Assembly: GCA_902574355.1 (NCBI GenBank)
Contig: CACGNN010000004.1
Span: 1 to 64,000 of the forward strand
Reading direction: 5' to 3'
From: an uncultured SAR86 cluster bacterium
Lineage (GTDB): Bacteria > Pseudomonadota > Gammaproteobacteria > Magnimaribacterales > Magnimaribacteraceae
DNA length: 64,000 nucleotides
Shown here: positions 1 to 64,000 of the stretch, piece by piece
Layout: each line of letters begins with the position of its first letter
Position numbering within the stretch: the stretch's first letter is position 1
The notes under the pieces: generated by a model
Databases searched by the model: none
The model's input: only the letters and a program-made list of their open reading frames with translations
What the model was told of the DNA's origin: nothing
Program-made: the position numbers and the translations under genes

Positions 1-1
1 A

Positions 2-94
2 GCAGCTGATCAAGCTTCATTTGATTTGGGTGAAGTTGGACTGACGCCAAGTGATGTGATTGAAGAGTTAAGATACTTACTGAAATATGACTAG
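2..94 (+). CDS. nnr: NAD(P)HX dehydratase/epimerase, C-terminal fragment
   Basis: The frame is open from the window edge to a TAG and encodes the last 30 residues of a protein, including LGEVGLTPSDVIEELR. This resembles the C-terminus of the ADP-dependent NAD(P)HX dehydratase domain of Nnr (YjeF), which repairs hydrated NAD(P)H. The stop lies 8 nt inside tsaE, and nnr followed by tsaE is the usual gammaproteobacterial order. The call rests on the short tail and this order; the catalytic part is outside the window. Confidence 0.65.
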   Translation, partial: AADQASFDLGEVGLTPSDVIEELRYLLKYD

Positions 95-524
95 ACTTAC
101 AGTTACCTCAAATGAGAATGAAACCATCGCTGCCGGGGAGCAGCTAGCGCAAGAAATTAGTAAAATTAAAACTGATAGATCAATAATTATATTTTTAGAG
201 GGCGAACTGGGAGCTGGTAAAACAACTTTCACCAAAGGAATTCTTAAAGGCTTTAATTATAAAGAGTTAGTTAAAAGTCCTACTTACAATATTGTCGAAA
301 TATACGAAACAGATAAATATAGAGTTTTTCATTTTGATCTTTATAGAATCTCTGAACCGATAGAACTAGAAGAAATTGGTATAGAAGAATACCTTAAAGA
401 GCTTAAATCAGTCTCAATCTTTGAGTGGCCTAATAATGGTAAAGGAACTCTTCCCTCTGCCGATTTTAATGTTCAAATTTCATACAATGGGAAAGATGAT
501 ATAAGAGAGTTATTAATATCATGA
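87..524 (+). CDS. tsaE: tRNA threonylcarbamoyladenosine biosynthesis ATPase TsaE
   Basis: TsaE is the cytoplasmic P-loop ATPase that works with TsaB and TsaD in making N6-threonylcarbamoyladenosine at position 37 of ANN-decoding tRNAs. The 145-residue protein has the Walker A motif GELGAGKTT at residues 39-47, the family segment SPTYNIVE, HFDLYR around residue 82, and FEWP near residue 113. The length is normal for the family. The start overlaps the end of nnr by 8 nt and the stop overlaps the next ATG, so the three genes are probably translationally coupled. Confidence 0.96.
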   Translation: MTRLTVTSNENETIAAGEQLAQEISKIKTDRSIIIFLEGELGAGKTTFTKGILKGFNYKELVKSPTYNIVEIYETDKYRVFHFDLYRISEPIELEEIGIEEYLKELKSVSIFEWPNNGKGTLPSADFNVQISYNGKDDIRELLIS

Positions 525-1393
525 ACGGTAAATCTTTGAAAAAAATCTTATTATTAATTCTAATGATAGTTAGTAAATCTATACTTACAGAAGAGAATAT
601 CTACTGTTTTGTAGGAGATGCTGGGGAAGTCAATACAACTCAAAAAATGGTTGTAAAAGCTTTGGCAAACTCTGATTGTTCCATGGTTTGGCATCTGGGA
701 GACATAACACAACTTGGAGTCCAATCATTAGACGATCCAGAACTACAAGAAAGTTTTTTAACACCCTTCAAACCATTTCTAGAAACTGAAATTCCCTTTT
801 ACTTAACAGTTGGTAACCATGATTATAAAGGTGATCCAAGTGTATATCTTCAAGTTGCCAAGAATTATCCATCTATTAATCATCCTAGTAATTTCTATAG
901 CAAAAAATTTGGAAGAACATGTTTTTTTGTTCTGGATACGACTATTTTCGACAAGCTATATTATTTTTATAAAAGGGGCAGTCAGATTAGATGGTTGCAA
1001 GATGAAGTAGATAAACTGCAAGAAAAGTGTGATTTTTCTATCGCAGTAGCTCATCATCCTTTATTTAGTTCAGGTGATAGAGACAGGGCCAACCCGCAGT
1101 TAGCAATGTTTCTAGAAAACTATGTCTTTGGAACTTTTGATATTTATATTACAGGCCATAATCATGTATTAGCAGATGAAGGTGATCATAAAAACACTCT
1201 TCAACTCATAAGCGCTACTGGCGCTCTTCCCGGTGGCTCGCCCGCCGAGGTTGACTCGGGTAAATTCAACATAGAGACTCCGGGGTATCTAAAAATGATA
1301 GTAAATAATAATAGTGCTAATTATCAATTTGTGAGCGCTAGGGATAACGAAATCCTATGGTCTAATACAAAACTTGGTAATGGCCTTAGATGA
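521..1393 (+). CDS. secreted metallophosphoesterase, purple acid phosphatase type
   Basis: This is a 290-residue calcineurin-like metallophosphoesterase. Metal-binding motifs appear in order: GDAG at 32-35, GD at 60-61, GNHD at 98-101, HH at 178-179 and GHNH at 212-215. This pattern matches tartrate-resistant acid phosphatase (type 5) relatives. A lysine-plus-hydrophobic N-terminus (residues 1-23) looks like a Sec signal peptide, so I infer a periplasmic phosphomonoesterase, possibly for scavenging phosphate. The start overlaps the tsaE stop (ATGA). The physiological substrate cannot be read from the sequence. Confidence 0.85.
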   Translation: MNGKSLKKILLLILMIVSKSILTEENIYCFVGDAGEVNTTQKMVVKALANSDCSMVWHLGDITQLGVQSLDDPELQESFLTPFKPFLETEIPFYLTVGNHDYKGDPSVYLQVAKNYPSINHPSNFYSKKFGRTCFFVLDTTIFDKLYYFYKRGSQIRWLQDEVDKLQEKCDFSIAVAHHPLFSSGDRDRANPQLAMFLENYVFGTFDIYITGHNHVLADEGDHKNTLQLISATGALPGGSPAEVDSGKFNIETPGYLKMIVNNNSANYQFVSARDNEILWSNTKLGNGLR

Positions 1394-1396
1394 CAA

Positions 1397-2491
1397 CTAT
1401 TCTATTAAGTTTGATACTTCAATTCCCAATGCTAGAGAGGATGTTAAGCCAGGAGAAGCGTAACCAAGAACATTTACATACTGGTTATCATTTACTGTGC
1501 CAGAATCTATAATAAAGTCCTTTATTCCCTTGAGTTTAGGTCTTATCCCAGAGTAACCAGGGGTAAGATCTTCAGCTTGGATGCTGGGCCAATAAGACTG
1601 AACCGCCTCAAGAAAACGAGATTTTTGATGTGAAGAGAGGCTATAGTCAATCACATCAACCACATATGCAGAAGGTCCAAATCTAATTCCTTTGCCAAGG
1701 TCTATTGTTGCGTGAAGACCTAAACTATTTTCAGATGGAGTTGGATAAATAAGATTCTCTAATTTTTCTTTACCTTGATAAATGTAATATTCACCTTTTA
1801 CAAATTCTTCTTGATAAATGCTTCCCTCATTAACAAGATCCGCGATGTGAACCGCATTAAGTCCTGCAGAATTTATAAGAACATTAGTAATAACAACAAA
1901 TTGGTTTTCAGAATTCTTATCCTGTATCAAAACCTCATAGCCTTTGGAAGATTGCTCCACATTTAATGTTTCATTTCCTAGAAGTATATTTCCACCCAAG
2001 CTCTGAAAATCTCTGCTTAAAGAATGAATAAAGGAATGGCTATCAAAAATTCCAGTGGAGGGAGAAAATATAGCTTCTTTGTAATGAAGGAAAGGATATT
2101 TAGATTTTAAAGAATTATCATAAGTTAAATCATCTACTCCACAAGTCAGGCCATTCTCATAAATACTGTTTAATGTTTCTGATTCCTCGTCATTTGAGGA
2201 TAAGATGTATTTTCCGCAGCGATTGAATTCAATCTTCCTCTCCTCTAAGTATTTATAGAGTAATTCTTTTCCTTGCAAGCAAAGTTTTGATTTGAGAGAC
2301 CCATGATCATAATATATGCCAGCATGTATTACTTCGGAGTTTCTGCTAGAAGTTTCTTGTGCTATGTGAAGATTCCGTTCAATAAGGAAGATATTATTAA
2401 ATTTTGAAGAAAGCTCTCTTGCGATGGCTATTCCAGAGACTCCCCCTCCTATGACCAAGCAATCAACTTCAAATTTTTCTAATTTGCTCAA
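1397..2491 (-). CDS. FAD-dependent oxidoreductase, L-2-hydroxyglutarate oxidase-like
   Basis: The 364-residue protein opens with the FAD dinucleotide fold (GGGVSG at 15-20, followed by LIERN) and has the DAO-family segment ETSSRNSEVIHAGIYY typical of the L-2-hydroxyglutarate dehydrogenase/oxidase group (LhgO/YgaF). A likely reaction is oxidation of L-2-hydroxyglutarate to 2-oxoglutarate with electrons passed to quinone, but related FAD enzymes use glycerol-3-phosphate or amino acids. It is convergent with the phosphatase gene (3-nt gap) and divergent from the dehydrogenase at 2587. Family is sure; substrate is probable. Confidence 0.8.
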   Translation of the reverse strand: MSKLEKFEVDCLVIGGGVSGIAIARELSSKFNNIFLIERNLHIAQETSSRNSEVIHAGIYYDHGSLKSKLCLQGKELLYKYLEERKIEFNRCGKYILSSNDEESETLNSIYENGLTCGVDDLTYDNSLKSKYPFLHYKEAIFSPSTGIFDSHSFIHSLSRDFQSLGGNILLGNETLNVEQSSKGYEVLIQDKNSENQFVVITNVLINSAGLNAVHIADLVNEGSIYQEEFVKGEYYIYQGKEKLENLIYPTPSENSLGLHATIDLGKGIRFGPSAYVVDVIDYSLSSHQKSRFLEAVQSYWPSIQAEDLTPGYSGIRPKLKGIKDFIIDSGTVNDNQYVNVLGYASPGLTSSLALGIEVSNLIE

Positions 2492-2586
2492 TATTTACTA
2501 AAGATATTTATTATATTTACTGTTAAGGTTGAGGCACACTCAGTATAGACACCTAATGTAGAAAAGTTTAGAAGAATCGAATATTT

Positions 2587-3648
2587 ATGAAATTAAATTA
2601 TGGAATCATAGGCACTGGGATGATGGGTTGCGAACACATCCGTAATCTCAAAAAAATACCTGATGCAAGAATAGTTGCAATTGCCGATCCTAATGAGAAA
2701 TCTAGGACATGGGCCAGTAAGGCTTGTGAGGATAAATTCAAAATTAGGTCATATGAAGACTATAAAGAGCTCTTAGCACAAAAAGATATAGATGTCGTTG
2801 TGGTCGCTAGCCCAAACTTTACTCATATTGAGGTTATGAGAGAGCTGTTCAAAACAGATAAACATGTATTACTTGAAAAACCCATGTGCACTTCTCTTCC
2901 AGACGGATTAGAAGTTCTCAAGAAAAGTAAAGAACATGAGGGTTTAGTTTGGATTGGCCTTGAATACAGATTTATGTCGCCTATTCAATCTTTGATTAAA
3001 CATATTGAAGAGATAGGTGATATAAGAATGCTATCAATAAGAGAGCATAGATTTCCATTTCTAGAAAAAGTAGATAATTGGAATCGTTTTAATGAAAATA
3101 CCGGTGGGACATTAGTTGAAAAATGTTGTCATTTTTTTGATTTGATGAATCTAATAGTCCCGAGTAAACCTGTAAAAGTTTATGCTTCTGGAGGTCAAGA
3201 TGTAAACCATTTGGATGAAAAATATGATGGAAAAATTCCGGACATAATTGATAATTCTTTTGTGATCATAGACTATCAGGATGGGCAAAGAGCTATGCTT
3301 GATTTGTGTATGTTTGCCGAAGCGGGAAAATATGAACAAGAGATTGTACTTACTGGGGATCAAGGTAAGTTAGAAACATATATTCCTGGAAATGAACTGA
3401 TATTAACCAATAGGAAAAATTATTCTCTTAAGACCATAATAGTTAAAGATGATCCTCGAGTGAAAGAAGTAGGTTTTCATCATGGTGCTAGTTATATCGA
3501 ACATCTGGAGTTAATAGATTGTATTAAAAATAAAAAGAAACCACTTGTAGATTGCCAAAAAGGTCTCGATTCGATTATTCTTGGGTTAGCTGCACAAGAA
3601 TCCATTCAAACAGGTAGTCCCGTTTTCTTGGAAAATTTCTTAAATTAA
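2587..3648 (+). CDS. Gfo/Idh/MocA family NAD(P)-dependent oxidoreductase
   Basis: The 353-residue protein has an N-terminal Rossmann fold (GTGMMG at 9-14) and the family signature EKPM at residues 97-100, followed by the C-terminal alpha/beta domain with GGTLVEKCCHFFDL. Members oxidise or reduce sugars, inositols and related polyols. It is the first gene of a tight three-gene unit: only 3 nt separate it from the aldo/keto reductase downstream, which is followed by an overlapping TauD-like dioxygenase. The substrate is not determinable here; the context suggests a small carbohydrate or polyol pathway. Confidence 0.9.
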   Translation: MKLNYGIIGTGMMGCEHIRNLKKIPDARIVAIADPNEKSRTWASKACEDKFKIRSYEDYKELLAQKDIDVVVVASPNFTHIEVMRELFKTDKHVLLEKPMCTSLPDGLEVLKKSKEHEGLVWIGLEYRFMSPIQSLIKHIEEIGDIRMLSIREHRFPFLEKVDNWNRFNENTGGTLVEKCCHFFDLMNLIVPSKPVKVYASGGQDVNHLDEKYDGKIPDIIDNSFVIIDYQDGQRAMLDLCMFAEAGKYEQEIVLTGDQGKLETYIPGNELILTNRKNYSLKTIIVKDDPRVKEVGFHHGASYIEHLELIDCIKNKKKPLVDCQKGLDSIILGLAAQESIQTGSPVFLENFLN

Positions 3649-3651
3649 AAT

Positions 3652-4620
3652 ATGAAATACAGATCAATAAAAGACATACCGCAAGTGGGCTTTGGGCTTT
3701 GGAAAGTCCCAAAAGATGTATGCTCTTCTACAGTTTTTAAAGCAATAGAATTAGGTTACAGACACTTAGATTCAGCTTCTGACTATGGTAATGAAAAGGA
3801 GGTTGGCCAAGGAATTAAAGCGGCTTTAAAAAAAGGTTTGTGTACGAGAGAAGAGCTATGGATAACATCTAAGCTATGGAATACCTATCACCATCCCGAC
3901 CACGTTCAACCGGCTCTAGATAAAACACTGCAAGATCTTCAATTAGATTATCTTGATCTGTATATGATTCACTTTCCTATTTCTTTGAAGTTTGTACCTT
4001 TCGAGAAAAGATATCCACCTGAATGGTTCAATGATCCAAATAGCCCTGAACCTAAAATGATCTCTTCTAGAGTTCCGCTATCTGAAACTTGGCAAGCGAT
4101 GGAATCATTAAAAGAAGAAAATTTGACCAGACATATAGGTGTTTGTAATTACTCTTCTGGTTTACTGCATGATCTTATGAACTACTCTGAAACCAAACCA
4201 GAAATTCTCCAAATAGAATCTCATCCTTACCTAACTCAAGAAAAACTTATACGATTAGCTAAAGACTATGGGTTAGAAGTCACAGCTTTTTCGCCTTTAG
4301 GATCTATATCCTATGAGGAACTGGGTGGCGCTGAAGAAAGTGAATCAATTTTAAAGAATGAAACTGTAATGTCTATTTCTAAAGATCTTGGTATGACGCC
4401 AGCTCAATTAATTTTAGGATGGGGCTTGAATAGAGGTACTTCAATTGTTGTTAAAAGCACTAATGAAATACGTATGAAAGAAAATTTAGCTGCTTCCAGA
4501 ATACAACTACAACAATCCATCATAGATAAAATATCGGCCCTCAATGTAAATAAAAGATATAACGATCCGGGAATATTTTGTGAGGATGCATTCAATACCT
4601 TCTTTCCAATTTATGAATAA
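3652..4620 (+). CDS. aldo/keto reductase, xylose-reductase-like
   Basis: This 322-residue NAD(P)H-dependent carbonyl reductase shows the complete AKR tetrad: Asp40 and Tyr45 (HLDSASDYG), Lys74 (TSKLWN) and His107 (MIHFP). After the catalytic His it carries KFVP..KRYPPEWF, an insertion like that in xylose reductases of the AKR2 group. The cofactor motif VVKSTNEIRMKENL lies near the C-terminus. It sits 3 nt after the dehydrogenase gene and overlaps the dioxygenase gene. I infer reduction of an aldose or similar aldehyde; family certain, substrate not. Confidence 0.9.
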   Translation: MKYRSIKDIPQVGFGLWKVPKDVCSSTVFKAIELGYRHLDSASDYGNEKEVGQGIKAALKKGLCTREELWITSKLWNTYHHPDHVQPALDKTLQDLQLDYLDLYMIHFPISLKFVPFEKRYPPEWFNDPNSPEPKMISSRVPLSETWQAMESLKEENLTRHIGVCNYSSGLLHDLMNYSETKPEILQIESHPYLTQEKLIRLAKDYGLEVTAFSPLGSISYEELGGAEESESILKNETVMSISKDLGMTPAQLILGWGLNRGTSIVVKSTNEIRMKENLAASRIQLQQSIIDKISALNVNKRYNDPGIFCEDAFNTFFPIYE

Positions 4621-5551
4621 AAAAGATTTCTTAAAAGAAATACAAGAAGATACAAAATTAATAACAATATCTTCTGCCGAGAAATGGGTATACGAAAATA
4701 AGGTCTCTATTGAATCTCAACTCGATGAATATGGAGCAGTTCTCTTTAGTGACCTTCCAGTAGAAAATGCTGAGGATTTTGATCTTTTTGTTTCTGCTTT
4801 CAAATACGATACGTTTACTTATGAAGAGTCTCTATCGAATGCAGTTAGAATAAATAAAACTGATAAAGTTTTTACTGCAAATGAAGCGCCTGATGAGATT
4901 GAGATATTTCTCCATCATGAAATGGCGCAGACTCCCATGTATCCGAAAAATATATTCTTTTTTTGCAAATCTGCTTCTCAGTATGGAGGAGAAACTCCCT
5001 TATGCAGGTCTGATTATCTTTATGCTGAGCTTCTAAAAGAAGATGCAAGTTTAGTAGCCAAGTTTGAAAAAAATGGAGTTATTTATAATTCTATCATGTC
5101 CAATGGAGACGAATTAGTCTCAGGACAAGGAAGAAGTTGGCAAAAAACTTTAGGGGTTAGCTCTAAGGAAGAGGCCGAGCTCAAATTAAAAGAACTTGGG
5201 TATACTTGGCACTGGCTCGAAGGCGATAACTTATCAGTTACAACAAGAACTTTAAAAGCCATAAAAGAACTTAAAAATGGTAATAAAGCATTCTTTAATC
5301 AAGTTCTAGCAGCATCTTTAGGATGGAAAAAAAACTCCAATAATGAAACTTCGCCTGTCAGGTTTGGTAATGGCGAAGAAATTTGTAACTCAAATCTTCA
5401 AACGATTTCTAGCTTAGCAGAGTCATTAACTCTTCTAAGAAATTGGAAAGATAAGGACATCTTGTTGATTGATAATCATAGGGTGATGCATGGTAGGAAA
5501 CCATTTTCAGGAGAAAAGAATAGAGAAGTTTTAGTTTCTTTAACTGCTTAG
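4613..5551 (+). CDS. TauD/TfdA-like 2-oxoglutarate-dependent dioxygenase
   Basis: The predicted non-haem Fe(II) site is visible as HHE at residues 101-103 (His-x-Glu) and a distal His293 in NHRVMHGRKPF, with Arg304 as the likely 2-oxoglutarate anchor. GGETPLCRSDYL between them is typical of the TauD/SyrP-like branch. I chose the ATG at 4613, which overlaps the preceding stop (ATGAATAA), over an upstream ATG at 4580 inside the reductase gene. At 312 residues it is normal length. It probably hydroxylates the product of the adjacent redox enzymes; the substrate is unknown. Confidence 0.85.
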   Translation: MNKKDFLKEIQEDTKLITISSAEKWVYENKVSIESQLDEYGAVLFSDLPVENAEDFDLFVSAFKYDTFTYEESLSNAVRINKTDKVFTANEAPDEIEIFLHHEMAQTPMYPKNIFFFCKSASQYGGETPLCRSDYLYAELLKEDASLVAKFEKNGVIYNSIMSNGDELVSGQGRSWQKTLGVSSKEEAELKLKELGYTWHWLEGDNLSVTTRTLKAIKELKNGNKAFFNQVLAASLGWKKNSNNETSPVRFGNGEEICNSNLQTISSLAESLTLLRNWKDKDILLIDNHRVMHGRKPFSGEKNREVLVSLTA

Positions 5552-5552
5552 A

Positions 5553-6470
5553 TTAAGCATGCAAGTGAAACCAGCTTTTGTGTATTCTTTGGTCAAGATT
5601 AGAAATCTTACCTTGTAAGTTATCCAAGAAGGTATGGAGCTTGTCGTCGTCATAACTCTCAACTCTTGATGACATTATTCTTTCTATAACTTTATAAACT
5701 TCTTCTTTCAATAAACTATTATTTGGTAATACAGCAACGCATTTATCAATCTCCCTAAGACAGGTATTCAATGATCTTGGGAAACCTTTATTTTTAAAGA
5801 GAAATCTAAGAACGCTGCCTCTTTCAATTTCTCCCTTTGATTCTTCTCTGTAAGCACCTTGGGCAGAGAGATTTCTCAACATGCTAGCCCATTCGAGAGT
5901 TGAGAAGTCATGTGTCTGAGAATTCTTCTTTGAGACGCATAATGTATCAAGAGTTCTGGAGATCATATCCACACGTTCGATATACCTTCCTAACCTGATG
6001 AATTCAAAAACTAATCCAGTAGAAAAATTATCATTGATTATGCCAAAAAATCTTTGTGATCCTTCAATGAGTTTATACATATCTTTTGGTTGCCCTCTTC
6101 TTGCTTTCAAAGTACCTCGGTTAAATTCATTTAAAAGATTATTAACTTGCTCTGTTGCAGATTGGGGAAGATAGTCTCTTGTTTCTTTAACATTATAAGC
6201 TGCTTTAATGAGAGAATTTTTAATTGAGTTAGGATTAGCTTCTTCATAACAAAGAAAATTAATTACATTAGCTTCTTTGAAGGTCACATACCTTCTTTGA
6301 TAAATATCAAGATTATCCAGAGTTTCAATTATTGATTGCCATCCTAAAGTTTTGTCACCAGGAAAATCTAACATTAGCTCAGAATTAACATTTATTAATC
6401 TAGCAGTATTCTCAACTCTTTCTACATATCTAGAAAGCCAATATAGGTGTTCTGCATCTCTACTTAACAT
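5553..6470 (-). CDS. alpha-E domain protein of the Anbu locus (COG2307)
   Basis: The 305-residue protein is almost entirely predicted helix and begins MLSRDAEHLYWLSRYVERVENTAR, split here as MLSRDAEHLYWLSRY and VERVENTARL; this opening is diagnostic of the alpha-E (DUF403) family. It follows the ATP-grasp gene by 2 nt, so the two are one transcript. In many bacteria this pair sits with Anbu and a transglutaminase-like protease, and comparative work has proposed a peptide-ligation or peptide-tag role. Biochemical function is not established. It ends convergent with the dioxygenase gene. Confidence 0.9.
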   Translation of the reverse strand: MLSRDAEHLYWLSRYVERVENTARLINVNSELMLDFPGDKTLGWQSIIETLDNLDIYQRRYVTFKEANVINFLCYEEANPNSIKNSLIKAAYNVKETRDYLPQSATEQVNNLLNEFNRGTLKARRGQPKDMYKLIEGSQRFFGIINDNFSTGLVFEFIRLGRYIERVDMISRTLDTLCVSKKNSQTHDFSTLEWASMLRNLSAQGAYREESKGEIERGSVLRFLFKNKGFPRSLNTCLREIDKCVAVLPNNSLLKEEVYKVIERIMSSRVESYDDDKLHTFLDNLQGKISNLDQRIHKSWFHLHA

Positions 6471-6472
6471 AT

Positions 6473-7954
6473 CTATTTATCCACAATCCATGTATCCTTG
6501 CTTCCTCCTCCTTGAGAAGAATTAACCACAGTAGAGCCTTTCTTCAATGCAACTCTAGTTAGGCCGCCTACAGTCACATAACTTTTTTCACCCGTTAAAA
6601 TAAATGGTCTTAAATCTAAGTGTCTAGGCTCTATTGAACCTCTATCATAAGTTGGAGTGGTAGATAACAGCGCAAGCGGTTGTGCAATGTAATTGCGTGG
6701 ATCTTTTCTTATTAGCTTCAGTGTCTCTTCTTTTTCCTTTTTGGAAGCGCTCTTGCCGATGACTATACCATAACCACCAGACTCAGCTACAGGCTTGATA
6801 ACAAATTCTTTAAATCTATCTTTTATTAATTCAAAGCTTTCTTTATCACTCATCAAATAGGTTTTGAGATTTTCTATAATTGGTTCTTCTTTTAAATAAA
6901 ATTTAATCATTTCAGGTACGAAAGAATAAACAGCTTTATCATCGGCTATTCCACAGCCCGGCGCATTTATAATAGAAACATGTTTTTTTCTCCAAGATTC
7001 GATTAAGCCTTCAACGCCCAATACAGAATCTTTATTGCCTCTTGAGGGATCTAAAAAATCGTCATCAATTCTCCTATAAATCACATCAACACGAACTAAA
7101 CCTTCTATAGTTTTTTTGTATACGAAGTTATCCTTTAATACTACCAAATCCGTCCCTTGAACTAGGTCTATGCCCATTTGTTGAGCAAGATATGAGTGCT
7201 CATAATATGCTGAATTGTAAATACCAGGAGTGAGAAGAACCATTTCTGGTTGACGACTTCTAGAGTAACTTAGAGATACAAGTGTCTCGTAGAGTTTTGT
7301 TGGATAAGCACCTACTGGCATCACTCCATAATGTTGGAATAGATCAGGAAAAACTCTCTTCATAACGGTTCTATTCTCGAGCATGTAACTTACACCTGAG
7401 GGCACCCTGAGGTTATCCTCTAAGACATAGAAAATTCCGTCCTTATCTTTAATCAGATCAGAACCGCAGATACTAGACCAAGAATGATGTTTAAGTTTCA
7501 TGCCCATACAATATTCTTTAAAGGCGGGAGATCCAGTTATTAGAGATTCATCCATATCACTTTCTTTTATGAACTTCTGTTCGTTGTAACAATCTTCTAT
7601 GAAGAGATTTAAAGCTTTTACTCTTTGCTCTAAACCTTTCTCTACTTTGTCCCACTCTTTTTTTCTGATGATTCTTGGAATGAAATCTAAGGGCCAAGAC
7701 CTATCTTGTCCCTCTACATACTCTTCAGAATAAACTCGAAAGGAGATTCCCATTGATTTAATAGCTGACTCTGTAGCATTATTAATTTCATGCAGGTCAT
7801 TTGGACTTAATGATCCAAGAAACTTACCTATTTTCTTCGTGTGAGTTCTGAAGCCTTGAGATGTGTTGAGATATTCATCAAAAAAAGGTGATGTTTGATA
7901 GTTTTTCCATGAAATAGCCACACTAGATAATATGCAACTAGCAAGCCAAAACAT
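6473..7954 (-). CDS. circularly permuted ATP-grasp protein of the Anbu locus (COG2308)
   Basis: The 493-residue protein matches the DUF404/DUF407 circularly permuted ATP-grasp family: SPNDLHEINNATE near the N-terminus, LEDNLRVPSGVSYMLENR and the VINAPGCGIADDKAVYSFVPEM region in the middle, and KPVAESGGYGI plus a C-terminal basic segment. Relatives are predicted ATP-dependent carboxylate-amine ligases. Upstream of the core is a short hydrophobic N-terminus (residues 1-15), so the true start may be internal. It precedes the alpha-E gene by 2 nt and is divergent from anbu across a 178-bp spacer. Confidence 0.9.
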   Translation of the reverse strand: MFWLASCILSSVAISWKNYQTSPFFDEYLNTSQGFRTHTKKIGKFLGSLSPNDLHEINNATESAIKSMGISFRVYSEEYVEGQDRSWPLDFIPRIIRKKEWDKVEKGLEQRVKALNLFIEDCYNEQKFIKESDMDESLITGSPAFKEYCMGMKLKHHSWSSICGSDLIKDKDGIFYVLEDNLRVPSGVSYMLENRTVMKRVFPDLFQHYGVMPVGAYPTKLYETLVSLSYSRSRQPEMVLLTPGIYNSAYYEHSYLAQQMGIDLVQGTDLVVLKDNFVYKKTIEGLVRVDVIYRRIDDDFLDPSRGNKDSVLGVEGLIESWRKKHVSIINAPGCGIADDKAVYSFVPEMIKFYLKEEPIIENLKTYLMSDKESFELIKDRFKEFVIKPVAESGGYGIVIGKSASKKEKEETLKLIRKDPRNYIAQPLALLSTTPTYDRGSIEPRHLDLRPFILTGEKSYVTVGGLTRVALKKGSTVVNSSQGGGSKDTWIVDK

Positions 7955-8097
7955 TTTGGTTCTTTATCGTAAATAATGCACTTTTTAAGTGCTGTTTGTA
8001 GCTTAAAAAGAATCTAATAATTTAAGAGATTTCTTCCTGAGGGCCTTTTACAGGCCTTATATAAAAAAAATGGCAGAGAGTTAAAAAAAGATTAAAC

Positions 8098-8113
8098 TGG
8101 CATAAGTATTGCA
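8098..8113 (+). promoter_or_regulatory. sigma-54-like -24/-12 element before anbu
   Basis: The sequence TGGCATAAGTATTGCA has GG (8099-8100) and GC (8111-8112) separated by exactly 10 nt, and matches TGGCA-N6-TTGCA. Transcription would start near 8124, almost on the ribosome-binding site of anbu. This is a sequence match only; whether the organism has RpoN is not visible in the window, and streamlined marine genomes often lack it. Confidence 0.3.
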
Positions 8114-8132
8114 TGTTCTTGTGGGAGGTTAT

Positions 8133-8867
8133 ATGTCTTACTGTCTAGCAATTAAAGTAAATGAAGGTTTAGTATTTGCTTCTGATTCCAGAACCAATGC
8201 GGGGTTAGATAATATAAATACTTATTCAAAAATGTTTACCTATAACGTAGGTGACAGGGCTTTTGTTATTCTAACAGCTGGAAATCTCGCCACATCTCAA
8301 GCGGTATATCACCAACTCGAGAAAGATCTAAATGCAGATAACCCAGAAATGAACCTTAATCTTTGCGAGGATATTGAAGCTGCTGCTCAATATATTGGAA
8401 GGCTAAGCGTTTCTAGTTCGAACCAGTCCCTAGAAGTTCAAAATCAATCTTCCATGTTGGGATCATTTTTTATTTTAGGTGGACAAATCAAAGATCAAGA
8501 GCCAAATCTATTATTGATTTATCCAGAAGGTAACTTCATTTATGTTTCAAATGAACAACCCTACCTACAAATAGGTGAAACTAAGTATGGAAAACCAATA
8601 CTTGATAGGATGATAAATAAAGATACTCCTATTGGAGATTCAGCGAGAGTAGCACTTCTTTCTCTTGATTCAACTATGAGAAGTGACCTGACTGTCGGAC
8701 CACCAATCGATTTTGTAGTTTATAAGAAAGATCAAATACATCTGGATTATCAAGGAAAATATGAATTTATGTCACCTTATTTCAAAGAAATGTCAGATAC
8801 CTGGGCCCAAAAACTCTCGGATGCAATTCACACGTTACCGAAGTTCAAATGGGAAGAAGAGGTTTAA
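8133..8867 (+). CDS. anbu: Anbu, proteasome-like beta-subunit homologue
   Basis: Anbu is an HslV/proteasome-fold protein forming large open assemblies in the cytoplasm. The segment GLVFASDSRTNAG near the N-terminus is the family signature, and TAGNLATSQ follows. I chose the ATG at 8133 because GGGAGG sits 4 nt upstream, while an ATG at 8109 has no such site and would bury the catalytic end. With this start the residue after Met is Ser, a plausible N-terminal nucleophile in place of the usual Thr. It is divergent from the ATP-grasp/alpha-E pair. Confidence 0.93.
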   Translation: MSYCLAIKVNEGLVFASDSRTNAGLDNINTYSKMFTYNVGDRAFVILTAGNLATSQAVYHQLEKDLNADNPEMNLNLCEDIEAAAQYIGRLSVSSSNQSLEVQNQSSMLGSFFILGGQIKDQEPNLLLIYPEGNFIYVSNEQPYLQIGETKYGKPILDRMINKDTPIGDSARVALLSLDSTMRSDLTVGPPIDFVVYKKDQIHLDYQGKYEFMSPYFKEMSDTWAQKLSDAIHTLPKFKWEEEV

Positions 8868-8872
8868 GTAAA

Positions 8873-9787
8873 TTAAAGATATTTCTTAAAAAACATCCAT
8901 ACTGCTTCTGAAGCACTTATTTCATCTTCTCCAGAACCAAAATAGTATCGAAGAATTGGGTTATTCCACCAAGTCAATTTTACTCCCGCTCCTGGCCAAA
9001 TATGTCCACCCCCTTCTATTCTGTACATCCATACTTCAGTTTCATCGCCTTCAGTCCAATATCTTTCAAAAAATATATCATTAGGCGCACCTTCATCTTT
9101 ACTCAAAATTAATTCTTCAGATTTCTGGGCCAATTGATATTTTTCAACAAAAAAGTCTATAGTTTCTGGTAAGCCATAATAGGCACCCCAACCGGTTGAG
9201 TTATTTATATCACCATCAAAAAAAGAGATGTCATCAGACGTTCCATGAATTTCAAATATCGGAACGGGATTATCTAACTCACAATTATCCATTGTTTGTT
9301 TCATCATGACTCCCGTGACAGAAGCAACAGCTTTAAATAAATCAGATGATGTGCATGCCAATAAGTATGCCATATCACCTCCATTAGACATCCCTGTTGC
9401 AAAGGCCTTTTGCCTTTTGAGATTAAATTCTTGAGTTAGGGAATTTACTAAATATCTAATGAATGACACATCATCTACAGTTGAGTCAGAATGAAAATCA
9501 TAACCTACTTTAAAGAATGTATTACCGTCACTACCCACCGTTCCCTGAGGATAAACAGCAATGAAGCCCTCCCTGTTTGCTATATCATTCATGCCAGAAT
9601 AGGTCATAATAATTTCAGCACTACTTGTATACCCATGTATGACAACTACTAAAGGAGAATCTTGATTTATATTAGGTGGAACATGAATAATATAGTCTCT
9701 CTCTAATCCTTGATGAATAACAGTCCTATGCTCACTCATCAGATTTAACGAGCAACACAATATTAATAATAAAAATTTAAATTTCAT
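8873..9787 (-). CDS. secreted polyhydroxybutyrate depolymerase/feruloyl-esterase-like hydrolase
   Basis: This 304-residue alpha/beta hydrolase begins with a signal peptide (MKFKFLLLILCCSLNLMS). It carries HGYTSS (oxyanion region), the nucleophile elbow GMSNGGDMAY, an Asp in the HGTSDD segment and a catalytic His in GGGHIWPG. This set is typical of the LpqC/PHB-depolymerase esterase group, which hydrolyses short polyesters or aromatic esters outside the cytoplasm. It directly follows the EF-hand esterase gene with no gap, so both are likely co-expressed and act on extracellular esters. Confidence 0.85.
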   Translation of the reverse strand: MKFKFLLLILCCSLNLMSEHRTVIHQGLERDYIIHVPPNINQDSPLVVVIHGYTSSAEIIMTYSGMNDIANREGFIAVYPQGTVGSDGNTFFKVGYDFHSDSTVDDVSFIRYLVNSLTQEFNLKRQKAFATGMSNGGDMAYLLACTSSDLFKAVASVTGVMMKQTMDNCELDNPVPIFEIHGTSDDISFFDGDINNSTGWGAYYGLPETIDFFVEKYQLAQKSEELILSKDEGAPNDIFFERYWTEGDETEVWMYRIEGGGHIWPGAGVKLTWWNNPILRYYFGSGEDEISASEAVWMFFKKYL

Positions 9788-10855
9788 TTAGTTTTCCTGG
9801 TGGAATCGTATCAATCTTTCACCTGCCGTCTCATAAAATAAAAAAGGATTATGATCTATTCCGTCGATGGCTAAGAAGTCATGTTCTATAGAGAATTTCT
9901 CTAAGTAGGAACTATATTCTTCTATGCTTTTAAAATTCATATCCTCTTTTCCTGACCAAAGAAGTAATTTAGGAGTTCTTTTTCCAGAATCTACATGTAT
10001 CTTTGCAAGAGACCAGGCATCATTCCCTTCCCCAACGTAATAGATTGCTTCGTCGTTATCTCTAGGATCATCTTCAATACCATTATTATCTTGGATTAAC
10101 TTTTCCATCATATAAGAAGCACCGCCAGCGGCAACAGTTCCAAAAAGTTCTGGATACTTGAACATATAACGAGTCGCTCCCCTTCCTCCTTGAGAAAAAC
10201 CTTCAAGGCCTCGCGCATTCCTTGTGGAGATTGTTCTATATTCTTTATCAATGTAAGGAATGAGCTCATTAATAAAAATATCCTCTCCAAAAGAATTTTT
10301 TTCTTTAGAATTGTAATGGCTTAGTTCCCCTCCATTCACAAAGATATAAAGAGCCGGCTCTATAGAAGTATCGGACATAATATCTTCCAAAAAATTAGAT
10401 ATGTATACCGACCTGGCCTCATTACCAGGCCTACCACCATGTAGATAATAGACTGATCTAAATCTTCTGTTAGGATTTTCAAAGTATATGTCGGGGATAT
10501 AAATATAATAACCGACAGGAAGATTCATTGAAGAACTGTTGAAAGTACCCTTTTTTAACTGTGCTGGTAAGTCAAATTTTTCATTAACTTCATTTACCCA
10601 AGAAAACTCTCTGGAGTAACCTCTTATAAACTCTCTTAGCTCACTCTTACTAATTAAGTCATTTCGATTAGAATCAACCAAAGAAAATATCCCCTTAGCC
10701 CATTCTTCTCTTTCTATAGTTCCATTTGAGTTCTTATCTTGCTCTTGGAATGAAAAATAAACGCCTAGCTCAATACCAATGAAAGTTAATATATTTTTCG
10801 ATTGAACTAAGACTACTAAAAAGAAAATACTTGCCAGTATCCACCCTAATCTCAT
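9788..10855 (-). CDS. EF-hand-containing exported esterase (esterase D-like fold)
   Basis: The 355-residue protein has an N-terminal hydrophobic segment (residues 5-17, signal or anchor), then two EF-hand loops: DKNSNGTIEREE at 40-51 and DSNRNDLISKSE at 61-72. The C-terminal domain is an alpha/beta hydrolase of the putative-esterase (Fes/esterase D) type with YYLHGG, the nucleophile elbow GFSQGG and a late GIDHNPF His. I infer a calcium-binding periplasmic or surface esterase. Its start overlaps the methyltransferase stop by 1 nt. Confidence 0.85.
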   Translation of the reverse strand: MRLGWILASIFFLVVLVQSKNILTFIGIELGVYFSFQEQDKNSNGTIEREEWAKGIFSLVDSNRNDLISKSELREFIRGYSREFSWVNEVNEKFDLPAQLKKGTFNSSSMNLPVGYYIYIPDIYFENPNRRFRSVYYLHGGRPGNEARSVYISNFLEDIMSDTSIEPALYIFVNGGELSHYNSKEKNSFGEDIFINELIPYIDKEYRTISTRNARGLEGFSQGGRGATRYMFKYPELFGTVAAGGASYMMEKLIQDNNGIEDDPRDNDEAIYYVGEGNDAWSLAKIHVDSGKRTPKLLLWSGKEDMNFKSIEEYSSYLEKFSIEHDFLAIDGIDHNPFLFYETAGERLIRFHQEN

Positions 10856-11475
10856 TATTTACTTACTGCATATCCCCAATAATTATATCCAGCAATCTTA
10901 GGAGTACTTGGGAGATACATTTCTTCCATTTCAACAATGTCGAAGCCTGATTCTTGGATTAGATCTGGAATCTTTCTATCAATATTGCAACCTCCTGCAA
11001 TTAATCCCCAGAAAGGATTAATTCTTTTCTGCCATTTCTTTATATTCGCATCTGGAGCTTCGCCATGTTCACAAAATATCATTTTGCCATCGTTTTTAAG
11101 TACTCTTTTAATTTCAGTATTAGCTCTATGTACTTCTGGAATAGTGCACATAGTGTAAGTAACTAAAACGGTGTCAAAATAGTTATCCGGTAATGGCATT
11201 TCTTCAGCCCCTGAAGAAACAAATTTGACATCTATTCCTTGTTGGATGGCAACTTCTTTCGCCATTTTACTGAGTTCTTCAGAGGGTTCTAACCCCCATA
11301 ATTCTTCGATTTTAGATTTATCATAAAAAGGTAAATTGAGACCGGACCCAATTCCTATCTCTAAAACCTTTCCCTCAGCATGAGGAACAACTTTTTTTCT
11401 TTGGTAAGAAACTGGTTTAGATCCGCAGGCACAATTTAGAAATTTTGGTAGCACATATTTTTCGTATAAACTCAT
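10855..11475 (-). CDS. class I SAM-dependent methyltransferase
   Basis: The 206-residue protein shows SAM-binding motif I (VLEIGIGSGLNLPFY), an acidic loop LEPSEE, and motif IV FDTVLVTYTMCTIPE. The overall form, including the tail GYNYWGYAVSK, fits the phospholipid/UbiE-like small methyltransferases such as those annotated as methyltransferase-like 7 homologues. The acceptor is unknown. It is the first gene of a minus-strand run with the two exported esterases and is divergent from the SDR gene. Confidence 0.82.
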   Translation of the reverse strand: MSLYEKYVLPKFLNCACGSKPVSYQRKKVVPHAEGKVLEIGIGSGLNLPFYDKSKIEELWGLEPSEELSKMAKEVAIQQGIDVKFVSSGAEEMPLPDNYFDTVLVTYTMCTIPEVHRANTEIKRVLKNDGKMIFCEHGEAPDANIKKWQKRINPFWGLIAGGCNIDRKIPDLIQESGFDIVEMEEMYLPSTPKIAGYNYWGYAVSK

Positions 11476-11509
11476 AGAACTAATCTAATACGTAGAAGAA
11501 TTAAAGGCA

Positions 11510-12376
11510 ATGACAATGAATGAGAACCTAGAAAATAAAGTATGTTTAATAACTGGTGCAACAAATGGAATCGGTGAAGAGTCTGCAAAAGAACTTAATA
11601 AGATGGGAGCCGAAATAATATTTATTGCTAGAAACCAAGAAAAAGGTAACCGGTTAAAAGAACAACTTCTAAAGGAATCGGGAAGGGAGGCAACCATGAT
11701 AGTAGCTGATCTATCTTCCCAAGCAGATGTCAAGCAAGCAGCTGAGGCATTTTTGTCCATGGAGAAACCTCTGGATATTCTGCTCAATAACGCTGGAATT
11801 ATGAATAGAGAAAGAAAAGAAACCATTGATGGCCTGGAGGAAGTTTTTTCAGTTAATCATTTAGCATACTTTACCTTTACTCTGTTATTGGCTGAAAAGC
11901 TTAAGAATACAAGCGGATCTAGAGTTGTAAATGTTGCGTCTGGTGCTCATCAATTCGTCAAAGATATGAATTTTGAAGATTTACAGTCAGAAAAAACCTT
12001 CAGACCCATGCAAGTTTATGGGCAATCCAAACTTGCAAATATATTATTTACAAAATCTCTCTCTGAAAAACTTTCAAGTTTTGATGTAACTGTTAATTGC
12101 TTGCATCCAGGCTTTGTAAGCACAGGTATAGGATCTAACAATAATCAGGGGCTATGGCCTTTTCTCATGTTCTTAGCAAGACCTTTTGCAAGAAAGACAG
12201 ATAAAGGGGCAGAAACTTCGATCTACTTATGCTGCTCTTCTGAAGTCAAAGATACAACCGGAGAATATTTCGTTGACTGTAAAATAGAAAAAATTTCAGA
12301 AGCAGCAAAAGATCCGAATCAAGCCGCCAGACTTTGGGATATAAGCGAAGAAATTACGGGATTGAAATTAAATTGA
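11510..12376 (+). CDS. short-chain dehydrogenase/reductase, retinol-dehydrogenase-like
   Basis: This 288-residue classical SDR has the cofactor motif TGATNGIG at residues 15-22, the structural motif NNAG, and the catalytic YxxxK within YGQSKLANILF. The YGQSKLAN and NCLHPGFVSTGIG stretches are typical of the retinol dehydrogenase/WWOX-like SDR subgroup that reduces or oxidises hydrophobic alcohols and aldehydes. A second ATG lies two codons in and could be the start. The last 9 nt overlap the end of priA on the other strand. Confidence 0.87.
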   Translation: MTMNENLENKVCLITGATNGIGEESAKELNKMGAEIIFIARNQEKGNRLKEQLLKESGREATMIVADLSSQADVKQAAEAFLSMEKPLDILLNNAGIMNRERKETIDGLEEVFSVNHLAYFTFTLLLAEKLKNTSGSRVVNVASGAHQFVKDMNFEDLQSEKTFRPMQVYGQSKLANILFTKSLSEKLSSFDVTVNCLHPGFVSTGIGSNNNQGLWPFLMFLARPFARKTDKGAETSIYLCCSSEVKDTTGEYFVDCKIEKISEAAKDPNQAARLWDISEEITGLKLN

Positions 12377-14578
12377 TGAGAGCGGATCTACATCAATAGA
12401 CCACCTAACTTGCTTTGTTAATTTTGGTTCATAAAGCCTAGACTGCATAACATCTAAAAATTTATGTAAATTTGATCTGCTGCTAGAAAAAATACTTAAC
12501 TCCCATCTATAAACGCCAGATTTTTTCTCCATGATGGATGGCAAAGGACCTACGATACGAACGTTCGAACTTATCTGTTTCTCTATTTTTGATTGATTCA
12601 ACAATTTTAAAATGAAATCCCTACTGACTAAGCTTTTTGGTGATTCTGCAAAAATTTTAGCTTGAAATGAAAATGGAGGGATCTTGTAGCTTTTTCTTTC
12701 TTCTAATAATTTTTTTGCAAACTTTTCATAACTACCGGTGATAATTTCCTCTATTTGAGGATGATCAAGGCAATAAGATTGCAAAATTACTCTTCCCGGT
12801 TTTTTATCTCTGCCTGCCCTACCAGCGACTTGTGTCATAAGCTGGGCAACTCTTTCACTACCTCTAAAGTCTGCGCTAAATAGACCTGAGTCCGCATCGA
12901 TTATTCCGACTAATGTTACATTGGGAAAATGATGACCTTTTGCTAGAAGTTGTGTACCCAGCAAAATAATAGGCTCTCCTTTTTTAATTTCATCAAAATA
13001 TTCATTAAGACTTTCTTTCTTTCTTGTTGAGTCACTATCTATTCTTAGTGTCTTTGTATCGGGAAAGTGACCTCTTAAAAACTCTTCAACTCTCTCTGTA
13101 CCAAAACCATATGTAAGGAAATCATCAGAACCACAAGACGGGCACTTTCTTGGGTAAGGCTTCTGTGCTTCGCAGTGGTGACAATGTAATTTAAATGGGT
13201 TCTTATGAACTGTCATAAGGGCATCACATCTGTCGCAATTTGAAATCCAGCCACAAGCCTTACAAATCATTGAAGGTGCGTAACCTCTTCTATTCAAAAA
13301 TATTAATACCTGATTTCCTTTATCAAGTTCAGTTTGAGTGGCCTCTAGAAGCTCTTTACTTAATCCTTCATGTAACTCTTTGCCTTTTAAATCTACAGCG
13401 TGATATGTAGGTAAGTTTGCTCCAGTTGCTCTTTTGTTCAATTTCAATACTTTATACTTTTCTTCCTCAACGTTTTTTAGGGTCTCCAAAGATGGTGTGG
13501 CAGATGCTAGTACAACTGGTATCTTTTCGAGTTTAGCTCTATATAGAGACATATCTCTTGCTGAGTAACGAAATTTCTCCATCTGTTTAAATGATAGATC
13601 ATGCTCTTCATCTACAACGATGATGCCTAGATTTTTCATTGGCAAAAATACACTCGAACGAGTACCAATAATTATATCAACCAAACCTCTAGATGCTCCC
13701 AACCATGCATCAACTTTTTCACGCTCGTTTTTAGCGGAATGAAAAGACATTACTCTATCTCCAAAATATTCTCGAAATCGTTCTTCAGCTTGAGGGGCGA
13801 GTCCTATTTCTGGGATGAGTATTAATGCTTGTTTGCCTTCATTAACGATCTCCTGGATTGCCTGTAAGTAAACTTCAGTTTTTCCACTTCCTGTAATGCC
13901 ATCTAATAAGAACGTGATATTTTTATCCTTAGCTTTTTTAATAGCATTAACTGCTTTAATTTGCTCCGGGTTAAGTTGCTTAGGTGAAGATAACTGTTTG
14001 TTTTCTAATTTCTTATAAGGAGATAACTCTCTTGAAAACCTATTAACAAATCCTTTTTCAATTAGACCATTTACTGCAGCATTACTTATCCCAAAAGCCT
14101 GAGCAGATTTTAATGTCATTTCTTTCTTGTCTTTTAGTATGGAAATAAGTTTCTGTTGACTCGGTGCTCTTCTGAGGGTCTCTTCCTCCAAAAAAGAACC
14201 TTTTGAAGTTAATTCTAAATATTTACTCTCTCTAAATTTTGCTTCCTTTCCTTTTCTTAAAGAAGGAGGAAAAAAATAAGAAATGATTTCTCCGAGTGGA
14301 TAATGATAATAACGTGACGACCACTCGGCTAGGTTGATTGAATTAGAATCTAACAAGGGAACCTCATCAAGAATCTCCTTAATATATTTATATTTCCTAT
14401 TTGAAGATTTATCTCTTTCAGAAAAACTCCAGACAACTCCCACCAATGTTCGTTTTCCAAAAGGCACCAAAACTCTTGAACCTTGTTTTAGTAAATTTGA
14501 ATTATTCTTAGGAGGTAGGTACGAAAATTTCTCCATCAAAGGAATAGGTATGAGAACTTCAACTAAATCTAAACTCAT
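12368..14578 (-). CDS. priA: primosomal replication-restart helicase PriA
   Basis: PriA is the 3'-5' DNA helicase that reloads the replisome at stalled forks. The 736-residue length is that of the E. coli enzyme. Visible parts are the N-terminal fork-binding domain, Walker A GITGSGKTEVY, the DEEH box, and the zinc-binding insertion with its Cys pairs (CKAC, CDRC, CHHC, CPSC), then motifs V-VI with QVAGRAGR. It is divergent from the L31 gene, the same priA/rpmE arrangement as in enterobacteria, and overlaps the SDR gene at its end by 9 nt. Confidence 0.98.
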   Translation of the reverse strand: MSLDLVEVLIPIPLMEKFSYLPPKNNSNLLKQGSRVLVPFGKRTLVGVVWSFSERDKSSNRKYKYIKEILDEVPLLDSNSINLAEWSSRYYHYPLGEIISYFFPPSLRKGKEAKFRESKYLELTSKGSFLEEETLRRAPSQQKLISILKDKKEMTLKSAQAFGISNAAVNGLIEKGFVNRFSRELSPYKKLENKQLSSPKQLNPEQIKAVNAIKKAKDKNITFLLDGITGSGKTEVYLQAIQEIVNEGKQALILIPEIGLAPQAEERFREYFGDRVMSFHSAKNEREKVDAWLGASRGLVDIIIGTRSSVFLPMKNLGIIVVDEEHDLSFKQMEKFRYSARDMSLYRAKLEKIPVVLASATPSLETLKNVEEEKYKVLKLNKRATGANLPTYHAVDLKGKELHEGLSKELLEATQTELDKGNQVLIFLNRRGYAPSMICKACGWISNCDRCDALMTVHKNPFKLHCHHCEAQKPYPRKCPSCGSDDFLTYGFGTERVEEFLRGHFPDTKTLRIDSDSTRKKESLNEYFDEIKKGEPIILLGTQLLAKGHHFPNVTLVGIIDADSGLFSADFRGSERVAQLMTQVAGRAGRDKKPGRVILQSYCLDHPQIEEIITGSYEKFAKKLLEERKSYKIPPFSFQAKIFAESPKSLVSRDFILKLLNQSKIEKQISSNVRIVGPLPSIMEKKSGVYRWELSIFSSSRSNLHKFLDVMQSRLYEPKLTKQVRWSIDVDPLSSI

Positions 14579-14615
14579 GAACTAATTATCAGTCATTGTT
14601 TTTTAAATTATGCAT

Positions 14616-14643
14616 TTGCCTTGTTTTGCCTGTCTGTTATAGT
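14616..14643 (+). promoter_or_regulatory. sigma-70 promoter for rpmE
   Basis: TTGCCT (14616-14621) and TATAGT (14638-14643) are separated by 16 nt, about 35 nt upstream of the L31 start codon. Position and match to the -35/-10 consensus support a housekeeping promoter. Confidence 0.65.
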
Positions 14644-14676
14644 GCTCCACCATATTTTTATTTACAAGATTTATAG

Positions 14677-15096
14677 ATGAAAAAAGACATTCACCCAGAA
14701 TATAGAGAAGTACTATTTCATGACACAAGTGTTGATGAATACTACCTTGTACGCTCTACCTTAAGCACAGATCAGACAAAAGAATATGAAGGAAAAACTT
14801 ATCCCTATTGTGTGCTAGATATCTCATCTGCTTCACATCCTTTTTATACTGGTAAACAAAAACTTGTAGATACTGGCGGAAGGGTTGATAAATTTAGAAA
14901 ACGTTTTGGAAACAAGACGAAGAATGCTCCAGTAGCTGAGCCTGCTGCAGAAGAAGCACCTCTTGAAGAGGTTGTAGCAGAGGAAGCTATTACAGAAGAG
15001 GTTGCTACTGAAGAACCAGTTGTTGAAGAAGAAAAAAGCGAAGAAACTCCTGCTGAAGAAACTCCTATTGAGGAAGATGCATCAAAAGACAAATAA
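14677..15096 (+). CDS. rpmE2: ribosomal protein bL31 (type B, zinc-free) with acidic C-terminal extension
   Basis: Residues 1-80 match bL31: it opens [19 protein letters not shown] and contains SHPFYTGKQ and [11 protein letters not shown]. The CxxC zinc pairs are absent, as in type B (YkgM-like) proteins. Unlike normal 80-90-residue L31, a tail of about 55 residues follows, made nearly all of Glu, Ala, Pro, Val and Thr in loose repeats ([18 protein letters not shown]) and ending in SKDK. The tail is strongly acidic, the reverse of a normal ribosomal protein tail. A good promoter precedes and a terminator follows. Confidence 0.92.
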
Positions 15097-15107
15097 ATAT
15101 ACTACTT

Positions 15108-15137
15108 AAAAAAAAGACGCATAAAGCGTCTTTTTTT
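15108..15137. terminator. bidirectional intrinsic terminator
   Basis: The stem GACGC/GCGTC (15116-15120 and 15126-15130) with loop ATAAA is flanked by an A-run on the left and seven T on the right, extending the stem with A-T pairs. It lies between the convergent L31 and esterase genes and can serve both. Confidence 0.9.
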
Positions 15138-15148
15138 ATATGTATTAT

Positions 15149-16426
15149 TTAATCGATAATTGCTTGATAAGTAGCTAATTGCATAAGCTCCCTTATAGGA
15201 TAAGTCCCATCGGGTAATAATTGCGTATGAACAATGCCGATTAGATCTTCTTTATGGTCTACCCAAAAATGTGTACTAGCTGCACCGCCCCAACTATAGA
15301 CACCCTCTGAAACAGGTAAGCCAGCTAGTGCAGGATTGACGACTACTGATCCGGTAACACCAAACCCCATACCTCTGACTTTGTAGGCATTTCCAAGCAT
15401 ATTGAATAAATTAGTTAAACCCTCATCTGCGCTCTCATCTCCCATATGATTAGCCGTCATAAATTCAACAGTCTTCTTGCCTAAATATCGTTTACCTTCG
15501 TACTCACCTTTATTCAGTAACATCTGTGCAAATTTTAAATAATCTCCAACTGTACTAACTAAACCTCCGCCACCTGATTCAAGTTGAGGAGGAGTTCTGT
15601 AACCTGACTCTTTTGGATCGTCCATTAGCATCATATTTCCCGGAACTGGACCATAGTTAGCAGCAAACCTCTCAAGCTTTTCTTCGGGAACCATAAAACC
15701 TGTATCTTCCATACCTAAAGGGCCAAAAATTCTTTCCTCTAAAAATTCTCCAAATGACTGTCCAGAAAGTTCTTCAATTAATGCACCCATTACATCCATC
15801 CCGACACTGTAATTCCAAATAGTTCCAGGTTGAGCAACGAGGGGAAGTTCAGCTAACGCCCTAACCCACTCTCTTAAGCTATTAAAAGCTGGCTTGGTTC
15901 CGCTTGTGAAAAAAATACCACCTGCACTAGGAACATTACCAAGACCCCTTTCCATTTCTTCTGAGACATACATTGAGCCTACTGGACCCGGCATAAAGGA
16001 GTAAGACAATCCTGAGGTATGAGAGGCAAGTTGCTGGATAGTTATAGGAGAAGATGCTGCTTCTGTTTGCATATTTTCACCTTCGCCACTCAAATGAACT
16101 TTCATTTCGTCAAACTCTGGGAAATATTTAGCAATAGGATCAGTCATAAGAAACTTTCCTTCTTCAAAAAGCATCATTAAAGCTGCTCCCGTTACGGGTT
16201 TAGATTGAGAATAAATTCTATGGATGGTATCAGTTTCCATAGGTAAATTTCTCTCTATATCTCTCATTCCATTCGCTTCAAAATGAACAACCTCTCCTCT
16301 CCTAGCCACCAAAGTAACAGTGCCTGGAATTTTTTTAGCCTCAATAAGAGAACGCATAGATTTTCCAATATGCTCTAGTTTTTCTTTTGAGAATCCTACC
16401 TTCTCTGGTTTAGTTATTTTGCTCAT
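15149..16426 (-). CDS. serine beta-lactamase-fold hydrolase (class C-like esterase)
   Basis: This 425-residue protein belongs to the beta-lactamase/EstB family (family VIII esterases). The nucleophile motif SQSK (SxxK) is followed by NYSVG, the Tyr-containing second motif, and a C-terminal YSWGGAASTHFWVD segment that plays the KTG-box role. There is no clear signal peptide, so it is probably cytoplasmic. It likely hydrolyses short esters; beta-lactam hydrolysis is not expected from the sequence alone. Its start overlaps the end of coaBC by 17 nt. Confidence 0.87.
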   Translation of the reverse strand: MSKITKPEKVGFSKEKLEHIGKSMRSLIEAKKIPGTVTLVARRGEVVHFEANGMRDIERNLPMETDTIHRIYSQSKPVTGAALMMLFEEGKFLMTDPIAKYFPEFDEMKVHLSGEGENMQTEAASSPITIQQLASHTSGLSYSFMPGPVGSMYVSEEMERGLGNVPSAGGIFFTSGTKPAFNSLREWVRALAELPLVAQPGTIWNYSVGMDVMGALIEELSGQSFGEFLEERIFGPLGMEDTGFMVPEEKLERFAANYGPVPGNMMLMDDPKESGYRTPPQLESGGGGLVSTVGDYLKFAQMLLNKGEYEGKRYLGKKTVEFMTANHMGDESADEGLTNLFNMLGNAYKVRGMGFGVTGSVVVNPALAGLPVSEGVYSWGGAASTHFWVDHKEDLIGIVHTQLLPDGTYPIRELMQLATYQAIID

Positions 16427-17621
16427 TAATTCTCCCCGATATGAACTCTATTATTTTTTTTGAAATCTTCTTTTTATTTTGTTTTTTGAGAAGTTGCTTC
16501 TCTTCTTTCGTTATAAGAGTAACTTCGTTCTCTTCTGAATCAAATCCTATAGACTTATCTGACACATCATTGGCCACAATCAAGTCCAGTTTTTTATGTT
16601 TAAGTTTATTCTCGGCATTTTCTATAAGTTTGTCTGTTTCAGCTGCAAAACCTACAACATATGGTCTATCTTCTAACTCGCTTACAAACTTTAAAATATC
16701 TTCGTTTTCTTTTAACTCCAATATCATTGATGAATTATCTCCAGCTTTCTTTATTTTGGAATCTTTAACTTCAGCAGGACTATAATCCGAAACAGCTGCT
16801 GTTCCGATATAGACATCCATCTCTTTGATATGATGTTTCACAGCATCCGACATTTCTTTTGCAGTGTTAATTGCAATTACATTACAGTTCGATGGTGGTT
16901 CTATATTTACTGGACCGCTGATCAAAGTTACTTGTGCACCTTGTTCAATTGCAGCATGAGCAAGACTATATCCCATCTTTCCAGAACTCCTATTTGTGAT
17001 AAACCTTACAGGATCAATTGGCTCTTGAGTGGGCCCAGCCGTAATAAGGACATTTTTACCAGACAGGACTCCTTTATCAAAAGAAGATGAAAATATCTCT
17101 AGTATTTCTAGTGGTTCTAGCATTCGTCCAAGACCAGTGTCTCCACATGCTTGCTCACCAGAACCAGGTCCACAGATACCAAAATCTTGGGTAAGTAATT
17201 TATTTAAATTATCTTGAGTTCTATTATCTCTCCACATCGCTTGGTTCATGGCTGGAGCGAGAGATATTGGACCATCAAAAGCAAGTGTAACAGTTGATAA
17301 GAGATCATCCCCCCTTCCGGAAGATAGTCTGGCTATAGTATTTGCAGTTGCAGGTGCAATTAGTATTCCATCTGCCCACTTTGCTAACTCAATGTGTCCC
17401 ATAGCCGCTTCAGATTCAGTATCTAGTAGTTCAGTAGACACTCTATTTCCTGATAAGGCTTGTAAAGTGAGAGGAGTTATAAACTCTTCAGCAGACTTAG
17501 TCATTACAACCCTAACTGATGCACCAGACTTCTTTAGATGTCTTACAATTTCAGCAGATTTGTAAGCAGCAATGCCACCAGTAACGCCTAATAAAATATT
17601 TTTATTTGCTAATGATTTCAA
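16410..17621 (-). CDS. coaBC: bifunctional phosphopantothenoylcysteine decarboxylase/synthetase
   Basis: CoaBC performs two steps of coenzyme A synthesis: CTP-dependent joining of cysteine to 4'-phosphopantothenate, and its FMN-dependent decarboxylation. The 403-residue protein has the flavoprotein N-terminal domain (GVTGGIAAYKSAEIVR, PAMNQAMW, and the substrate clamp GEQACGDTGLGRM), then the synthetase domain with ITAGPTQEPIDPVRFITNRS and SGKMGYSLA. The C-terminus is lysine-rich (KKQNKKKISKK). Length and order of domains are standard. Confidence 0.97.
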   Translation of the reverse strand: MKSLANKNILLGVTGGIAAYKSAEIVRHLKKSGASVRVVMTKSAEEFITPLTLQALSGNRVSTELLDTESEAAMGHIELAKWADGILIAPATANTIARLSSGRGDDLLSTVTLAFDGPISLAPAMNQAMWRDNRTQDNLNKLLTQDFGICGPGSGEQACGDTGLGRMLEPLEILEIFSSSFDKGVLSGKNVLITAGPTQEPIDPVRFITNRSSGKMGYSLAHAAIEQGAQVTLISGPVNIEPPSNCNVIAINTAKEMSDAVKHHIKEMDVYIGTAAVSDYSPAEVKDSKIKKAGDNSSMILELKENEDILKFVSELEDRPYVVGFAAETDKLIENAENKLKHKKLDLIVANDVSDKSIGFDSEENEVTLITKEEKQLLKKQNKKKISKKIIEFISGRINEQNN

Positions 17622-17660
17622 TATTTATCTCTATGTAAAACAGATTATAGCGGCTTATTC

Positions 17661-17689
17661 TTGCTTGCTGTCAATGCTTCTGGTATAAA
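17661..17689 (+). promoter_or_regulatory. sigma-70 promoter for rpmB-rpmG
   Basis: TTGCTT (17661-17666) and TATAAA (17684-17689) are separated by 17 nt, with a TGG extended -10 just before TATAAA. The site ends 33 nt upstream of the L28 start. Confidence 0.75.
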
Positions 17690-17722
17690 ACGCGGCTCTA
17701 TAAATAAATTTTTTAATAAATT

Positions 17723-17959
17723 ATGTCTAAAGTTTGCCAAGTAACAGGAAAAAGACCTCAAGCGGGAAATAATGTCTCGTTTGCGAAAAATAGAAATAAG
17801 AGAACTTTTCAACCAAACCTTCACAAACACAGGTTTTGGGTAGAATCTGAAAATAGATATATAAGCCTTATTGTTTCTGCGAATGGGTTAAGAACCATCG
17901 ATAAAAATGGTATTGATACTGTGCTTGCTGAGATAAGAGCTAGAGGAGAAAAAATATGA
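17723..17959 (+). CDS. rpmB: 50S ribosomal protein bL28
   Basis: The 78-residue protein begins [20 protein letters not shown] and contains [15 protein letters not shown], both diagnostic of bL28 of the large ribosomal subunit. It has the usual length. The stop overlaps the rpmG start (ATGA), so the two are one translationally coupled unit, as in most gammaproteobacteria. Confidence 0.98.
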
Positions 17960-18111
17960 GAGAAAAAATTAGATTAGTATCCTCTGCTGGTACAGGCCAC
18001 TTTTATACGACTGACAAGAACAAGTCTGCAATGCCTGACAAAATGGAAATTAAAAAATTCGATCCAGTTATCAGAAAACACGTTATTTATACAGAAGCAA
18101 AAATTAAATAA
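17956..18111 (+). CDS. rpmG: 50S ribosomal protein bL33
   Basis: This 51-residue protein begins [19 protein letters not shown] and ends [12 protein letters not shown], the ends expected for bL33. The CxxC zinc motifs of some L33 proteins are absent, as in the E. coli form. It overlaps rpmB by 4 nt at the start, and its last 8 nt overlap the end of ubiH on the opposite strand. Confidence 0.97.
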
Positions 18112-19279
18112 TTCCTGCAGCTTCCTTTATTAAACGCTGTTTCAGTGGCTTAGTTTTATTAGCAAAATCAAAAGCGAAACTTCTTCCCAGCTTTACTAAG
18201 AGATTTTCAGATCCAAAACCTCTTTTAAAGGCTTCCATCAGAGCTATCATCTTATAACTTTCAGGTTCCCTTCTTCTGCTATAAGATCTAAGCATCTCCT
18301 CATCATATAAAATCTTGCCAGATCTATTAGCTGATATGACTAATTCAGTGATCTCTTGTGCATCTGCAATCCCCAAATTTAAACCCTGACCTGCCAAGGG
18401 ATGGATCGTATGAGCTGAATCTCCTATCAAGACCGCTCTACCTTTATAGAATTTTTTAGCATGTATTTGATGCAATGGGAATGAATTGATCGTTTCATTA
18501 AAAGAAATATCACCAAATTTGTCCTCTGTTTTTAATCTTAATTCTTTACATAATTCATCATTATCTAATTCGAGGAGTTTCTTGCCATAAGCTTCGTCAG
18601 TAGACCAGATTAATGAGGCAACATTTTCTCCAACAATTAATGGCAACAAAGCAATCGGGCCTGTATCAGTAAATATTTGAAAAGCAGTCTTATCTAGCGG
18701 AACTTCTGTAGTTACTGAGGATACAATCGCAAGCTGTTCATAGCTCCATGTTCTTATAGGTATCCTGCTAAAATCTCTAACTTTTGAAAGTGAACCATCC
18801 GCTCCGATAAGAAGTTCAGAAGCAATCCTTAAACCTGAATCAGATGTTAATTCTATTTTATTCTGATCTTGACTAATTTCTTTTAGAGACTCTTCTTCAA
18901 TTAGTGTGACTTCGGAGATTTGTTCTAACTTGCTGTAAATTGACTCAAGCATAATATTATTATGGACTATGACACCAAGGTCATTTCTTGAAATTTCCTC
19001 TGCTTTGAATTGAACAGAAGATGAGCCCTCTGCATCCCAAACATATATTTCATTAAATTCTTGAGCATTTTTCTTGATATCCTCCCATATCCCAACATCT
19101 CTAAGCGATGCTATTGAAGATAGATTTAGAGAAGTAGTTTTTCCTATATAAGGATTAGATAATCTTTGAGATGGTTTTCCTCGGTCAATTAAGCAAGTCT
19201 TAACCCTTGATTTACCCAAATATAATGCCGCTAAGGCACCAGAAATACCTCCTCCTACAACAGATACTTGATAGTCCAC
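18104..19279 (-). CDS. ubiH: UbiH/UbiF-family FAD-dependent ubiquinone hydroxylase
   Basis: This 391-residue flavoprotein monooxygenase hydroxylates the aromatic ring during ubiquinone synthesis. It has the N-terminal FAD motif [19 protein letters not shown] at the end of the second strand, and the C-terminal FAD/NAD motif [18 protein letters not shown]. It follows pepP with zero spacing, matching the enterobacterial pepP-ubiH order. The second hydroxylase that usually follows (UbiI/VisC) is not here, so which ring position it acts on (C6 in E. coli UbiH) is uncertain. Confidence 0.9.
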
Positions 19280-20599
19280 TTAACCTTGAACAGTTTGTTC
19301 AACTTCTTCAATAGTCCTCGGAACATCAGGTGTGAGAAATTCATTGCCAGAATCATTAATTACAATGTTGTCCTCTATCCTTACACCAATACCCTTCCAC
19401 TTATCATCAACATCTTCAAGAGAATCTAAAATGTAAATTCCGGGTTCTATTGTCATAACCATCCCTTTTTCTAGTTCTCTCCAGTCGCCATCTTTTTTAT
19501 AAGCACCTACATCATGAACATCCATACCTAGCCAGTGACCAATTCGATGCATATAGAATTTTGAATAAAGACCTTTTTCAATATTTTCTTCCTTAGAACC
19601 ATTCAATAAACCTAGAGACAAAAGTCCCTCAACAAGAACTTCTACTGATTTTTCATGCATCAGATTCCACTTGTTACCAGGTTGAGCTTGCTCGATAGAC
19701 TGTTTATGTGCCTCTAGTACTATCGTATAAATCTCTTTTTGCTCGGGAGAAAATTTTCCATTTACAGGGAATGTTCTTGTTACATCCGAGGCGTAATACT
19801 GATACTCACATCCGGCATCAACAAGAACCAAATCTCCGTCCTTCAATTCCGCATTATTTTCAACATAATGCAAAATACAAGAATTATTTCCTCCGCCAAC
19901 AATTGAATTATAAGCAGGAGATCTTGCACCATTTTTATTAAATGCATACAGATACTCAGCTTCTAATTGGTACTCAAACATACCTGGAGTTACTGCTTGC
20001 ATAGCTCTGATATGAGCTTCCGTAGTTATATCGGCAGCATGCTTCATGATGTCCAACTCATGGTCTTCTTTGATAAGTCTCATTTCATGCAGGATGGAAT
20101 CTAATGACAAAAGATTTTCTGGAGGTTCAGCTCCCGCTCTCATATTCTTTCTAATATCTTCAATCCAATGATTAATCTTAGAATCTATCCCACAAGGTGA
20201 ACTCATAGAAAAATAGATATTCTTAGACCCCTTAAGAAGTTCAGGCATTAATTGATCTACAGAATTAATACTATAGGCTGCATCAGCCCCATATTCTGAT
20301 ATTGCTCCTTCTTGTCCAGTTCGAAAGCCATCCCATTGCTCTCTTAGTGGATCTCTATCTCTACAAAAGATAATAAATTTCTCATTAGCATGATTAGGTC
20401 TTATCAAGATCAATGATTCAGGTTCTTCGTAACCAGATAAGTAATAAAAATTGCTATCTTGTCTGTAAGCATAGTCGGTATCTGAGATTCTCGATTTTAC
20501 AGAGGCAGATGCAATGATAATTGCAGAATCATCCAAAACTTTATCAGCTAGGTTCGATCTTCTTTCAGAAAAGTTATTTTTCATGGCATTAACAAGCAA
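19280..20599 (-). CDS. pepP: Xaa-Pro aminopeptidase P
   Basis: PepP removes N-terminal residues that precede proline. The 439-residue protein has the N-terminal creatinase-like domain (YAYRQDSNFYYLSGYEEPES) and the pita-bread metalloprotease domain with the dinuclear metal ligands in VDAGCEYQYYASDVTRTF, HRIGHWLGMDVHD, TIEPGIYI and GVRIEDNIV. A second ATG five codons in (20584) may be the true start. It is divergent from the zapA unit and abuts ubiH. Confidence 0.95.
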   Translation of the reverse strand: MLVNAMKNNFSERRSNLADKVLDDSAIIIASASVKSRISDTDYAYRQDSNFYYLSGYEEPESLILIRPNHANEKFIIFCRDRDPLREQWDGFRTGQEGAISEYGADAAYSINSVDQLMPELLKGSKNIYFSMSSPCGIDSKINHWIEDIRKNMRAGAEPPENLLSLDSILHEMRLIKEDHELDIMKHAADITTEAHIRAMQAVTPGMFEYQLEAEYLYAFNKNGARSPAYNSIVGGGNNSCILHYVENNAELKDGDLVLVDAGCEYQYYASDVTRTFPVNGKFSPEQKEIYTIVLEAHKQSIEQAQPGNKWNLMHEKSVEVLVEGLLSLGLLNGSKEENIEKGLYSKFYMHRIGHWLGMDVHDVGAYKKDGDWRELEKGMVMTIEPGIYILDSLEDVDDKWKGIGVRIEDNIVINDSGNEFLTPDVPRTIEEVEQTVQG

Positions 20600-20664
20600 T
20601 AAACAATTTTATAGAGAAACATGGTAGCAAGAAATTAAGTTCAAAGTTAAACTTAAACTAGAAA

Positions 20665-20859
20665 ATGTCTGAAAATAAATTTGATAATTTAGAAAAAGAA
20701 GTTAACGAGCTTATTAAGCTTAGTCAACAACTTAAAGAAGTAAATGATCATCTATCTAAAAAGAATCTGGAGTTATCAAAAGAGAATAACAAACTTTCAA
20801 AAAATCTAGATTTAGCAAAGAAAGGTATAAAGAAAATAATTCAGTCCTACAAAAGATAA
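20665..20859 (+). CDS. small coiled-coil protein upstream of zapA (TIGR02449-like)
   Basis: This 64-residue protein is a continuous heptad-type coiled coil rich in Lys, Glu, Asn and Leu (ELIKLSQQLKEVNDHLSKKN). A similarly sized coiled-coil protein of the TIGR02449 family commonly precedes zapA in Pseudomonas-type genomes and is presumed to be linked to cell division. Its last base is shared with the zapA start, so they are coupled. No function is demonstrated that I know of. Confidence 0.75.
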   Translation: MSENKFDNLEKEVNELIKLSQQLKEVNDHLSKKNLELSKENNKLSKNLDLAKKGIKKIIQSYKR

Positions 20860-21161
20860 TGAGTAAAGAAACTACAACTGTAAAAATTCTAGGAGCAAGT
20901 TATAAAATAGCCTGTCCTCCAGAAGAATCAGAAGAAGTAAAAAAAGCTGCAATATTTTTAGATAATAAACTGAGTGAGGTAAAAGAAGCATCTGGTCTTG
21001 ATGAGAAGAGAGCGGCAATTATCACTGCACTAAATATAAGTAATGAATACCTCAAAAACTTGTCTGATGTGAGTAGAGATGAATCCGTTAATCAAGGCCT
21101 TGAGAATTTAACCCTAGAGATTAAAAAACAGTTAAAAAGTTTATCTTTTAAAGCTCAATAA
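20859..21161 (+). CDS. zapA: cell division protein ZapA
   Basis: ZapA is a small cytoplasmic protein that bundles FtsZ filaments at the division ring. The 100-residue protein has the family N-terminus (VKILGASYKIACPPEESE) and a C-terminal coiled coil. It is followed directly by 6S RNA and fcl, the conserved zapA-ssrS-fcl arrangement, which supports the call. Confidence 0.93.
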   Translation: MSKETTTVKILGASYKIACPPEESEEVKKAAIFLDNKLSEVKEASGLDEKRAAIITALNISNEYLKNLSDVSRDESVNQGLENLTLEIKKQLKSLSFKAQ

Positions 21162-21167
21162 GTAAGT

Positions 21168-21173
21168 TATAAT
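21168..21173 (+). promoter_or_regulatory. -10 box of the 6S RNA promoter
   Basis: A perfect TATAAT lies about 8 nt before the predicted 6S RNA 5' end, just after the zapA stop. A convincing -35 is not visible. Confidence 0.6.
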
Positions 21174-21177
21174 TTTT

Positions 21178-21356
21178 TAGTTTCCTGGATTATTCGATAG
21201 TTATTACTACTCTCGAGCCGATAAAAAAATAATAGGAGATTCTGAAAGGTTTTGTTGTGCATACCCATAGATTGGGAAGCCTAATAAATTGACGGAGTCA
21301 CCGCCTTGAACTTCACGGTTCAGGGCAGTAATCAACAACGGTAATCTGGGAAATAC
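21178..21356 (+). ncRNA. ssrS: 6S RNA
   Basis: 6S RNA mimics an open promoter and sequesters sigma-70 RNA polymerase. The ends pair: TTTCCTGGATTA near 21181 with TAATCTGGGAAA near 21342-21353. Inside are the conserved CTCGAGCCGATA (like CCTGAGCCGATA of E. coli) and the 3'-side hairpin CCTTGAACTTCACGGTTCAGG. The length of about 179 nt and the position between zapA and fcl match other gammaproteobacteria. Exact ends are estimates. Confidence 0.9.
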
Positions 21357-21361
21357 TGTCC

Positions 21362-21931
21362 ATGACCAAAAAATCCTATTTGAGAAAAGAATATATCGAT
21401 CTGAGAAATGGTATTACTTTAGATGAAGTCGATAATGCTGAAATAAATTTATTATCTATAGTAAGAAATAATTCAGAATTATACGCAAATAAAAAAGTGT
21501 CTTGCTATTGGTCAATTGGCAAAGAACTGCCAACTCATGAACTAGTGTTATGGCTTTCCGGCATTGGATCAGAAGTTTATTTGCCCAAGATGATTGATAA
21601 TTCCAAAAAACTTAAATTCGTTAAGACAGATGATCAGCTTAGTTTAAGAGAGAACAATTTAGGGATTTCTGAACCTTTAGGGAATACAGAAATTGACCCT
21701 GATGAGCTAGACATAATATTTCTCCCTTGCGTTTGTTTTGACGAAAAGGGATATAGGATTGGCATGGGAAAAGGCTATTACGATTATTCGTTAGCTGGCA
21801 TAGAATCTTCCAGTATTAAACTAATAATATTGGCGCATGAATTTCAGAAAATTGAAAATTGCCTTCCTGAAGATCATGATATAAAAGCGCATATGTGCAT
21901 CACGGAAAAGACTATATACGAATTTAAATGA
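21362..21931 (+). CDS. fau: 5-formyltetrahydrofolate cyclo-ligase
   Basis: This 189-residue enzyme converts 5-formyl-THF to 5,10-methenyl-THF with ATP. It has the N-terminal basic KKSYLRKEYIDLR and the C-terminal family signature region LPCVCFDEKGYRIGMGKGYYDYSL. It starts just after the 6S RNA, and E. coli ygfA is likewise co-transcribed with ssrS. It ends convergent with ilvA, 3 nt apart. Confidence 0.95.
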   Translation: MTKKSYLRKEYIDLRNGITLDEVDNAEINLLSIVRNNSELYANKKVSCYWSIGKELPTHELVLWLSGIGSEVYLPKMIDNSKKLKFVKTDDQLSLRENNLGISEPLGNTEIDPDELDIIFLPCVCFDEKGYRIGMGKGYYDYSLAGIESSSIKLIILAHEFQKIENCLPEDHDIKAHMCITEKTIYEFK

Positions 21932-21934
21932 AAT

Positions 21935-23467
21935 CTACTTTAAAAATGATTTATAGGCTGAATTTTGTGTTTCATCCCAAAATCTAAATCCAGTATTACT
22001 TAAATATTTTAATAATTTGGGATAATTCTTTTCCTTAGACTCAAAGCCAACTAGAACTCTTCCGTATGCTGCACCCTGATTCCTATAATGGAATAATGTT
22101 ATATTGAATTGGTCGCTCAACTTATCCAAAAAATCTATTAATGCTCCAGGACGTTCAGGGAATTGAACTCTAAAGATATATTCACCCTTACTGAAAATTT
22201 CTTTTGGTGCCCTTCCACCAACCATATGTTTTATATGAAGTTTTGCAACTTCGTTCTCTGAAAGATCCTTAGGTGAAAACCCTTTAGACTTTAAATGTTT
22301 TACTAACTTTAACTTACCTTCCTTGTCATTAAATCTGCATGCTACAAATATATTAGCTTCTTCACTTTCTTCTGCTCTGTAATTAAATTCAGAAATACTT
22401 CTTTTGCCCAGGTAATTACAAAATTTTCTAAAGCTCCCCTTCTCCTCTGGTATCTTTACACTTAGAAGAGCTTCTTTACTCTCTCCAAATTGGACTCTTT
22501 CTACAATATGACCCAAACGATCAAAATTTAAATTTGAACCTGAATTTATTGCAACTAAGGTCTTATTCTTTAATCCTCGCGAAAGGCTATATTTTTTTAA
22601 TCCTGCCAAAGCCAAAGCGCCTGCAGGCTCTGAGATTGTTCGTGTCTCTTGAAAAGTATCTTGAACAGAGGCGCACATCTCATCTACTGTGATGGTCACA
22701 ACATCATCTATCCAGTCTCTTATTAAAGAAAATGTTTCCCTACCTATTTGTTTCACTGCTACGCCATCTGCAAATAAACCAACTTCAGGTAAAGACAATC
22801 TCTTATTATTATCTAGGGCTAACTTTAAACAGGCAGCATCTTCTGGCTCAACACCTATAATCTTGGTTTTAGGACTGACAGATTTAACATAGGTGCCAAG
22901 ACCGGCAAGCAGTCCTCCACCGCCAACTGGGACGAAAATAGCATCAATCTCACTACCCACCTGTTCGATCAACTCTTTACCTACAGTACCTTGGCCAGCA
23001 ATTACATCCTTATCATCGTATGGATGTATGAATATATATCCTTGTTCTTTAGCTAGAAATTTTGCATGTTGGAAAGCTTCATCGAAATTATCTCCATACA
23101 AAATAACCTTACCTCCGTAGTTTTTTACTGAATTTACTTTAATAGATGGCGTAGTGATAGGCATGACAATATATGCCTTTAATCCTAAGCTTTTAGCGCC
23201 GAACGCAACCCCTTGAGCATGATTGCCTGCTGAAGCTGCAATAAAGGGACCTTTTATGCCCTTTTGCTTTAATTTTGATAATTTATTGTAAGCTCCTCTG
23301 ATTTTAAATGAGAAAATAGGCTGAAGATCTTCTCTTTTAAGCAAAACATCATTTTTGAGTGACTTCGAGAGCTGATTTGCTTTTGTTACAGGAGTAATTT
23401 GAGCCACATCATAAACATTTGAGGACTCAATCAACCCTACATACCTTTTTATTTTAGAAGAATTCAT
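21935..23467 (-). CDS. ilvA: biosynthetic threonine ammonia-lyase
   Basis: IlvA deaminates threonine to 2-oxobutanoate, the first step of isoleucine synthesis. The 510-residue length and C-terminal half indicate the allosteric biosynthetic form with two ACT-like domains (one around RKFCNYLGKRSISEFNYR, the other around EYIFRVQFPERPGALIDFLD). The PLP lysine is in FSFKIRGAYNKL, with SAGNHAQGVA and the glycine loop VGGGGLLAG. It is divergent from rpiA. No leader peptide or attenuator is obvious upstream. Confidence 0.97.
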   Translation of the reverse strand: MNSSKIKRYVGLIESSNVYDVAQITPVTKANQLSKSLKNDVLLKREDLQPIFSFKIRGAYNKLSKLKQKGIKGPFIAASAGNHAQGVAFGAKSLGLKAYIVMPITTPSIKVNSVKNYGGKVILYGDNFDEAFQHAKFLAKEQGYIFIHPYDDKDVIAGQGTVGKELIEQVGSEIDAIFVPVGGGGLLAGLGTYVKSVSPKTKIIGVEPEDAACLKLALDNNKRLSLPEVGLFADGVAVKQIGRETFSLIRDWIDDVVTITVDEMCASVQDTFQETRTISEPAGALALAGLKKYSLSRGLKNKTLVAINSGSNLNFDRLGHIVERVQFGESKEALLSVKIPEEKGSFRKFCNYLGKRSISEFNYRAEESEEANIFVACRFNDKEGKLKLVKHLKSKGFSPKDLSENEVAKLHIKHMVGGRAPKEIFSKGEYIFRVQFPERPGALIDFLDKLSDQFNITLFHYRNQGAAYGRVLVGFESKEKNYPKLLKYLSNTGFRFWDETQNSAYKSFLK

Positions 23468-23545
23468 TAATTTCGCTTTGATAGGCTTTATAAAAGGAGG
23501 CTATTATACTGAGTCAGTGATAATATTCATTACATCTAGAATAAT

Positions 23546-24211
23546 ATGAATCAAGACTTAAAAAAGGAAAAATCAGCAAAAGAAGCTTTTAGTTTTATTG
23601 AGAAAGATATAAAAAAAGACTCAGTTATTGGGATTGGAACGGGAACTACAACTAATTTCTTCATCGAAGAACTTAATAAAGCCAGATTGCACATAAAAGG
23701 TATTGTATGCAGCTCAGATGCTTCGGAAAAATTAATAGATCGGTCATACGAAGTTTTGTCATTAAATGAGGTTCACTCTATCGATTTTTATATTGATGGA
23801 GCAGATGAATACAACGATAGAAAGGAATTGATAAAAGGGGGTGGTGGAGCTCTTACTAGAGAAAAAATACTTGCCTATTCATCAGACATCTTTGTATGTA
23901 TCGTAGATGAATCAAAATATACAGATTTATTAGGTAAATTTCCTCTGCCAATTGAAGTAATAGAGATTGCTAGAAGTGCAATTTCAAGGGAGCTTATGAA
24001 AATGGGCGGGAAGCCTATTTTTAGAAATGGTTTTATTTCAGATAATGGAAATCAAATAATAGATATCCACAACTTGCCTATAGACATACCCTATGATCTG
24101 GAGGCCAAATTAAATAACATTCCTGGAGTTGTGGAGAACGGTATATTTGCAAACAGAAAAGCAGATGTCATTATTTGCTCGACAGATTCCTCTATCGAAA
24201 TAATTGAATAA
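23546..24211 (+). CDS. rpiA: ribose-5-phosphate isomerase A
   Basis: RpiA interconverts ribose-5-phosphate and ribulose-5-phosphate. The 221-residue protein shows GIGTGTTTNFFIEEL, the active-site DGADEY with catalytic Asp, and KGGGGALTREK with catalytic Lys. Length is normal. It stands alone on the plus strand between ilvA and a convergent gpx gene. Confidence 0.97.
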   Translation: MNQDLKKEKSAKEAFSFIEKDIKKDSVIGIGTGTTTNFFIEELNKARLHIKGIVCSSDASEKLIDRSYEVLSLNEVHSIDFYIDGADEYNDRKELIKGGGGALTREKILAYSSDIFVCIVDESKYTDLLGKFPLPIEVIEIARSAISRELMKMGGKPIFRNGFISDNGNQIIDIHNLPIDIPYDLEAKLNNIPGVVENGIFANRKADVIICSTDSSIEIIE

Positions 24212-24227
24212 ATTAGGGTTTTAAAAG

Positions 24228-24245
24228 ATAGTAAGTACTTACTAT
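24228..24245. repeat. perfect 18-nt palindrome between convergent genes
   Basis: ATAGTAAGTACTTACTAT is a perfect inverted repeat with no spacer, 17 nt after the rpiA stop and just before the end of the gpx gene. It lacks a strong T-run on either side, so it could be a weak bidirectional terminator hairpin or a protein-binding site. Confidence 0.5.
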
Positions 24246-24247
24246 AT

Positions 24248-24772
24248 TTATAGGAGTTTAGAGATCTGGGACGTGAGTTCCTGGCTATCTGGCTCTACTT
24301 TCGTGTCAAAGCTTAACACTTCACCCTCTTTCGAAATAAGATACTTGTGAAAATTCCAACCAGGAGTTTGGCCTGTAATTTCAGCTAAAGTTTTAAAAAA
24401 AGAATTTGCTTTTTTTCCTTTAACGGGTGTCGTTGCAAACATTGGAAAAGTAACGCCATATTCAGTACTACAAAATTCTTTTACCTTGGACTCATCGCTG
24501 TATTCTTGATACATAAAATCTCTTGATGGAAATCCTAATATTACAAATTCTTCCTTTCCATATTTCGTATACAGATTTTGAAGAGCTTCGTACTGATAAG
24601 TAAAACCACATCTACTAGCAACATTCACAGCAAGAACTACTTTATTTTCATATTGGCATAGATTCAAAGTTTCGGTGGAATCTAAAACCCTCACCTCATG
24701 ATCCAGAACTTTGGAGCATGAAAATGCATAAGAACCAAAAAGGACTAAAGAGAACAATAAAAATTTCTTCAT
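24248..24772 (-). CDS. exported glutathione/thioredoxin peroxidase (GPx family)
   Basis: The 174-residue protein starts at the ATG at 24772, chosen because MKKFLLFSLVLFGSYAFSC forms a clean signal peptide (possible lipobox FSCS) and the codon is 10 nt after the previous stop. Peroxidatic Cys is in NVASRCGFTYQYE; Gln (YQE) and Trp (PGWNFHKYL) of the tetrad are present. The usual CNQF around the resolving Cys reads SRDF, so the mechanism may differ. It is the last gene of the lnt operon and I infer peroxide reduction in the periplasm. Confidence 0.85.
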   Translation of the reverse strand: MKKFLLFSLVLFGSYAFSCSKVLDHEVRVLDSTETLNLCQYENKVVLAVNVASRCGFTYQYEALQNLYTKYGKEEFVILGFPSRDFMYQEYSDESKVKEFCSTEYGVTFPMFATTPVKGKKANSFFKTLAEITGQTPGWNFHKYLISKEGEVLSFDTKVEPDSQELTSQISKLL

Positions 24773-24782
24773 AATTAAATAT

Positions 24783-25408
24783 TTAATAAATCCAGACTTG
24801 TGCCTTTTCATCAACTAGATCAAAAAGCTCTATAACATCTTCATTATACATCCTTATGCAACCATCAGAAGCAGGTTTTCCAATTAATCCTTCTTCTGCT
24901 GTTCCATGTATGTAGATATATCTATTTCTAGAATCTATACCTTTTCCTTTATTTTTTCCTAACTCTAGGCCATCTAACCACAAAATCCTAGAAGTAACAT
25001 GGTCAAAATCAGTATCTATAGGCTCTGCAATAATATCTGCAATTGCTCCATTCCAGACCCTTCCTTTTAAAATAGCATTATTCGGCAAATCATTTCCTAT
25101 CTTCTTATATATTTCATGCCTACCAAGGGGAGTTTTTAAACTGTTTTCTTTACTACCTGTACCATAATAAGAGGAAGATATACTATATTGCTCCAAAACT
25201 GTACCTTTTTTATAAGTAGAAGAGATTGTGTGTTTATATCAACAAATAGTAAAGTCTCTAAATTTGAGAAATTAGAATCAATGGAACTTATTTTATATAT
25301 AACATTGTTTTTATTCATATTTTCATCTTCCACTAATGTTGAACATGATACTATTATGAATATTAAAAAGATGCATTTTAAAGGATTTATTACGATATTA
25401 TGTGACAT
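24783..25408 (-). CDS. L,D-transpeptidase (YkuD) lipoprotein, split between two frames
   Basis: Two frames together make one YkuD protein. The first (25408 to 25136, 90 residues alone) encodes a lipoprotein signal with lipobox IVSC and then FVDINTQSLLLIKK. The second (continuing to 24783) encodes EQYSISSSYYGTGSKENS and the catalytic HGTAEEG...SDGCIRMYNEDV. The junction is A AAA AAG (25211-25205, minus strand) in the zero frame; a -1 slip there gives LLLIKKGTVLEQYSIS, exactly the family sequence. Either programmed -1 frameshifting, transcript slippage, or a one-base A deletion/error explains it. L,D-transpeptidases crosslink peptidoglycan or attach lipoprotein. Confidence 0.8.
25205..25211 (-). 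promoter_or_regulatory. A_AAA_AAG slippery heptamer
   Basis: On the minus strand the bases read AAAAAAG, phased X XXY YYZ relative to the upstream lipoprotein frame (ATA AAA AAG). This is the same heptamer used in E. coli dnaX. No upstream Shine-Dalgarno-like stimulator or clear downstream hairpin is visible, so function is unproven. Confidence 0.4.
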
Positions 25409-25417
25409 ATGTTCTTT

Positions 25418-26905
25418 TTATTTAATATTATTATAAAAAAGTTTTCTAGATGAGATAAAACCCGCATATAAAATTAAAAATATTAACAAAGGTAAATTAC
25501 CATACTTGGAATAAAAAGTATTTCCGGAGTAAAGGATTATGTTTCTTGTCAAAGTTTTATCTTCGAAATAAGTTTGTCTTTCAATAATTTCTCCATTTTT
25601 TGATACAAAAGCAGTAATTCCGCTGTTTGTAGCCCTAATTAATGGTTTTTTATGTTCTAAAGCTCTATTTTGAGCTATTTCTAGGTGCTGAATAGGGCCA
25701 ATTGACCTACCAAACCAGGTATCATTGCTCACTGTCAGCAAAATATTACTATCTTTTGCAGTTTTCCTTATGAGTTCGTCAAAAGCTATTTCGTAACATA
25801 TGCTAGGTGAGATCCTTAATTTTCCAGTTTTTATTGATTTAACAGCTTCTCCAGGTAATGTATTTGTTAAATTTAAGCCAATAATATCTAAAAAACTTCC
25901 CAAATACTTTTCAAGAGGCACAAATTCGCCAAATGGTACTAGTTTTATCTTGTCGTAGACATCTTCCATAGCTCCAAGTGTTTGTAACCTATTTCTAATT
26001 TTATAATCACCCTCTCTTTCAATGATCCCAGTTATTAGTGTTATATTCTTTTCAAAACTTTTGCTTCTGACAAGATTCATAAAATTTTTGTTATCATTTT
26101 CAGATAAGATCAATGCTGTCTCTGGAAAGACTATAAGATCACCTTCACTTGCATCTTCTATAGCTTTTTCCATCATTCCTTGGGATTTAATGATTCCGAA
26201 CTGACTCCACTTATCCTCTAAGGTTAAATTTGGTTGATAAAGAGTTACATCAATCTCATTTTCAGCTGAAGTCCACTCAACTGATTTAAGAAAATAAGAG
26301 GGCATGACAATCAATAAAACAAATAGTGAAAGAAGTAGGGGAGATCTATTTTCTGTTATATTTTCGTAAAGTTTATAAACCAAAACGGAGAGGAGAATAA
26401 GAAAGAAACTATTACCTTGGGCGCCAATAATTGGTGTGTAACCATCTATAAAAGTATCCGCCAACATTGTGCCAGATATCAACCATGGAAAGCCGGTGAA
26501 GAGGTAAGATCTCAGGAACTCCATAAGAGCCCATGCAACTGGTAGAGTAAGAAAAATTATTTTTCTTGGACTTAAAGATTTGAATACATTATTAAGAAGA
26601 AACAAAAAACCTGAGTATAAAGATAAGATAGAAATAAAAAGAAGAACAATTAATGATGAACCTATAATTCCTATATTTCCATGATAGTGAATACTTACAT
26701 ACAACCAGGAAATTCCAGATAGCCACATACCAAATCCAAATGCATATCCGATGAGGAATGCTTCTTTATTTGAAGATTTATTTAATGATCCAACCAGTAC
26801 TGCAACTGAAAGAACAGATAGTAACCAGAGGTCAAATGGTGCAAAACCAAATGAAAAAATTACTCCACAAATAAGGGCAAGAAATCTCTTCTTGAGCATC
26901 ATCAA
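25418..26905 (-). CDS. lnt: apolipoprotein N-acyltransferase
   Basis: Lnt adds the third acyl chain to lipoproteins in the inner membrane. The 495-residue protein has an N-terminal block of six or so hydrophobic helices, then a nitrilase-like domain with the Glu-Lys-Cys triad in VFPETALI, IKLVPFGEFVPLE and SPSICYEIAFD, and a last TM helix. Three Met codons occur at the start (MMMLKKR); the exact one is uncertain. It follows corC and precedes the L,D-transpeptidase lipoprotein, the usual miaB-to-lnt operon order. Confidence 0.96.
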   Translation of the reverse strand: MMMLKKRFLALICGVIFSFGFAPFDLWLLSVLSVAVLVGSLNKSSNKEAFLIGYAFGFGMWLSGISWLYVSIHYHGNIGIIGSSLIVLLFISILSLYSGFLFLLNNVFKSLSPRKIIFLTLPVAWALMEFLRSYLFTGFPWLISGTMLADTFIDGYTPIIGAQGNSFFLILLSVLVYKLYENITENRSPLLLSLFVLLIVMPSYFLKSVEWTSAENEIDVTLYQPNLTLEDKWSQFGIIKSQGMMEKAIEDASEGDLIVFPETALILSENDNKNFMNLVRSKSFEKNITLITGIIEREGDYKIRNRLQTLGAMEDVYDKIKLVPFGEFVPLEKYLGSFLDIIGLNLTNTLPGEAVKSIKTGKLRISPSICYEIAFDELIRKTAKDSNILLTVSNDTWFGRSIGPIQHLEIAQNRALEHKKPLIRATNSGITAFVSKNGEIIERQTYFEDKTLTRNIILYSGNTFYSKYGNLPLLIFLILYAGFISSRKLFYNNIK

Positions 26906-26940
26906 TATTTTAATACAGAGAAATTTTTACGAAAGAAGAT

Positions 26941-27813
26941 TTAAGTTATTTTGGAAACTTTAATTCTCTTGATCCTTCTTCTTTCCAGTGAATTTATTAC
27001 AAAGCGCCAGCCTTCTATATTGATAGCATCGTTTGGCTTGGGAAACCTCGCAAAATGATGCATTACTATACCGCCTAAAGTATCAAAATCTTTATCACTA
27101 AGAGAAGAACCAAAATTTTCATTGAAAACATCTATTGGAGTGAGCGCAGATACAAGATATTCATCTTGAGCAATTTCTTTTATTAGTGTGCCAGCGTCTT
27201 TATCGTGTTCATCTTCTATCTCACCAACAATTTCTTCTAAAACATCTTCGATTGTTACAATTCCAGTAATATCCCCATATTCGTCAAGCACTATGGCCAT
27301 ATGATTTCTTCCTGCTCTTAATTCATCAAGTAATATATTCAATTTTTTGCTCTCAGGGATCAGTATTGCAGGTCTAATAAGCTTGGAAAGTTCAAAGTTA
27401 TCTAAATTTTCAGAAGATAAGAAGGGCAGGAGGTCTTTTGCTAATAAAATACCTTCAATTTTGTCACTCTCTGAGTTTATAACCGGAAATCTAGAATGGC
27501 TTGATTTAATAACTCTAGGCAAGAAGTCTTGCGGCTTCTCATTTCTTTCAACAAAAACTACTTGTGGCCTTGGAATCATTACATCCCTTACTTGGTCTGT
27601 AGAGACTCTTAGTGCTCCTTCAATCATGTTCAGAGTACCTTTCTCAAGCACACCTCTCTCGCTTGAATCTCTTATGGATCCAGCAAGTTCTTGTTTATTC
27701 TGGGGTTTATAGGAGAAATTTTGATAAATTTCTTTTATTTTGTCTTTTATTCTTTTCCTAAGGCCGAGCTCACTAGACTCAGCTAAAATACTTGGGGGCT
27801 CGTCGTTCATCAA
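26941..27813 (-). CDS. corC: CBS-domain CorC/YbeX family protein
   Basis: The 290-residue cytoplasmic protein has a short N-terminal region, a CBS-domain pair (MIPRPQVVFVERN... and LDEYGDITGIVTIEDVLEEIVG) and a C-terminal CorC/HlyC transporter-associated domain (FDTLGGIVMHHFARFPKP). In E. coli YbeX/CorC is linked to magnesium/cobalt homeostasis and to ribosome metabolism. It sits between ybeY and lnt as in other proteobacteria. Confidence 0.94.
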   Translation of the reverse strand: MMNDEPPSILAESSELGLRKRIKDKIKEIYQNFSYKPQNKQELAGSIRDSSERGVLEKGTLNMIEGALRVSTDQVRDVMIPRPQVVFVERNEKPQDFLPRVIKSSHSRFPVINSESDKIEGILLAKDLLPFLSSENLDNFELSKLIRPAILIPESKKLNILLDELRAGRNHMAIVLDEYGDITGIVTIEDVLEEIVGEIEDEHDKDAGTLIKEIAQDEYLVSALTPIDVFNENFGSSLSDKDFDTLGGIVMHHFARFPKPNDAINIEGWRFVINSLERRRIKRIKVSKIT

Positions 27814-27851
27814 CGCCTCACTTCATAAACACACACACATCTTAATTTGTT

Positions 27852-28319
27852 TCAATAGGGATTCGCAATACCTATTTTTTTCAAAGCTTCTACTTCAATA
27901 TTTTCCATAACCTCAGCCGAGCTATCATCTGAGTGATCATGTCCTGTTAGATGAAGTAAAGAGTGAAGGATGATGTGGAATAAATGACTTTGTTTTTCTT
28001 TATTTTGATCATTAGCTTCACTTTTTATAATTTCAGGACATATGGCAATTTCTCCTAATAATTCATCATCAAGAGTAGATTCTTGAGGAGGGAAAGATAG
28101 AACATTTGTTGGCCTGTCTTTATTAAGAAATCTAAAATTCAATTCCTTGATCTCAGGTTTAGATATGAATCTAATATTTACAGATTTTTTAAAAAATAAA
28201 CTTTCTAGGCTTGGTTCTGTGCCGATTAAAAGTTGTATTAAACTTGAGATATCTTCTTCTGTGCAAGACAGTCCCTCAAGATCTCCAGAAATAAAAATAT
28301 TAGAACTGGAAGATATCAC
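27852..28319 (-). CDS. ybeY: endoribonuclease YbeY (rRNA maturation)
   Basis: YbeY is a zinc-dependent RNase in 16S rRNA 3' maturation and ribosome quality control. The 155-residue protein has the metal motif HSLLHLTGHDH (H-x3-H-x5-H) and the upstream LNFRFLNKDRPTNVLSFP. It abuts phoH directly (stop of phoH and start of ybeY adjacent), as is typical. Confidence 0.96.
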   Translation of the reverse strand: MISSSSNIFISGDLEGLSCTEEDISSLIQLLIGTEPSLESLFFKKSVNIRFISKPEIKELNFRFLNKDRPTNVLSFPPQESTLDDELLGEIAICPEIIKSEANDQNKEKQSHLFHIILHSLLHLTGHDHSDDSSAEVMENIEVEALKKIGIANPY

Positions 28320-29264
28320 TTAATTAACAAACTTAGCGTAAGCCTCAACAATTTTTTGAACCAGACCATGACGTACAACATCTTTTGATTCAAACTCTAC
28401 TAATCCAATATCATCAACAGATTTTAATACTTCCAAAGAATGGACCAAACCAGAGAGTGTGTTTTTAGGTAAGTCTATTTGAGTTATGTCTCCCGTGATA
28501 ACGACTTTCGAACCAAAACCAAATCTTGTAAGAAACATTTTCATTTGCTCTACTGTTGCGTTTTGACTCTCATCAAGAATGATGAACGAATTGTTTAATG
28601 TTCTACCTCTCATAAAAGCCAAAGGTACAACTTCAATTATATTCCGCTCTATAAGCTGAGTAGTTTCTTTGTAGCCCAACATCTGAAATAACGCATCGTA
28701 AAGAGGTCTCAAGTAAGGATCAACTTTTTGGCTTAAGTCTCCAGGTAAAAAACCAAGCTTTTCTCCGGCCTCCACTGCAGGACGCACTAACAAGATCTTT
28801 TCAACTTCGCCTCTTGTAAACTGCTCCACAGCCAGAGCTACGGCTAAAAATGTTTTTCCTGTACCAGCTGGTCCTATTCCAAAAGTTAAGACCTTTTTTC
28901 TAATGGTCTCAACATAATGCTCTTGGCTGCCATAATTAGCTGCAACTATCAGGTTAGGTGTTTTAATTATCTGTCTAGCTGAAGTTTCTTTTTTAATATT
29001 TTTTAAATCATTCATTCCTTTTCTTAAATATAAGTGAACTTCTTCTGAACTAATAGTTTTATTCTGATCAAGATCATCATAAATTCTTAGGATGATATTT
29101 TTAGCTATCTGCGCGCTTGAGGTTTCTCCTTTAATTCTAAAGCTTGCACCTCTATTTAAGATTTTTATTCCCAGTTCTTCTTCAATTTGCTTAAGAATTG
29201 AATTAGTTGGCCCACATAAGTCACTTATTTTTTCGTGATTTACCGGCTCTAAGTGAAATTTCAT
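28320..29264 (-). CDS. ybeZ: PhoH-like ATPase (YbeZ)
   Basis: This 314-residue protein has an N-terminal KH-like/RNA-binding segment and a PhoH ATPase domain with Walker A FGIGPAGTGKTFLAVALA and Walker B FIILDESQNAT, plus GDITQIDLP. PhoH-like ATPases may have helicase activity and function with YbeY. It is co-transcribed between miaB and ybeY. Length is slightly shorter than E. coli YbeZ (about 350) at the N-terminus. Confidence 0.95.
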   Translation of the reverse strand: MKFHLEPVNHEKISDLCGPTNSILKQIEEELGIKILNRGASFRIKGETSSAQIAKNIILRIYDDLDQNKTISSEEVHLYLRKGMNDLKNIKKETSARQIIKTPNLIVAANYGSQEHYVETIRKKVLTFGIGPAGTGKTFLAVALAVEQFTRGEVEKILLVRPAVEAGEKLGFLPGDLSQKVDPYLRPLYDALFQMLGYKETTQLIERNIIEVVPLAFMRGRTLNNSFIILDESQNATVEQMKMFLTRFGFGSKVVITGDITQIDLPKNTLSGLVHSLEVLKSVDDIGLVEFESKDVVRHGLVQKIVEAYAKFVN

Positions 29265-29281
29265 TAAATAGTTTAATTGAG

Positions 29282-30607
29282 CTATGCAGCTACACCTCGT
29301 AAAGATTTATTTTTGGCCTCTACAATTTCTATATCAACTATTTTACCAATCATTGATTGATCTGAGCATGAAAAGATAACCACTTTATTATTTTCAGTAC
29401 GAGCCTGGAACTCTCCTGGATTCTTCTTGGAAACTCCCGTGACGAGACATTTTCTTGTCTCACCAACCATTTTTCTACTTATATTTAATGCTGAGTTTTC
29501 TAATTTATGCTGAAGAACTGAAAGCCTATTCTTCTTTTCTTCAAGAGGTACATCATCCTCCAAATCTTTTGCTGTTGTGTTAGGACGTGGGCTATAAATA
29601 AAACTAAAAGATTCATCGTAACCAACCCGATCAACTAGATCCAAGGTATCCAAGAAGTCATCTTCAGTTTCTCCAGGAAATCCAACTATGAAGTCAGAAG
29701 ATATGCTAATGCCTTTTCTGGCGGTTTTTAATTTTTCAATTATCTCAAGGTAGTCGTCTCTGGTATGTCTGCGTCTCATCTTCTCTAAAATAGAATTCGA
29801 ACCACTCTGGACTGGCAGATGAACATAACTAATTAACTCTGGCACTTCTAAATATATATCAATTAGATCTTGACCGAACTCAAAAGGATGAGAGGTTGTA
29901 AATTGAATTCTTTGAATACCTTCTATTTGAGCTGAGGCTCTTATTAAATTTGTTAATCCAAGTCCTTTTGTCTTTAGCTTTGAATCTCGATACGAATTAA
30001 CATTTTGGCCAAGCAAGTTTATTTCTTTGACACCTTGCAAGGACAACCCTTTAATTTCTTTGAGGATGTCATCTATAGGTCTGCTTATTTCATGACCTCT
30101 TGTGTGAGGCACTACACAAAATGAGCAATACTTATTGCAACCTTCCATGATTGAAACAAATGCAGTTGGTCCATCAATATTTTGTTCTGGAAGAAAATCA
30201 AATTTTTCTGTCTTTGGAAAGGTTATATCCACAGAGGCAGGCTTAGCTTCAGTAATATCTTTATAAAGATCAGGAACTCTATGGATTGTTTGAGGACCGA
30301 AAACTAAGTCAACTTGAGGCGCTCTCTTTATTATATTCTCTCCTTCCTGACTTGCCACGCAACCTCCAACTCCTATTTTTAAATTAGGATTTTTTTCTTT
30401 TAATTTTTTCCATCTGCCTAACTGATGAAAAACTTTTTCTTGGGCTTTTTCACGAATTGAACAAGTATTTAAAAGTATCAGGTCTGCTTCCTCTTCGTTT
30501 TGCGTAGTTTCAAACCCATGACTATCACCAAGTAAGTCTCGCATCCTTGAGGAGTCATATTCGTTCATTTGACATCCGTGGGTCTTGATAAAAAGTTTCT
30601 TGGCCAT
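29282..30607 (-). CDS. miaB: tRNA-2-methylthio-N6-dimethylallyladenosine synthase
   Basis: MiaB is a radical-SAM methylthiotransferase acting at A37 of tRNAs. The 441-residue protein has three N-terminal cluster cysteines ([24 protein letters not shown]), the radical-SAM CxxxCxxC in [16 protein letters not shown], and a C-terminal TRAM domain. It is the first gene of the minus-strand operon and is divergent from the DUF1820 gene across a 59-bp spacer. Confidence 0.97.
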
Positions 30608-30666
30608 ATATATTTAATATCTTTAATGAGTACTATAGTTTAAATCTATAAAAGGCAGGGATTGTA

Positions 30667-30993
30667 ATGGCAAAAAAAGGAATCTACAAAGTAGTATTTG
30701 TTCAATTGGGTGAAATCTATGAGGTTTATGCTGAGGCCATTTACCAAAGTGACATGTATGGATTTATAGAAGTCGAGGAATATATATTCGATCAAAAGTC
30801 ACAAATTGTTGTGGATACAAGTGAAGAAAAACTAAAAAACGAATTCAAAGGTGTTCAAAGAAGTTATATACCTATAAATTGCATAATGAGAATTGATGAA
30901 GTGGATAAGAAGGGTACAGCAAAAATAACTTCGAGTGATTCGGCAAAAATTATGCCCATTTCCAATCCTGCTTTTCAAGGACCTGATAAATAA
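30667..30993 (+). CDS. DUF1820 family protein
   Basis: The 108-residue cytoplasmic protein starts MAKKGIYKVVFVQLGEIYEVYA and has the core GFIEVEEYIFD and YIPINCIMRIDEV, which match the DUF1820 family, widespread in gammaproteobacteria. These are small beta-rich proteins with no known function. No signal peptide or membrane segment is seen. It is monocistronic, convergent with orn with a 2-nt gap. Confidence 0.8.
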   Translation: MAKKGIYKVVFVQLGEIYEVYAEAIYQSDMYGFIEVEEYIFDQKSQIVVDTSEEKLKNEFKGVQRSYIPINCIMRIDEVDKKGTAKITSSDSAKIMPISNPAFQGPDK

Positions 30994-30995
30994 AT

Positions 30996-31547
30996 TTATT
31001 GAACAAAGAATTTATCTCGGTAAAACTTCAACTCTTGAATTGACTCAAGCACATCTTCCATAGCTCTATGTCCGCCACTTTTTTTAAAACCATCAAGCAG
31101 CTCGGGATTCCATCTCTTAATAAGTTCTTTTATTGAGCTAACGTCAACGTTTCTGTAATGAAAAAAAGCATCCAGCTCTGGCATATATCTTCTTAGAAAA
31201 CGCCTATCATGAGAAATAGAGTTGCCACATAATGGTGATCTTCCTTTCTCGGCATGCATAGACAAAAATTCAAGTGTTTGTTTCTGTGCCTCTTCGATGG
31301 TTATATTTGTGACTTTTAGGCTTTCAACTAGTCCAGATTTTGTATGCTGATTAGTGTTCCAATCATCCATATTGTCAATGAACTCCATTGGTTGCTGAAT
31401 CACGAGGTTTGGTCCTTCAATTATTTCTGATAGGTCATGATTAGTAATCGCTGTGGCAATTTCAATAACTCTTTCCGAATCTGGGTCTAAACCCGTCATT
31501 TCTAAATCTAGCCAAACTAGGGTAGGATATTTCTTTTTATCTGACAT
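30996..31547 (-). CDS. orn: oligoribonuclease
   Basis: Orn degrades di- to pentanucleotides, including pGpG from cyclic-di-GMP turnover. The 183-residue DEDDh exonuclease shows WLDLEMTGLDP (Asp, Glu), HDRRF (Asp) and HRAMEDV (catalytic His and Asp). Length is normal. It is divergent from the lipoprotein gene at 31587. Confidence 0.97.
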   Translation of the reverse strand: MSDKKKYPTLVWLDLEMTGLDPDSERVIEIATAITNHDLSEIIEGPNLVIQQPMEFIDNMDDWNTNQHTKSGLVESLKVTNITIEEAQKQTLEFLSMHAEKGRSPLCGNSISHDRRFLRRYMPELDAFFHYRNVDVSSIKELIKRWNPELLDGFKKSGGHRAMEDVLESIQELKFYRDKFFVQ

Positions 31548-31586
31548 TTCCGACAGAATTTTAACTGCAATTTACAATAACCCCTA

Positions 31587-32435
31587 GTGATGGTTAGAAA
31601 TATTTATAAGTTTTATTTACTTTCCCTAATGATCTTTTCAATGAGTTCATGCTCAATTGCAGGATCATGGGTTTACGAGAGATTAGATAATTATTTGGCT
31701 GATTATTTCAAGGAATTTGCTAATTTCACACAAGAGCAAGATGAAGAAATAGAAATTATTTCAAAAGAATTTATAAATTGGTTTAGTGAAAATGAACTTA
31801 GCAAAGTAAAAGTTATTCTAGAAAAATTAAAAAATATAAATTTACAAAATCCTGAGAAAGAAATTAGTTCTATTTATAAGGATGCAGAAGGAATTTTTAC
31901 AAGATCAAATTTCTATTTCAAATCACCCATAATAAGCTTCACTAAGGAAATAAATGAAGTGCAAATAGACGAGATAGGATCTCATTTTAGAGAACTTAGA
32001 GAGAAAAGGAAAAAAGAGAGATTAGAGAATAGTTATAGCTTAATAGAAAACTATATTTCTGGATTTGATCGAGTAGGTATCAAACTTAGAGATGATCAGA
32101 TAGATGAAATAAACTTGAAATTAGAGAATCACATTGAAGTAAGGGAAGAATGGTCTAATCTTCAAGAACAATGGATAGAGGAGTTTATTCAACTTCTAAA
32201 AAATAATAAGTCTTCGGATTACGAAGCAAAAATGTCGGCATACCTAGATTCTCTTGAAGAACTAGGAGAAGAAAAGTTTAGAGAAAAGATTGATAAGAAT
32301 GAGTTACTTGCACAAGAAATCATTAGCTTTGTCTTTAAATCAAGCAATGAAAAACAAATAGATAGTTTCAATAGAAGCATAGAAGTTTATTTAAAGTCTA
32401 TAAACAGAATATTATCTAAGAGACAGGTTAATTAA
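31587..32435 (+). CDS. DUF6279-type lipoprotein
   Basis: The 282-residue protein begins with a signal peptide and lipobox (SMSSC, Cys at about residue 22), followed by SWVYERLDNYLADYF, a start seen in DUF6279 lipoproteins. The rest is charged, predicted helical, rich in Glu and Lys. Two Met codons begin the frame; either could be used. It precedes ubiE by 32 nt but seems functionally unrelated. Function is not known. Confidence 0.72.
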   Translation: MMVRNIYKFYLLSLMIFSMSSCSIAGSWVYERLDNYLADYFKEFANFTQEQDEEIEIISKEFINWFSENELSKVKVILEKLKNINLQNPEKEISSIYKDAEGIFTRSNFYFKSPIISFTKEINEVQIDEIGSHFRELREKRKKERLENSYSLIENYISGFDRVGIKLRDDQIDEINLKLENHIEVREEWSNLQEQWIEEFIQLLKNNKSSDYEAKMSAYLDSLEELGEEKFREKIDKNELLAQEIISFVFKSSNEKQIDSFNRSIEVYLKSINRILSKRQVN

Positions 32436-32467
32436 TTCGGCATGAGATAAAATGCACAAGTATTTTT

Positions 32468-33232
32468 ATGAAAGAAAAAAATAAAAATAAAACGAGCTTT
32501 GGTTTTAAAGAAGTAGATTCTGATAAGAAAGCAGATCTTGTAGGCAGTGTCTTTGATACGGTTTCAAAGAATTATGACCTAATGAATGATCTTATGTCCT
32601 TTGGGATACACAGACTTTGGAAGAAAGTAACTATTGAGACATCTGGAATTAAAGACGACTTTATAGTGCTAGATCTTGCAGGCGGTACGGGGGATATGGT
32701 TAAGCTAATGCGAGATAAGATTTCTGAGAAAGGGACTTTGATTCTCAGTGATATCAATGCTTCAATGCTAAATGAGGGAAGAAACCGATTAATTGATGAA
32801 GGTGTAGAGGATGTACATGCTGCCCAAATAGATGCTCAATTTCTTCCTTTTAAAGACAATACATTTGATCTAATCACAATAGCATTTGGGCTTAGAAATG
32901 TTACTGAAAAAGAAACTGCTCTTGGATCTATTCACAAAGCATTAAAACCGGGTGGGAAACTAATTATCTTAGAATTCTCAAAACCACAAAATGAAGTTTT
33001 TAGAGAAATATACGATCTTTTCTCTTTCGAAGTTATACCAAAAATTGGAGAAATTATTGCACAAACTGAAGAAAGCTATAGATATCTAGCCGAATCAATA
33101 AGGATGCATCCTACTCAAGAAGAATTAAAAAAAATGTTAGAAGAGATAGGCTTTTCAAAATGTAAATATGAAAATTTAACTAATGGCATAGTGGCAATTC
33201 ATTCTGGTCAAAAAGGAATGCTGGATGTTTAG
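32468..33232 (+). CDS. ubiE: ubiquinone/menaquinone C-methyltransferase UbiE
   Basis: UbiE methylates C2 of the ubiquinone ring (and demethylmenaquinone). The 254-residue protein shows the SAM-binding motif LDLAGGTGDMV, FGFKEVDSDKKADLV near the N-terminus, IAFGLRNVTEKE and LEFSKPQNE, all family signatures. It overlaps ubiB by 8 nt. The ubiJ gene that often separates ubiE from ubiB is absent. Confidence 0.97.
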   Translation: MKEKNKNKTSFGFKEVDSDKKADLVGSVFDTVSKNYDLMNDLMSFGIHRLWKKVTIETSGIKDDFIVLDLAGGTGDMVKLMRDKISEKGTLILSDINASMLNEGRNRLIDEGVEDVHAAQIDAQFLPFKDNTFDLITIAFGLRNVTEKETALGSIHKALKPGGKLIILEFSKPQNEVFREIYDLFSFEVIPKIGEIIAQTEESYRYLAESIRMHPTQEELKKMLEEIGFSKCKYENLTNGIVAIHSGQKGMLDV

Positions 33233-34778
33233 AGATTCTCTCAGACTCTTTAAAATCATTCATACTTTGCTAAAAGCTCGCCTAGACAAGGAAGTTGATA
33301 CATTCTCAAAACCAAAAATCGTTTCATTTCTTCTTTTTATATCTCCCTGGCGCCTCTATCAATCCAAAAAAGAGCCCGGAGAAAGACTTCGTTTTGCATT
33401 AGAAGATTTAGGCCCAATTTTTATAAAGTTCGGTCAACTTTTATCTACAAGACCAGATGTAGTTCCAGGAGAGATTGCTAAAAGTCTAAAAGTTCTTCAA
33501 GACGATCTGCCTCATTTCTCTGAGAAGCAGGCCATTGAGATTATTGAAAAAGAGATAAATTGTGAAATTATTTCAATCTTTAAAGACTTTAATCCCACAC
33601 CTTTAGCAGCTGCATCGATAGCACAGGTTTATTCGGCAACACTTAAAGAAAATAACAAAGAAGTTGTGATTAAGGTTGTTAGGCCGGGAATAAAAAAAAT
33701 TATCCAAACAGATGTATCTCTTATGAAAAGAATTGCCGCATTTTCGGAGCGGCGATTTAAAGATGCGAAAAGATTGCAACTTTCAAGATTAGTGGACGAA
33801 TACGAATCTGTAATTCTAGCAGAGTTAGACATGAGATTAGAGTCATCGAATATAAAACAAACCAGAAGAAACTTTGAAGGCAATAATCTCCTTTATGTGC
33901 CTGAAGTGTATCTTGATTACTGTACTGAAAATTTACTGGTCATGGAAAAAATTGAGGGTATTCCAGTTGATCGCATAGAGAACCTTAATGATCTTGGTGT
34001 AGACTTAAGATTAGTAGCAGAAAGAGGTGTTGAGATCTTTCTAAAACAAGTGTTTATTGATAACTTTTTCCATGCTGACATGCATCCTGGTAATATATTC
34101 ATTGACGCCAAAAATCCGTCAGACCCCGCATATGTTGCTGTTGACTACGCAATTGTTGGTTCACTAAGCGAAGAAGAGCAATATCAGATAGGAAGAATGT
34201 TAGTTGCTGTTATAGCAAGAGATTTTAAGGAAGTAGCAAACATATTAATTGAATCAAAATGGGTGAATCCAGACACAAGATTAAGTGACCTAGAAAACAC
34301 TATCAGGGCAGCATGTGAACCTATTTTTGATCAGCCGATGGAAAAAATAAACTTTGGTGAGATGCTTCTATTTATATTTGATTCAGCCAGAAGATTTGAT
34401 TTAAGGATGCAACCATCCTTGATGCTTCTCCAGAAAACATTAGTGAATATTGAAGGTTTAGGTAAACAACTGTATCCAGCCTTAGATTTCTGGTCTATAG
34501 CAAACCCTTTCTTAAAAAATTGGATTTCGGAGAGGTATAACCCTAAGAAATTAACTGAGTGGGCTAAGAGAAATTCCTTAAGTTGGTTTGAAAAGGCTAG
34601 GAAATTTCCTGAAATAGCAGATACGGCTATAGAGCAGGTTTCAAGGTTAGAAGAATATCAAAATGCAAATGAAGAACGGCATAATCAGCTTATGCAAAAA
34701 ATCTATATACAAGGTAGAAATAATGGCATTATCCTTATAGTCTTAATCATTTGTTTATTCTTATTTATAGCTACCTAA
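33225..34778 (+). CDS. ubiB: atypical kinase UbiB, ubiquinone biosynthesis
   Basis: UbiB is an ADCK-type atypical kinase/ATPase that supports the ubiquinone biosynthesis complex. The 517-residue protein has the KxGQ motif (FIKFGQLLSTRPDV), the alanine-rich loop AAASIAQVYSA and the catalytic region FFHADMHPGNIF. A single C-terminal membrane anchor is clear (GIILIVLIICLFLFIAT). It is coupled to ubiE and 1 nt from hisE. Confidence 0.96.
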   Translation: MFRDSLRLFKIIHTLLKARLDKEVDTFSKPKIVSFLLFISPWRLYQSKKEPGERLRFALEDLGPIFIKFGQLLSTRPDVVPGEIAKSLKVLQDDLPHFSEKQAIEIIEKEINCEIISIFKDFNPTPLAAASIAQVYSATLKENNKEVVIKVVRPGIKKIIQTDVSLMKRIAAFSERRFKDAKRLQLSRLVDEYESVILAELDMRLESSNIKQTRRNFEGNNLLYVPEVYLDYCTENLLVMEKIEGIPVDRIENLNDLGVDLRLVAERGVEIFLKQVFIDNFFHADMHPGNIFIDAKNPSDPAYVAVDYAIVGSLSEEEQYQIGRMLVAVIARDFKEVANILIESKWVNPDTRLSDLENTIRAACEPIFDQPMEKINFGEMLLFIFDSARRFDLRMQPSLMLLQKTLVNIEGLGKQLYPALDFWSIANPFLKNWISERYNPKKLTEWAKRNSLSWFEKARKFPEIADTAIEQVSRLEEYQNANEERHNQLMQKIYIQGRNNGIILIVLIICLFLFIAT

Positions 34779-34779
34779 A

Positions 34780-35115
34780 ATGACCGAACAAGACTTGCTC
34801 AAAAAGCTCTTTCATATAATGGAGAAAAGGGTCGGCTCAATATCTAAAGACTCGTATGTAAAGTCTCTTTTGGATCAAGGAAAGGTAAAAATTAATGAAA
34901 AAGTACTCGAAGAGGCGCTCGAGCTACTAGAAGCAACAAATGATGTGTCAGTCGACAAGAATAAAAAAATAATTCATGAAACCGCAGATTTATGGTTTCA
35001 TACTATGGTCTTACTTTTGAATGAAGGTATTCATATAGACGATGTTCTAGAGGAACTAAATAATAGGCTTGGCATATCAGGGCACAAAGAAAAGAGTTCC
35101 AGAAAGAAAAAATAA
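34780..35115 (+). CDS. hisE: phosphoribosyl-ATP pyrophosphatase
   Basis: HisE hydrolyses phosphoribosyl-ATP to phosphoribosyl-AMP in histidine synthesis. The 111-residue protein has the MazG-like metal-binding segments LEEALELLEAT and HETADLWFHTMVLL, and a basic C-terminal end (KEKSSRKKK). In Pseudomonas hisI precedes hisE here; hisI is absent in this window. It lies between ubiB and tatA, 1 nt after ubiB, as expected for the ubiB-hisE-tatABC order. Confidence 0.88.
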   Translation: MTEQDLLKKLFHIMEKRVGSISKDSYVKSLLDQGKVKINEKVLEEALELLEATNDVSVDKNKKIIHETADLWFHTMVLLLNEGIHIDDVLEELNNRLGISGHKEKSSRKKK

Positions 35116-35125
35116 GGAGAAATAA

Positions 35126-35287
35126 ATGGGTATAGGCGGAATTAGCATATGGCAAATACTGATAATTTTAGTAATCGTGTTGCTTCTGTTTGGAGGCACT
35201 AAAAGGATTAAAAATTTGGGTTCAGACTTAGCCAATACAATTAAAAGCTTTAGGAAAACTCTTGATGAAGAAGACGATAAAAAATAA
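35126..35287 (+). CDS. tatA: twin-arginine translocase subunit TatA
   Basis: The 53-residue protein starts MGIGGISIWQILIILVIV, has one N-terminal membrane helix, the FGGTKRIKNLGSDL hinge/amphipathic helix, and an acidic-basic tail. TatA forms the pore-like oligomer for export of folded proteins. It is shorter than E. coli TatA (89) but within the short-TatA range. AAGGAG lies 6-7 nt upstream. Its stop overlaps the tatB start by one base. Confidence 0.95.
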   Translation: MGIGGISIWQILIILVIVLLLFGGTKRIKNLGSDLANTIKSFRKTLDEEDDKK

Positions 35288-35514
35288 TGTTCGACGTTGG
35301 TTTTTTTGAAATTTTAATAATTTTCGTTGTTGGAATTATTCTAATAGGTCCAGAAAAATTACCCGAAGTCTTAAAATATATATTTGTTACAGTAAGAAAG
35401 ATAAAAGATCAATTCAACGATGCTAAGGAAGAAGTATCAAAGACGCTTAACCTTGAAGAAGCTCTTCTTGATGAAAAAAATAAAGAAATATTAGAAGATC
35501 TTAAAGAAAGATAA
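35287..35514 (+). CDS. tatB: twin-arginine translocase subunit TatB
   Basis: The 75-residue protein has an N-terminal membrane helix (MFDVGFFEILIIFVVGIILIG), the conserved PEKLPEVLKYI after it, and an amphipathic charged tail. TatB joins TatC in binding twin-arginine signals. It is much shorter than E. coli TatB (171), as is common in compact genomes. Sits between tatA (1-nt overlap) and tatC (4 nt). Confidence 0.93.
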   Translation: MFDVGFFEILIIFVVGIILIGPEKLPEVLKYIFVTVRKIKDQFNDAKEEVSKTLNLEEALLDEKNKEILEDLKER

Positions 35515-35518
35515 TCTT

Positions 35519-36262
35519 ATGGAAGAAGCATCTCTTGTTGATCATCTAACAGAACTAAGAGTAAGACTTGTTAAATCAATAGTAGTTATAGCTAGTTGTT
35601 TTATTCTACTTATTTATTTTTCTAATGACATTTATCAGTTCTTGGCAGAGCCTTTGCAAAAATTCTTACCTTCTAATTCTTCCATGATTGCTACTGAAGT
35701 AGCCTCTCCATTCCTAGCGCCTCTAAAATTAACTCTATTTGTTTCACTTATGATTTCCATGCCTTATTTTTTTTCTCAAATATGGGGGTTCGTAGCACCA
35801 GCTTTGTACAAACAAGAAAAGAATCTGAGCTTCTCTTTATTATTTTCAAGTGTTGTACTTTTCTATTTAGGTATTGTCTTTACCTATTTTTTAATTTTAC
35901 CAATTGTCTTTAGCTTCTTTACTTCGTCAGCTCCAGAAGGTGTTTTGGTTATGACAGATATTAATAGTTACCTAGGTTTCGTGTTAGGAATGATGTTTGC
36001 TTTTGCCATTGCGTTTGAAATCCCTATTTTAATATTTCTCTTAATATGGAGTGGCGTATCCACATCGGCAAGTTTATCTAAAAGAAGACCTTACATAATA
36101 GTAGGATGCTTTGTAGTTGGTATGCTAATAACTCCTCCAGATGTAATTTCTCAAACTTTGCTTGCAGTGCCGGCTTGGCTTCTTTTTGAATTAGGCCTTT
36201 TAATATCTACATTAATTTTAGAAAGCAGAGCAGCTACAGAAGATAAGAAAGAAGGAGAATAG
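35519..36262 (+). CDS. tatC: twin-arginine translocase subunit TatC
   Basis: The 247-residue protein is a six-helix inner-membrane protein. It opens SLVDHLTELRVRLVKS (the conserved HLxELRxR) and contains FFSQIWGFVAPALYKQEK and the late TPPDVISQ, all TatC signatures. TatC recognises Tat signal peptides. A plausible client is encoded nearby: the aminotransferase at 37234 has a clear twin-arginine signal. Confidence 0.97.
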   Translation: MEEASLVDHLTELRVRLVKSIVVIASCFILLIYFSNDIYQFLAEPLQKFLPSNSSMIATEVASPFLAPLKLTLFVSLMISMPYFFSQIWGFVAPALYKQEKNLSFSLLFSSVVLFYLGIVFTYFLILPIVFSFFTSSAPEGVLVMTDINSYLGFVLGMMFAFAIAFEIPILIFLLIWSGVSTSASLSKRRPYIIVGCFVVGMLITPPDVISQTLLAVPAWLLFELGLLISTLILESRAATEDKKEGE

Positions 36263-36282
36263 ATTGCAAAATAGCCTCATAA

Positions 36283-36320
36283 AAGGTCATTCTTTTCGAG
36301 AAAGTACTCTTATGACCCTT
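36283..36320. repeat. inverted repeat between tatC and the permease gene
   Basis: AAGGTCAT (36283-36290) pairs with ATGACCCTT (36312-36320, one bulge), and the interior CTTTTCGAGAAAG can form a second small stem. There is no T-run, so this is a weak terminator at best; it might be a structured leader or a binding site for the downstream permease gene. Confidence 0.45.
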
Positions 36321-36376
36321 AATGTTTCATATAAAGACAGATATATGGCATGTGGATTGCATGAACTTAAGCGTGT

Positions 36377-37222
36377 TTGGAGCAACCTTTGGAAATTTTT
36401 GGATTACTAGTTTTACTTATAACTGCTGGTGCCGTAGCTGGACTCACAGCAGGCCTTTTTGGAAATGGCGGCGGGTTTGCAGTGGTCCCTGCTCTTGTTT
36501 TACTTTTTTCGATACTAGATATCGAATCTGAAAACCTAATATTCGTGGCTGTTGGTACTTCTCTTGCTTGTATTATATTTTCATCGGCAAGAGCATTAAT
36601 ATCGCATAATAAAAAAGGTGCTGTCGATTTTTTAGTTTTAAAGGCCTGGGCACCATGGTTAGTAATAGGGGTCATTATTGGAATTTTTATTGCTTCATAC
36701 TCTCAAGCTGAAGAGTTATATCTCATATTTGCTTGGGGTGTATTGTTCTATGGAATCTACTTCCTCTTCCCAAAAATATTGGACCAAACTGCTATGAAAC
36801 AAAGAGATATGCCTGTTGGTTTTGCCCGAGCCGGCCTGGTATCATTCCTTGGAGGTTTTTCTGCACTACTGGGAATTGCTGGGGGTACAATAACCGTCAT
36901 AACAATGTCTGTGTGTAAAAGACCAATTTATCAGGCAGTCGCAACTGCATCAGGTGTAGGTTTAATAATCGGTCTAGTTGGTGCATTAGGTTTTCTTATT
37001 TTAGGCTTCAATAAAACAGACCTCCCTTTTGGATCACTGGGGTTTATTAATATTCCAGCTGTATTGATAATAAGTTTAGTGTCTATTTTAACTGCACCAA
37101 TAGGAGTCGAATGGGCTCATAATCTTGAAGAGAATAAATTGAAAAGGCTTTTTGGTCTTTATTTGCTTTTAGTCTCGTCAGGAATGTTTTGGAAGGCAAG
37201 TCTTTCCTCATCAATAATTTAA
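36377..37222 (+). CDS. TauE/SafE family sulfite/organic anion permease
   Basis: The 281-residue protein is an integral membrane protein of about eight helices with the family start AGLTAGLFGNGGGF and a repeated LGGFSALLGIAGGTITV later, indicating the two homologous halves of TauE/SafE exporters. Substrates include sulfite, sulfoacetate and related anions, but vary. No ATG fits: TTG at 36377 is possible, and TTG at 36389 has TTGGAG 6 nt upstream and may be the true start. An in-frame stop at 36368 limits any extension. Confidence 0.82.
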   Translation: MEQPLEIFGLLVLLITAGAVAGLTAGLFGNGGGFAVVPALVLLFSILDIESENLIFVAVGTSLACIIFSSARALISHNKKGAVDFLVLKAWAPWLVIGVIIGIFIASYSQAEELYLIFAWGVLFYGIYFLFPKILDQTAMKQRDMPVGFARAGLVSFLGGFSALLGIAGGTITVITMSVCKRPIYQAVATASGVGLIIGLVGALGFLILGFNKTDLPFGSLGFINIPAVLIISLVSILTAPIGVEWAHNLEENKLKRLFGLYLLLVSSGMFWKASLSSSII

Positions 37223-37233
37223 TAGGAGAAAAT

Positions 37234-38415
37234 ATGAAAAATAATGCAATATCAAGAAGAACATTATTGAAAGGAGCCTTATTTACAGCTAGCTCAGTTA
37301 TAGCTGCACCAGTAATAGGTCAGAGTTCAAAAACGAATAGTGTAATAAGCAGTATTCCAAGGACAGTTCCAAGTAATGCACAAAATATTAGTTATGGTCC
37401 GGCATTTGGAGTAGCTAAATTGAATGCTAATGAGAATCCATATGGTCCAAGTCCTTTAGCTCTAAAAGCCATGGAAGAGGCCATAAAAATGGGGTCTTAC
37501 TATGTGCAAGAAGTACCAAGACTTAAGCAAATGATCGCCGAAAGAAATAATGTTACACCAGAGCATATAATTATTGGTTCTGGTTCTAGTGCTCCTTTGC
37601 AATGGCTAGCAACAAAAGTTACTCAAGAAGGACATATTTTAGGTCCCGACCTTTTTTGGGACACAACATCAAAAATGGGGAGCATGAATAGTGAGTATGG
37701 GATTGAAAGATTAGATAAAACATCTGATTTAGCAATAGACCTCGATAAAATGTATAACAGTATTACGTCAAGTACTGGGATGGTACAGGTTACGAATCCA
37801 AATAATCCTACGGGTCTTCCCCTCTCTCCAAAAGCGCTTAAGTCTTTCTGTAAAAAAGCATCAAAGAAAACAATTGTTTTAATTGATGAGGCTTATAACG
37901 AGTTAACAGATGATCCTGATGCAAATACTATGATTCCTTTGATAAACGAAGGTTACAACGTTGTAGTTGCTAGAACTTTCTCTAAAATCTATGGACTTGC
38001 CGGAATGAGGGTAGGTTATTTGATTGCAGATCCGGAAATGATAGAGAAGATATCCTCCTTCGGTTTGGGTGATTACTCCTTAAATCAGGCGGGAGTAGCT
38101 GCTGCTATAGCTTCATATAATGATGAGACGTTTTTAAAATACTCAAAGGAGAAAATCGTCGAAGCAAGAGATATGTTGCAAGATGCTATTAAAGAAAATG
38201 GCCTGAAACCCCTATCAACAAGCACTAATTTCATGTATGTGGATCTTGGATCTTTGAATGCAGAAGAATTTAGAAAAGAAATGGAAAAGGAAAGGGTGCT
38301 TATTAGAGGAATATATCAAGACTATGTAAATTGGTCTCGAGTGAGTACTGGCAAAATAGCAGATGTAAAACAGTATATTAGAGCCCTACCGAAAGTTCTC
38401 GATAGAATGAGTTAA
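37234..38415 (+). CDS. Tat-exported PLP aminotransferase, histidinol-phosphate aminotransferase-like
   Basis: The protein of about 393 residues starts at the ATG at 37234, with AGGAGA 5-7 nt upstream. Its first 30 residues are a twin-arginine signal (AISRRTLLKGALFTASS, then VIAAPVIG). The rest is a fold-type I aminotransferase like HisC: NANENPYGPSPLAL, PNNPTGLP, DEAYNELTDD, and the PLP-lysine motif TFSKIYGLAGMRVGY. It is 11 nt after the permease gene. I infer a folded PLP enzyme exported by Tat; the substrate is not known. Confidence 0.86.
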   Translation: MKNNAISRRTLLKGALFTASSVIAAPVIGQSSKTNSVISSIPRTVPSNAQNISYGPAFGVAKLNANENPYGPSPLALKAMEEAIKMGSYYVQEVPRLKQMIAERNNVTPEHIIIGSGSSAPLQWLATKVTQEGHILGPDLFWDTTSKMGSMNSEYGIERLDKTSDLAIDLDKMYNSITSSTGMVQVTNPNNPTGLPLSPKALKSFCKKASKKTIVLIDEAYNELTDDPDANTMIPLINEGYNVVVARTFSKIYGLAGMRVGYLIADPEMIEKISSFGLGDYSLNQAGVAAAIASYNDETFLKYSKEKIVEARDMLQDAIKENGLKPLSTSTNFMYVDLGSLNAEEFRKEMEKERVLIRGIYQDYVNWSRVSTGKIADVKQYIRALPKVLDRMS

Positions 38416-38424
38416 TTATTGGAA

Positions 38425-38862
38425 TTAATTTTCGAACCAAAATGTAACTGGTCCGTCATTTACCATTCGTACTGACATGTCTGAACCAAAGCTACCTATC
38501 TCACATTCAAGGTTCTTTCTTTTTATTATCTGAATAAAATCTTGAAAGAAATGAAAACTTTTTTTAGGGTCTGCTGCTTTTGAAAAACTAGGCTTGTTTC
38601 CCTTATTTGTTCCAACAGACAGAGTTACTTGAGGAACAACTAGTAACTGATGATTTGTCTCTAGGATACTTCTAGATATCTTTCCATTATGATCATTGAA
38701 GATTTTAAAATTTAATAGCTTCTCGGCCATTGATCTTAAACTCTCCGTGTTATCGTGTTTATCAAAACCTACAAGTGCCATAACTCCTTGCTGAATAGAG
38801 CTGACAATTTGATTATCAACTTCAACTGATGCAGTTGAAACTCTTTGAATGAGAAGTTTCAA
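38425..38862 (-). CDS. dtd: D-aminoacyl-tRNA deacylase
   Basis: Dtd hydrolyses D-aminoacyl-tRNAs to keep translation stereospecific. The 145-residue protein begins MKLLIQRVSTASVEVD and ends with the cross-subunit motif MVNDGPVTFWFEN; the catalytic loop reads NKGNKPSFSKAADP. It directly follows the aldolase gene (zero gap) at the end of the glycolytic operon. Confidence 0.95.
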   Translation of the reverse strand: MKLLIQRVSTASVEVDNQIVSSIQQGVMALVGFDKHDNTESLRSMAEKLLNFKIFNDHNGKISRSILETNHQLLVVPQVTLSVGTNKGNKPSFSKAADPKKSFHFFQDFIQIIKRKNLECEIGSFGSDMSVRMVNDGPVTFWFEN

Positions 38863-39873
38863 TTAGTTTTCTAGAGAAATATCCCACTTCCCTTCAGAAG
38901 CGAGCTTATTCATCAACGCTCTGTGAGACAAAGCCTGTTGAGCCATAACTGCATTTTCTATTTTACCCATCCAGGCCTTTAACGCAGGTTGCTGTAGTGC
39001 CCTTCCGTAAGAGAAACTTAATTTCCAATTAAATCCTCCGATCTTATTCATTGCATCCAGGTGGGCAGTGGCATCTATATCAGACTGCCCTCCTGATAAG
39101 AATGTAACTCCAGGTAAATCATCAGGCACATAAGCCTTAAGGCAATCAATAGTCTTTCTTGCCACCTCTTCCACATCGGCCTGATCAGAATTATTAGATC
39201 CAGATGTAACCATGTTAGGCTTTAAAATAGTTCCTTTTATGTCGACTTCTTTAGCCAAAAGGTTAGTAAATAAAGCATCTAAGCAGCGGGCAGTTGCCTC
39301 AAAACAATCATCTATTGAATGGTTTCCATCCATCAATACTTCAGGCTCTACCATTGGAACCATATTATTGTTTTGAACAATTTTTGCATAATCAGCAAGG
39401 GCTTCCATATTTGCTGAGATAGCCGCAGAGGAGGGCATATCTTCTCCAATATTAATAACTGCTCTCCACTTAGTAAACTTTGCACCAAGCCCATAATATT
39501 CTTTTAATCTTGAATCAAGGCCCTCTAAGCCCTGTGTAAGACTCTCCTCTGTATCACCTATTTGTTGCAGACCTTTGTCAACCTTGATACCTGGTACGGA
39601 ACCTTGGCTAGTTATAACATCTACCAACGGAGTACCATCAGCGGCCGTTTGACGTATAGTTTCGTCAAATAGTATTACTCCCCCTATATTCCCTTTCATG
39701 CCTTCAGATCTAAAAAGTAACTCCCTATAGTCTCTTCTATTATCCTCGGTGGACTCTACTCCTATTGAATCAAATCGTTTAGTGCATGTAGGATTGCTTT
39801 CATCGGCAGCTAATATTCCTTTTCCATCTGAAACTATGTAACTTGCTATTTCACTTAAACTGTTAAAATTCAT
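38863..39873 (-). CDS. fbaB: class I fructose-bisphosphate aldolase
   Basis: The 336-residue protein is a Schiff-base aldolase: GKGILAADESNPTCTKRF near the N-terminus, KWRAVINIG, VEPEVLMDG and the lysine motif GTILKPNMVTSG. It cleaves fructose-1,6-bisphosphate. Most free-living proteobacteria use the zinc class II enzyme at this place in the operon; here a eukaryote-like class I enzyme is found. It follows pgk by 21 nt. Confidence 0.94.
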   Translation of the reverse strand: MNFNSLSEIASYIVSDGKGILAADESNPTCTKRFDSIGVESTEDNRRDYRELLFRSEGMKGNIGGVILFDETIRQTAADGTPLVDVITSQGSVPGIKVDKGLQQIGDTEESLTQGLEGLDSRLKEYYGLGAKFTKWRAVINIGEDMPSSAAISANMEALADYAKIVQNNNMVPMVEPEVLMDGNHSIDDCFEATARCLDALFTNLLAKEVDIKGTILKPNMVTSGSNNSDQADVEEVARKTIDCLKAYVPDDLPGVTFLSGGQSDIDATAHLDAMNKIGGFNWKLSFSYGRALQQPALKAWMGKIENAVMAQQALSHRALMNKLASEGKWDISLEN

Positions 39874-39894
39874 TTCTTCTCTCCAAATATAAGT

Positions 39895-41049
39895 TTAATT
39901 TACTTTATCTCTCAAAGCCTCAACTCCAGGAAGTTTATTTCCTTCCATAAATTCTAAGAATGCCCCACCTGCAGTAGAAACATAATCCAGTTTGTCCAAT
40001 ACTCCGGCCTTTTGTGCTGCAGCGATGGTATCGCCTCCTCCGGCTACTGAAAAGCCCTTTGAGGAACAAATCATTTTAGCTATTTTTATTGTCCCCTTAT
40101 CAAAATTTTCCTTTTCAAAGAATCCAAGCGGGCCATTCCATAAAATAGTTCCTGCATTCTTTAAAATTGCCTCCAAATCAGCAAACGATTTGAGTGAAAC
40201 ATCAAAAATTGCTTCATTTTTTTCTATAGAATCGATAGAGGTGAGCCTGCCCGGTTTGTCAGGATTATCTGAAACTATAACGAAAGTAGGAACTATTATT
40301 TTTGGATTTTCTAACAGTTCCGCTGCCTCTGACAGCATGGACTCTTCAACTAAAGACTTACCCACTGCATTGCCCTTTGCTGCAATGAGGGTATTAGCTA
40401 TTCCCCCTCCTAGGATGATCTTATCCATGGACTTAGAAAGGGAGTCGATAAGATTCAATTTGGTAGATATTTTTGCACCACCAAGAATTGCTACTGAGTT
40501 TTTCGAATCTTCTTTTACTTTAGATAAAGCATTTAATTCCTCATCTAACAATAAACCTGCACAAGCATCATCAGAAAAAGTTATTACACCTGCTGTAGAA
40601 GCATGAGCTCTATGTGAAGTGGCAAATGCATCCATTACAATTAAGTCACCTAGTCCGGCCAATCTCTTTGATAAATCGATATTATTAGACTTCTCACCAA
40701 TTAAAAATCGTGTATTTTCAATAACTGAAATTTCTGGGATTTGCTCTAAATTTTCAAACTCACCTAAGTTAAAGAGCATAATTTTTTTATTTAATAAGTT
40801 TTCCATTTCTCTCACTACAGGTAATAGTGAAAATTCCTCTTGAAATATATCATTTTCTTCTGGCCTGCCTAAATGACTCATAATTACTAGTCTTGCGCCA
40901 GCATCAATAATGAAATTTAGGGTTGGTAGTGATCTGAGAATTCGTTCATTATTAATAACTAAACCATCCTCAATGGGAGTATTAAGATCTGATCTTAATA
41001 AAACAGTCTTGTTGCTTAAGTTCATCTCATTAAGCCTTTTATATTGCAT
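39895..41049 (-). CDS. pgk: phosphoglycerate kinase
   Basis: Pgk interconverts 1,3-bisphosphoglycerate and 3-phosphoglycerate. The 384-residue protein has LRSDLNTPIEDG (substrate domain; the common form is LRVDLNVP), SHLGRPE, VENTRFL, the nucleotide motif ILGGAKISTKLNLI and the C-terminal GGGDTIAAAQKAG. It is 2 nt after tkt and 21 nt before the aldolase gene. gapA, often in this operon, is not here. Confidence 0.97.
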   Translation of the reverse strand: MQYKRLNEMNLSNKTVLLRSDLNTPIEDGLVINNERILRSLPTLNFIIDAGARLVIMSHLGRPEENDIFQEEFSLLPVVREMENLLNKKIMLFNLGEFENLEQIPEISVIENTRFLIGEKSNNIDLSKRLAGLGDLIVMDAFATSHRAHASTAGVITFSDDACAGLLLDEELNALSKVKEDSKNSVAILGGAKISTKLNLIDSLSKSMDKIILGGGIANTLIAAKGNAVGKSLVEESMLSEAAELLENPKIIVPTFVIVSDNPDKPGRLTSIDSIEKNEAIFDVSLKSFADLEAILKNAGTILWNGPLGFFEKENFDKGTIKIAKMICSSKGFSVAGGGDTIAAAQKAGVLDKLDYVSTAGGAFLEFMEGNKLPGVEALRDKVN

Positions 41050-41051
41050 TT

Positions 41052-43040
41052 CTACAGGTCGAGTTTTGAGATAATTTGTTCTTTAGTAAATCCAAAATGT
41101 TCGAAAAGTATATTTCCAGGAGCTGATTCACCGAAAGAATTCATTCCTATAATGTCGCCTTCAAGTCCAACATATTTTCTCCACCAATCAGCTTGCGAAG
41201 CTTCAATAGCAACTCTTCTTATGCCTTTACCAAGAATTAACTGCTTGTAATCTTCTGATTGAGAGTCAAACCTTTCTGAGCAAGGCATCGAAACAACTCT
41301 AACTGGCATTCTATCTTTCACTTCCTTAGCCACCGACATTGCAAGCTCCACTTCGGAACCAGTAGCTATGAAAATTAGTTCTGGTTCGACTTCCGGCTCC
41401 CAAAGGATATAAGCACCTTTCATAATAGAATCAACCTGATCTTTATTCCTCTCGAAGTTCGGCAGCCCTTGTCTAGATAGTATTAGTGCCGTGGGTTTGT
41501 CTGTATTTTCCAAAGCAGCTAGCCATGAAATGGCTGTCTCAGAAGTATCGCAAGGCCTCCATGTCTCTAAATTAGGAGTAGTCCTTAAGCTTGTTAAATG
41601 TTCAATAGGTTGATGGGTAGGGCCATCTTCTCCAACTCCTATTGAATCATGAGAATATACAAGTATTGTCGGTATCTTCATTAAAGCAGCCATTCTTACT
41701 GCATTTCTAGCATAATCTAAGAATGTTAAAAAAGTTCCTCCGTAGGCTTTTATCCCACCGTGCAAAACTAAACCATTCATAATGCCAGTCATTCCAAACT
41801 CCCTAACACCGTAGTTAATATAGTTCCCAGAAAAGTCACTTGCTCTAATTTCTTTAGTTCCATCCCAATTTGTGTTGTTTGAGCCTGTAAGGTCTGCTGA
41901 TCCACCTAATAATTCTGGAATTAGAGGGCCCAAAATATTTAAAACTTTTTGAGAGGAAACTCTTGTGGCCATCTTGGGTAGATCTTTTTGAACTTCTTCA
42001 ATGAAAGAATAAATACTTTCTTCAATTCGGTCTGGTAAATCACCTGCGATCAACCTTTTTAATTCACTTGATAATTCTGGATTTTCTGAAGAATACTCTT
42101 CAAGTATTTTATTCCAGTCTTCTTCTTTCTGATTTCCTGTATTTCTTGCATCCCAATCCTCATAGACTTCTTGCGCTATATCAAAAGGATCATTGGGCCA
42201 ATTTAATTCTTTTCTAGTTAAAACGATCTCATCAGGATCTAAAATAGCTCCATGGGCAGCCGCTGTGCCTGACATATTTGGCGATCCTTTTCCAATAACC
42301 GTCTTACAACATATCAGAGTAGGTTTTTCATCATTAGATTTTGCTTTAATGATAGCCTGATCTATTTCTTCCAAATTATGTCCGTCTATATTCGGTATAA
42401 CTTCCCATCCATAGGATTCAAACCTTTTTGGGATATCCTCTGTGAACCATCCTTCTACATTACCATCTATAGAAATATCATTATCGTCATATAAAATTAC
42501 TAAGTTTCCAAGGCCAAGCGTTCCCGCTAAAGAACAAGCCTCATGCGATATACCTTCCATTAAACAACCGTCTCCAGTAAATACATAAGTCATATGATCA
42601 ATGATTTTATGTTTTTCAGTGTTGAATTTGGATGCAAGAGTTTTTTCAGCTATGGCCATTCCTACAGCATTAGAAATACCTTGTCCTAATGGTCCAGTAG
42701 TAGTTTCTACGCCTGGAGTTATTCCAAATTCCGGGTGACCCGCAGTTTTTGAATTCAACTGTCTAAAATCTCTTAAGTCTTGAATAGATAAATCATAACC
42801 AGTGAGGTGCAAAAGTCCGTATATAAGCATAGACCCATGGCCATTCGACAACACAAATCTATCTCTATTAAACCAATTAGGATTTCCAGGATTATGTATT
42901 AAATGATTCTGCCAAAGCACTGTAGCGATATCTGCCATACCCATGGGCATGCCTGAATGACCAGAATTCGCCTGTTTCACAGAGTCTAGAGCCAAAATTC
43001 TTAAGGCATTTATTGATTGGGAGCTTGAAATTTTACTCAT
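41052..43040 (-). CDS. tkt: transketolase
   Basis: Tkt moves two-carbon units in the pentose phosphate cycle using thiamine diphosphate. The 662-residue protein shows [19 protein letters not shown], the TPP-binding [16 protein letters not shown], and the pyrimidine-domain [18 protein letters not shown]. It heads the tkt-pgk-fba-dtd operon. No Shine-Dalgarno lies before the ATG; a hairpin occupies that position (see 43048-43064). Confidence 0.97.
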
Positions 43041-43047
43041 TTTTTTG

Positions 43048-43064
43048 GGCGACTTATTGTCGCC
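43048..43064. repeat. strong hairpin in the tkt/metK spacer
   Basis: GGCGAC (43048-43053) and GTCGCC (43059-43064) pair perfectly around a 5-nt loop. On the minus strand the stem ends 7 nt before the tkt ATG, where a ribosome-binding site would be. On the plus strand it is followed by GAAATATTTTTTT, like a terminator. It may control tkt translation or block antisense readthrough. Confidence 0.6.
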
Positions 43065-43147
43065 GAAATATTTTTTTATGTATATAGAAATACTAATAAA
43101 AACAAAGTTTTTTTCAGTAAAAAAAATAGTTTTGTGTAAAATACTCG

Positions 43148-43163
43148 CTCCTCGTTAACGGAG
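43148..43163 (+). promoter_or_regulatory. small hairpin covering the metK ribosome-binding site
   Basis: CTCC (43148-43151) can pair with GGAG (43160-43163), the Shine-Dalgarno 5 nt before the metK ATG. Only 4 base pairs form, so regulation is a suggestion only. I do not recognise a known SAM riboswitch in the leader. Confidence 0.25.
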
Positions 43164-43168
43164 AAAAT

Positions 43169-44326
43169 ATGTCTGAATATAAAATATTTACTTCTGAATC
43201 TGTTTCGGAAGGACACCCAGATAAAATGGCAGATCAAATTTCTGATGCTGTTCTTGATGCAATGCTCAAAGATGATCCTGAATCAAGAGTTGCCTGCGAA
43301 ACCCTAGTAAAAGATAACTTAGTTGTTCTCGCTGGGGAAATAACAAGTGGATCTGAACCAGACTTAGAAGCCCTCACAAGAAAAGTTATTCTCGATATAG
43401 GCTATGACAGTATAGATGTTGGTTGTGATGGGAATACATGTAAAGTAGTCAATGCCATAGGTAAGCAATCTCAAGACATTGCTCAAGGTGTTAATGAAGG
43501 TGAAGGTGAGGATTTAGAACAAGGTGCTGGAGACCAAGGCTTAATGTTCGGCTATGCAACAAATGAAACAGAGGTATTAATGCCAGCTCCAATAACTTAC
43601 TCTCACAGACTTGTTGAGCAACAAGCCTTTATTAGAAAAAGTAATAAATTATCCTGGCTAAGACCAGACGCTAAAAGCCAAGTAAGTTTCGTTTACGGGG
43701 AGGATGGCAAACCTCAATCTATTTCTGCTGTTGTATTATCAACCCAACATAATCCTGACGTTTCTCAAAAAGACCTAAAGGAAGGTGTCATGGAAGAAAT
43801 TATCAAACCTATTCTTCCTTCTAATTGGTTAAATGAAGATACAAAATATTTCATCAATCCGACAGGAAGGTTTGAAATAGGCGGTCCAGTTGGGGACTGT
43901 GGACTCACTGGTAGAAAAATCATCGTTGATACCTATGGTGGTATGGCAAGACATGGAGGAGGTGCTTTTTCAGGAAAGGATCCTTCTAAAGTAGATAGAT
44001 CTGCTGCTTATGCCGGAAGATACGTAGCAAAAAATATCGTAGCTGCTGGATTGGCTGATAGATGCGAGATTCAGGTATCCTATGCTATCGGCGTTGCCGA
44101 ACCGACTTCAATAAGTGTTAATACATTTGGAACATCTAAAATTGATGAAGAAAAAATTTCAGACCTGATCAGAGAACATTTTGACCTGAGGCCTATGCAA
44201 TTGATCAATATGCTTGATCTTAAAAGGCCGATTTATCAATCTACTGCGGCCTATGGTCACTTTGGAAGAGAAGAAGCAGCATTTAATTGGGAAAAAACAG
44301 ATAAAGTCGAAGCATTAAAAGGATAG
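43169..44326 (+). CDS. metK: S-adenosylmethionine synthetase
   Basis: MetK makes S-adenosylmethionine from methionine and ATP. The 385-residue protein has [20 protein letters not shown], the [12 protein letters not shown] hexapeptide region, and [19 protein letters not shown], all MAT signatures, and is of normal length. It is 5 nt upstream of ahcY, so synthesis of SAM and removal of its product S-adenosylhomocysteine are co-expressed. Confidence 0.98.
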
Positions 44327-44331
44327 ATATT

Positions 44332-45729
44332 ATGAGTAATAAAGATTACAAAGTAGCTGATATGGAATTAGCAGATTGGGGAAGAAAGGAAATAGTTATA
44401 GCCCAATCGGAAATGCCTGCCTTAATGAAATTAAGAGAAAGATATGGAAAAGAACAACCTCTTAAAGGAGCTAAGATTTTAGGTTGCATACATATGACTA
44501 TACAAACGGCAGTTTTGATAGAAACTTTAACCGCACTAGGTGCAGAAGTCAGATGGTCTGGATGCAACATTTTTTCTACTCAAGATCATGCGGCAGCAGC
44601 GATAGCTGAATCAGGTGTGCCAGTATTTGCTTGGAAAGGTCAAACCGAAGAAGAGTTTAACTGGTGTATAGAGCAAACAATTTTATCTGATGGAAAACCT
44701 TGGGATGCAAATATGATTCTTGATGATGGAGGTGACCTTACTTCCATGGCACATGATAAATATCCTGAAATTCTCGAAAATATCCATGGCATAACCGAAG
44801 AGACAACTACTGGCGTCTTAAGACTTAATGAGATGATTGAAAAAGGCGAGCTGAAAGTTCCGGCAATCAATGTGAATGACTCAGTAACTAAATCAAAGGC
44901 TGACAATAAGTATGGTACAAGGCATAGCTTAAATGATGGTATAAAAAGAGGAACAGATATGTTTCTCGCTGGTAGAAAAGCCCTTGTCATTGGATATGGA
45001 GATGTAGGTAAGGGATCTGCACAAAGTCTTAAACAAGAAGGAATGGTGGTTAGAGTCACTGAAATAGATCCGATTTGTGCTATGCAAGCTTGTATGGATG
45101 GTTATGAGGTTGTTTCACCTTATATAGACGGAATTAATAATGACTCTGAAGATTCAATGAATAAAGCTCTATTAGAGGATACTGATCTAATTGTCACAAC
45201 AACTGGTAACTACAAAGTTTGTGATAAACATATGCTTAAAGCTCTGAAAAATGGAGCAGTAGTTTGCAATATAGGTCATTTTGATACCGAGATAGATACA
45301 CAATACATGCGTGATGAATGGCAGTGGGAAGAGGTAAAACCTCAAGTTCATAAGATCTTTAGAGACACTAAAGCTGGAGAAACGCCCGATATGGATAGCG
45401 AAGACTACATTATCCTTCTGTCAGAAGGACGACTTGTTAACCTAGGCAATGCAACAGGTCACCCGTCAAGGATCATGGATGGTTCTTTTGCAAATCAAGT
45501 ACTTGCTCAAATGTATTTATACGAAAAGAAATTTGCTCAAATTAATGATGAAGATAAGAAACAAGAGCTTATCCGGGTTGAAGTATTACCTAAGAAATTA
45601 GATGAAGAGGTAGCTTCTTATATGGTAGAGGGATTTGGCGGAGTCATGACTAAACTATCTGCTGATCAAGCCGAATATATCAATGTACCCGAAGAGGGGC
45701 CTTTCAAGTCAGAAATATATAAATACTAA
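44332..45729 (+). CDS. ahcY: adenosylhomocysteinase
   Basis: AhcY hydrolyses S-adenosylhomocysteine to adenosine and homocysteine, relieving inhibition of methyltransferases. The 465-residue protein has the NAD-binding [30 protein letters not shown] near the N-terminus and the C-terminal family end [10 protein letters not shown] with the cofactor lysine and tyrosine. Its presence implies the one-step SAH route rather than the Pfs/LuxS route. It follows metK by 5 nt. Confidence 0.98.
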
Positions 45730-45746
45730 TCTGATTATTCAAAGAT

Positions 45747-45777
45747 AAATCTCCAAAATGTTTAGTTCTGGAGATTT
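45747..45777 (+). terminator. terminator-like hairpin after ahcY
   Basis: AAATCTCCA (45747-45755) pairs perfectly with TGGAGATTT (45769-45777), a 9-bp stem with a 13-nt loop, 17 nt after the ahcY stop. Only three T and then CTCCGCTTT follow, so termination may be weak. Confidence 0.55.
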
Positions 45778-45841
45778 CTCCGCTTTATACTAAGCATTGC
45801 ACATAGGTGATGCACAGTTAGTAAACTGAAAAAATAATGTT

Positions 45842-47248
45842 ATGGCAAAAAAAGAAAAAGAAATAAATCCTCTATGGGGAGGTAGATTTGAATCTGGGAC
45901 TGACGATCTCGCTCAGTCATTTTCTGCATCTATTGATATAGATAAAAGGCTCTTTGAAGTCGATATCCAAGGTTCAATTGCATATGCCGAGATACTAAAT
46001 GTGGCGAATCTAATAAATTCCTCTGAACTAAAAAAAATAAAAAAAGGTCTCAATAAGATTTTAGATGAGATAAACCACGATAAATTTAAATGGGATCCAA
46101 GCCTAGAGGATGTTCATATGAATATTGAGGCAAGGCTTGTAAAAATTGCTGGTACAGCTGCAAAAAAAATTCATACTGGCAGATCTAGAAATGATCAAGT
46201 AGCGACAGATTTAAGGCTATTTCTAAAGAACCAAATAGACGAGATTCTAAATTTAACTATCTTACTTCAAAAATCTTTATTAAAAAAAGCTGACGAAAAT
46301 ACTGATTCTTTGATGCCCGGTCTAACTCATCTTCAAATTGCACAGCCTGTGACTTTTGGGCATCACCTAATGGCATGGTTCGAGATGCTGTCTAGAGATT
46401 ATTCGAGGTTAGAAGATGTAAAAAAAAGAATGGATGTCATGCCATTAGGTTCTGCTGCATTATCTGGAACAAGATTCAATATAGATAGGAAATTTCTTGC
46501 TAAGAAGCTGGGCTTTGAAAAGGTAAGTAGAAATTCTATGGATGCAGTGAGTGACAGAGACTTTGTCCTGGAATTAGCTTCTTCTCTATCAATAGTAGGA
46601 ATTCATCTTTCAAGAATCTGTGAAGAGATAATAATTTGGTCCTCAAGCCAATATAGTTATATTCATCTATCTGATGAAGTGTGTACGGGCTCTTCGATAA
46701 TGCCTCAAAAAAAGAATCCTGATATGGCAGAACTTATTAGAGGAGGTGCCTCCAAAACAATCGCTAATCTTATGGGGCTTCTGTCATTGATGAAAAATCT
46801 TCCATTAACTTATAACAGGGATTTACAAGATGATAAGGAATACATTTTTAGTAGTATAGATTTCACCAAAGATAGTCTTGAATTACTGTCACTAATAATT
46901 GAAGGGATGGAGCCTAATATTGAAAAAATGAAGAGTGATTGTTTTACGGGTCAAATAACTGCAACCGATTTAGCAGACTATCTAGTTGAAAGAGGTATTG
47001 CATTTAGGAAAGCGCATGAAATAGTTGGTAAGATTGTTGCACATGCAGAAAAGAAGAAGGTTCAAATCTTTGAATTGGAAATTTCTGAGTTAAGAAAATT
47101 TTCTAAAATAATAAACGAAGACGTTACAAATTATCTAAATCCTCAGAAAACAATATTATCCAGAAATCAGGTAGGTGGTACGGCGCCCTCGCAAGTTAGA
47201 AAAGAAATAAAAATAGCCAAGAAAGAATTAATCAGGAAGCAACGATGA
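45842..47248 (+). CDS. argH: argininosuccinate lyase
   Basis: ArgH cleaves argininosuccinate to arginine and fumarate, the last step of arginine synthesis. The 468-residue protein begins with the family phrase NPLWGGRFESGTDDLAQSFS, contains KIHTGRSRNDQVATDLRLF, and ends with the fumarase-superfamily signature GSSIMPQKKNPDMAELIRG. Its stop overlaps the lptM start (ATGA), tying it to the lysine operon downstream. Confidence 0.97.
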   Translation: MAKKEKEINPLWGGRFESGTDDLAQSFSASIDIDKRLFEVDIQGSIAYAEILNVANLINSSELKKIKKGLNKILDEINHDKFKWDPSLEDVHMNIEARLVKIAGTAAKKIHTGRSRNDQVATDLRLFLKNQIDEILNLTILLQKSLLKKADENTDSLMPGLTHLQIAQPVTFGHHLMAWFEMLSRDYSRLEDVKKRMDVMPLGSAALSGTRFNIDRKFLAKKLGFEKVSRNSMDAVSDRDFVLELASSLSIVGIHLSRICEEIIIWSSSQYSYIHLSDEVCTGSSIMPQKKNPDMAELIRGGASKTIANLMGLLSLMKNLPLTYNRDLQDDKEYIFSSIDFTKDSLELLSLIIEGMEPNIEKMKSDCFTGQITATDLADYLVERGIAFRKAHEIVGKIVAHAEKKKVQIFELEISELRKFSKIINEDVTNYLNPQKTILSRNQVGGTAPSQVRKEIKIAKKELIRKQR

Positions 47249-47370
47249 ATATTTGCATGAGAATCTTACTATTGTCGTTTATTTTTAACTTGTCTTCCTG
47301 TGGCAATAAAGTTCCTTTAAGGTTACCTGATAATCCTGAAACTTTTTTTTCATACTATGAAAGAAATTGA
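47245..47370 (+). CDS. lptM: small LptM-like lipoprotein
   Basis: This 41-residue protein reads as a lipoprotein signal peptide (MNICMRILLLSFIFNLSSC, lipobox LSSC) and then CGNKVPLRLPDNPETFF. The CGxKxPLxxP motif just after the lipidated Cys is that of LptM (YifL), which binds the LptDE outer-membrane lipopolysaccharide translocon. In E. coli yifL also lies just before dapF. It overlaps argH by 4 nt and lysA by 14 nt, which is why it is easily missed. Confidence 0.85.
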   Translation: MNICMRILLLSFIFNLSSCGNKVPLRLPDNPETFFSYYERN

Positions 47371-48580
47371 AGGACAACTTTGTATTGAAAATATTCCTGT
47401 TATTAATTTAGCAAGAGAATATGGCTCTCCCTTATTTATCTATTCTGCAGAGCTAATTAAAAATAACTTTGAGAAGTATCAAAATGAACTAGGCAGCAAT
47501 GATCTGATTTGTTACGCGGTAAAAGCGAATTCTAATCTTCACATTCTAAAATTATTGTCTGAACTTGGTTCTGGATTTGATGTAGTTTCTGGAAATGAGC
47601 TCAAACGTTGTCTGACGGCCGGTGCAGATAAGAATAAAATTGTTTTTTCTGGGGTAGCAAAGTCAAATGAGGAAATAAAATTAGCGATAGAAAACGATAT
47701 CCTCTCTATCAATATAGAGTCATATGGTGAATTCGAGAGAATAGCAAAAATATCTGAACAACTTAAAAAATCTGTAAATTGTGCTTTAAGAGTTAACCCC
47801 GATATAGCCATTGGCTCTCATAAATATATTGAAACAGGATCAAAAACTTCAAAATTTGGTTTAGATAGCGAATCAGTAAATAAAATATCAGATGAAGCGA
47901 GAGATAATAAACTCGTAAATATAACTTCTGTCGCATGTCACATAGGCTCTCAGATTTCTGACGAAAATCTAATTCTGAAAAGCTTGGATGTAATAAGTGA
48001 AATTGCAAATAATCTTTCATTAAATGGTCATGCCATTAAATTTTTAGATATTGGTGGTGGACTTGGTATCCAATACAAAGACGAAGAAGAGGGAGATCCA
48101 GGAATTTTAATGGCAGGAGTAAAAAATAGATTAGAGGGTAAGGATTATAAGATAATACTAGAACCTGGCAGATCTATCATTGGTTCTGCGGGAATTCTGG
48201 TTACAAAGATAGAGTACATAAAAAATGCAGGTGGAAAAAAATTTGCAATTATTGATGCTGGTATGAATGATTTAATTAGGCCTTCATTATATGAAGCCTG
48301 GCATGAGGTAAAAGAATTAGAAATTAAAGAAATATCATCTGATACTTACGATTTAGCAGGTCCAGTTTGTGAGACTGGGGATATACTTGCCAAAGACCGG
48401 AATCTGAAAATTTTACCAAATGACTTTGTTGCTTTCATGGATGTAGGTGCCTATGGCTCTGTTATGAGTTCAAACTATAACTCTAGACTTAAGCCTATGG
48501 AGTTGCTTGTCATGGATGGTGAAATTGAAGTGATAAGAAGAAAAGAAACATTTGAAGATCTCATAGCTTTGGAATCATAA
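47357..48580 (+). CDS. lysA: diaminopimelate decarboxylase
   Basis: LysA decarboxylates meso-diaminopimelate to lysine using PLP. The 407-residue protein has the PLP lysine in YAVKANSNLHIL, the phosphate loop region GGGLGIQYKDEEEG, EPGRSI, and the substrate motif GPVCETGDILA. It is the second gene of the argH-lptM-lysA-dapF unit and overlaps lptM by 14 nt. Placement beside dapF joins the last two steps of lysine synthesis. Confidence 0.97.
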   Translation: MKEIEGQLCIENIPVINLAREYGSPLFIYSAELIKNNFEKYQNELGSNDLICYAVKANSNLHILKLLSELGSGFDVVSGNELKRCLTAGADKNKIVFSGVAKSNEEIKLAIENDILSINIESYGEFERIAKISEQLKKSVNCALRVNPDIAIGSHKYIETGSKTSKFGLDSESVNKISDEARDNKLVNITSVACHIGSQISDENLILKSLDVISEIANNLSLNGHAIKFLDIGGGLGIQYKDEEEGDPGILMAGVKNRLEGKDYKIILEPGRSIIGSAGILVTKIEYIKNAGGKKFAIIDAGMNDLIRPSLYEAWHEVKELEIKEISSDTYDLAGPVCETGDILAKDRNLKILPNDFVAFMDVGAYGSVMSSNYNSRLKPMELLVMDGEIEVIRRKETFEDLIALES

Positions 48581-48586
48581 TCAGTC

Positions 48587-49378
48587 ATGCCAATAGACCT
48601 TTACATTTACTCAGGACTTGGGAATATCATTGCCATTATTGATTCTTTAAGAAATGATATTTCTATCAATTCAGAAGATGTACTTAAAATATATCAAAAT
48701 CACAAAATAGATTTTGATCAACTGATCATAGTATTGCCCCCAAAAGAGCCTAAAAATGATTTCGATGCAAAAATATTTAACAATGATGGTTCTATTGCGT
48801 CAAATTGCATCAATGGCGCAAGGTGTGTTTCTAAATTTATAGAAGATTACTCTTTATGTGCTTCAAAAAAAGTTAAAGTTAACACTGATGCAGGTATCTG
48901 GTACCTAGAGTCATTGAGTGAAGATAAGTTTTCGGCTTCTTTCGAGTTTGTAGAAGAAATCAATCAGGTTACATTAGATATTGGAGGGCAACAGTTATTT
49001 CTGGACTGTATAGAACTTGGTAATCCTCACGGAGTAACATTTGAAGATAGAGGTTCTAAAATAGATTTCACTGTTATGGGTAAAAAGATACAGACTAATA
49101 AATTATTTCCCGATGGGGTTAACTTTGGTTTAGCAAATAAAGTTAATGATAATGAGATCAATCTAAAAGTTTACGAAAGAGGTGTTGGAGAAACCTTGGC
49201 ATGCGGGAGTGGGGCTTGCGCCGCTGCTGTAATAGGAATATCAAATAAAGCGATGTCATCTCCAGTAAAGGTAAACTTCAAACAAGGAAGCATTTTGGTA
49301 GACTATAAGGTAGGATCAAGGAAAATATATGCTGAAGGTCCTGCAACTTTTTTAGAAGAAATAGAAATCAAAATTTAA
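48587..49378 (+). CDS. dapF: diaminopimelate epimerase
   Basis: DapF interconverts LL- and meso-diaminopimelate for lysine and peptidoglycan. The 263-residue protein has the first catalytic Cys in NGARCVSKF and the second in ACGSGACAAAV. The usual N-terminal HGLGNDF reads SGLGNII, a divergent substrate-loop. The stop overlaps the DUF484 start. Family certain; the loop difference is worth noting. Confidence 0.94.
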   Translation: MPIDLYIYSGLGNIIAIIDSLRNDISINSEDVLKIYQNHKIDFDQLIIVLPPKEPKNDFDAKIFNNDGSIASNCINGARCVSKFIEDYSLCASKKVKVNTDAGIWYLESLSEDKFSASFEFVEEINQVTLDIGGQQLFLDCIELGNPHGVTFEDRGSKIDFTVMGKKIQTNKLFPDGVNFGLANKVNDNEINLKVYERGVGETLACGSGACAAAVIGISNKAMSSPVKVNFKQGSILVDYKVGSRKIYAEGPATFLEEIEIKI

Positions 49379-50040
49379 TGTCAAAAAAATTCATTGATGC
49401 AAAACAAGTAGAAGAATTTCTAGTCCTAAACCCTGATTTCCTTTCGAGCAATCCCCATATATTAGATTCAATAGAAATAGTTCATAAAACTGGCGGAGCA
49501 GTTTCTTTGATTCAAAAACAAGTTGAAGTTCTTAGAAAGAACTACGAATCTACCTCTGGAAACTTACTTGAATTGCTTGAAATAGCTAAAGCCAATGAAG
49601 GTATTTTCGAAAAAACTAAAGAACTTATCTTAGATTTAATTGTGTGCAAAAACTTAACAGATGTAATCGGAACAACGGAAAGTTCTTTCTCAAAAAAATT
49701 TCAGGCTGATGCCTGTAAAGTCGTGTTCTTTAAAGAAAATCCTAACTTACCTAGAGGCAGAGTTCTTGATGCCAAACAAGCACATAAACAAATAGGAAAA
49801 AAATATAATGCTTCGGACATATATTGTGGTACTTTGGATAAAAAAGAATCGGACTATATTTTTGACAAAAAAACAAAAATTAAAGATTGTGTTTTAGTGC
49901 CCATTAAAAATGCTGATTGCCCTGGAATGCTTGCATTGGGTTCTAAAAATGAAGATACATATTCAAAAGAAAATGATTCTTTATTTTTAGAGTTTGTTGC
50001 AGAAACCCTATCCAAACTTATCGATAGAAACAATTTTTAA
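49378..50040 (+). CDS. DUF484 family protein (GAF-like)
   Basis: The 220-residue protein begins KKFIDAKQVEEFLVLNPDFLS, the DUF484 opening (VxxYLxxHPDFF), followed by a short coiled region and a GAF-like domain ending LDRNNF-like (KLIDRNNF). DUF484 proteins regularly lie between dapF and xerC in gammaproteobacteria (yigA in E. coli), and their function is unknown. It overlaps dapF by 1 nt and abuts xerC. Confidence 0.88.
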   Translation: MSKKFIDAKQVEEFLVLNPDFLSSNPHILDSIEIVHKTGGAVSLIQKQVEVLRKNYESTSGNLLELLEIAKANEGIFEKTKELILDLIVCKNLTDVIGTTESSFSKKFQADACKVVFFKENPNLPRGRVLDAKQAHKQIGKKYNASDIYCGTLDKKESDYIFDKKTKIKDCVLVPIKNADCPGMLALGSKNEDTYSKENDSLFLEFVAETLSKLIDRNNF

Positions 50041-50952
50041 ATGCTTGTTGCAGAAATAAAAGTTTTTCTATCATACTTAGAATCGGTAAAACAATATTCA
50101 CCACACACCCTTAAAGGTTATCAAAGAGATTTAGAAAAGCTATCTGAATATCTTTCCACTAATGACAGACAAGATTGGAAAAATGTAAATGAACATGACA
50201 TAAGAACTTTTATCAATAGCGAAAGGCGAAGGGGTTTAAGCCCTAGGAGTATTCAAAGATTATTGTCTTCTTGTAGAACTTTTCATGAACATTTGCTTAC
50301 TGAAGGAAAAATTAAGTTGAATCCTGCAAAAAATATCGTTTCACCTAAATCGGCTCAACTTCTTCCTAAGGCAATGGATGCTGATTTAGTTCAGAGACTT
50401 TTAGACTTTAAACCAAAAGGAATGATAGAAATAAGAGATAAAGCCATCGCAGAGCTTTTATATTCTTCTGGATTACGGTTGTCGGAAATATGTAAGTTAG
50501 ACCTTCAAGACCTTGATATTAAAGAAAGAACATGTGTGGTAACTGGAAAAGGAAATAAAACTCGTATGGTTCCAGTTGGAACAAAAGCTATTCAGTCTCT
50601 AAGAGATTGGATTATTTATAGAAATGAATTATTAGAATCTAAAGAGACTCAGACGAATGCATTATTTCTAAATAATAAGGGAAGCCGTATTTCTGCAAGG
50701 TCTATTCAACTTAGACTTGAAAAATTATGTCTTCAAAGGGGTCTTCCAGGAATTAATCCTCACATGTTAAGACATTCTTTTGCAAGTCATGTTCTCGAAT
50801 CAAGTGGAGACTTGAGGGCAGTTCAAGAAATGCTCGGCCATTCAGATATCGGTACTACGCAAATATATACAAAATTGGACTTTCAACATCTCTCTAAGGT
50901 TTATGACAAAGCCCACCCACGAGCAAAAAAAGGAGCTAAGAATGACAATTAA
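50041..50952 (+). CDS. xerC: site-specific tyrosine recombinase XerC
   Basis: XerC, with XerD, resolves chromosome dimers at dif. The 303-residue protein has an N-terminal SAM-like core-binding domain (YSPHTLKGYQRDLEKL) and the catalytic domain with Arg in SSGLRLSEI, the HMLRHSFASH box, the GHSDIGTTQIYTKLDF box with the Tyr nucleophile. Location after dapF-DUF484 fits XerC rather than XerD. Confidence 0.95.
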   Translation: MLVAEIKVFLSYLESVKQYSPHTLKGYQRDLEKLSEYLSTNDRQDWKNVNEHDIRTFINSERRRGLSPRSIQRLLSSCRTFHEHLLTEGKIKLNPAKNIVSPKSAQLLPKAMDADLVQRLLDFKPKGMIEIRDKAIAELLYSSGLRLSEICKLDLQDLDIKERTCVVTGKGNKTRMVPVGTKAIQSLRDWIIYRNELLESKETQTNALFLNNKGSRISARSIQLRLEKLCLQRGLPGINPHMLRHSFASHVLESSGDLRAVQEMLGHSDIGTTQIYTKLDFQHLSKVYDKAHPRAKKGAKNDN

Positions 50953-51634
50953 ATCAATATCTTTTGATCTAGATGATACTTTTTGGCCCCTTATGCCGAC
51001 TATTATGGAGGCTGAAAAAAATTCTAGGAATTGGATTAAAGATAATTATCCAGGGGTCCTAAACTCCCTAACTAAAGAAGCGAGTATACAGATAAGAGAT
51101 AAACTTCTAAGAACTGATCCAAGTTTAATTAATAGATTATCTGAACTTAGACTCAAGATATTCTATGATGCCAGCATTAGATCAGGATATAACAATGATG
51201 AATCGCAAAGCATGGCTGAAGGTGCATTTAAAATATTCTTTGAAGGACGAAATAATGTGACTTTCTATGATCATGTGATCTCAACTCTAGATATATTAAA
51301 AGATGACTACTCTCTAGGTGTCATAACAAATGGAAATGCTGACCTTGATATGATAGGGATATCAGATTATTTTGACTACATTCTTTCTCCGGCAGAGCTA
51401 AATACTCATAAACCCAATCCAGAAATGTTTGAAGCAGCGCTAGAAGCTACAGGTCTGGAAGCTAAAGAAATATGCCATATTGGGGACCATCCAATCAATG
51501 ATGTGCAGGCTAGTTATGATTTCGGCTGCAAACCTATATGGTTCAACGAAAATGAAGGAGAATTAGAATTAGATATTCAGGTACCTAGTTTTTCTGATTG
51601 GAGAAAATTACCTGCCTTGCTGAAAACTATCTAA
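50942..51634 (+). CDS. yigB: HAD-superfamily phosphatase YigB-like
   Basis: I chose the ATG at 50942 (AAGGAG 7 nt upstream) because the HAD motif I SFDLDDTFWPL then lies at the N-terminus. This 230-residue protein also shows motif II VITNGNADLD, the Lys in LNTHKPNPEMFEAAL, and motif IV IGDHPINDVQAS. E. coli YigB dephosphorylates FMN, among other substrates. It overlaps xerC by 11 nt and its end overlaps the cupredoxin gene by 4 nt on the other strand. Confidence 0.9.
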   Translation: MTIKSISFDLDDTFWPLMPTIMEAEKNSRNWIKDNYPGVLNSLTKEASIQIRDKLLRTDPSLINRLSELRLKIFYDASIRSGYNNDESQSMAEGAFKIFFEGRNNVTFYDHVISTLDILKDDYSLGVITNGNADLDMIGISDYFDYILSPAELNTHKPNPEMFEAALEATGLEAKEICHIGDHPINDVQASYDFGCKPIWFNENEGELELDIQVPSFSDWRKLPALLKTI

Positions 51635-52218
51635 AGCTGAGAAAGATATTGCTCTAGTCTCGTACCATTCATAATAAAAGTTGCTTTTTGATTGGAAGCC
51701 GCCTCTTTTACTTCTGCCATGTTAACAGCTTCACCAACTTGTATAACACCTACCATAGCCATCATTACGTGAGGATCGCACTGATACACATAGACTCCTT
51801 CTTTGTCTAGTTTCACTGAAATATCCTGACTCAGAGCGCCAGCCCAACTATCAGCTCCAGTAGGAATCATCCCAGACATAGAAGCAGAGTTATGAGAAAG
51901 ATCAGTAGCTTTAAAGTGAATTGTATCGCCTACAGAGACTTTGATCACAGCAGGTTCAAAAACCATAGTTCCATCAACACCTGAATTTAACATTTTGACT
52001 ATATGTTCAGATCCTTCAGATAGCTCGATTTTGGGTAAATCATTTAAAGGAGCCGTGGCTTGAGAAGCTGCAGGAGCAGTCGAACCACAATCCTGTCCTT
52101 CTAAGCAAATAGATCCTACAGGAGCAATCCTCATTTCAATTGCCTTTTTAGCTTCTGAGGCGCTGAGGCTCAACACAAAACCGATTGTTAGTATCAAGAA
52201 GAATTTTGAATATTTCAT
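51631..52218 (-). CDS. periplasmic type 1 copper protein (plastocyanin/pseudoazurin-like)
   Basis: The 195-residue protein has a signal peptide (MKYSKFFLILTIGFVLSLSASEA) and a C-terminal cupredoxin domain. Copper ligands are His in LSHNSAS, then Cys, His and Met in YQCDPHVMMAM. A 45-residue linker with ATAPLND lies between. It likely carries electrons in the periplasm; the partner is not visible here. Confidence 0.88.
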   Translation of the reverse strand: MKYSKFFLILTIGFVLSLSASEAKKAIEMRIAPVGSICLEGQDCGSTAPAASQATAPLNDLPKIELSEGSEHIVKMLNSGVDGTMVFEPAVIKVSVGDTIHFKATDLSHNSASMSGMIPTGADSWAGALSQDISVKLDKEGVYVYQCDPHVMMAMVGVIQVGEAVNMAEVKEAASNQKATFIMNGTRLEQYLSQL

Positions 52219-52291
52219 ATATTATAGTTTTCTGAAGATCGGGCGGGCTGCATTATAAAACAATAAAACTAGGTAGTCTTGAAAAATAGGG

Positions 52292-53473
52292 CTAAAACGC
52301 AGGTATATCTGTTTGTGTTCGTCCCAAGATCAGGGCGTGTATATCGCTAGTTCCCTCGTAAGTATTGACAACTTCTAAATTTACCATATGCCTCATAATT
52401 GGATACTCGTCTGATATTCCATTTCCTCCAAGCATATCTCTAGATTTTCTAGCTATCTCAAGTGCTTTTCCAGTTGAGTTTCGTTTTATTAGTGAAATTA
52501 ATTCTGGAGAGATATTGTTGTCATTCATTAATTGGCCTGCACGATAGCATCCTTGCAATCCAATACTTATATCAGTCTGCATATCAGCTAACTTTAATTG
52601 AATAATTTGATTGGAGCCAAGAGGCCTATCAAATTGTTTTCTATCCATCACGTAATCTCGAGCAGTATGCCAGCAAGTTTCGGCTGCACCTAGAGCTCCC
52701 CAAGCAATTCCGTATCTTGCATTATTTAAGCAACTGAACGGTCCTTTGAGACCTTCAATGTTTGGAAGCATCTGACTATCTTCAACAAACACTTCATCCA
52801 TAACTATCTGACCGGTAACAGAGGCCCTTAATGCTAATTTTCCTTCTATCTTTGGGGCACTAAGTCCTTCCATGCCTTTTTCAAGAATAAATCCTTTTAT
52901 TTTTCCTTCATCATTCTTAGCCCAAACAACAAAAACATCTGCAATAGGACTATTTGATATCCACATTTTTGCGCCACTTAATGAGTAACCACCATCGACA
53001 CTCTTTGCTCTTGTTATTAAACCACCAGCATCTGAGCCATAGTCTGGTTCTGTCAAACCAAAGCAACCAATCTTTTCACCTTTGGCTAAGGATGGTAAAT
53101 ATTTCTCCTTTTGTTCTTCAGAGCCAAAAGCATAAATAGGATACATAACTAAAGAGGATTGAACACTCATCATAGATCTATAACCAGAATCAACTCTTTC
53201 TACTTCCCTCGCTATTAGCCCATAACTCATATAGTCAACACCTGGGCAATCATAGCCTTGTATAGTTGAACCCAATAAGCCTACAGAGCCCATTTCTTTA
53301 AATATTGCAGGATCAGTTTCCTCACTCCTAAAGGCTTCTCTAACTCTTGGCAAAAGCTTTTCTTCAGCAAATTGATGAGCGGTATCTCTCACCATTCTTT
53401 GGTCATCAGACAGCTGCTGCTCAAGCAAAAAAGGATCCTTCCAATTAATTGATTGCCAAGTGTTACTGCCCAT
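52292..53473 (-). CDS. acyl-CoA dehydrogenase, glutaryl-CoA dehydrogenase type
   Basis: The 393-residue flavoprotein matches glutaryl-CoA dehydrogenase: the N-terminal [34 protein letters not shown], and catalytic Glu in [16 protein letters not shown]. GcdH oxidises and decarboxylates glutaryl-CoA to crotonyl-CoA in lysine/tryptophan breakdown. It is alone on the minus strand beside the cupredoxin gene; electron-transfer flavoprotein genes are not in the window. Confidence 0.88.
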
Positions 53474-53547
53474 ATTTACTCCACGAATAAAAGAAGGGGC
53501 ATAATATCAGGGCTGGTGTATTAATAAAATAGATATTGAGATAGATA

Positions 53548-53553
53548 TATAAT
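53548..53553 (+). promoter_or_regulatory. -10 box of the tRNA-Arg promoter
   Basis: A perfect TATAAT lies 7 nt before the mature tRNA 5' end. A good -35 is not seen. The transcript would have almost no leader. Confidence 0.5.
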
Positions 53554-53560
53554 CTATTTT

Positions 53561-53635
53561 GGGCTAGTAGCTCAGCTAGGATAGAGCGTCTGCCTCCGGA
53601 GCAGAAGGTCACAGGTTCAAATCCTGTCTAGCCCA
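53561..53635 (+). tRNA. tRNA-Arg, anticodon CCG
   Basis: The acceptor stem GGGCTAG/CTAGCCC (7 bp), D-stem GCTC/GAGC, anticodon stem TCTGC/GCAGA with loop CTCCGGA, and T-stem ACAGG/CCTGT with loop TTCAAAT all fold. The anticodon CCG reads the rare codon CGG. The 3' CCA is not encoded (A then TTC). It is followed by a hairpin and the foreign-looking deacylase gene. Confidence 0.97.
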
Positions 53636-53649
53636 TTCATAATGATAAT

Positions 53650-53675
53650 TAACTTTTTAAAAAAGTTAGTTTTTT
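53650..53675 (+). terminator. terminator after tRNA-Arg
   Basis: TAACTTTTT (53650-53658) pairs with AAAAAGTTA (ending 53668), followed by GTTTTTT. It lies 15 nt after the tRNA and fits an intrinsic terminator. Confidence 0.75.
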
Positions 53676-53738
53676 ACTCTTTTTTTTGCTGGAGTGAGCT
53701 TACTTTCTTTGTATATACTATGTTTTAGAGGGTAAATT

Positions 53739-55379
53739 ATGCAACATGATCTAATAATAAAAAATGGAACTATCATAGATGGAACTGGCTCAGATGCTTA
53801 TTCTGGAGACATCGCAATCAAAGATGGACTTATAACTGAAATTGGGGAAGTAAATGGAGAGGCAGCTGAGATCATTGATGCTGAAGGTATGACAGTTTCC
53901 CCTGGCTTTGTTGATATCCATACTCACCTGGATGCCCAAATTGGCTGGGATCCTCAAATGACTCCTATTTGTTGGCATGGCGTCACCACGGCTTTGATTG
54001 GCAACTGTGGACTCACTTTTGCTCCTTGTAAACCTGATGATGTAGAAATTCTCGCTGGTATGATGGAAACGGTAGAGGATATTCCTAAGCAAGCCATTCT
54101 CTCCGGACTTCCTTGGAATTGGGAGCACTATGGTCAATACCTCGATATGTTGGAAGACCTTAAACCTTCTCTGAATGTTGCTGGTCTCGTTGGTCATTGT
54201 GCTGTTCGCTATTACGTCATGGGGGATCGATCGTTTGATGAGCAAGCAACTGAAGCTGAAAAGCAACAGATGGCTAACATTGTTGAAAAAGCAATAGAAG
54301 ATGGTGCCGTTGGATTTTCAACTAATCGTTACGAACCGCACAAAGCCCCGGATGGCCGTTCAATTCCAGGAACCTTTGCAGAATGTTCTGAGCTTGTTGA
54401 AATTGCAAAGGTTGTAGGGCCTCGAGATGGCTTAATGCAGCTTGTTGGTGCAGATGCAGAAGTAATGAAGTCAGTCGCTGAAACCGAAGGTAGTAGAGTC
54501 TTATTTAGCTATGGTTGTTCAGGAGAAGAAGGATCGGGAACTAAGGCTGCAATGAATCTTGATGAAATGAATACAGAGGGTCGCAGTATCACCGGTACCA
54601 GTCATACACGTGGATCTGGTTATATGTTCGGTCTCCAAGCCGGGCTGCCTATTCAAGGACCAACATGGGATGTGTTACGAGAAAAAGACTTTGAGGGTAG
54701 ATTAAAAGCCATCAATGATGAGACTTTTTGTGAGGCGTTAATAGCAGAAGCTCAGGAACCGAAATCTTGTCAGATTCCTTTGCAAAAAGTCTATTTTCTT
54801 GGACTAGAAGATACACCCGATCACAACTCCGCACAAAATCTGATTGAATTATCAAAATCTGCTTCTGAGCATTGGTCTGAAACTTTTTTACGTCTAACAA
54901 GAGATAGTCAAGGTCGTGGTCTTTTCAACTGGCGCATGTTTAGTACCAACCTTAAAGAGCAAGGAGATCTTTTCTCTAGCGAAAATCTGATTCCTGGACT
55001 TGGCGATGTCGGCGCGCATGTCTCTCAAATTATGGATGGGGGATGGGCAAGTTTCATACTATCTCATTATGTACGTGAGACAGGTGTATTTACCCTTCCT
55101 CAAGCTATCAAGCGTATGACAGCTGATCCGGCGGCGGTGATTGGCCTCAAGGATCGAGGCACTTTAAAAACAGGAATGAAGGCAGACATCAATGTGTTTT
55201 GCCCTAAAGAGGTAAGTGAGTTACAACCTGTATTAGTCAATGACTTTCCAGGCGATGCACCACGATATATCCAAAAGTCACGAGGCTTCAAAGCAACGAT
55301 CGTGAATGGACAAGTGAATGTTCTAGATGGGGAGCCTACAAATGCTCGTGCCGGTCAGGTACTAAGACATTCAGCTTAG
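53739..55379 (+). CDS. N-acyl-D-amino-acid deacylase (amidohydrolase)
   Basis: The 546-residue protein is a binuclear-metal amidohydrolase of the D-aminoacylase/dihydroorotase-like group: N-terminal beta segment (IIKNGTIIDGTGSDAYSG), metal motif GFVDIHTHLDAQIGW, GVTTALIGNCGLTFAPC, and the C-terminal PAAVIGLKDRGTLKTGM. It would hydrolyse N-acyl-D-amino acids. AGAGGG lies 6 nt before the ATG and TATACT at 53714-53719 is a possible -10. Of 21 Arg codons, 17 are CGN and only 4 AGA, opposite to neighbouring genes; recent transfer is likely. Confidence 0.88.
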   Translation: MQHDLIIKNGTIIDGTGSDAYSGDIAIKDGLITEIGEVNGEAAEIIDAEGMTVSPGFVDIHTHLDAQIGWDPQMTPICWHGVTTALIGNCGLTFAPCKPDDVEILAGMMETVEDIPKQAILSGLPWNWEHYGQYLDMLEDLKPSLNVAGLVGHCAVRYYVMGDRSFDEQATEAEKQQMANIVEKAIEDGAVGFSTNRYEPHKAPDGRSIPGTFAECSELVEIAKVVGPRDGLMQLVGADAEVMKSVAETEGSRVLFSYGCSGEEGSGTKAAMNLDEMNTEGRSITGTSHTRGSGYMFGLQAGLPIQGPTWDVLREKDFEGRLKAINDETFCEALIAEAQEPKSCQIPLQKVYFLGLEDTPDHNSAQNLIELSKSASEHWSETFLRLTRDSQGRGLFNWRMFSTNLKEQGDLFSSENLIPGLGDVGAHVSQIMDGGWASFILSHYVRETGVFTLPQAIKRMTADPAAVIGLKDRGTLKTGMKADINVFCPKEVSELQPVLVNDFPGDAPRYIQKSRGFKATIVNGQVNVLDGEPTNARAGQVLRHSA

Positions 55380-55383
55380 AATA

Positions 55384-56043
55384 CTACTTCTTGAGAAAGT
55401 TAGCCCAAGTTTCTATTGGTCTTCTATTCGTTCTAAGTTCGTTTATAGATGCTTTAGTATCCCTATAACCTATAGCCATTCCACAAAAAAGCATTTCATC
55501 CTCTGGTGCTTCTACGAAAGCTGTCACACTCTCTTGTTTAAGTGACCAAGCTTCTTGTGCACAAGTATCAAGTCCAGCTTCTCTTGCAAGTAACATAAAA
55601 GTCTGAAGAAACATTCCTAGATCTGACCATTGAGGAGTGCCCATCTGTCTATCTACGAAACAAAAAAATGCCGCAGGAGCTCCAAAAAACTCATAATTCT
55701 TTAGCATTTGTTTAAATCTGCCTTCTTTGTCATCACGTTCTATGCCAAGTATGGAATACATTTGTTCACCAACCTCAAAACGTGAAGTCCTATAAGGCTC
55801 AGTTAATTTTTCAGGATATATTGCATAAGCAGGAGTCTCAGGTTCAGACCATTCTGATTGAAACTTTAGGAATGATTGCATAGTTTCATTATTAATAACG
55901 TAGACCTTCCAAGGCTGTAAATTACCACCAGAAGCAGATCTAGACGCTTTTTCTAATAATTCAGCTATTAAGGAATCTTCAACAGGATTATTCAAAAATT
56001 CTCTTACAGAAAGCCTAGAATCTACCGCTTCACTCACATCCAT
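55384..56043 (-). CDS. nitroreductase family FMN oxidoreductase
   Basis: The 219-residue protein has the nitroreductase N-terminus (SRLSVREFLNNPVEDSLI) and SRSASGGNLQPWKVYVINN, where the FMN-binding Ser and Asn sit, plus MLFCGMAIGYRD near the end. Such enzymes reduce nitroaromatics, quinones or enones with NAD(P)H. It is the last gene of a run starting with the carotenoid oxygenase, 10 nt after the acyl-CoA synthetase gene. Confidence 0.88.
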   Translation of the reverse strand: MDVSEAVDSRLSVREFLNNPVEDSLIAELLEKASRSASGGNLQPWKVYVINNETMQSFLKFQSEWSEPETPAYAIYPEKLTEPYRTSRFEVGEQMYSILGIERDDKEGRFKQMLKNYEFFGAPAAFFCFVDRQMGTPQWSDLGMFLQTFMLLAREAGLDTCAQEAWSLKQESVTAFVEAPEDEMLFCGMAIGYRDTKASINELRTNRRPIETWANFLKK

Positions 56044-56053
56044 TTAAATTCTC

Positions 56054-57682
56054 CTATGTTAATTCTTTTTCTGCTGTTTCTTTTGCCCACTTATAATTAG
56101 CTTTACCATTTGGTGCACGCATAACTTCTTCAACGAATAAAACTTGTTTTGGAAGCTTGTAACCCGCCAAGTGTTCTCGAGTGTAAGAAATCAAATCTTG
56201 CTCTCCAATTTCTTTTCCTTCCTGAAAAGAAGCTAGAGCTACTACCCTCTGGCCAAATCTATCATCCTGCAGACCCACGACGAGACAATCATATATGTCA
56301 TCATGACGCTTTATAGCCTCTTCTACCTCTTCTGGATAAACTTTTTCACCAGCAGTATTGATACAATTACTGCCACGTCCCAGGAGAGTGATGGTTCCAT
56401 CAGCTTCAACTTTTGCATAATCTCCAGGAAAGCTATACCTAATCCCCTGGAATTCCTTGAAAGTTTCTGCAGACTTTTTCTCGTCTTTGAAGTATCCCAA
56501 AGGCACTAGTCCGCTAGTTCCAATTTTACCCATCTTGTCAGAACCTGGTTCTACTATCTCACCATCATCAGTTATAACAATAACTCCAGGATTGAGAACA
56601 AATTTTGCAGTTTCAGCAGGATTATCTCTAGAAGCTCTAGAAGATCCCATTCCTCCCTCAGTAGAACCCATTGCATCAACTAAGACCATATCATGATGTT
56701 TCAATAGTCCTTGTTTTACTTCAGAACTCCACATTACTCCACTAGATATTATTGTATTTATTGAATCGAGATTATAAGGATTACCTTCAGCCTCAGCTTT
56801 ATCTAAAGCATCCATAATAGGTTTTGCAAAGGCATCGCCAACTATTACAACATTATTAGCATGTGTTCTTTCAACTTCTTTTAATAAGTTATCAGGATCA
56901 AATCCCAGTTGAGGTAGTGTTACCACTGTACCACCTACAAGATGTGGAATAATTGCACCTAACCACATGCCCGTTCCGTGCATCAATGGACATGCTGGTA
57001 TGCTTACGGGAAGCCTGTCTTCGTCAGCTAATTTCTTTACTTCTTCCGCAACAGAGTCAATATCTATCTTTTCTTGAACCGGGATTAATCCCCAAGCTCC
57101 AGCTGTATTTAACATGCCAGTTAAATGGCCTTCATGCTCATACATAACACCTTTTGGCATGCCAGTCGTTCCACCTGTATAGAGCATATAAATATTACTA
57201 CTTGAGCGCTCTATCCTATCCATGGGATTACAAGTCGAAATGCTTGACTCATAGTCTTTTGCAAAACTTAAAACTTCATTCGTTCCGTCATCTACTTGTA
57301 TATAAAGTTTAACTTTAGGTAATTTATCTTTTATAGATTTAATTTGTTCAGCGTAGCAACCTTGATAGAAAACAGCCTCTGAATCAGAGTTGTCTAGTAG
57401 ATAAACTAACTCTTCTTCTTTATATCTATAGTTCACATTTATAGGTACACCTTTAATTTTAAAAACACTGTACTGAGCTTCTAGATATTCATTGGAATTA
57501 TGCAAATAAAGTCCAACTTTTGAATCATCTCCTAACCCTGCTTCAGACAATAATGAAGCAAGTCTTGCAGCCCTATCATCATAGTCTTTCCATGTGACTT
57601 CATTATTTCCACAGATAAGAGCTATTTTATCTGGTATGACATCAGAGTTTCTCTCCCAAACGGATGCGTAATGTGCTTCCAA
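56054..57682 (-). CDS. AMP-forming acyl-CoA synthetase
   Basis: The 542-residue protein is an ANL-superfamily ligase: the P-loop-like YTGGTTGMPKGVMYEHEG (motif A3), SIPACPLMHGTGMW, MGSTEGG (A5), GDYAKVEADGTITLLGRG (A7) and a C-terminal lysine in PNGKANYKWAK. It activates a carboxylic acid to its CoA thioester. It is next to the carotenoid oxygenase gene (13 nt), so the acid may be an aromatic or apocarotenoid product; that link is inference. Confidence 0.9.
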   Translation of the reverse strand: MEAHYASVWERNSDVIPDKIALICGNNEVTWKDYDDRAARLASLLSEAGLGDDSKVGLYLHNSNEYLEAQYSVFKIKGVPINVNYRYKEEELVYLLDNSDSEAVFYQGCYAEQIKSIKDKLPKVKLYIQVDDGTNEVLSFAKDYESSISTCNPMDRIERSSSNIYMLYTGGTTGMPKGVMYEHEGHLTGMLNTAGAWGLIPVQEKIDIDSVAEEVKKLADEDRLPVSIPACPLMHGTGMWLGAIIPHLVGGTVVTLPQLGFDPDNLLKEVERTHANNVVIVGDAFAKPIMDALDKAEAEGNPYNLDSINTIISSGVMWSSEVKQGLLKHHDMVLVDAMGSTEGGMGSSRASRDNPAETAKFVLNPGVIVITDDGEIVEPGSDKMGKIGTSGLVPLGYFKDEKKSAETFKEFQGIRYSFPGDYAKVEADGTITLLGRGSNCINTAGEKVYPEEVEEAIKRHDDIYDCLVVGLQDDRFGQRVVALASFQEGKEIGEQDLISYTREHLAGYKLPKQVLFVEEVMRAPNGKANYKWAKETAEKELT

Positions 57683-57695
57683 AATATCCTCCTAA

Positions 57696-59045
57696 TTAGT
57701 TTTGAATCCAGCTTCCATGAGCACCATAAGGAACCCTTTGAGGAATTATAACTTCTGCGACTGGTGGTTGGTCAAACGATTGGGCATCGATGATTATAAG
57801 TTTGGATATCCTAGATTCTCTTTCATGAACCAAGGAAAGTATCCAACCCTCGTCTTCTTGAGTTGCGCCAGGTTTAGGAGCAAACACTGGCTCTCCACCT
57901 GCAACATTGTCTCCTAGATGATGATCAATTCGCTTACCTGTTTCAAGATGATATTTATATAAATTTTCACCAAAAGTTAGATCTTTTACATCAGTTTTTA
58001 TCTGCATACAGTAACCAAATTCAGAATACAGACCAATTCGGTCATCATTTATTCTTGGGAAATCACATGCTCCATCATCTAATTGTTCTTCCGATACAGT
58101 CCCTTTTTCTAGATCTATTATCCAGCGCCATAATCTTGCAACCGTGGTTTCACCTCCATAAATATCTTTAAAACCTCCGACCATTGCCTCTTGTTGTCTT
58201 GATACATACAAAACTATCTTATTGTCTATCTCAAATGAATTAAAACTGTGGAACACGAAACAAGGATCTATATCAAACCACCTAACATCCGAATTGTTTC
58301 CAATTCTAGGCATAACTCCTAATCGTGCTCCACATTCTGGTTTGAAGCCAAATGGAGATCCTGTAGTGGCAGCTAAATCCATATCTGAAACTATGGGCAG
58401 ATCCATGAAAACAACATAGTTTCTGGTAATATTCCAATCATGCATCATTACGGGTCTAGGCAGTTCTATGGCTTCAGATTGAACTAAAGCACCCTCTTTA
58501 CTGACTCTGTAATAATTTAAATAAGGCTCACTAAACATAGAATAACCAAAGAAAAGCATCTCTCCTGTTTCAGGACATACTCTTGGATGAGCTGTCATAG
58601 CCGTATCTAACTTTCCGTCGAAGTCTTCTAGACCTATGGTGTCTAGATCTTTATTAAGCTCCCAAGGTAAAGATGTTTCCTCTAAAGCAAGTAATTTACC
58701 GGCATGATTAACAATATGAGTATTTGCTGGAGAGGCGGCGAGGTCTCCAAATGATGACATCACATTTAGATCATTTTCGTAATAAGGAGTTCTAACATAT
58801 CTATTCCTGTAGGAAGCCCTGCCATTTTCAAGATAAACTCCATGAAGCATGCCATTCCCGAAGAACCAATGATCACTATATCCAGATACAGGATTAAAAC
58901 CATTTCTTACAAATAAACCTGAAAGATCTTTTGGTATTTCGCCTTTTACTTGAAGCTCAGACTCCGTTAGCTCTTTTTCAACAGGTGCCCAATTACCTTG
59001 CAGATGCCAATGTAATTTTTTTTCTGTACTTGAAATATCACCCAT
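57696..59045 (-). CDS. carotenoid/stilbene cleavage oxygenase (RPE65-like)
   Basis: The 449-residue protein is a 7-bladed propeller non-haem iron oxygenase. Four ligand-His regions are visible in AMTAHPRVCPETG, PVMMHDWNITRNY, CFVFHSFNSFE and YGAHGSWIQN (C-terminal His). N-terminal GLFVRNGFNPV is also typical. The family cleaves carotenoids, apocarotenoids or stilbenes (lignostilbene dioxygenases). It could form retinal for rhodopsin or cleave lignin-like stilbenes; sequence alone does not decide. No rhodopsin gene lies in the window. Confidence 0.88.
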   Translation of the reverse strand: MGDISSTEKKLHWHLQGNWAPVEKELTESELQVKGEIPKDLSGLFVRNGFNPVSGYSDHWFFGNGMLHGVYLENGRASYRNRYVRTPYYENDLNVMSSFGDLAASPANTHIVNHAGKLLALEETSLPWELNKDLDTIGLEDFDGKLDTAMTAHPRVCPETGEMLFFGYSMFSEPYLNYYRVSKEGALVQSEAIELPRPVMMHDWNITRNYVVFMDLPIVSDMDLAATTGSPFGFKPECGARLGVMPRIGNNSDVRWFDIDPCFVFHSFNSFEIDNKIVLYVSRQQEAMVGGFKDIYGGETTVARLWRWIIDLEKGTVSEEQLDDGACDFPRINDDRIGLYSEFGYCMQIKTDVKDLTFGENLYKYHLETGKRIDHHLGDNVAGGEPVFAPKPGATQEDEGWILSLVHERESRISKLIIIDAQSFDQPPVAEVIIPQRVPYGAHGSWIQN

Positions 59046-59163
59046 AACCTTTCCCCAATAAGCTGAGGATAGTTATAGCAAAAAAAAGTAGTTTATTGTA
59101 GGGATTTCTTTTTATATATTTCCGCAAAAATTTGGAAAGACATGAGAGTCTTGCAATATAAAA

Positions 59164-59682
59164 TTAGTAGTCAATTTTGTCTTCGACAGCTTTTCCATCT
59201 TTTGGAATAAGCGCTGATCTTATAAATGAAGCGACTTCGATTCCATCTTGATTTTTGCCAATTGTTTTAACAGTAACGATTCCTTCATCTGGTCTTGATT
59301 TAGACTCTCTTTTTTCAATAACTTCAGATTCCGCATAAAGCGTATCGCCCACATAGAGAGGATGAGTCATTTTGATATCTGTCCAGCCTAAGTTAGCTAC
59401 TGTTTTTTGACTGACATCACTCACGCTCATTCCTACCATCAATGCAACTGTAAAAGGGCTAACTACCAAAGTCTTGCCAAACTCTGTACCCTTTCCATAC
59501 TCATCATCAATGTGTAAAGGATGTTGATTCATTGTTAAAAGAGTAAACCAAATATTATCTGATTGGGTAATTGTTCTGCCGGGTCTATGTTCATAAATAT
59601 CCCCAACAACAAATTCTTCATAATATCTACCAAACGATTCTCTATAGCGGCCTGGTGATATTTCTTTCATTTTTTTTACCAT
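59164..59682 (-). CDS. MaoC-family (R)-hydratase
   Basis: The 172-residue hot-dog fold protein has the hydratase motif region GRTITQSDNIWFTLLTMNQHPLHIDDEYG with catalytic Asp and His, and VVSPFTVALMVGMSV, as in MaoC/mesaconyl-CoA hydratase-like enzymes. A likely reaction is hydration of an enoyl- or mesaconyl-CoA. It follows the CitE-like lyase gene by 7 nt, so they form a pair. Confidence 0.87.
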   Translation of the reverse strand: MVKKMKEISPGRYRESFGRYYEEFVVGDIYEHRPGRTITQSDNIWFTLLTMNQHPLHIDDEYGKGTEFGKTLVVSPFTVALMVGMSVSDVSQKTVANLGWTDIKMTHPLYVGDTLYAESEVIEKRESKSRPDEGIVTVKTIGKNQDGIEVASFIRSALIPKDGKAVEDKIDY

Positions 59683-59689
59683 AATATTT

Positions 59690-60511
59690 TTAGTCTATAT
59701 TCTTTGGATCAATGCCTACAAGTCTTAATCTTTTTTCCATTGATAATATTATAGGTTGATCAATCATCCTGCCATTAAAAGCCATGACAGCTGATGAAGA
59801 TTTTTTAAAGGCTTTTATGATTTCCTTAGCTTCATTTATTTCTTCCTCATCCGGTAGAAAAGAACTCTTGATAACATCGAGTTGATTGGGGTGTATGGCT
59901 GCTTTCCCATTGAAGCCTAGCGCTTTGGCTTTTTTACTTTCTTCCTGTAACTTATCCAAGTTATCTATATCCATAAATGGGCTATCAATGGAAAATAGAT
60001 TGTTGATTGCTGATTCTATTACTATCTTTGATCTTGAATACAAAAGAGAGTCCCAATCCATAGTAGAACCAAGGCTAGCACTTAGATCAGCACCACCTAA
60101 TGCCAAACCTTTAACTTTCTTATCTCTAGCTATTAGAGAAATATTATTTATTGCATTTGGGGTTTCTAATAATGCAATAATGTTTATCTCTGGCAGATTA
60201 TCAATCAAAGAGCAGTCTTCAATTTTTGGAAGCATAAAGGCACTCACCGAAAGATCAGAGCTTGAAAGTAATTTTATATCCTCTTGACCAAACTTATCGT
60301 CAACTGGGTTAACTCTTATTATTAATTCGCCAACATGACTATTTTTTTTAAGGTGAGAATATAGATCTTCCCTAGCCTGATCTTTTTCATTTTCTGATAT
60401 GGAATCCTCTAGATCTATAATGATGCTATCAGCACCTTTTTGAAAGGTTTTGTCAATCCAATCAAGTTTGTTGGCAGGAATAAAGAGCGGAGAGATAGGG
60501 AATTTGTTCAA
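59690..60511 (-). CDS. CitE-like CoA-ester lyase
   Basis: The 273-residue TIM-barrel protein has SPLFIPANKLDWIDKT, IIDLEDSISENEK (metal and CoA site), ALLETPNAINNI with the metal Glu, LALGGADLSASLG and AAIHPNQLDVI. This is the HpcH/HpaI-CitE family: malyl-, citramalyl- or beta-methylmalyl-CoA lyases, or thioesterases. The neighbouring MaoC hydratase suggests a hydrate-then-cleave pathway for a branched or dicarboxylic acyl-CoA. Confidence 0.87.
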   Translation of the reverse strand: MNKFPISPLFIPANKLDWIDKTFQKGADSIIIDLEDSISENEKDQAREDLYSHLKKNSHVGELIIRVNPVDDKFGQEDIKLLSSSDLSVSAFMLPKIEDCSLIDNLPEINIIALLETPNAINNISLIARDKKVKGLALGGADLSASLGSTMDWDSLLYSRSKIVIESAINNLFSIDSPFMDIDNLDKLQEESKKAKALGFNGKAAIHPNQLDVIKSSFLPDEEEINEAKEIIKAFKKSSSAVMAFNGRMIDQPIILSMEKRLRLVGIDPKNID

Positions 60512-60528
60512 TTTCAGAGGGAGAGATT

Positions 60529-61179
60529 TTAATTTCTTTCCTTTTCGATGAGAAAATCTACAACATCAAACAACTCATCCGTACGAACAGACCTAGATGC
60601 AGCAACTTTATACTTTCCATTTACTACTAGTGACGGCACTCCAGTTACCTTCCAATCTTTCATTTTTTTATCTGCCTGATCAACCGCATTCCTCACCCCA
60701 AAAGAGGTAGAAACTGCTTTGTATCGATCTTTATCCACATCGAATCCTCTAAAGTAATACTCAAGCTCAGTATTACCTGTAAGCATTTTTCCTTCATTTT
60801 GAATAGTATTGAAGGCAGCTGGAACAAACTGTTGTTCAATACCTAGAGCTTTAGCGGTGTAATAAATTCTTGCATGAGTTTTCAGCATGTCATTCCAAGT
60901 GGCAGGAGATTTAACGAAAGTTACATCAAGAGGAATATCTCTTTTCCATCTTGCTATGTAGGGCTCGAGAGCATAACAATGATTACATCCAAACCAGAAT
61001 ACTTCTGTTACTTCTATTTTGGATGGATCCCGAACTTTTGTAGGATTATCTAATAGTTCATAATGCACTCCTGCTCTAAACCTCTCTCCATTACCAGATT
61101 CGAAAGTTGTTTGATCATCATTAGAGCAGCTAAGTAAAGCAATTAAGAGGGAAAAAAGAAGAAGCTGGTTACGGAACAT
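60529..61179 (-). CDS. dsbA: DsbA-family thiol:disulfide oxidoreductase lipoprotein
   Basis: I chose the ATG at 61179, 4 nt after the cytochrome c4 stop, because it begins the lipoprotein signal MFRNQLLLFSLLIALLSCS (lipobox LLSC); an upstream ATG at 61233 would bury it. The mature 200 residues have a thioredoxin fold with active-site CNHC (FGCNHCYALEP; usual DsbA is CPHC) and the cis-Pro in VTGVPSLVVNGKY. It introduces disulfides in exported proteins, here probably membrane-tethered. Confidence 0.92.
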   Translation of the reverse strand: MFRNQLLLFSLLIALLSCSNDDQTTFESGNGERFRAGVHYELLDNPTKVRDPSKIEVTEVFWFGCNHCYALEPYIARWKRDIPLDVTFVKSPATWNDMLKTHARIYYTAKALGIEQQFVPAAFNTIQNEGKMLTGNTELEYYFRGFDVDKDRYKAVSTSFGVRNAVDQADKKMKDWKVTGVPSLVVNGKYKVAASRSVRTDELFDVVDFLIEKERN

Positions 61180-61183
61180 TTTA

Positions 61184-61780
61184 TTAGTATAAACCATGCA
61201 CAAAACTAGATAAGGCATCAATCTCATCATCATCTAATTTATAAGCAATCGCAGCCATAATTTTAGAAGGATCTTGATTAATTCTTGCTCCTGATCTGTA
61301 ATCTTTTAAAGCTTTAGCAACATACTCAGGCTGTTGCCCGCTGAGTAAAGGGTAAGCAGCAGGACCATTTCCCAATCCTTTAGGTGAATGACAGGCTGAA
61401 CAAGCGGGGACACCCTTTTCAAGGTTGCCTGCGTAATATAATTTTCTTCCTAGCTCTACCTTATCCTCGTCTACTGTGCCCACAGTATTAACATTAGATT
61501 CATAAAAAGCGGCAATATCTTGAAGATCAGAGTCATCTAGGTTGTCCAATAGACCAATCATAGAAGCAATTTCTCTTTCACCTGTCTTTACTAATCTAAG
61601 CTGCTTTAAAAGATAATTTTGATTCTGCCCTGCCAAAGAAGGCCAGATACCGACAAGGCTATTGCCATCTAGTCCATGACAACCTGCACAGACTGCAACT
61701 TTATCCTTTCCAGCGTTAGGGTCTCCAGCTCCTAAGAGCAGAATTGCTGCAGTTGTGACTATTAAATTCGTTAATCTCAT
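61184..61780 (-). CDS. cytochrome c4
   Basis: The 198-residue protein has a signal peptide (MRLTNLIVTTAAILLLGAG) and two class I haem sites, CAGCHG and CSACHS, each with a later Met ligand (ASMIGLL region; IMAAIAYK region). This di-haem form is cytochrome c4, an electron carrier to terminal oxidases. The c4-dsbA and engB-polA neighbourhood is typical of Pseudomonas-like genomes. It is divergent from engB. Confidence 0.93.
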   Translation of the reverse strand: MRLTNLIVTTAAILLLGAGDPNAGKDKVAVCAGCHGLDGNSLVGIWPSLAGQNQNYLLKQLRLVKTGEREIASMIGLLDNLDDSDLQDIAAFYESNVNTVGTVDEDKVELGRKLYYAGNLEKGVPACSACHSPKGLGNGPAAYPLLSGQQPEYVAKALKDYRSGARINQDPSKIMAAIAYKLDDDEIDALSSFVHGLY

Positions 61781-61861
61781 TTAAGAATTTATCTTTAAAT
61801 ATGATGTGGCGCGCCGACATTATATACTAAGGAATCTGGCGATACTAAATTAAAAACTCCT

Positions 61862-62461
61862 ATGGATAAGACATATTTTAACAACGCAAAATTCATTGGC
61901 AGTTATCCAAGTACAGATGATCTTCCAGCAGACCAAGGGTCCGAAATTGCATTTTGTGGAAGGTCTAATTGTGGGAAGTCCAGCATACTAAATGCACTGA
62001 CCAACAATAAAAAACTGGCAAAAACTAGTAAAACACCAGGAAGGACTCAATCAATAAATGTTTTCGAGATTAAATCAAACTCTGAATTTAAGATTATCGA
62101 TTTACCTGGTTACGGATATGCAAAAGTCTCAAAGAAAATGAAGGCTTCTTGGGGTCAAGAAATAGAAAAATATCTGATGACCAGACAATGTCTCAATGCA
62201 CTATGCATAATAATGGATATAAGACATCCACTCAAAGAAGATGATAAAAGCCTTATAGATTGGTGCGAAAGTAAAGACCTTACGATGATCTTACTACTAA
62301 ATAAAGCAGATAAGTTGTCAAAGAGTCAGATTGCCCAGACTGTATTAAAAGCCACTAAAGAGTTAAATAAATTATCAACCAAACATTTTATAATTCCAGT
62401 TTCTGCAACCAAGAAGACAGGAATAAACCTTGTTCTTGAAAAGATTAATGAGATGAATTAA
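61862..62461 (+). CDS. engB: ribosome biogenesis GTPase EngB (YihA/YsxC)
   Basis: EngB is an essential GTPase in 50S assembly. The 199-residue protein has G1 GRSNCGKSSILNAL, G2/G3 TPGRTQSINVFE and DLPGYGYAKV, G4 LNKADKL and G5 SATKK. Length and motifs are standard. A weak hairpin follows the stop. Confidence 0.97.
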   Translation: MDKTYFNNAKFIGSYPSTDDLPADQGSEIAFCGRSNCGKSSILNALTNNKKLAKTSKTPGRTQSINVFEIKSNSEFKIIDLPGYGYAKVSKKMKASWGQEIEKYLMTRQCLNALCIIMDIRHPLKEDDKSLIDWCESKDLTMILLLNKADKLSKSQIAQTVLKATKELNKLSTKHFIIPVSATKKTGINLVLEKINEMN

Positions 62462-62709
62462 AAAAGCTCCGAACATTTGGGGTTGCTCGAAGCTTTATGG
62501 AAGTCAGGATTATTTTTCCAATATCTTTGAGACATGCAAAATTTATTAAAGTTCAAATTTTTTAATTTTTTTTTTAACTTTTTTGTAGGTAAAATTAGAA
62601 AAAGGAAATTGATATCAGCAAAACAAGATCACAAATCGTTAAAAAGTTTAGTTCTCTACTAACGCTCGGCGCAAACAAGAGAACTAAAATAAAAACTAAT
62701 GCAAGACTT
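62462..62709 (+). other. AT-rich spacer between engB and the FkbM gene
   Basis: An imperfect hairpin (AAAGCTCCGA at 62463-62472 with TCGAAGCTTT at 62487-62496, one mismatch) follows engB; T-runs at 62551-62585 then form AT-rich structure. In enterobacteria the Spot 42 RNA lies between yihA and polA, but I see no Spot 42-like sequence. From 62599 the frame of the next gene is already open. Confidence 0.5.
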
Positions 62710-63444
62710 GTGGAGTCCTTCAAGGAAACTCAAGAAATTATCACTGATCGAGGTGTCCTGAAGTTTAGAGTTGACTCACCAGGATCAGTGCCACAGGACC
62801 CCGAATCCAATAGAAGTGAGCCTGAAACATTTGAGTGGATTAGAACTATATTGAAAGATCAAGAAGTTTTATGGGATATAGGAGCTAATATAGGCGTTTT
62901 TAGTCTTTATGCCGCTTTAGAGAAAAAAAATAAAGTCCTATCCCTCGAACCCTCTGCAGAGTCATATGCTACTTTGAATGCCAATATAAGATTGAATGGA
63001 TTAGATGAATACATACAAGCACTTTGCTTTGCAGGAAGTAACACAACTAATTTAGTGAATCTATTCATGAAAGATACCGGTGCAGGTGCATCGCATAATA
63101 GTATCGGATCAAGTTCAAATCAATTTGGAGAGTTTGATGTAAATGGATTCCAATCTGTAATTGCAATTAAACTAGACGATCTTAATCAAATTGAAGGAGT
63201 TCCTTCCCCAAATCATATAAAACTTGATGTTGATGGCAAGGAACTTGAAATACTGGAAGGCGCTTCGAATATTTTATCTGAAGTTGATAGTATCCTAGTT
63301 GAAATGGAAGGCATCAATCTTGATGAAAATCTTGAGAAGATAGAAAATATTATTTCTATGGCGGGACTTGAAGAAGAATTAAGTTGGAGAAATAAGGGCT
63401 CTAGAAGAAACAGACTTTACTTGAGAAAATATTCTAATGAGTGA
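62710..63444 (+). CDS. FkbM-family SAM-dependent methyltransferase
   Basis: The 244-residue protein has the FkbM SAM motif LWDIGANIGVFSLYAAL, LEPSAESYATLNANI and the later HIKLDVDGKELEILEGA. FkbM proteins O-methylate sugars or small molecules. The start is unclear: GTG at 62710 has no ribosome-binding site, yet the same frame is open to 62599 with a Lys/Arg-rich extension and no ATG/GTG/TTG; ATC at 62614 has AGGA 7 nt upstream. It overlaps polA by 8 nt. Confidence 0.85.
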   Translation: MESFKETQEIITDRGVLKFRVDSPGSVPQDPESNRSEPETFEWIRTILKDQEVLWDIGANIGVFSLYAALEKKNKVLSLEPSAESYATLNANIRLNGLDEYIQALCFAGSNTTNLVNLFMKDTGAGASHNSIGSSSNQFGEFDVNGFQSVIAIKLDDLNQIEGVPSPNHIKLDVDGKELEILEGASNILSEVDSILVEMEGINLDENLEKIENIISMAGLEEELSWRNKGSRRNRLYLRKYSNE

Positions 63445-64000
63445 AGAGAAAGATCCAATAATCCTTGTAGATGGCTCTTCATATTTATATCGAGCTTATC
63501 ACGCACTTCCACCTCTAACGACAAGTAAAAATCAACCCACTGGAGCGATTAAAGGTGTTATAAGCATGATAAAAAGAGTGCTTATTGATCATCCTGATAG
63601 TCCATTAGCAGTGGTATTTGATGCAAAAGGAAAAACCTTTAGGCACGACATGTATTCTGAATACAAAGCAAATAGGCCTCCTATGCCGGAGGATTTAGTC
63701 CAACAAATTGAACCAATTCATCGCATCATTTCGTTGATGGGCATAAAGCTTATTATGATTCCTGGTGTAGAGGCTGATGATGTTATTGGAACACTTGCCG
63801 AACAAGCAAGACAAAAAAAATTGAATACTGTGATCTCTACTGGCGACAAAGATATGACTCAACTAGTCTGTGACAATGTGAGCGTTGTAAACACAATGTC
63901 AGGAGAGTTGCTTGATCAAAATGGCGTAATGAAGAAATTTGGAGTTGGACCGGAGCTCATAACTGACTACTTAGCACTTATAGGGGATAAGTCTGATAAT
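63437..64000 (+). CDS. polA: DNA polymerase I, N-terminal fragment
   Basis: The frame is open to the window edge. Residues 1-188 form the 5'-3' exonuclease domain: ILVDGSSYLYRAYHALPPL, VVFDAKGKTFRHDMYSEYKA, GVEADDVIGTLAEQA, TGDKDMTQLV and LIGDKSDN, with the metal-binding Asp residues. PolA fills gaps in repair and removes RNA primers. The polymerase part is beyond the window. It starts inside the FkbM gene (8-nt overlap). Confidence 0.95.
   Translation, partial: MSEEKDPIILVDGSSYLYRAYHALPPLTTSKNQPTGAIKGVISMIKRVLIDHPDSPLAVVFDAKGKTFRHDMYSEYKANRPPMPEDLVQQIEPIHRIISLMGIKLIMIPGVEADDVIGTLAEQARQKKLNTVISTGDKDMTQLVCDNVSVVNTMSGELLDQNGVMKKFGVGPELITDYLALIGDKSDN

Follow-up and report, generated by a model that had tools for sequence, protein, structure and literature searches.

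Only a handful of PLP enzymes are known to act outside the cytoplasm. In the 64,000-nucleotide stretch of SAR86 cluster DNA analysed here (the window, from a genome of 1.4 Mb, G000), a gene for an aminotransferase resembling HisC opens with an apparent twin-arginine (Tat) signal and lies beside tatABC and a permease gene. This arrangement raises the question of whether the product (AT) is exported, which of its neighbours are its partners and what it might do in the periplasm. Features of the locus are collected in Table 1.

Table 1. Features of the window at and around the AT gene
Feature	Position	Strand	Basis or remark
hisE (phosphoribosyl-ATP diphosphatase)	34780..35115	+	Adjoins tatABC with or without the TauE-AT pair; outside the module
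tatA-like ORF	35126..35287	+	Named by eye
tatB-like ORF	35287..35514	+	Named by eye
tatC	35519..36262	+	Its 3' side is the site of the TauE-AT pair in the window's subclade
TauE/SafE-family inner-membrane permease, AT partner	36377..37222	+	PF01925, 143.1 bits (cut-off 32.6); co-occurrence
AGGAGA ribosome-binding site of AT	37224..37229	+	4 nt 5' of ATG
AT, Tat-signal HisC-like fold-type I PLP aminotransferase	37234..38415	+	393 aa; ORF, Pfam, AF2 model, PDB fold matches
Twin-arginine signal peptide of AT, residues 1-29	37234..37320	+	Sequence, alignment, low-confidence part of model
Arg8-Arg9 codons, SRRTLLK motif	37255..37260	+	Invariant in alignment A1
Asp218 (DEAY)	37885..37887	+	Invariant in alignment A2
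Lys251 (TFSK)	37984..37986	+	Invariant in alignment A2
Arg369 (WSRVSTG)	38338..38340	+	Invariant in alignment A2
dtd (D-aminoacyl-tRNA deacylase)	38425..38862	-	Named from sequence; convergent

The twin-arginine signal and the start codon

AT starts with an ATG at 37234 and carries the Tat-type signal SRRTLLKGALFTASSVIAAPVIG; its N-terminus reads MKNNAISRRTLLKGALFTASSVIAAPVIGQ and leads into a complete class I/II PLP aminotransferase. To judge from the sequence, the signal resembles that of a Tat substrate in its twin-arginine motif, its charge-free and moderately hydrophobic h-region and the small residue before a cleavage point that is predicted, by eye, between VIG and Q. R8 and R9 showed no variation across the 10 proteins of alignment A1. 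The pair was retained in 16 of the 16 family members checked and was followed by a charge-free stretch in 14 of them, the exceptions being L044 (one charge) and L046 (two). A six-frame translation of the window gave 73 ORFs that reach 100 aa, and AT was the only one with an RR signal motif within the first 32 residues. In the AlphaFold2 model (mean pLDDT 86.3), residues 15-54 fell below 50 and the fold became confident at about residue 55; the signal is therefore best read as an extension outside the enzyme fold. Coordinates, reading frame, Pfam match and conserved arginines thus agree with the preliminary description of this gene, which had proposed a Tat-type signal joined to a full PLP aminotransferase.

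That proposal would fail if the true start lay after the signal, leaving an ordinary cytoplasmic HisC, or a HisC-like paralogue, with a mis-called start. One public record, from Zymomonas, does name a more distant Tat-signal relative as histidinol-phosphate transaminase. However, an SD site precedes the ATG, the stretch that separates the RR pair from the catalytic domain offers a single alternative start, a TTG at codon 12 within the signal itself, and orthologue L014 has no start codon anywhere between the pair and the domain. The start-codon evidence and the conservation of RR led us to reject a wrong start, and with a true HisC encoded on another contig (see below) we regard a cytoplasmic AT as extremely improbable.

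Orthologue L041, from uncultured SAR86 cluster bacterium AG-359-K21, was 96% identical to AT. In the close-relative pairs where it was computable, dN/dS of AT was 0.05-0.13, a range that indicates purifying selection.

Catalytic domain and predicted fold

Residues 61-384 of AT matched Pfam Aminotran_1_2 (PF00155) at 136.1 bits, where the cut-off is 19.7. K251, D218 and R369 were unchanged in the 32 sequences of alignment A2; we take them to be the Schiff-base lysine, the residue that contacts the PLP pyridine nitrogen and the arginine that binds the substrate carboxylate or phosphate, respectively. The nearest solved structures carry HisC annotation, with PDB 3ly1 at the top (Z 42.4, rmsd 1.9, 335 residues aligned, 28% identity). 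Residues specific to the AT clade (G137-P138, L140-F141-W142, T144-T145, N222 and Q285) include several near the PLP site by alignment, which suggests a pocket differing from that of HisC; the substrate cannot be read from them.

AT might be exported and nevertheless catalyse a different PLP reaction, for example a decarboxylation or a cyclisation. The model matched GntC (Z 35.0) and L-threonine-O-3-phosphate decarboxylase (Z 38.0) nearly as well as HisC, and PvdN offers a case of unusual chemistry by a periplasmic PLP enzyme (PMC6206403, in the portion of the text available). Yet the top fold matches are annotated aminotransferases, and the AT sequence is nearer to the HisC and PRK09105 models than to those of CobD or GntC. 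We consider such chemistry quite unlikely and keep transamination as the presumed reaction.

Family placement

AT fell below the cut-offs of all three families compared: the HisC equivalog (TIGR01141; 205.8 bits, cut-off 276.55), the PtaA family (NF051461; 185.8 bits, cut-off 500) and the PRK09105 subfamily (NF006580; 223.2 bits, cut-off 444). Direct membership of PtaA or PRK09105 was rejected on these scores. A housekeeping HisC was likewise rejected, since the true hisC of this genome was present on another contig, scoring 358 bits against the same HisC cut-off and flanked by prephenate dehydratase and prephenate dehydrogenase genes. Searches with the AT protein gave best identities of 33-36% in plasmids and about 28% in phages.

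HisC is cytoplasmic. In a tree built from the domain only, without the signal, 40 Tat-signal rows separated from 27 cytoplasmic HisC rows with split support of 100/99, the labels having been made by hand and the cytoplasmic rows being a chosen subset. An earlier tree of 66 rows, labelled and sampled in the same way, gave the same split with support of 99; the domain-only tree lacks three of its rows as near-copies (L011, L013, L097) and five as long or distant (L049, L065, L074, L081, L088). Within the domain-only tree the AT clade comprised 22 rows (100/98), and L069, whose PtaA family score of 657.4 marks it as a true PtaA, fell among the 40 Tat-signal rows. Automatic Tat labelling of 130 rows, run without eight in which the script found no domain start (L004, L050, L069, L079, L087, L098, L108, L138), called 36 Tat; these were strongly clustered and required 7 changes on the tree, not one. 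Six of the automatic labels were wrong by eye: L083, L131, L137 and L144 were RR in over-extended frames, and L046 and L064 were missed signals.

Because AT groups with Tat-signal proteins that include the periplasmic PtaA, an exported PLP transaminase is an already known kind of protein, and AT is one branch of a large Tat-signal HisC-like group. The remark in the preliminary description that a periplasmic PLP aminotransferase is unusual is not supported in that form: beside this large group, PtaA and PvdN are both precedents, exported by Tat into the periplasm with PLP bound (PMC6206403, available text). The group spans proteobacteria, Bacteroidota and others and is hidden under the names of histidinol-phosphate or PLP-dependent aminotransferases.

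In Chitinophaga (L054:4286-6990), the start of one of its members is overlapped by the gene of another Tat-signal protein, whose N-terminus resembles, by eye, a flavin amine oxidase; the two genes make up an apparent operon of exported amine-acting enzymes. L097, also from Chitinophaga, is a close relative of L054.

Genomic site of the pair

The genes hisE, tatA, tatB, tatC, TauE and AT all run in the same direction, as had been described. In 10 of 10 congeners that lack the TauE-AT pair, tatC is followed directly by convergent dtd, and the tatC genes of the pair carriers are closest to that of the window (75-100%, against 64-67% in non-carriers). The tatC-dtd interval therefore looks like an insertion site of the pair, and functional coupling of the pair to hisE or to a dedicated tat operon was rejected. 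Most other carriers have the pair away from the tat genes; in one (G051) it lies between pepP-like and ubiH-like genes, named from sequence. Adjacency to tatABC, which the preliminary description had named, is thus real and largely incidental.

Nearness to tat genes may still matter in some way, given two further genomes. In G051 the pair is about 5.5 kb from ubiE-ubiB, the genes that precede tatABC in the window, and in the non-gammaproteobacterial L215 it shares the strand of tatB-tatC and is about 2 kb away from these genes. The latter region (L215:4033-9437), a second near-tat case, also holds scpA/scpB-like ORFs, by eye.

A hairpin between tatC and TauE was not above chance (z -0.82), and scans of the locus for promoters and terminators gave nothing above shuffles. 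Elsewhere in the window, a lipoprotein-like ORF (31587-32435) scored 27.4 bits for DUF6279, a borderline match just under the cut-off of 27.7.

The TauE permease partner

TauE adjoins AT upstream, its stop lying 11 nt before the AT start. AT was present in 10 of 203 SAR86-order genomes, nine of them in the window's genus (19 genomes). When both proteins were searched in 61 SAR86-order genomes, TauE of at least 64% identity occurred in exactly the 10 genomes that carry AT and in none of the other 51, where any TauE present was no more than about 25-37% identical. Beyond SAR86, TauE stood directly 5' of AT in two Microbulbifer, a Halieaceae MAG and a gammaproteobacterial MAG. Microbulbifer strains can be grown and tested. 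In a phylum-wide sample, AT matches at E up to 1e-60 were found in 9 of 397 genomes other than the window's own, and the sample added seven further genomes with the pair (the TauE of L216 being cut by a contig edge). The adjacent pair was thus found in 21 genomes in total, 11 of which are proteobacterial and outside SAR86.

Four members of the AT clade (L039, L046, L218, L219) have no adjacent TauE; TauE is therefore not indispensable. The L039 genome (71% complete) gave no TauE match, and that of L046 had a TauE of only 37%, located elsewhere.

Pairwise distances of TauE and AT were correlated with an r of 0.99 over 13 pairs, a value inflated by shared descent, and dN/dS of TauE was 0.02-0.06. 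A sequence search of the PDB with TauE gave no match at E up to 1. The suggestion in the preliminary description that AT might act with the TauE-like permease gains support from the conservation of the pair and from its exact co-occurrence. Export of AT and its pairing with TauE are well supported, both at the level of sequence. We found no description of a fixed pairing of TauE with a periplasmic transaminase in the literature searched, and it is in this conserved partnership that the novelty of AT lies.

TonB-dependent receptors beside AT

The preliminary description made no mention of a further neighbour. Outside SAR86, 14 clade loci have several kb of flank (L042-L046 and L211-L219; L039, with a flank of only 1.5 kb, was left out), and in 8 of these a TonB-dependent receptor of a single family adjoins AT (L042, L043, L045, L212, L214, L216, L218, L219). 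Receptor identity between lineages was 57-69% in the six loci compared. The receptor of L216 is split into two frames, and the receptor at L217 belongs to a different family and lies at a distance of about 3 kb. Loci of cytoplasmic HisC, many of them Gram-positive, gave no receptor-model match at E up to 1e-8.

Two more distant Tat-type relatives, on a Novosphingobium plasmid and on Zymomonas pZMOB01, also have a receptor neighbour. On the former, the aminotransferase start overlaps the receptor stop codon by one base.

The SAR86 loci, by comparison, had no adjoining receptor in the listed stretch of the window or in two 17-kb regions. A search of 19 congeners found a related receptor (about 45% over the N-terminal third) in SAR86 genomes with and without AT. 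Because carriers and non-carriers both have it, the search gave no association of receptor and AT in SAR86, and a receptor step is not supported for the window organism.

Several other genes were seen at these loci. The Novosphingobium humi plasmid (L185:1659-7029) has in a row an ECF sigma factor, a FecR-like-looking ORF, the TonB-dependent receptor and the Tat-signal aminotransferase; the FecR-like-looking ORF gave zero Pfam or NCBIfam matches. On Zymomonas mobilis pZMOB01 (L186:3109-6990), an RR-signal gene annotated as histidinol-phosphate transaminase, a name that is probably wrong, is divergent from a receptor whose annotation is siderophore transport. Loci L218 and L219, which lack TauE, have a short hydrophobic ORF of some 120 aa between receptor and aminotransferase (L218:9069-9419, L219:7305-7667); that of L218 had no Pfam match. 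Upstream of the gene group, whether receptor-TauE-AT or TauE-AT alone, four loci have a LysR-type regulator, confirmed by Pfam in L214 and recognised by eye in L045, L212 and L213.

Proposed role of the pair

We infer transamination as the reaction of AT, an amino compound as its class of substrate and a direction for TauE. By analogy with PtaA and PvdN, AT would fold and acquire its PLP in the cytoplasm. Tat would then export the folded enzyme to the periplasm, where it would work as one of the two members of a TauE-AT unit. Its substrate there would be an amino compound that had passed the outer membrane, probably by way of the adjoining TonB-dependent receptor in several relatives, and the reaction a transamination. 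The anionic keto product, or else the keto-acid co-substrate that recycles PMP to PLP, would cross the inner membrane via TauE. We think it rather probable that AT is a Tat-exported PLP transaminase of this uptake-linked unit, with TauE moving its product or co-substrate. More tentatively, a three-layer route may operate in several proteobacterial lineages, in which the receptor brings the compound in, transamination follows in the periplasm and TauE carries the keto product inward, SAR86 having been reduced to TauE-AT; this fuller version is possible and somewhat doubtful.

A keto acid as cargo is an extrapolation, because the cargoes reported for TauE/SafE members are sulfite, sulfoacetate or sulfate (PMC11535334, available portion). 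Exporters are among the characterised TauE proteins (PMC4033097 and PMC11535334, both in the parts available), and a transaminase in the periplasm depends on an amino acceptor or donor being present beyond the inner membrane. TauE could accordingly face outward, supplying the periplasm with an alpha-keto acid acceptor or removing a by-product, while AT aminates or detoxifies a compound outside. However, an outward TauE alone leaves the recurrent outer-membrane receptor unexplained, and the accessible text of PMC11535334 reports a TauE homologue that takes up sulfate. We judge outward transport unlikely and favour the uptake-linked unit.

The receptors also bear on a different alternative, in which AT is a tailoring enzyme like PtaA that modifies the amino-acid moiety of a siderophore or chelator in the periplasm and does not feed central metabolism. 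PtaA, the only characterised relative named, is a periplasmic transaminase that acts on pyoverdine (PMC6206403, as far as its available text goes), and the receptor neighbours, with the sigma factor in Novosphingobium, resemble iron-uptake arrangements. Against this, PtaA lies on a different branch of the exported group and AT scores far under the PtaA cut-off. No siderophore synthesis gene was recognised by eye in the listed neighbourhoods, and TauE as a siderophore transporter was not found in the literature searched. Tailoring of this kind seems to us an improbable role, and we retain the uptake-linked unit as the preferred reading.

In this branch of exported aminotransferases a TauE permease is an almost constant companion and an outer-membrane receptor a frequent one. 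Should the proposed role be correct, uptake would include the processing of amino compounds between the two membranes. This would bear on the nitrogen turnover, and perhaps the sulfur turnover, of SAR86 and related bacteria, and TauE permeases would gain a testable new cargo.

Comparison with known systems

The partner of AT is a clear member of the TauE/SafE anion permeases (PF01925). AT itself shares with HisC (TIGR01141) its fold and catalytic residues, whereas its score is under the equivalog cut-off and its position is on the opposite branch of the tree. In PDB 3ly1, a putative HisC from Erwinia carotovora and the closest solved fold, a chain of 354 aa with numbering up to 393 suggests that about 39 N-terminal residues, perhaps a signal, were left out of the construct. 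PRK09105 (NF006580), a subfamily with Tat-type signals, is the top NCBIfam match of AT and spans the signal region (protein 4-390, profile 3-372), although the score reaches only about half the cut-off given above. PtaA of the fluorescent pseudomonads is alike in being a HisC-like PLP transaminase with a Tat signal and in falling, like AT, with the Tat-signal proteins at the deep split in the tree, and unlike in its separate branch, its low identity to AT (28% for L069 in alignment A3) and the distance of AT from the family cut-off; neither a TauE partner nor the AT-linked receptor family was found beside PtaA in L069. PvdN of Pseudomonas aeruginosa presumably belongs to another PLP family than AT. 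It resembles AT as a Tat-exported periplasmic PLP enzyme and differs in the reaction that it carries out, according to the available text of PMC6206403.
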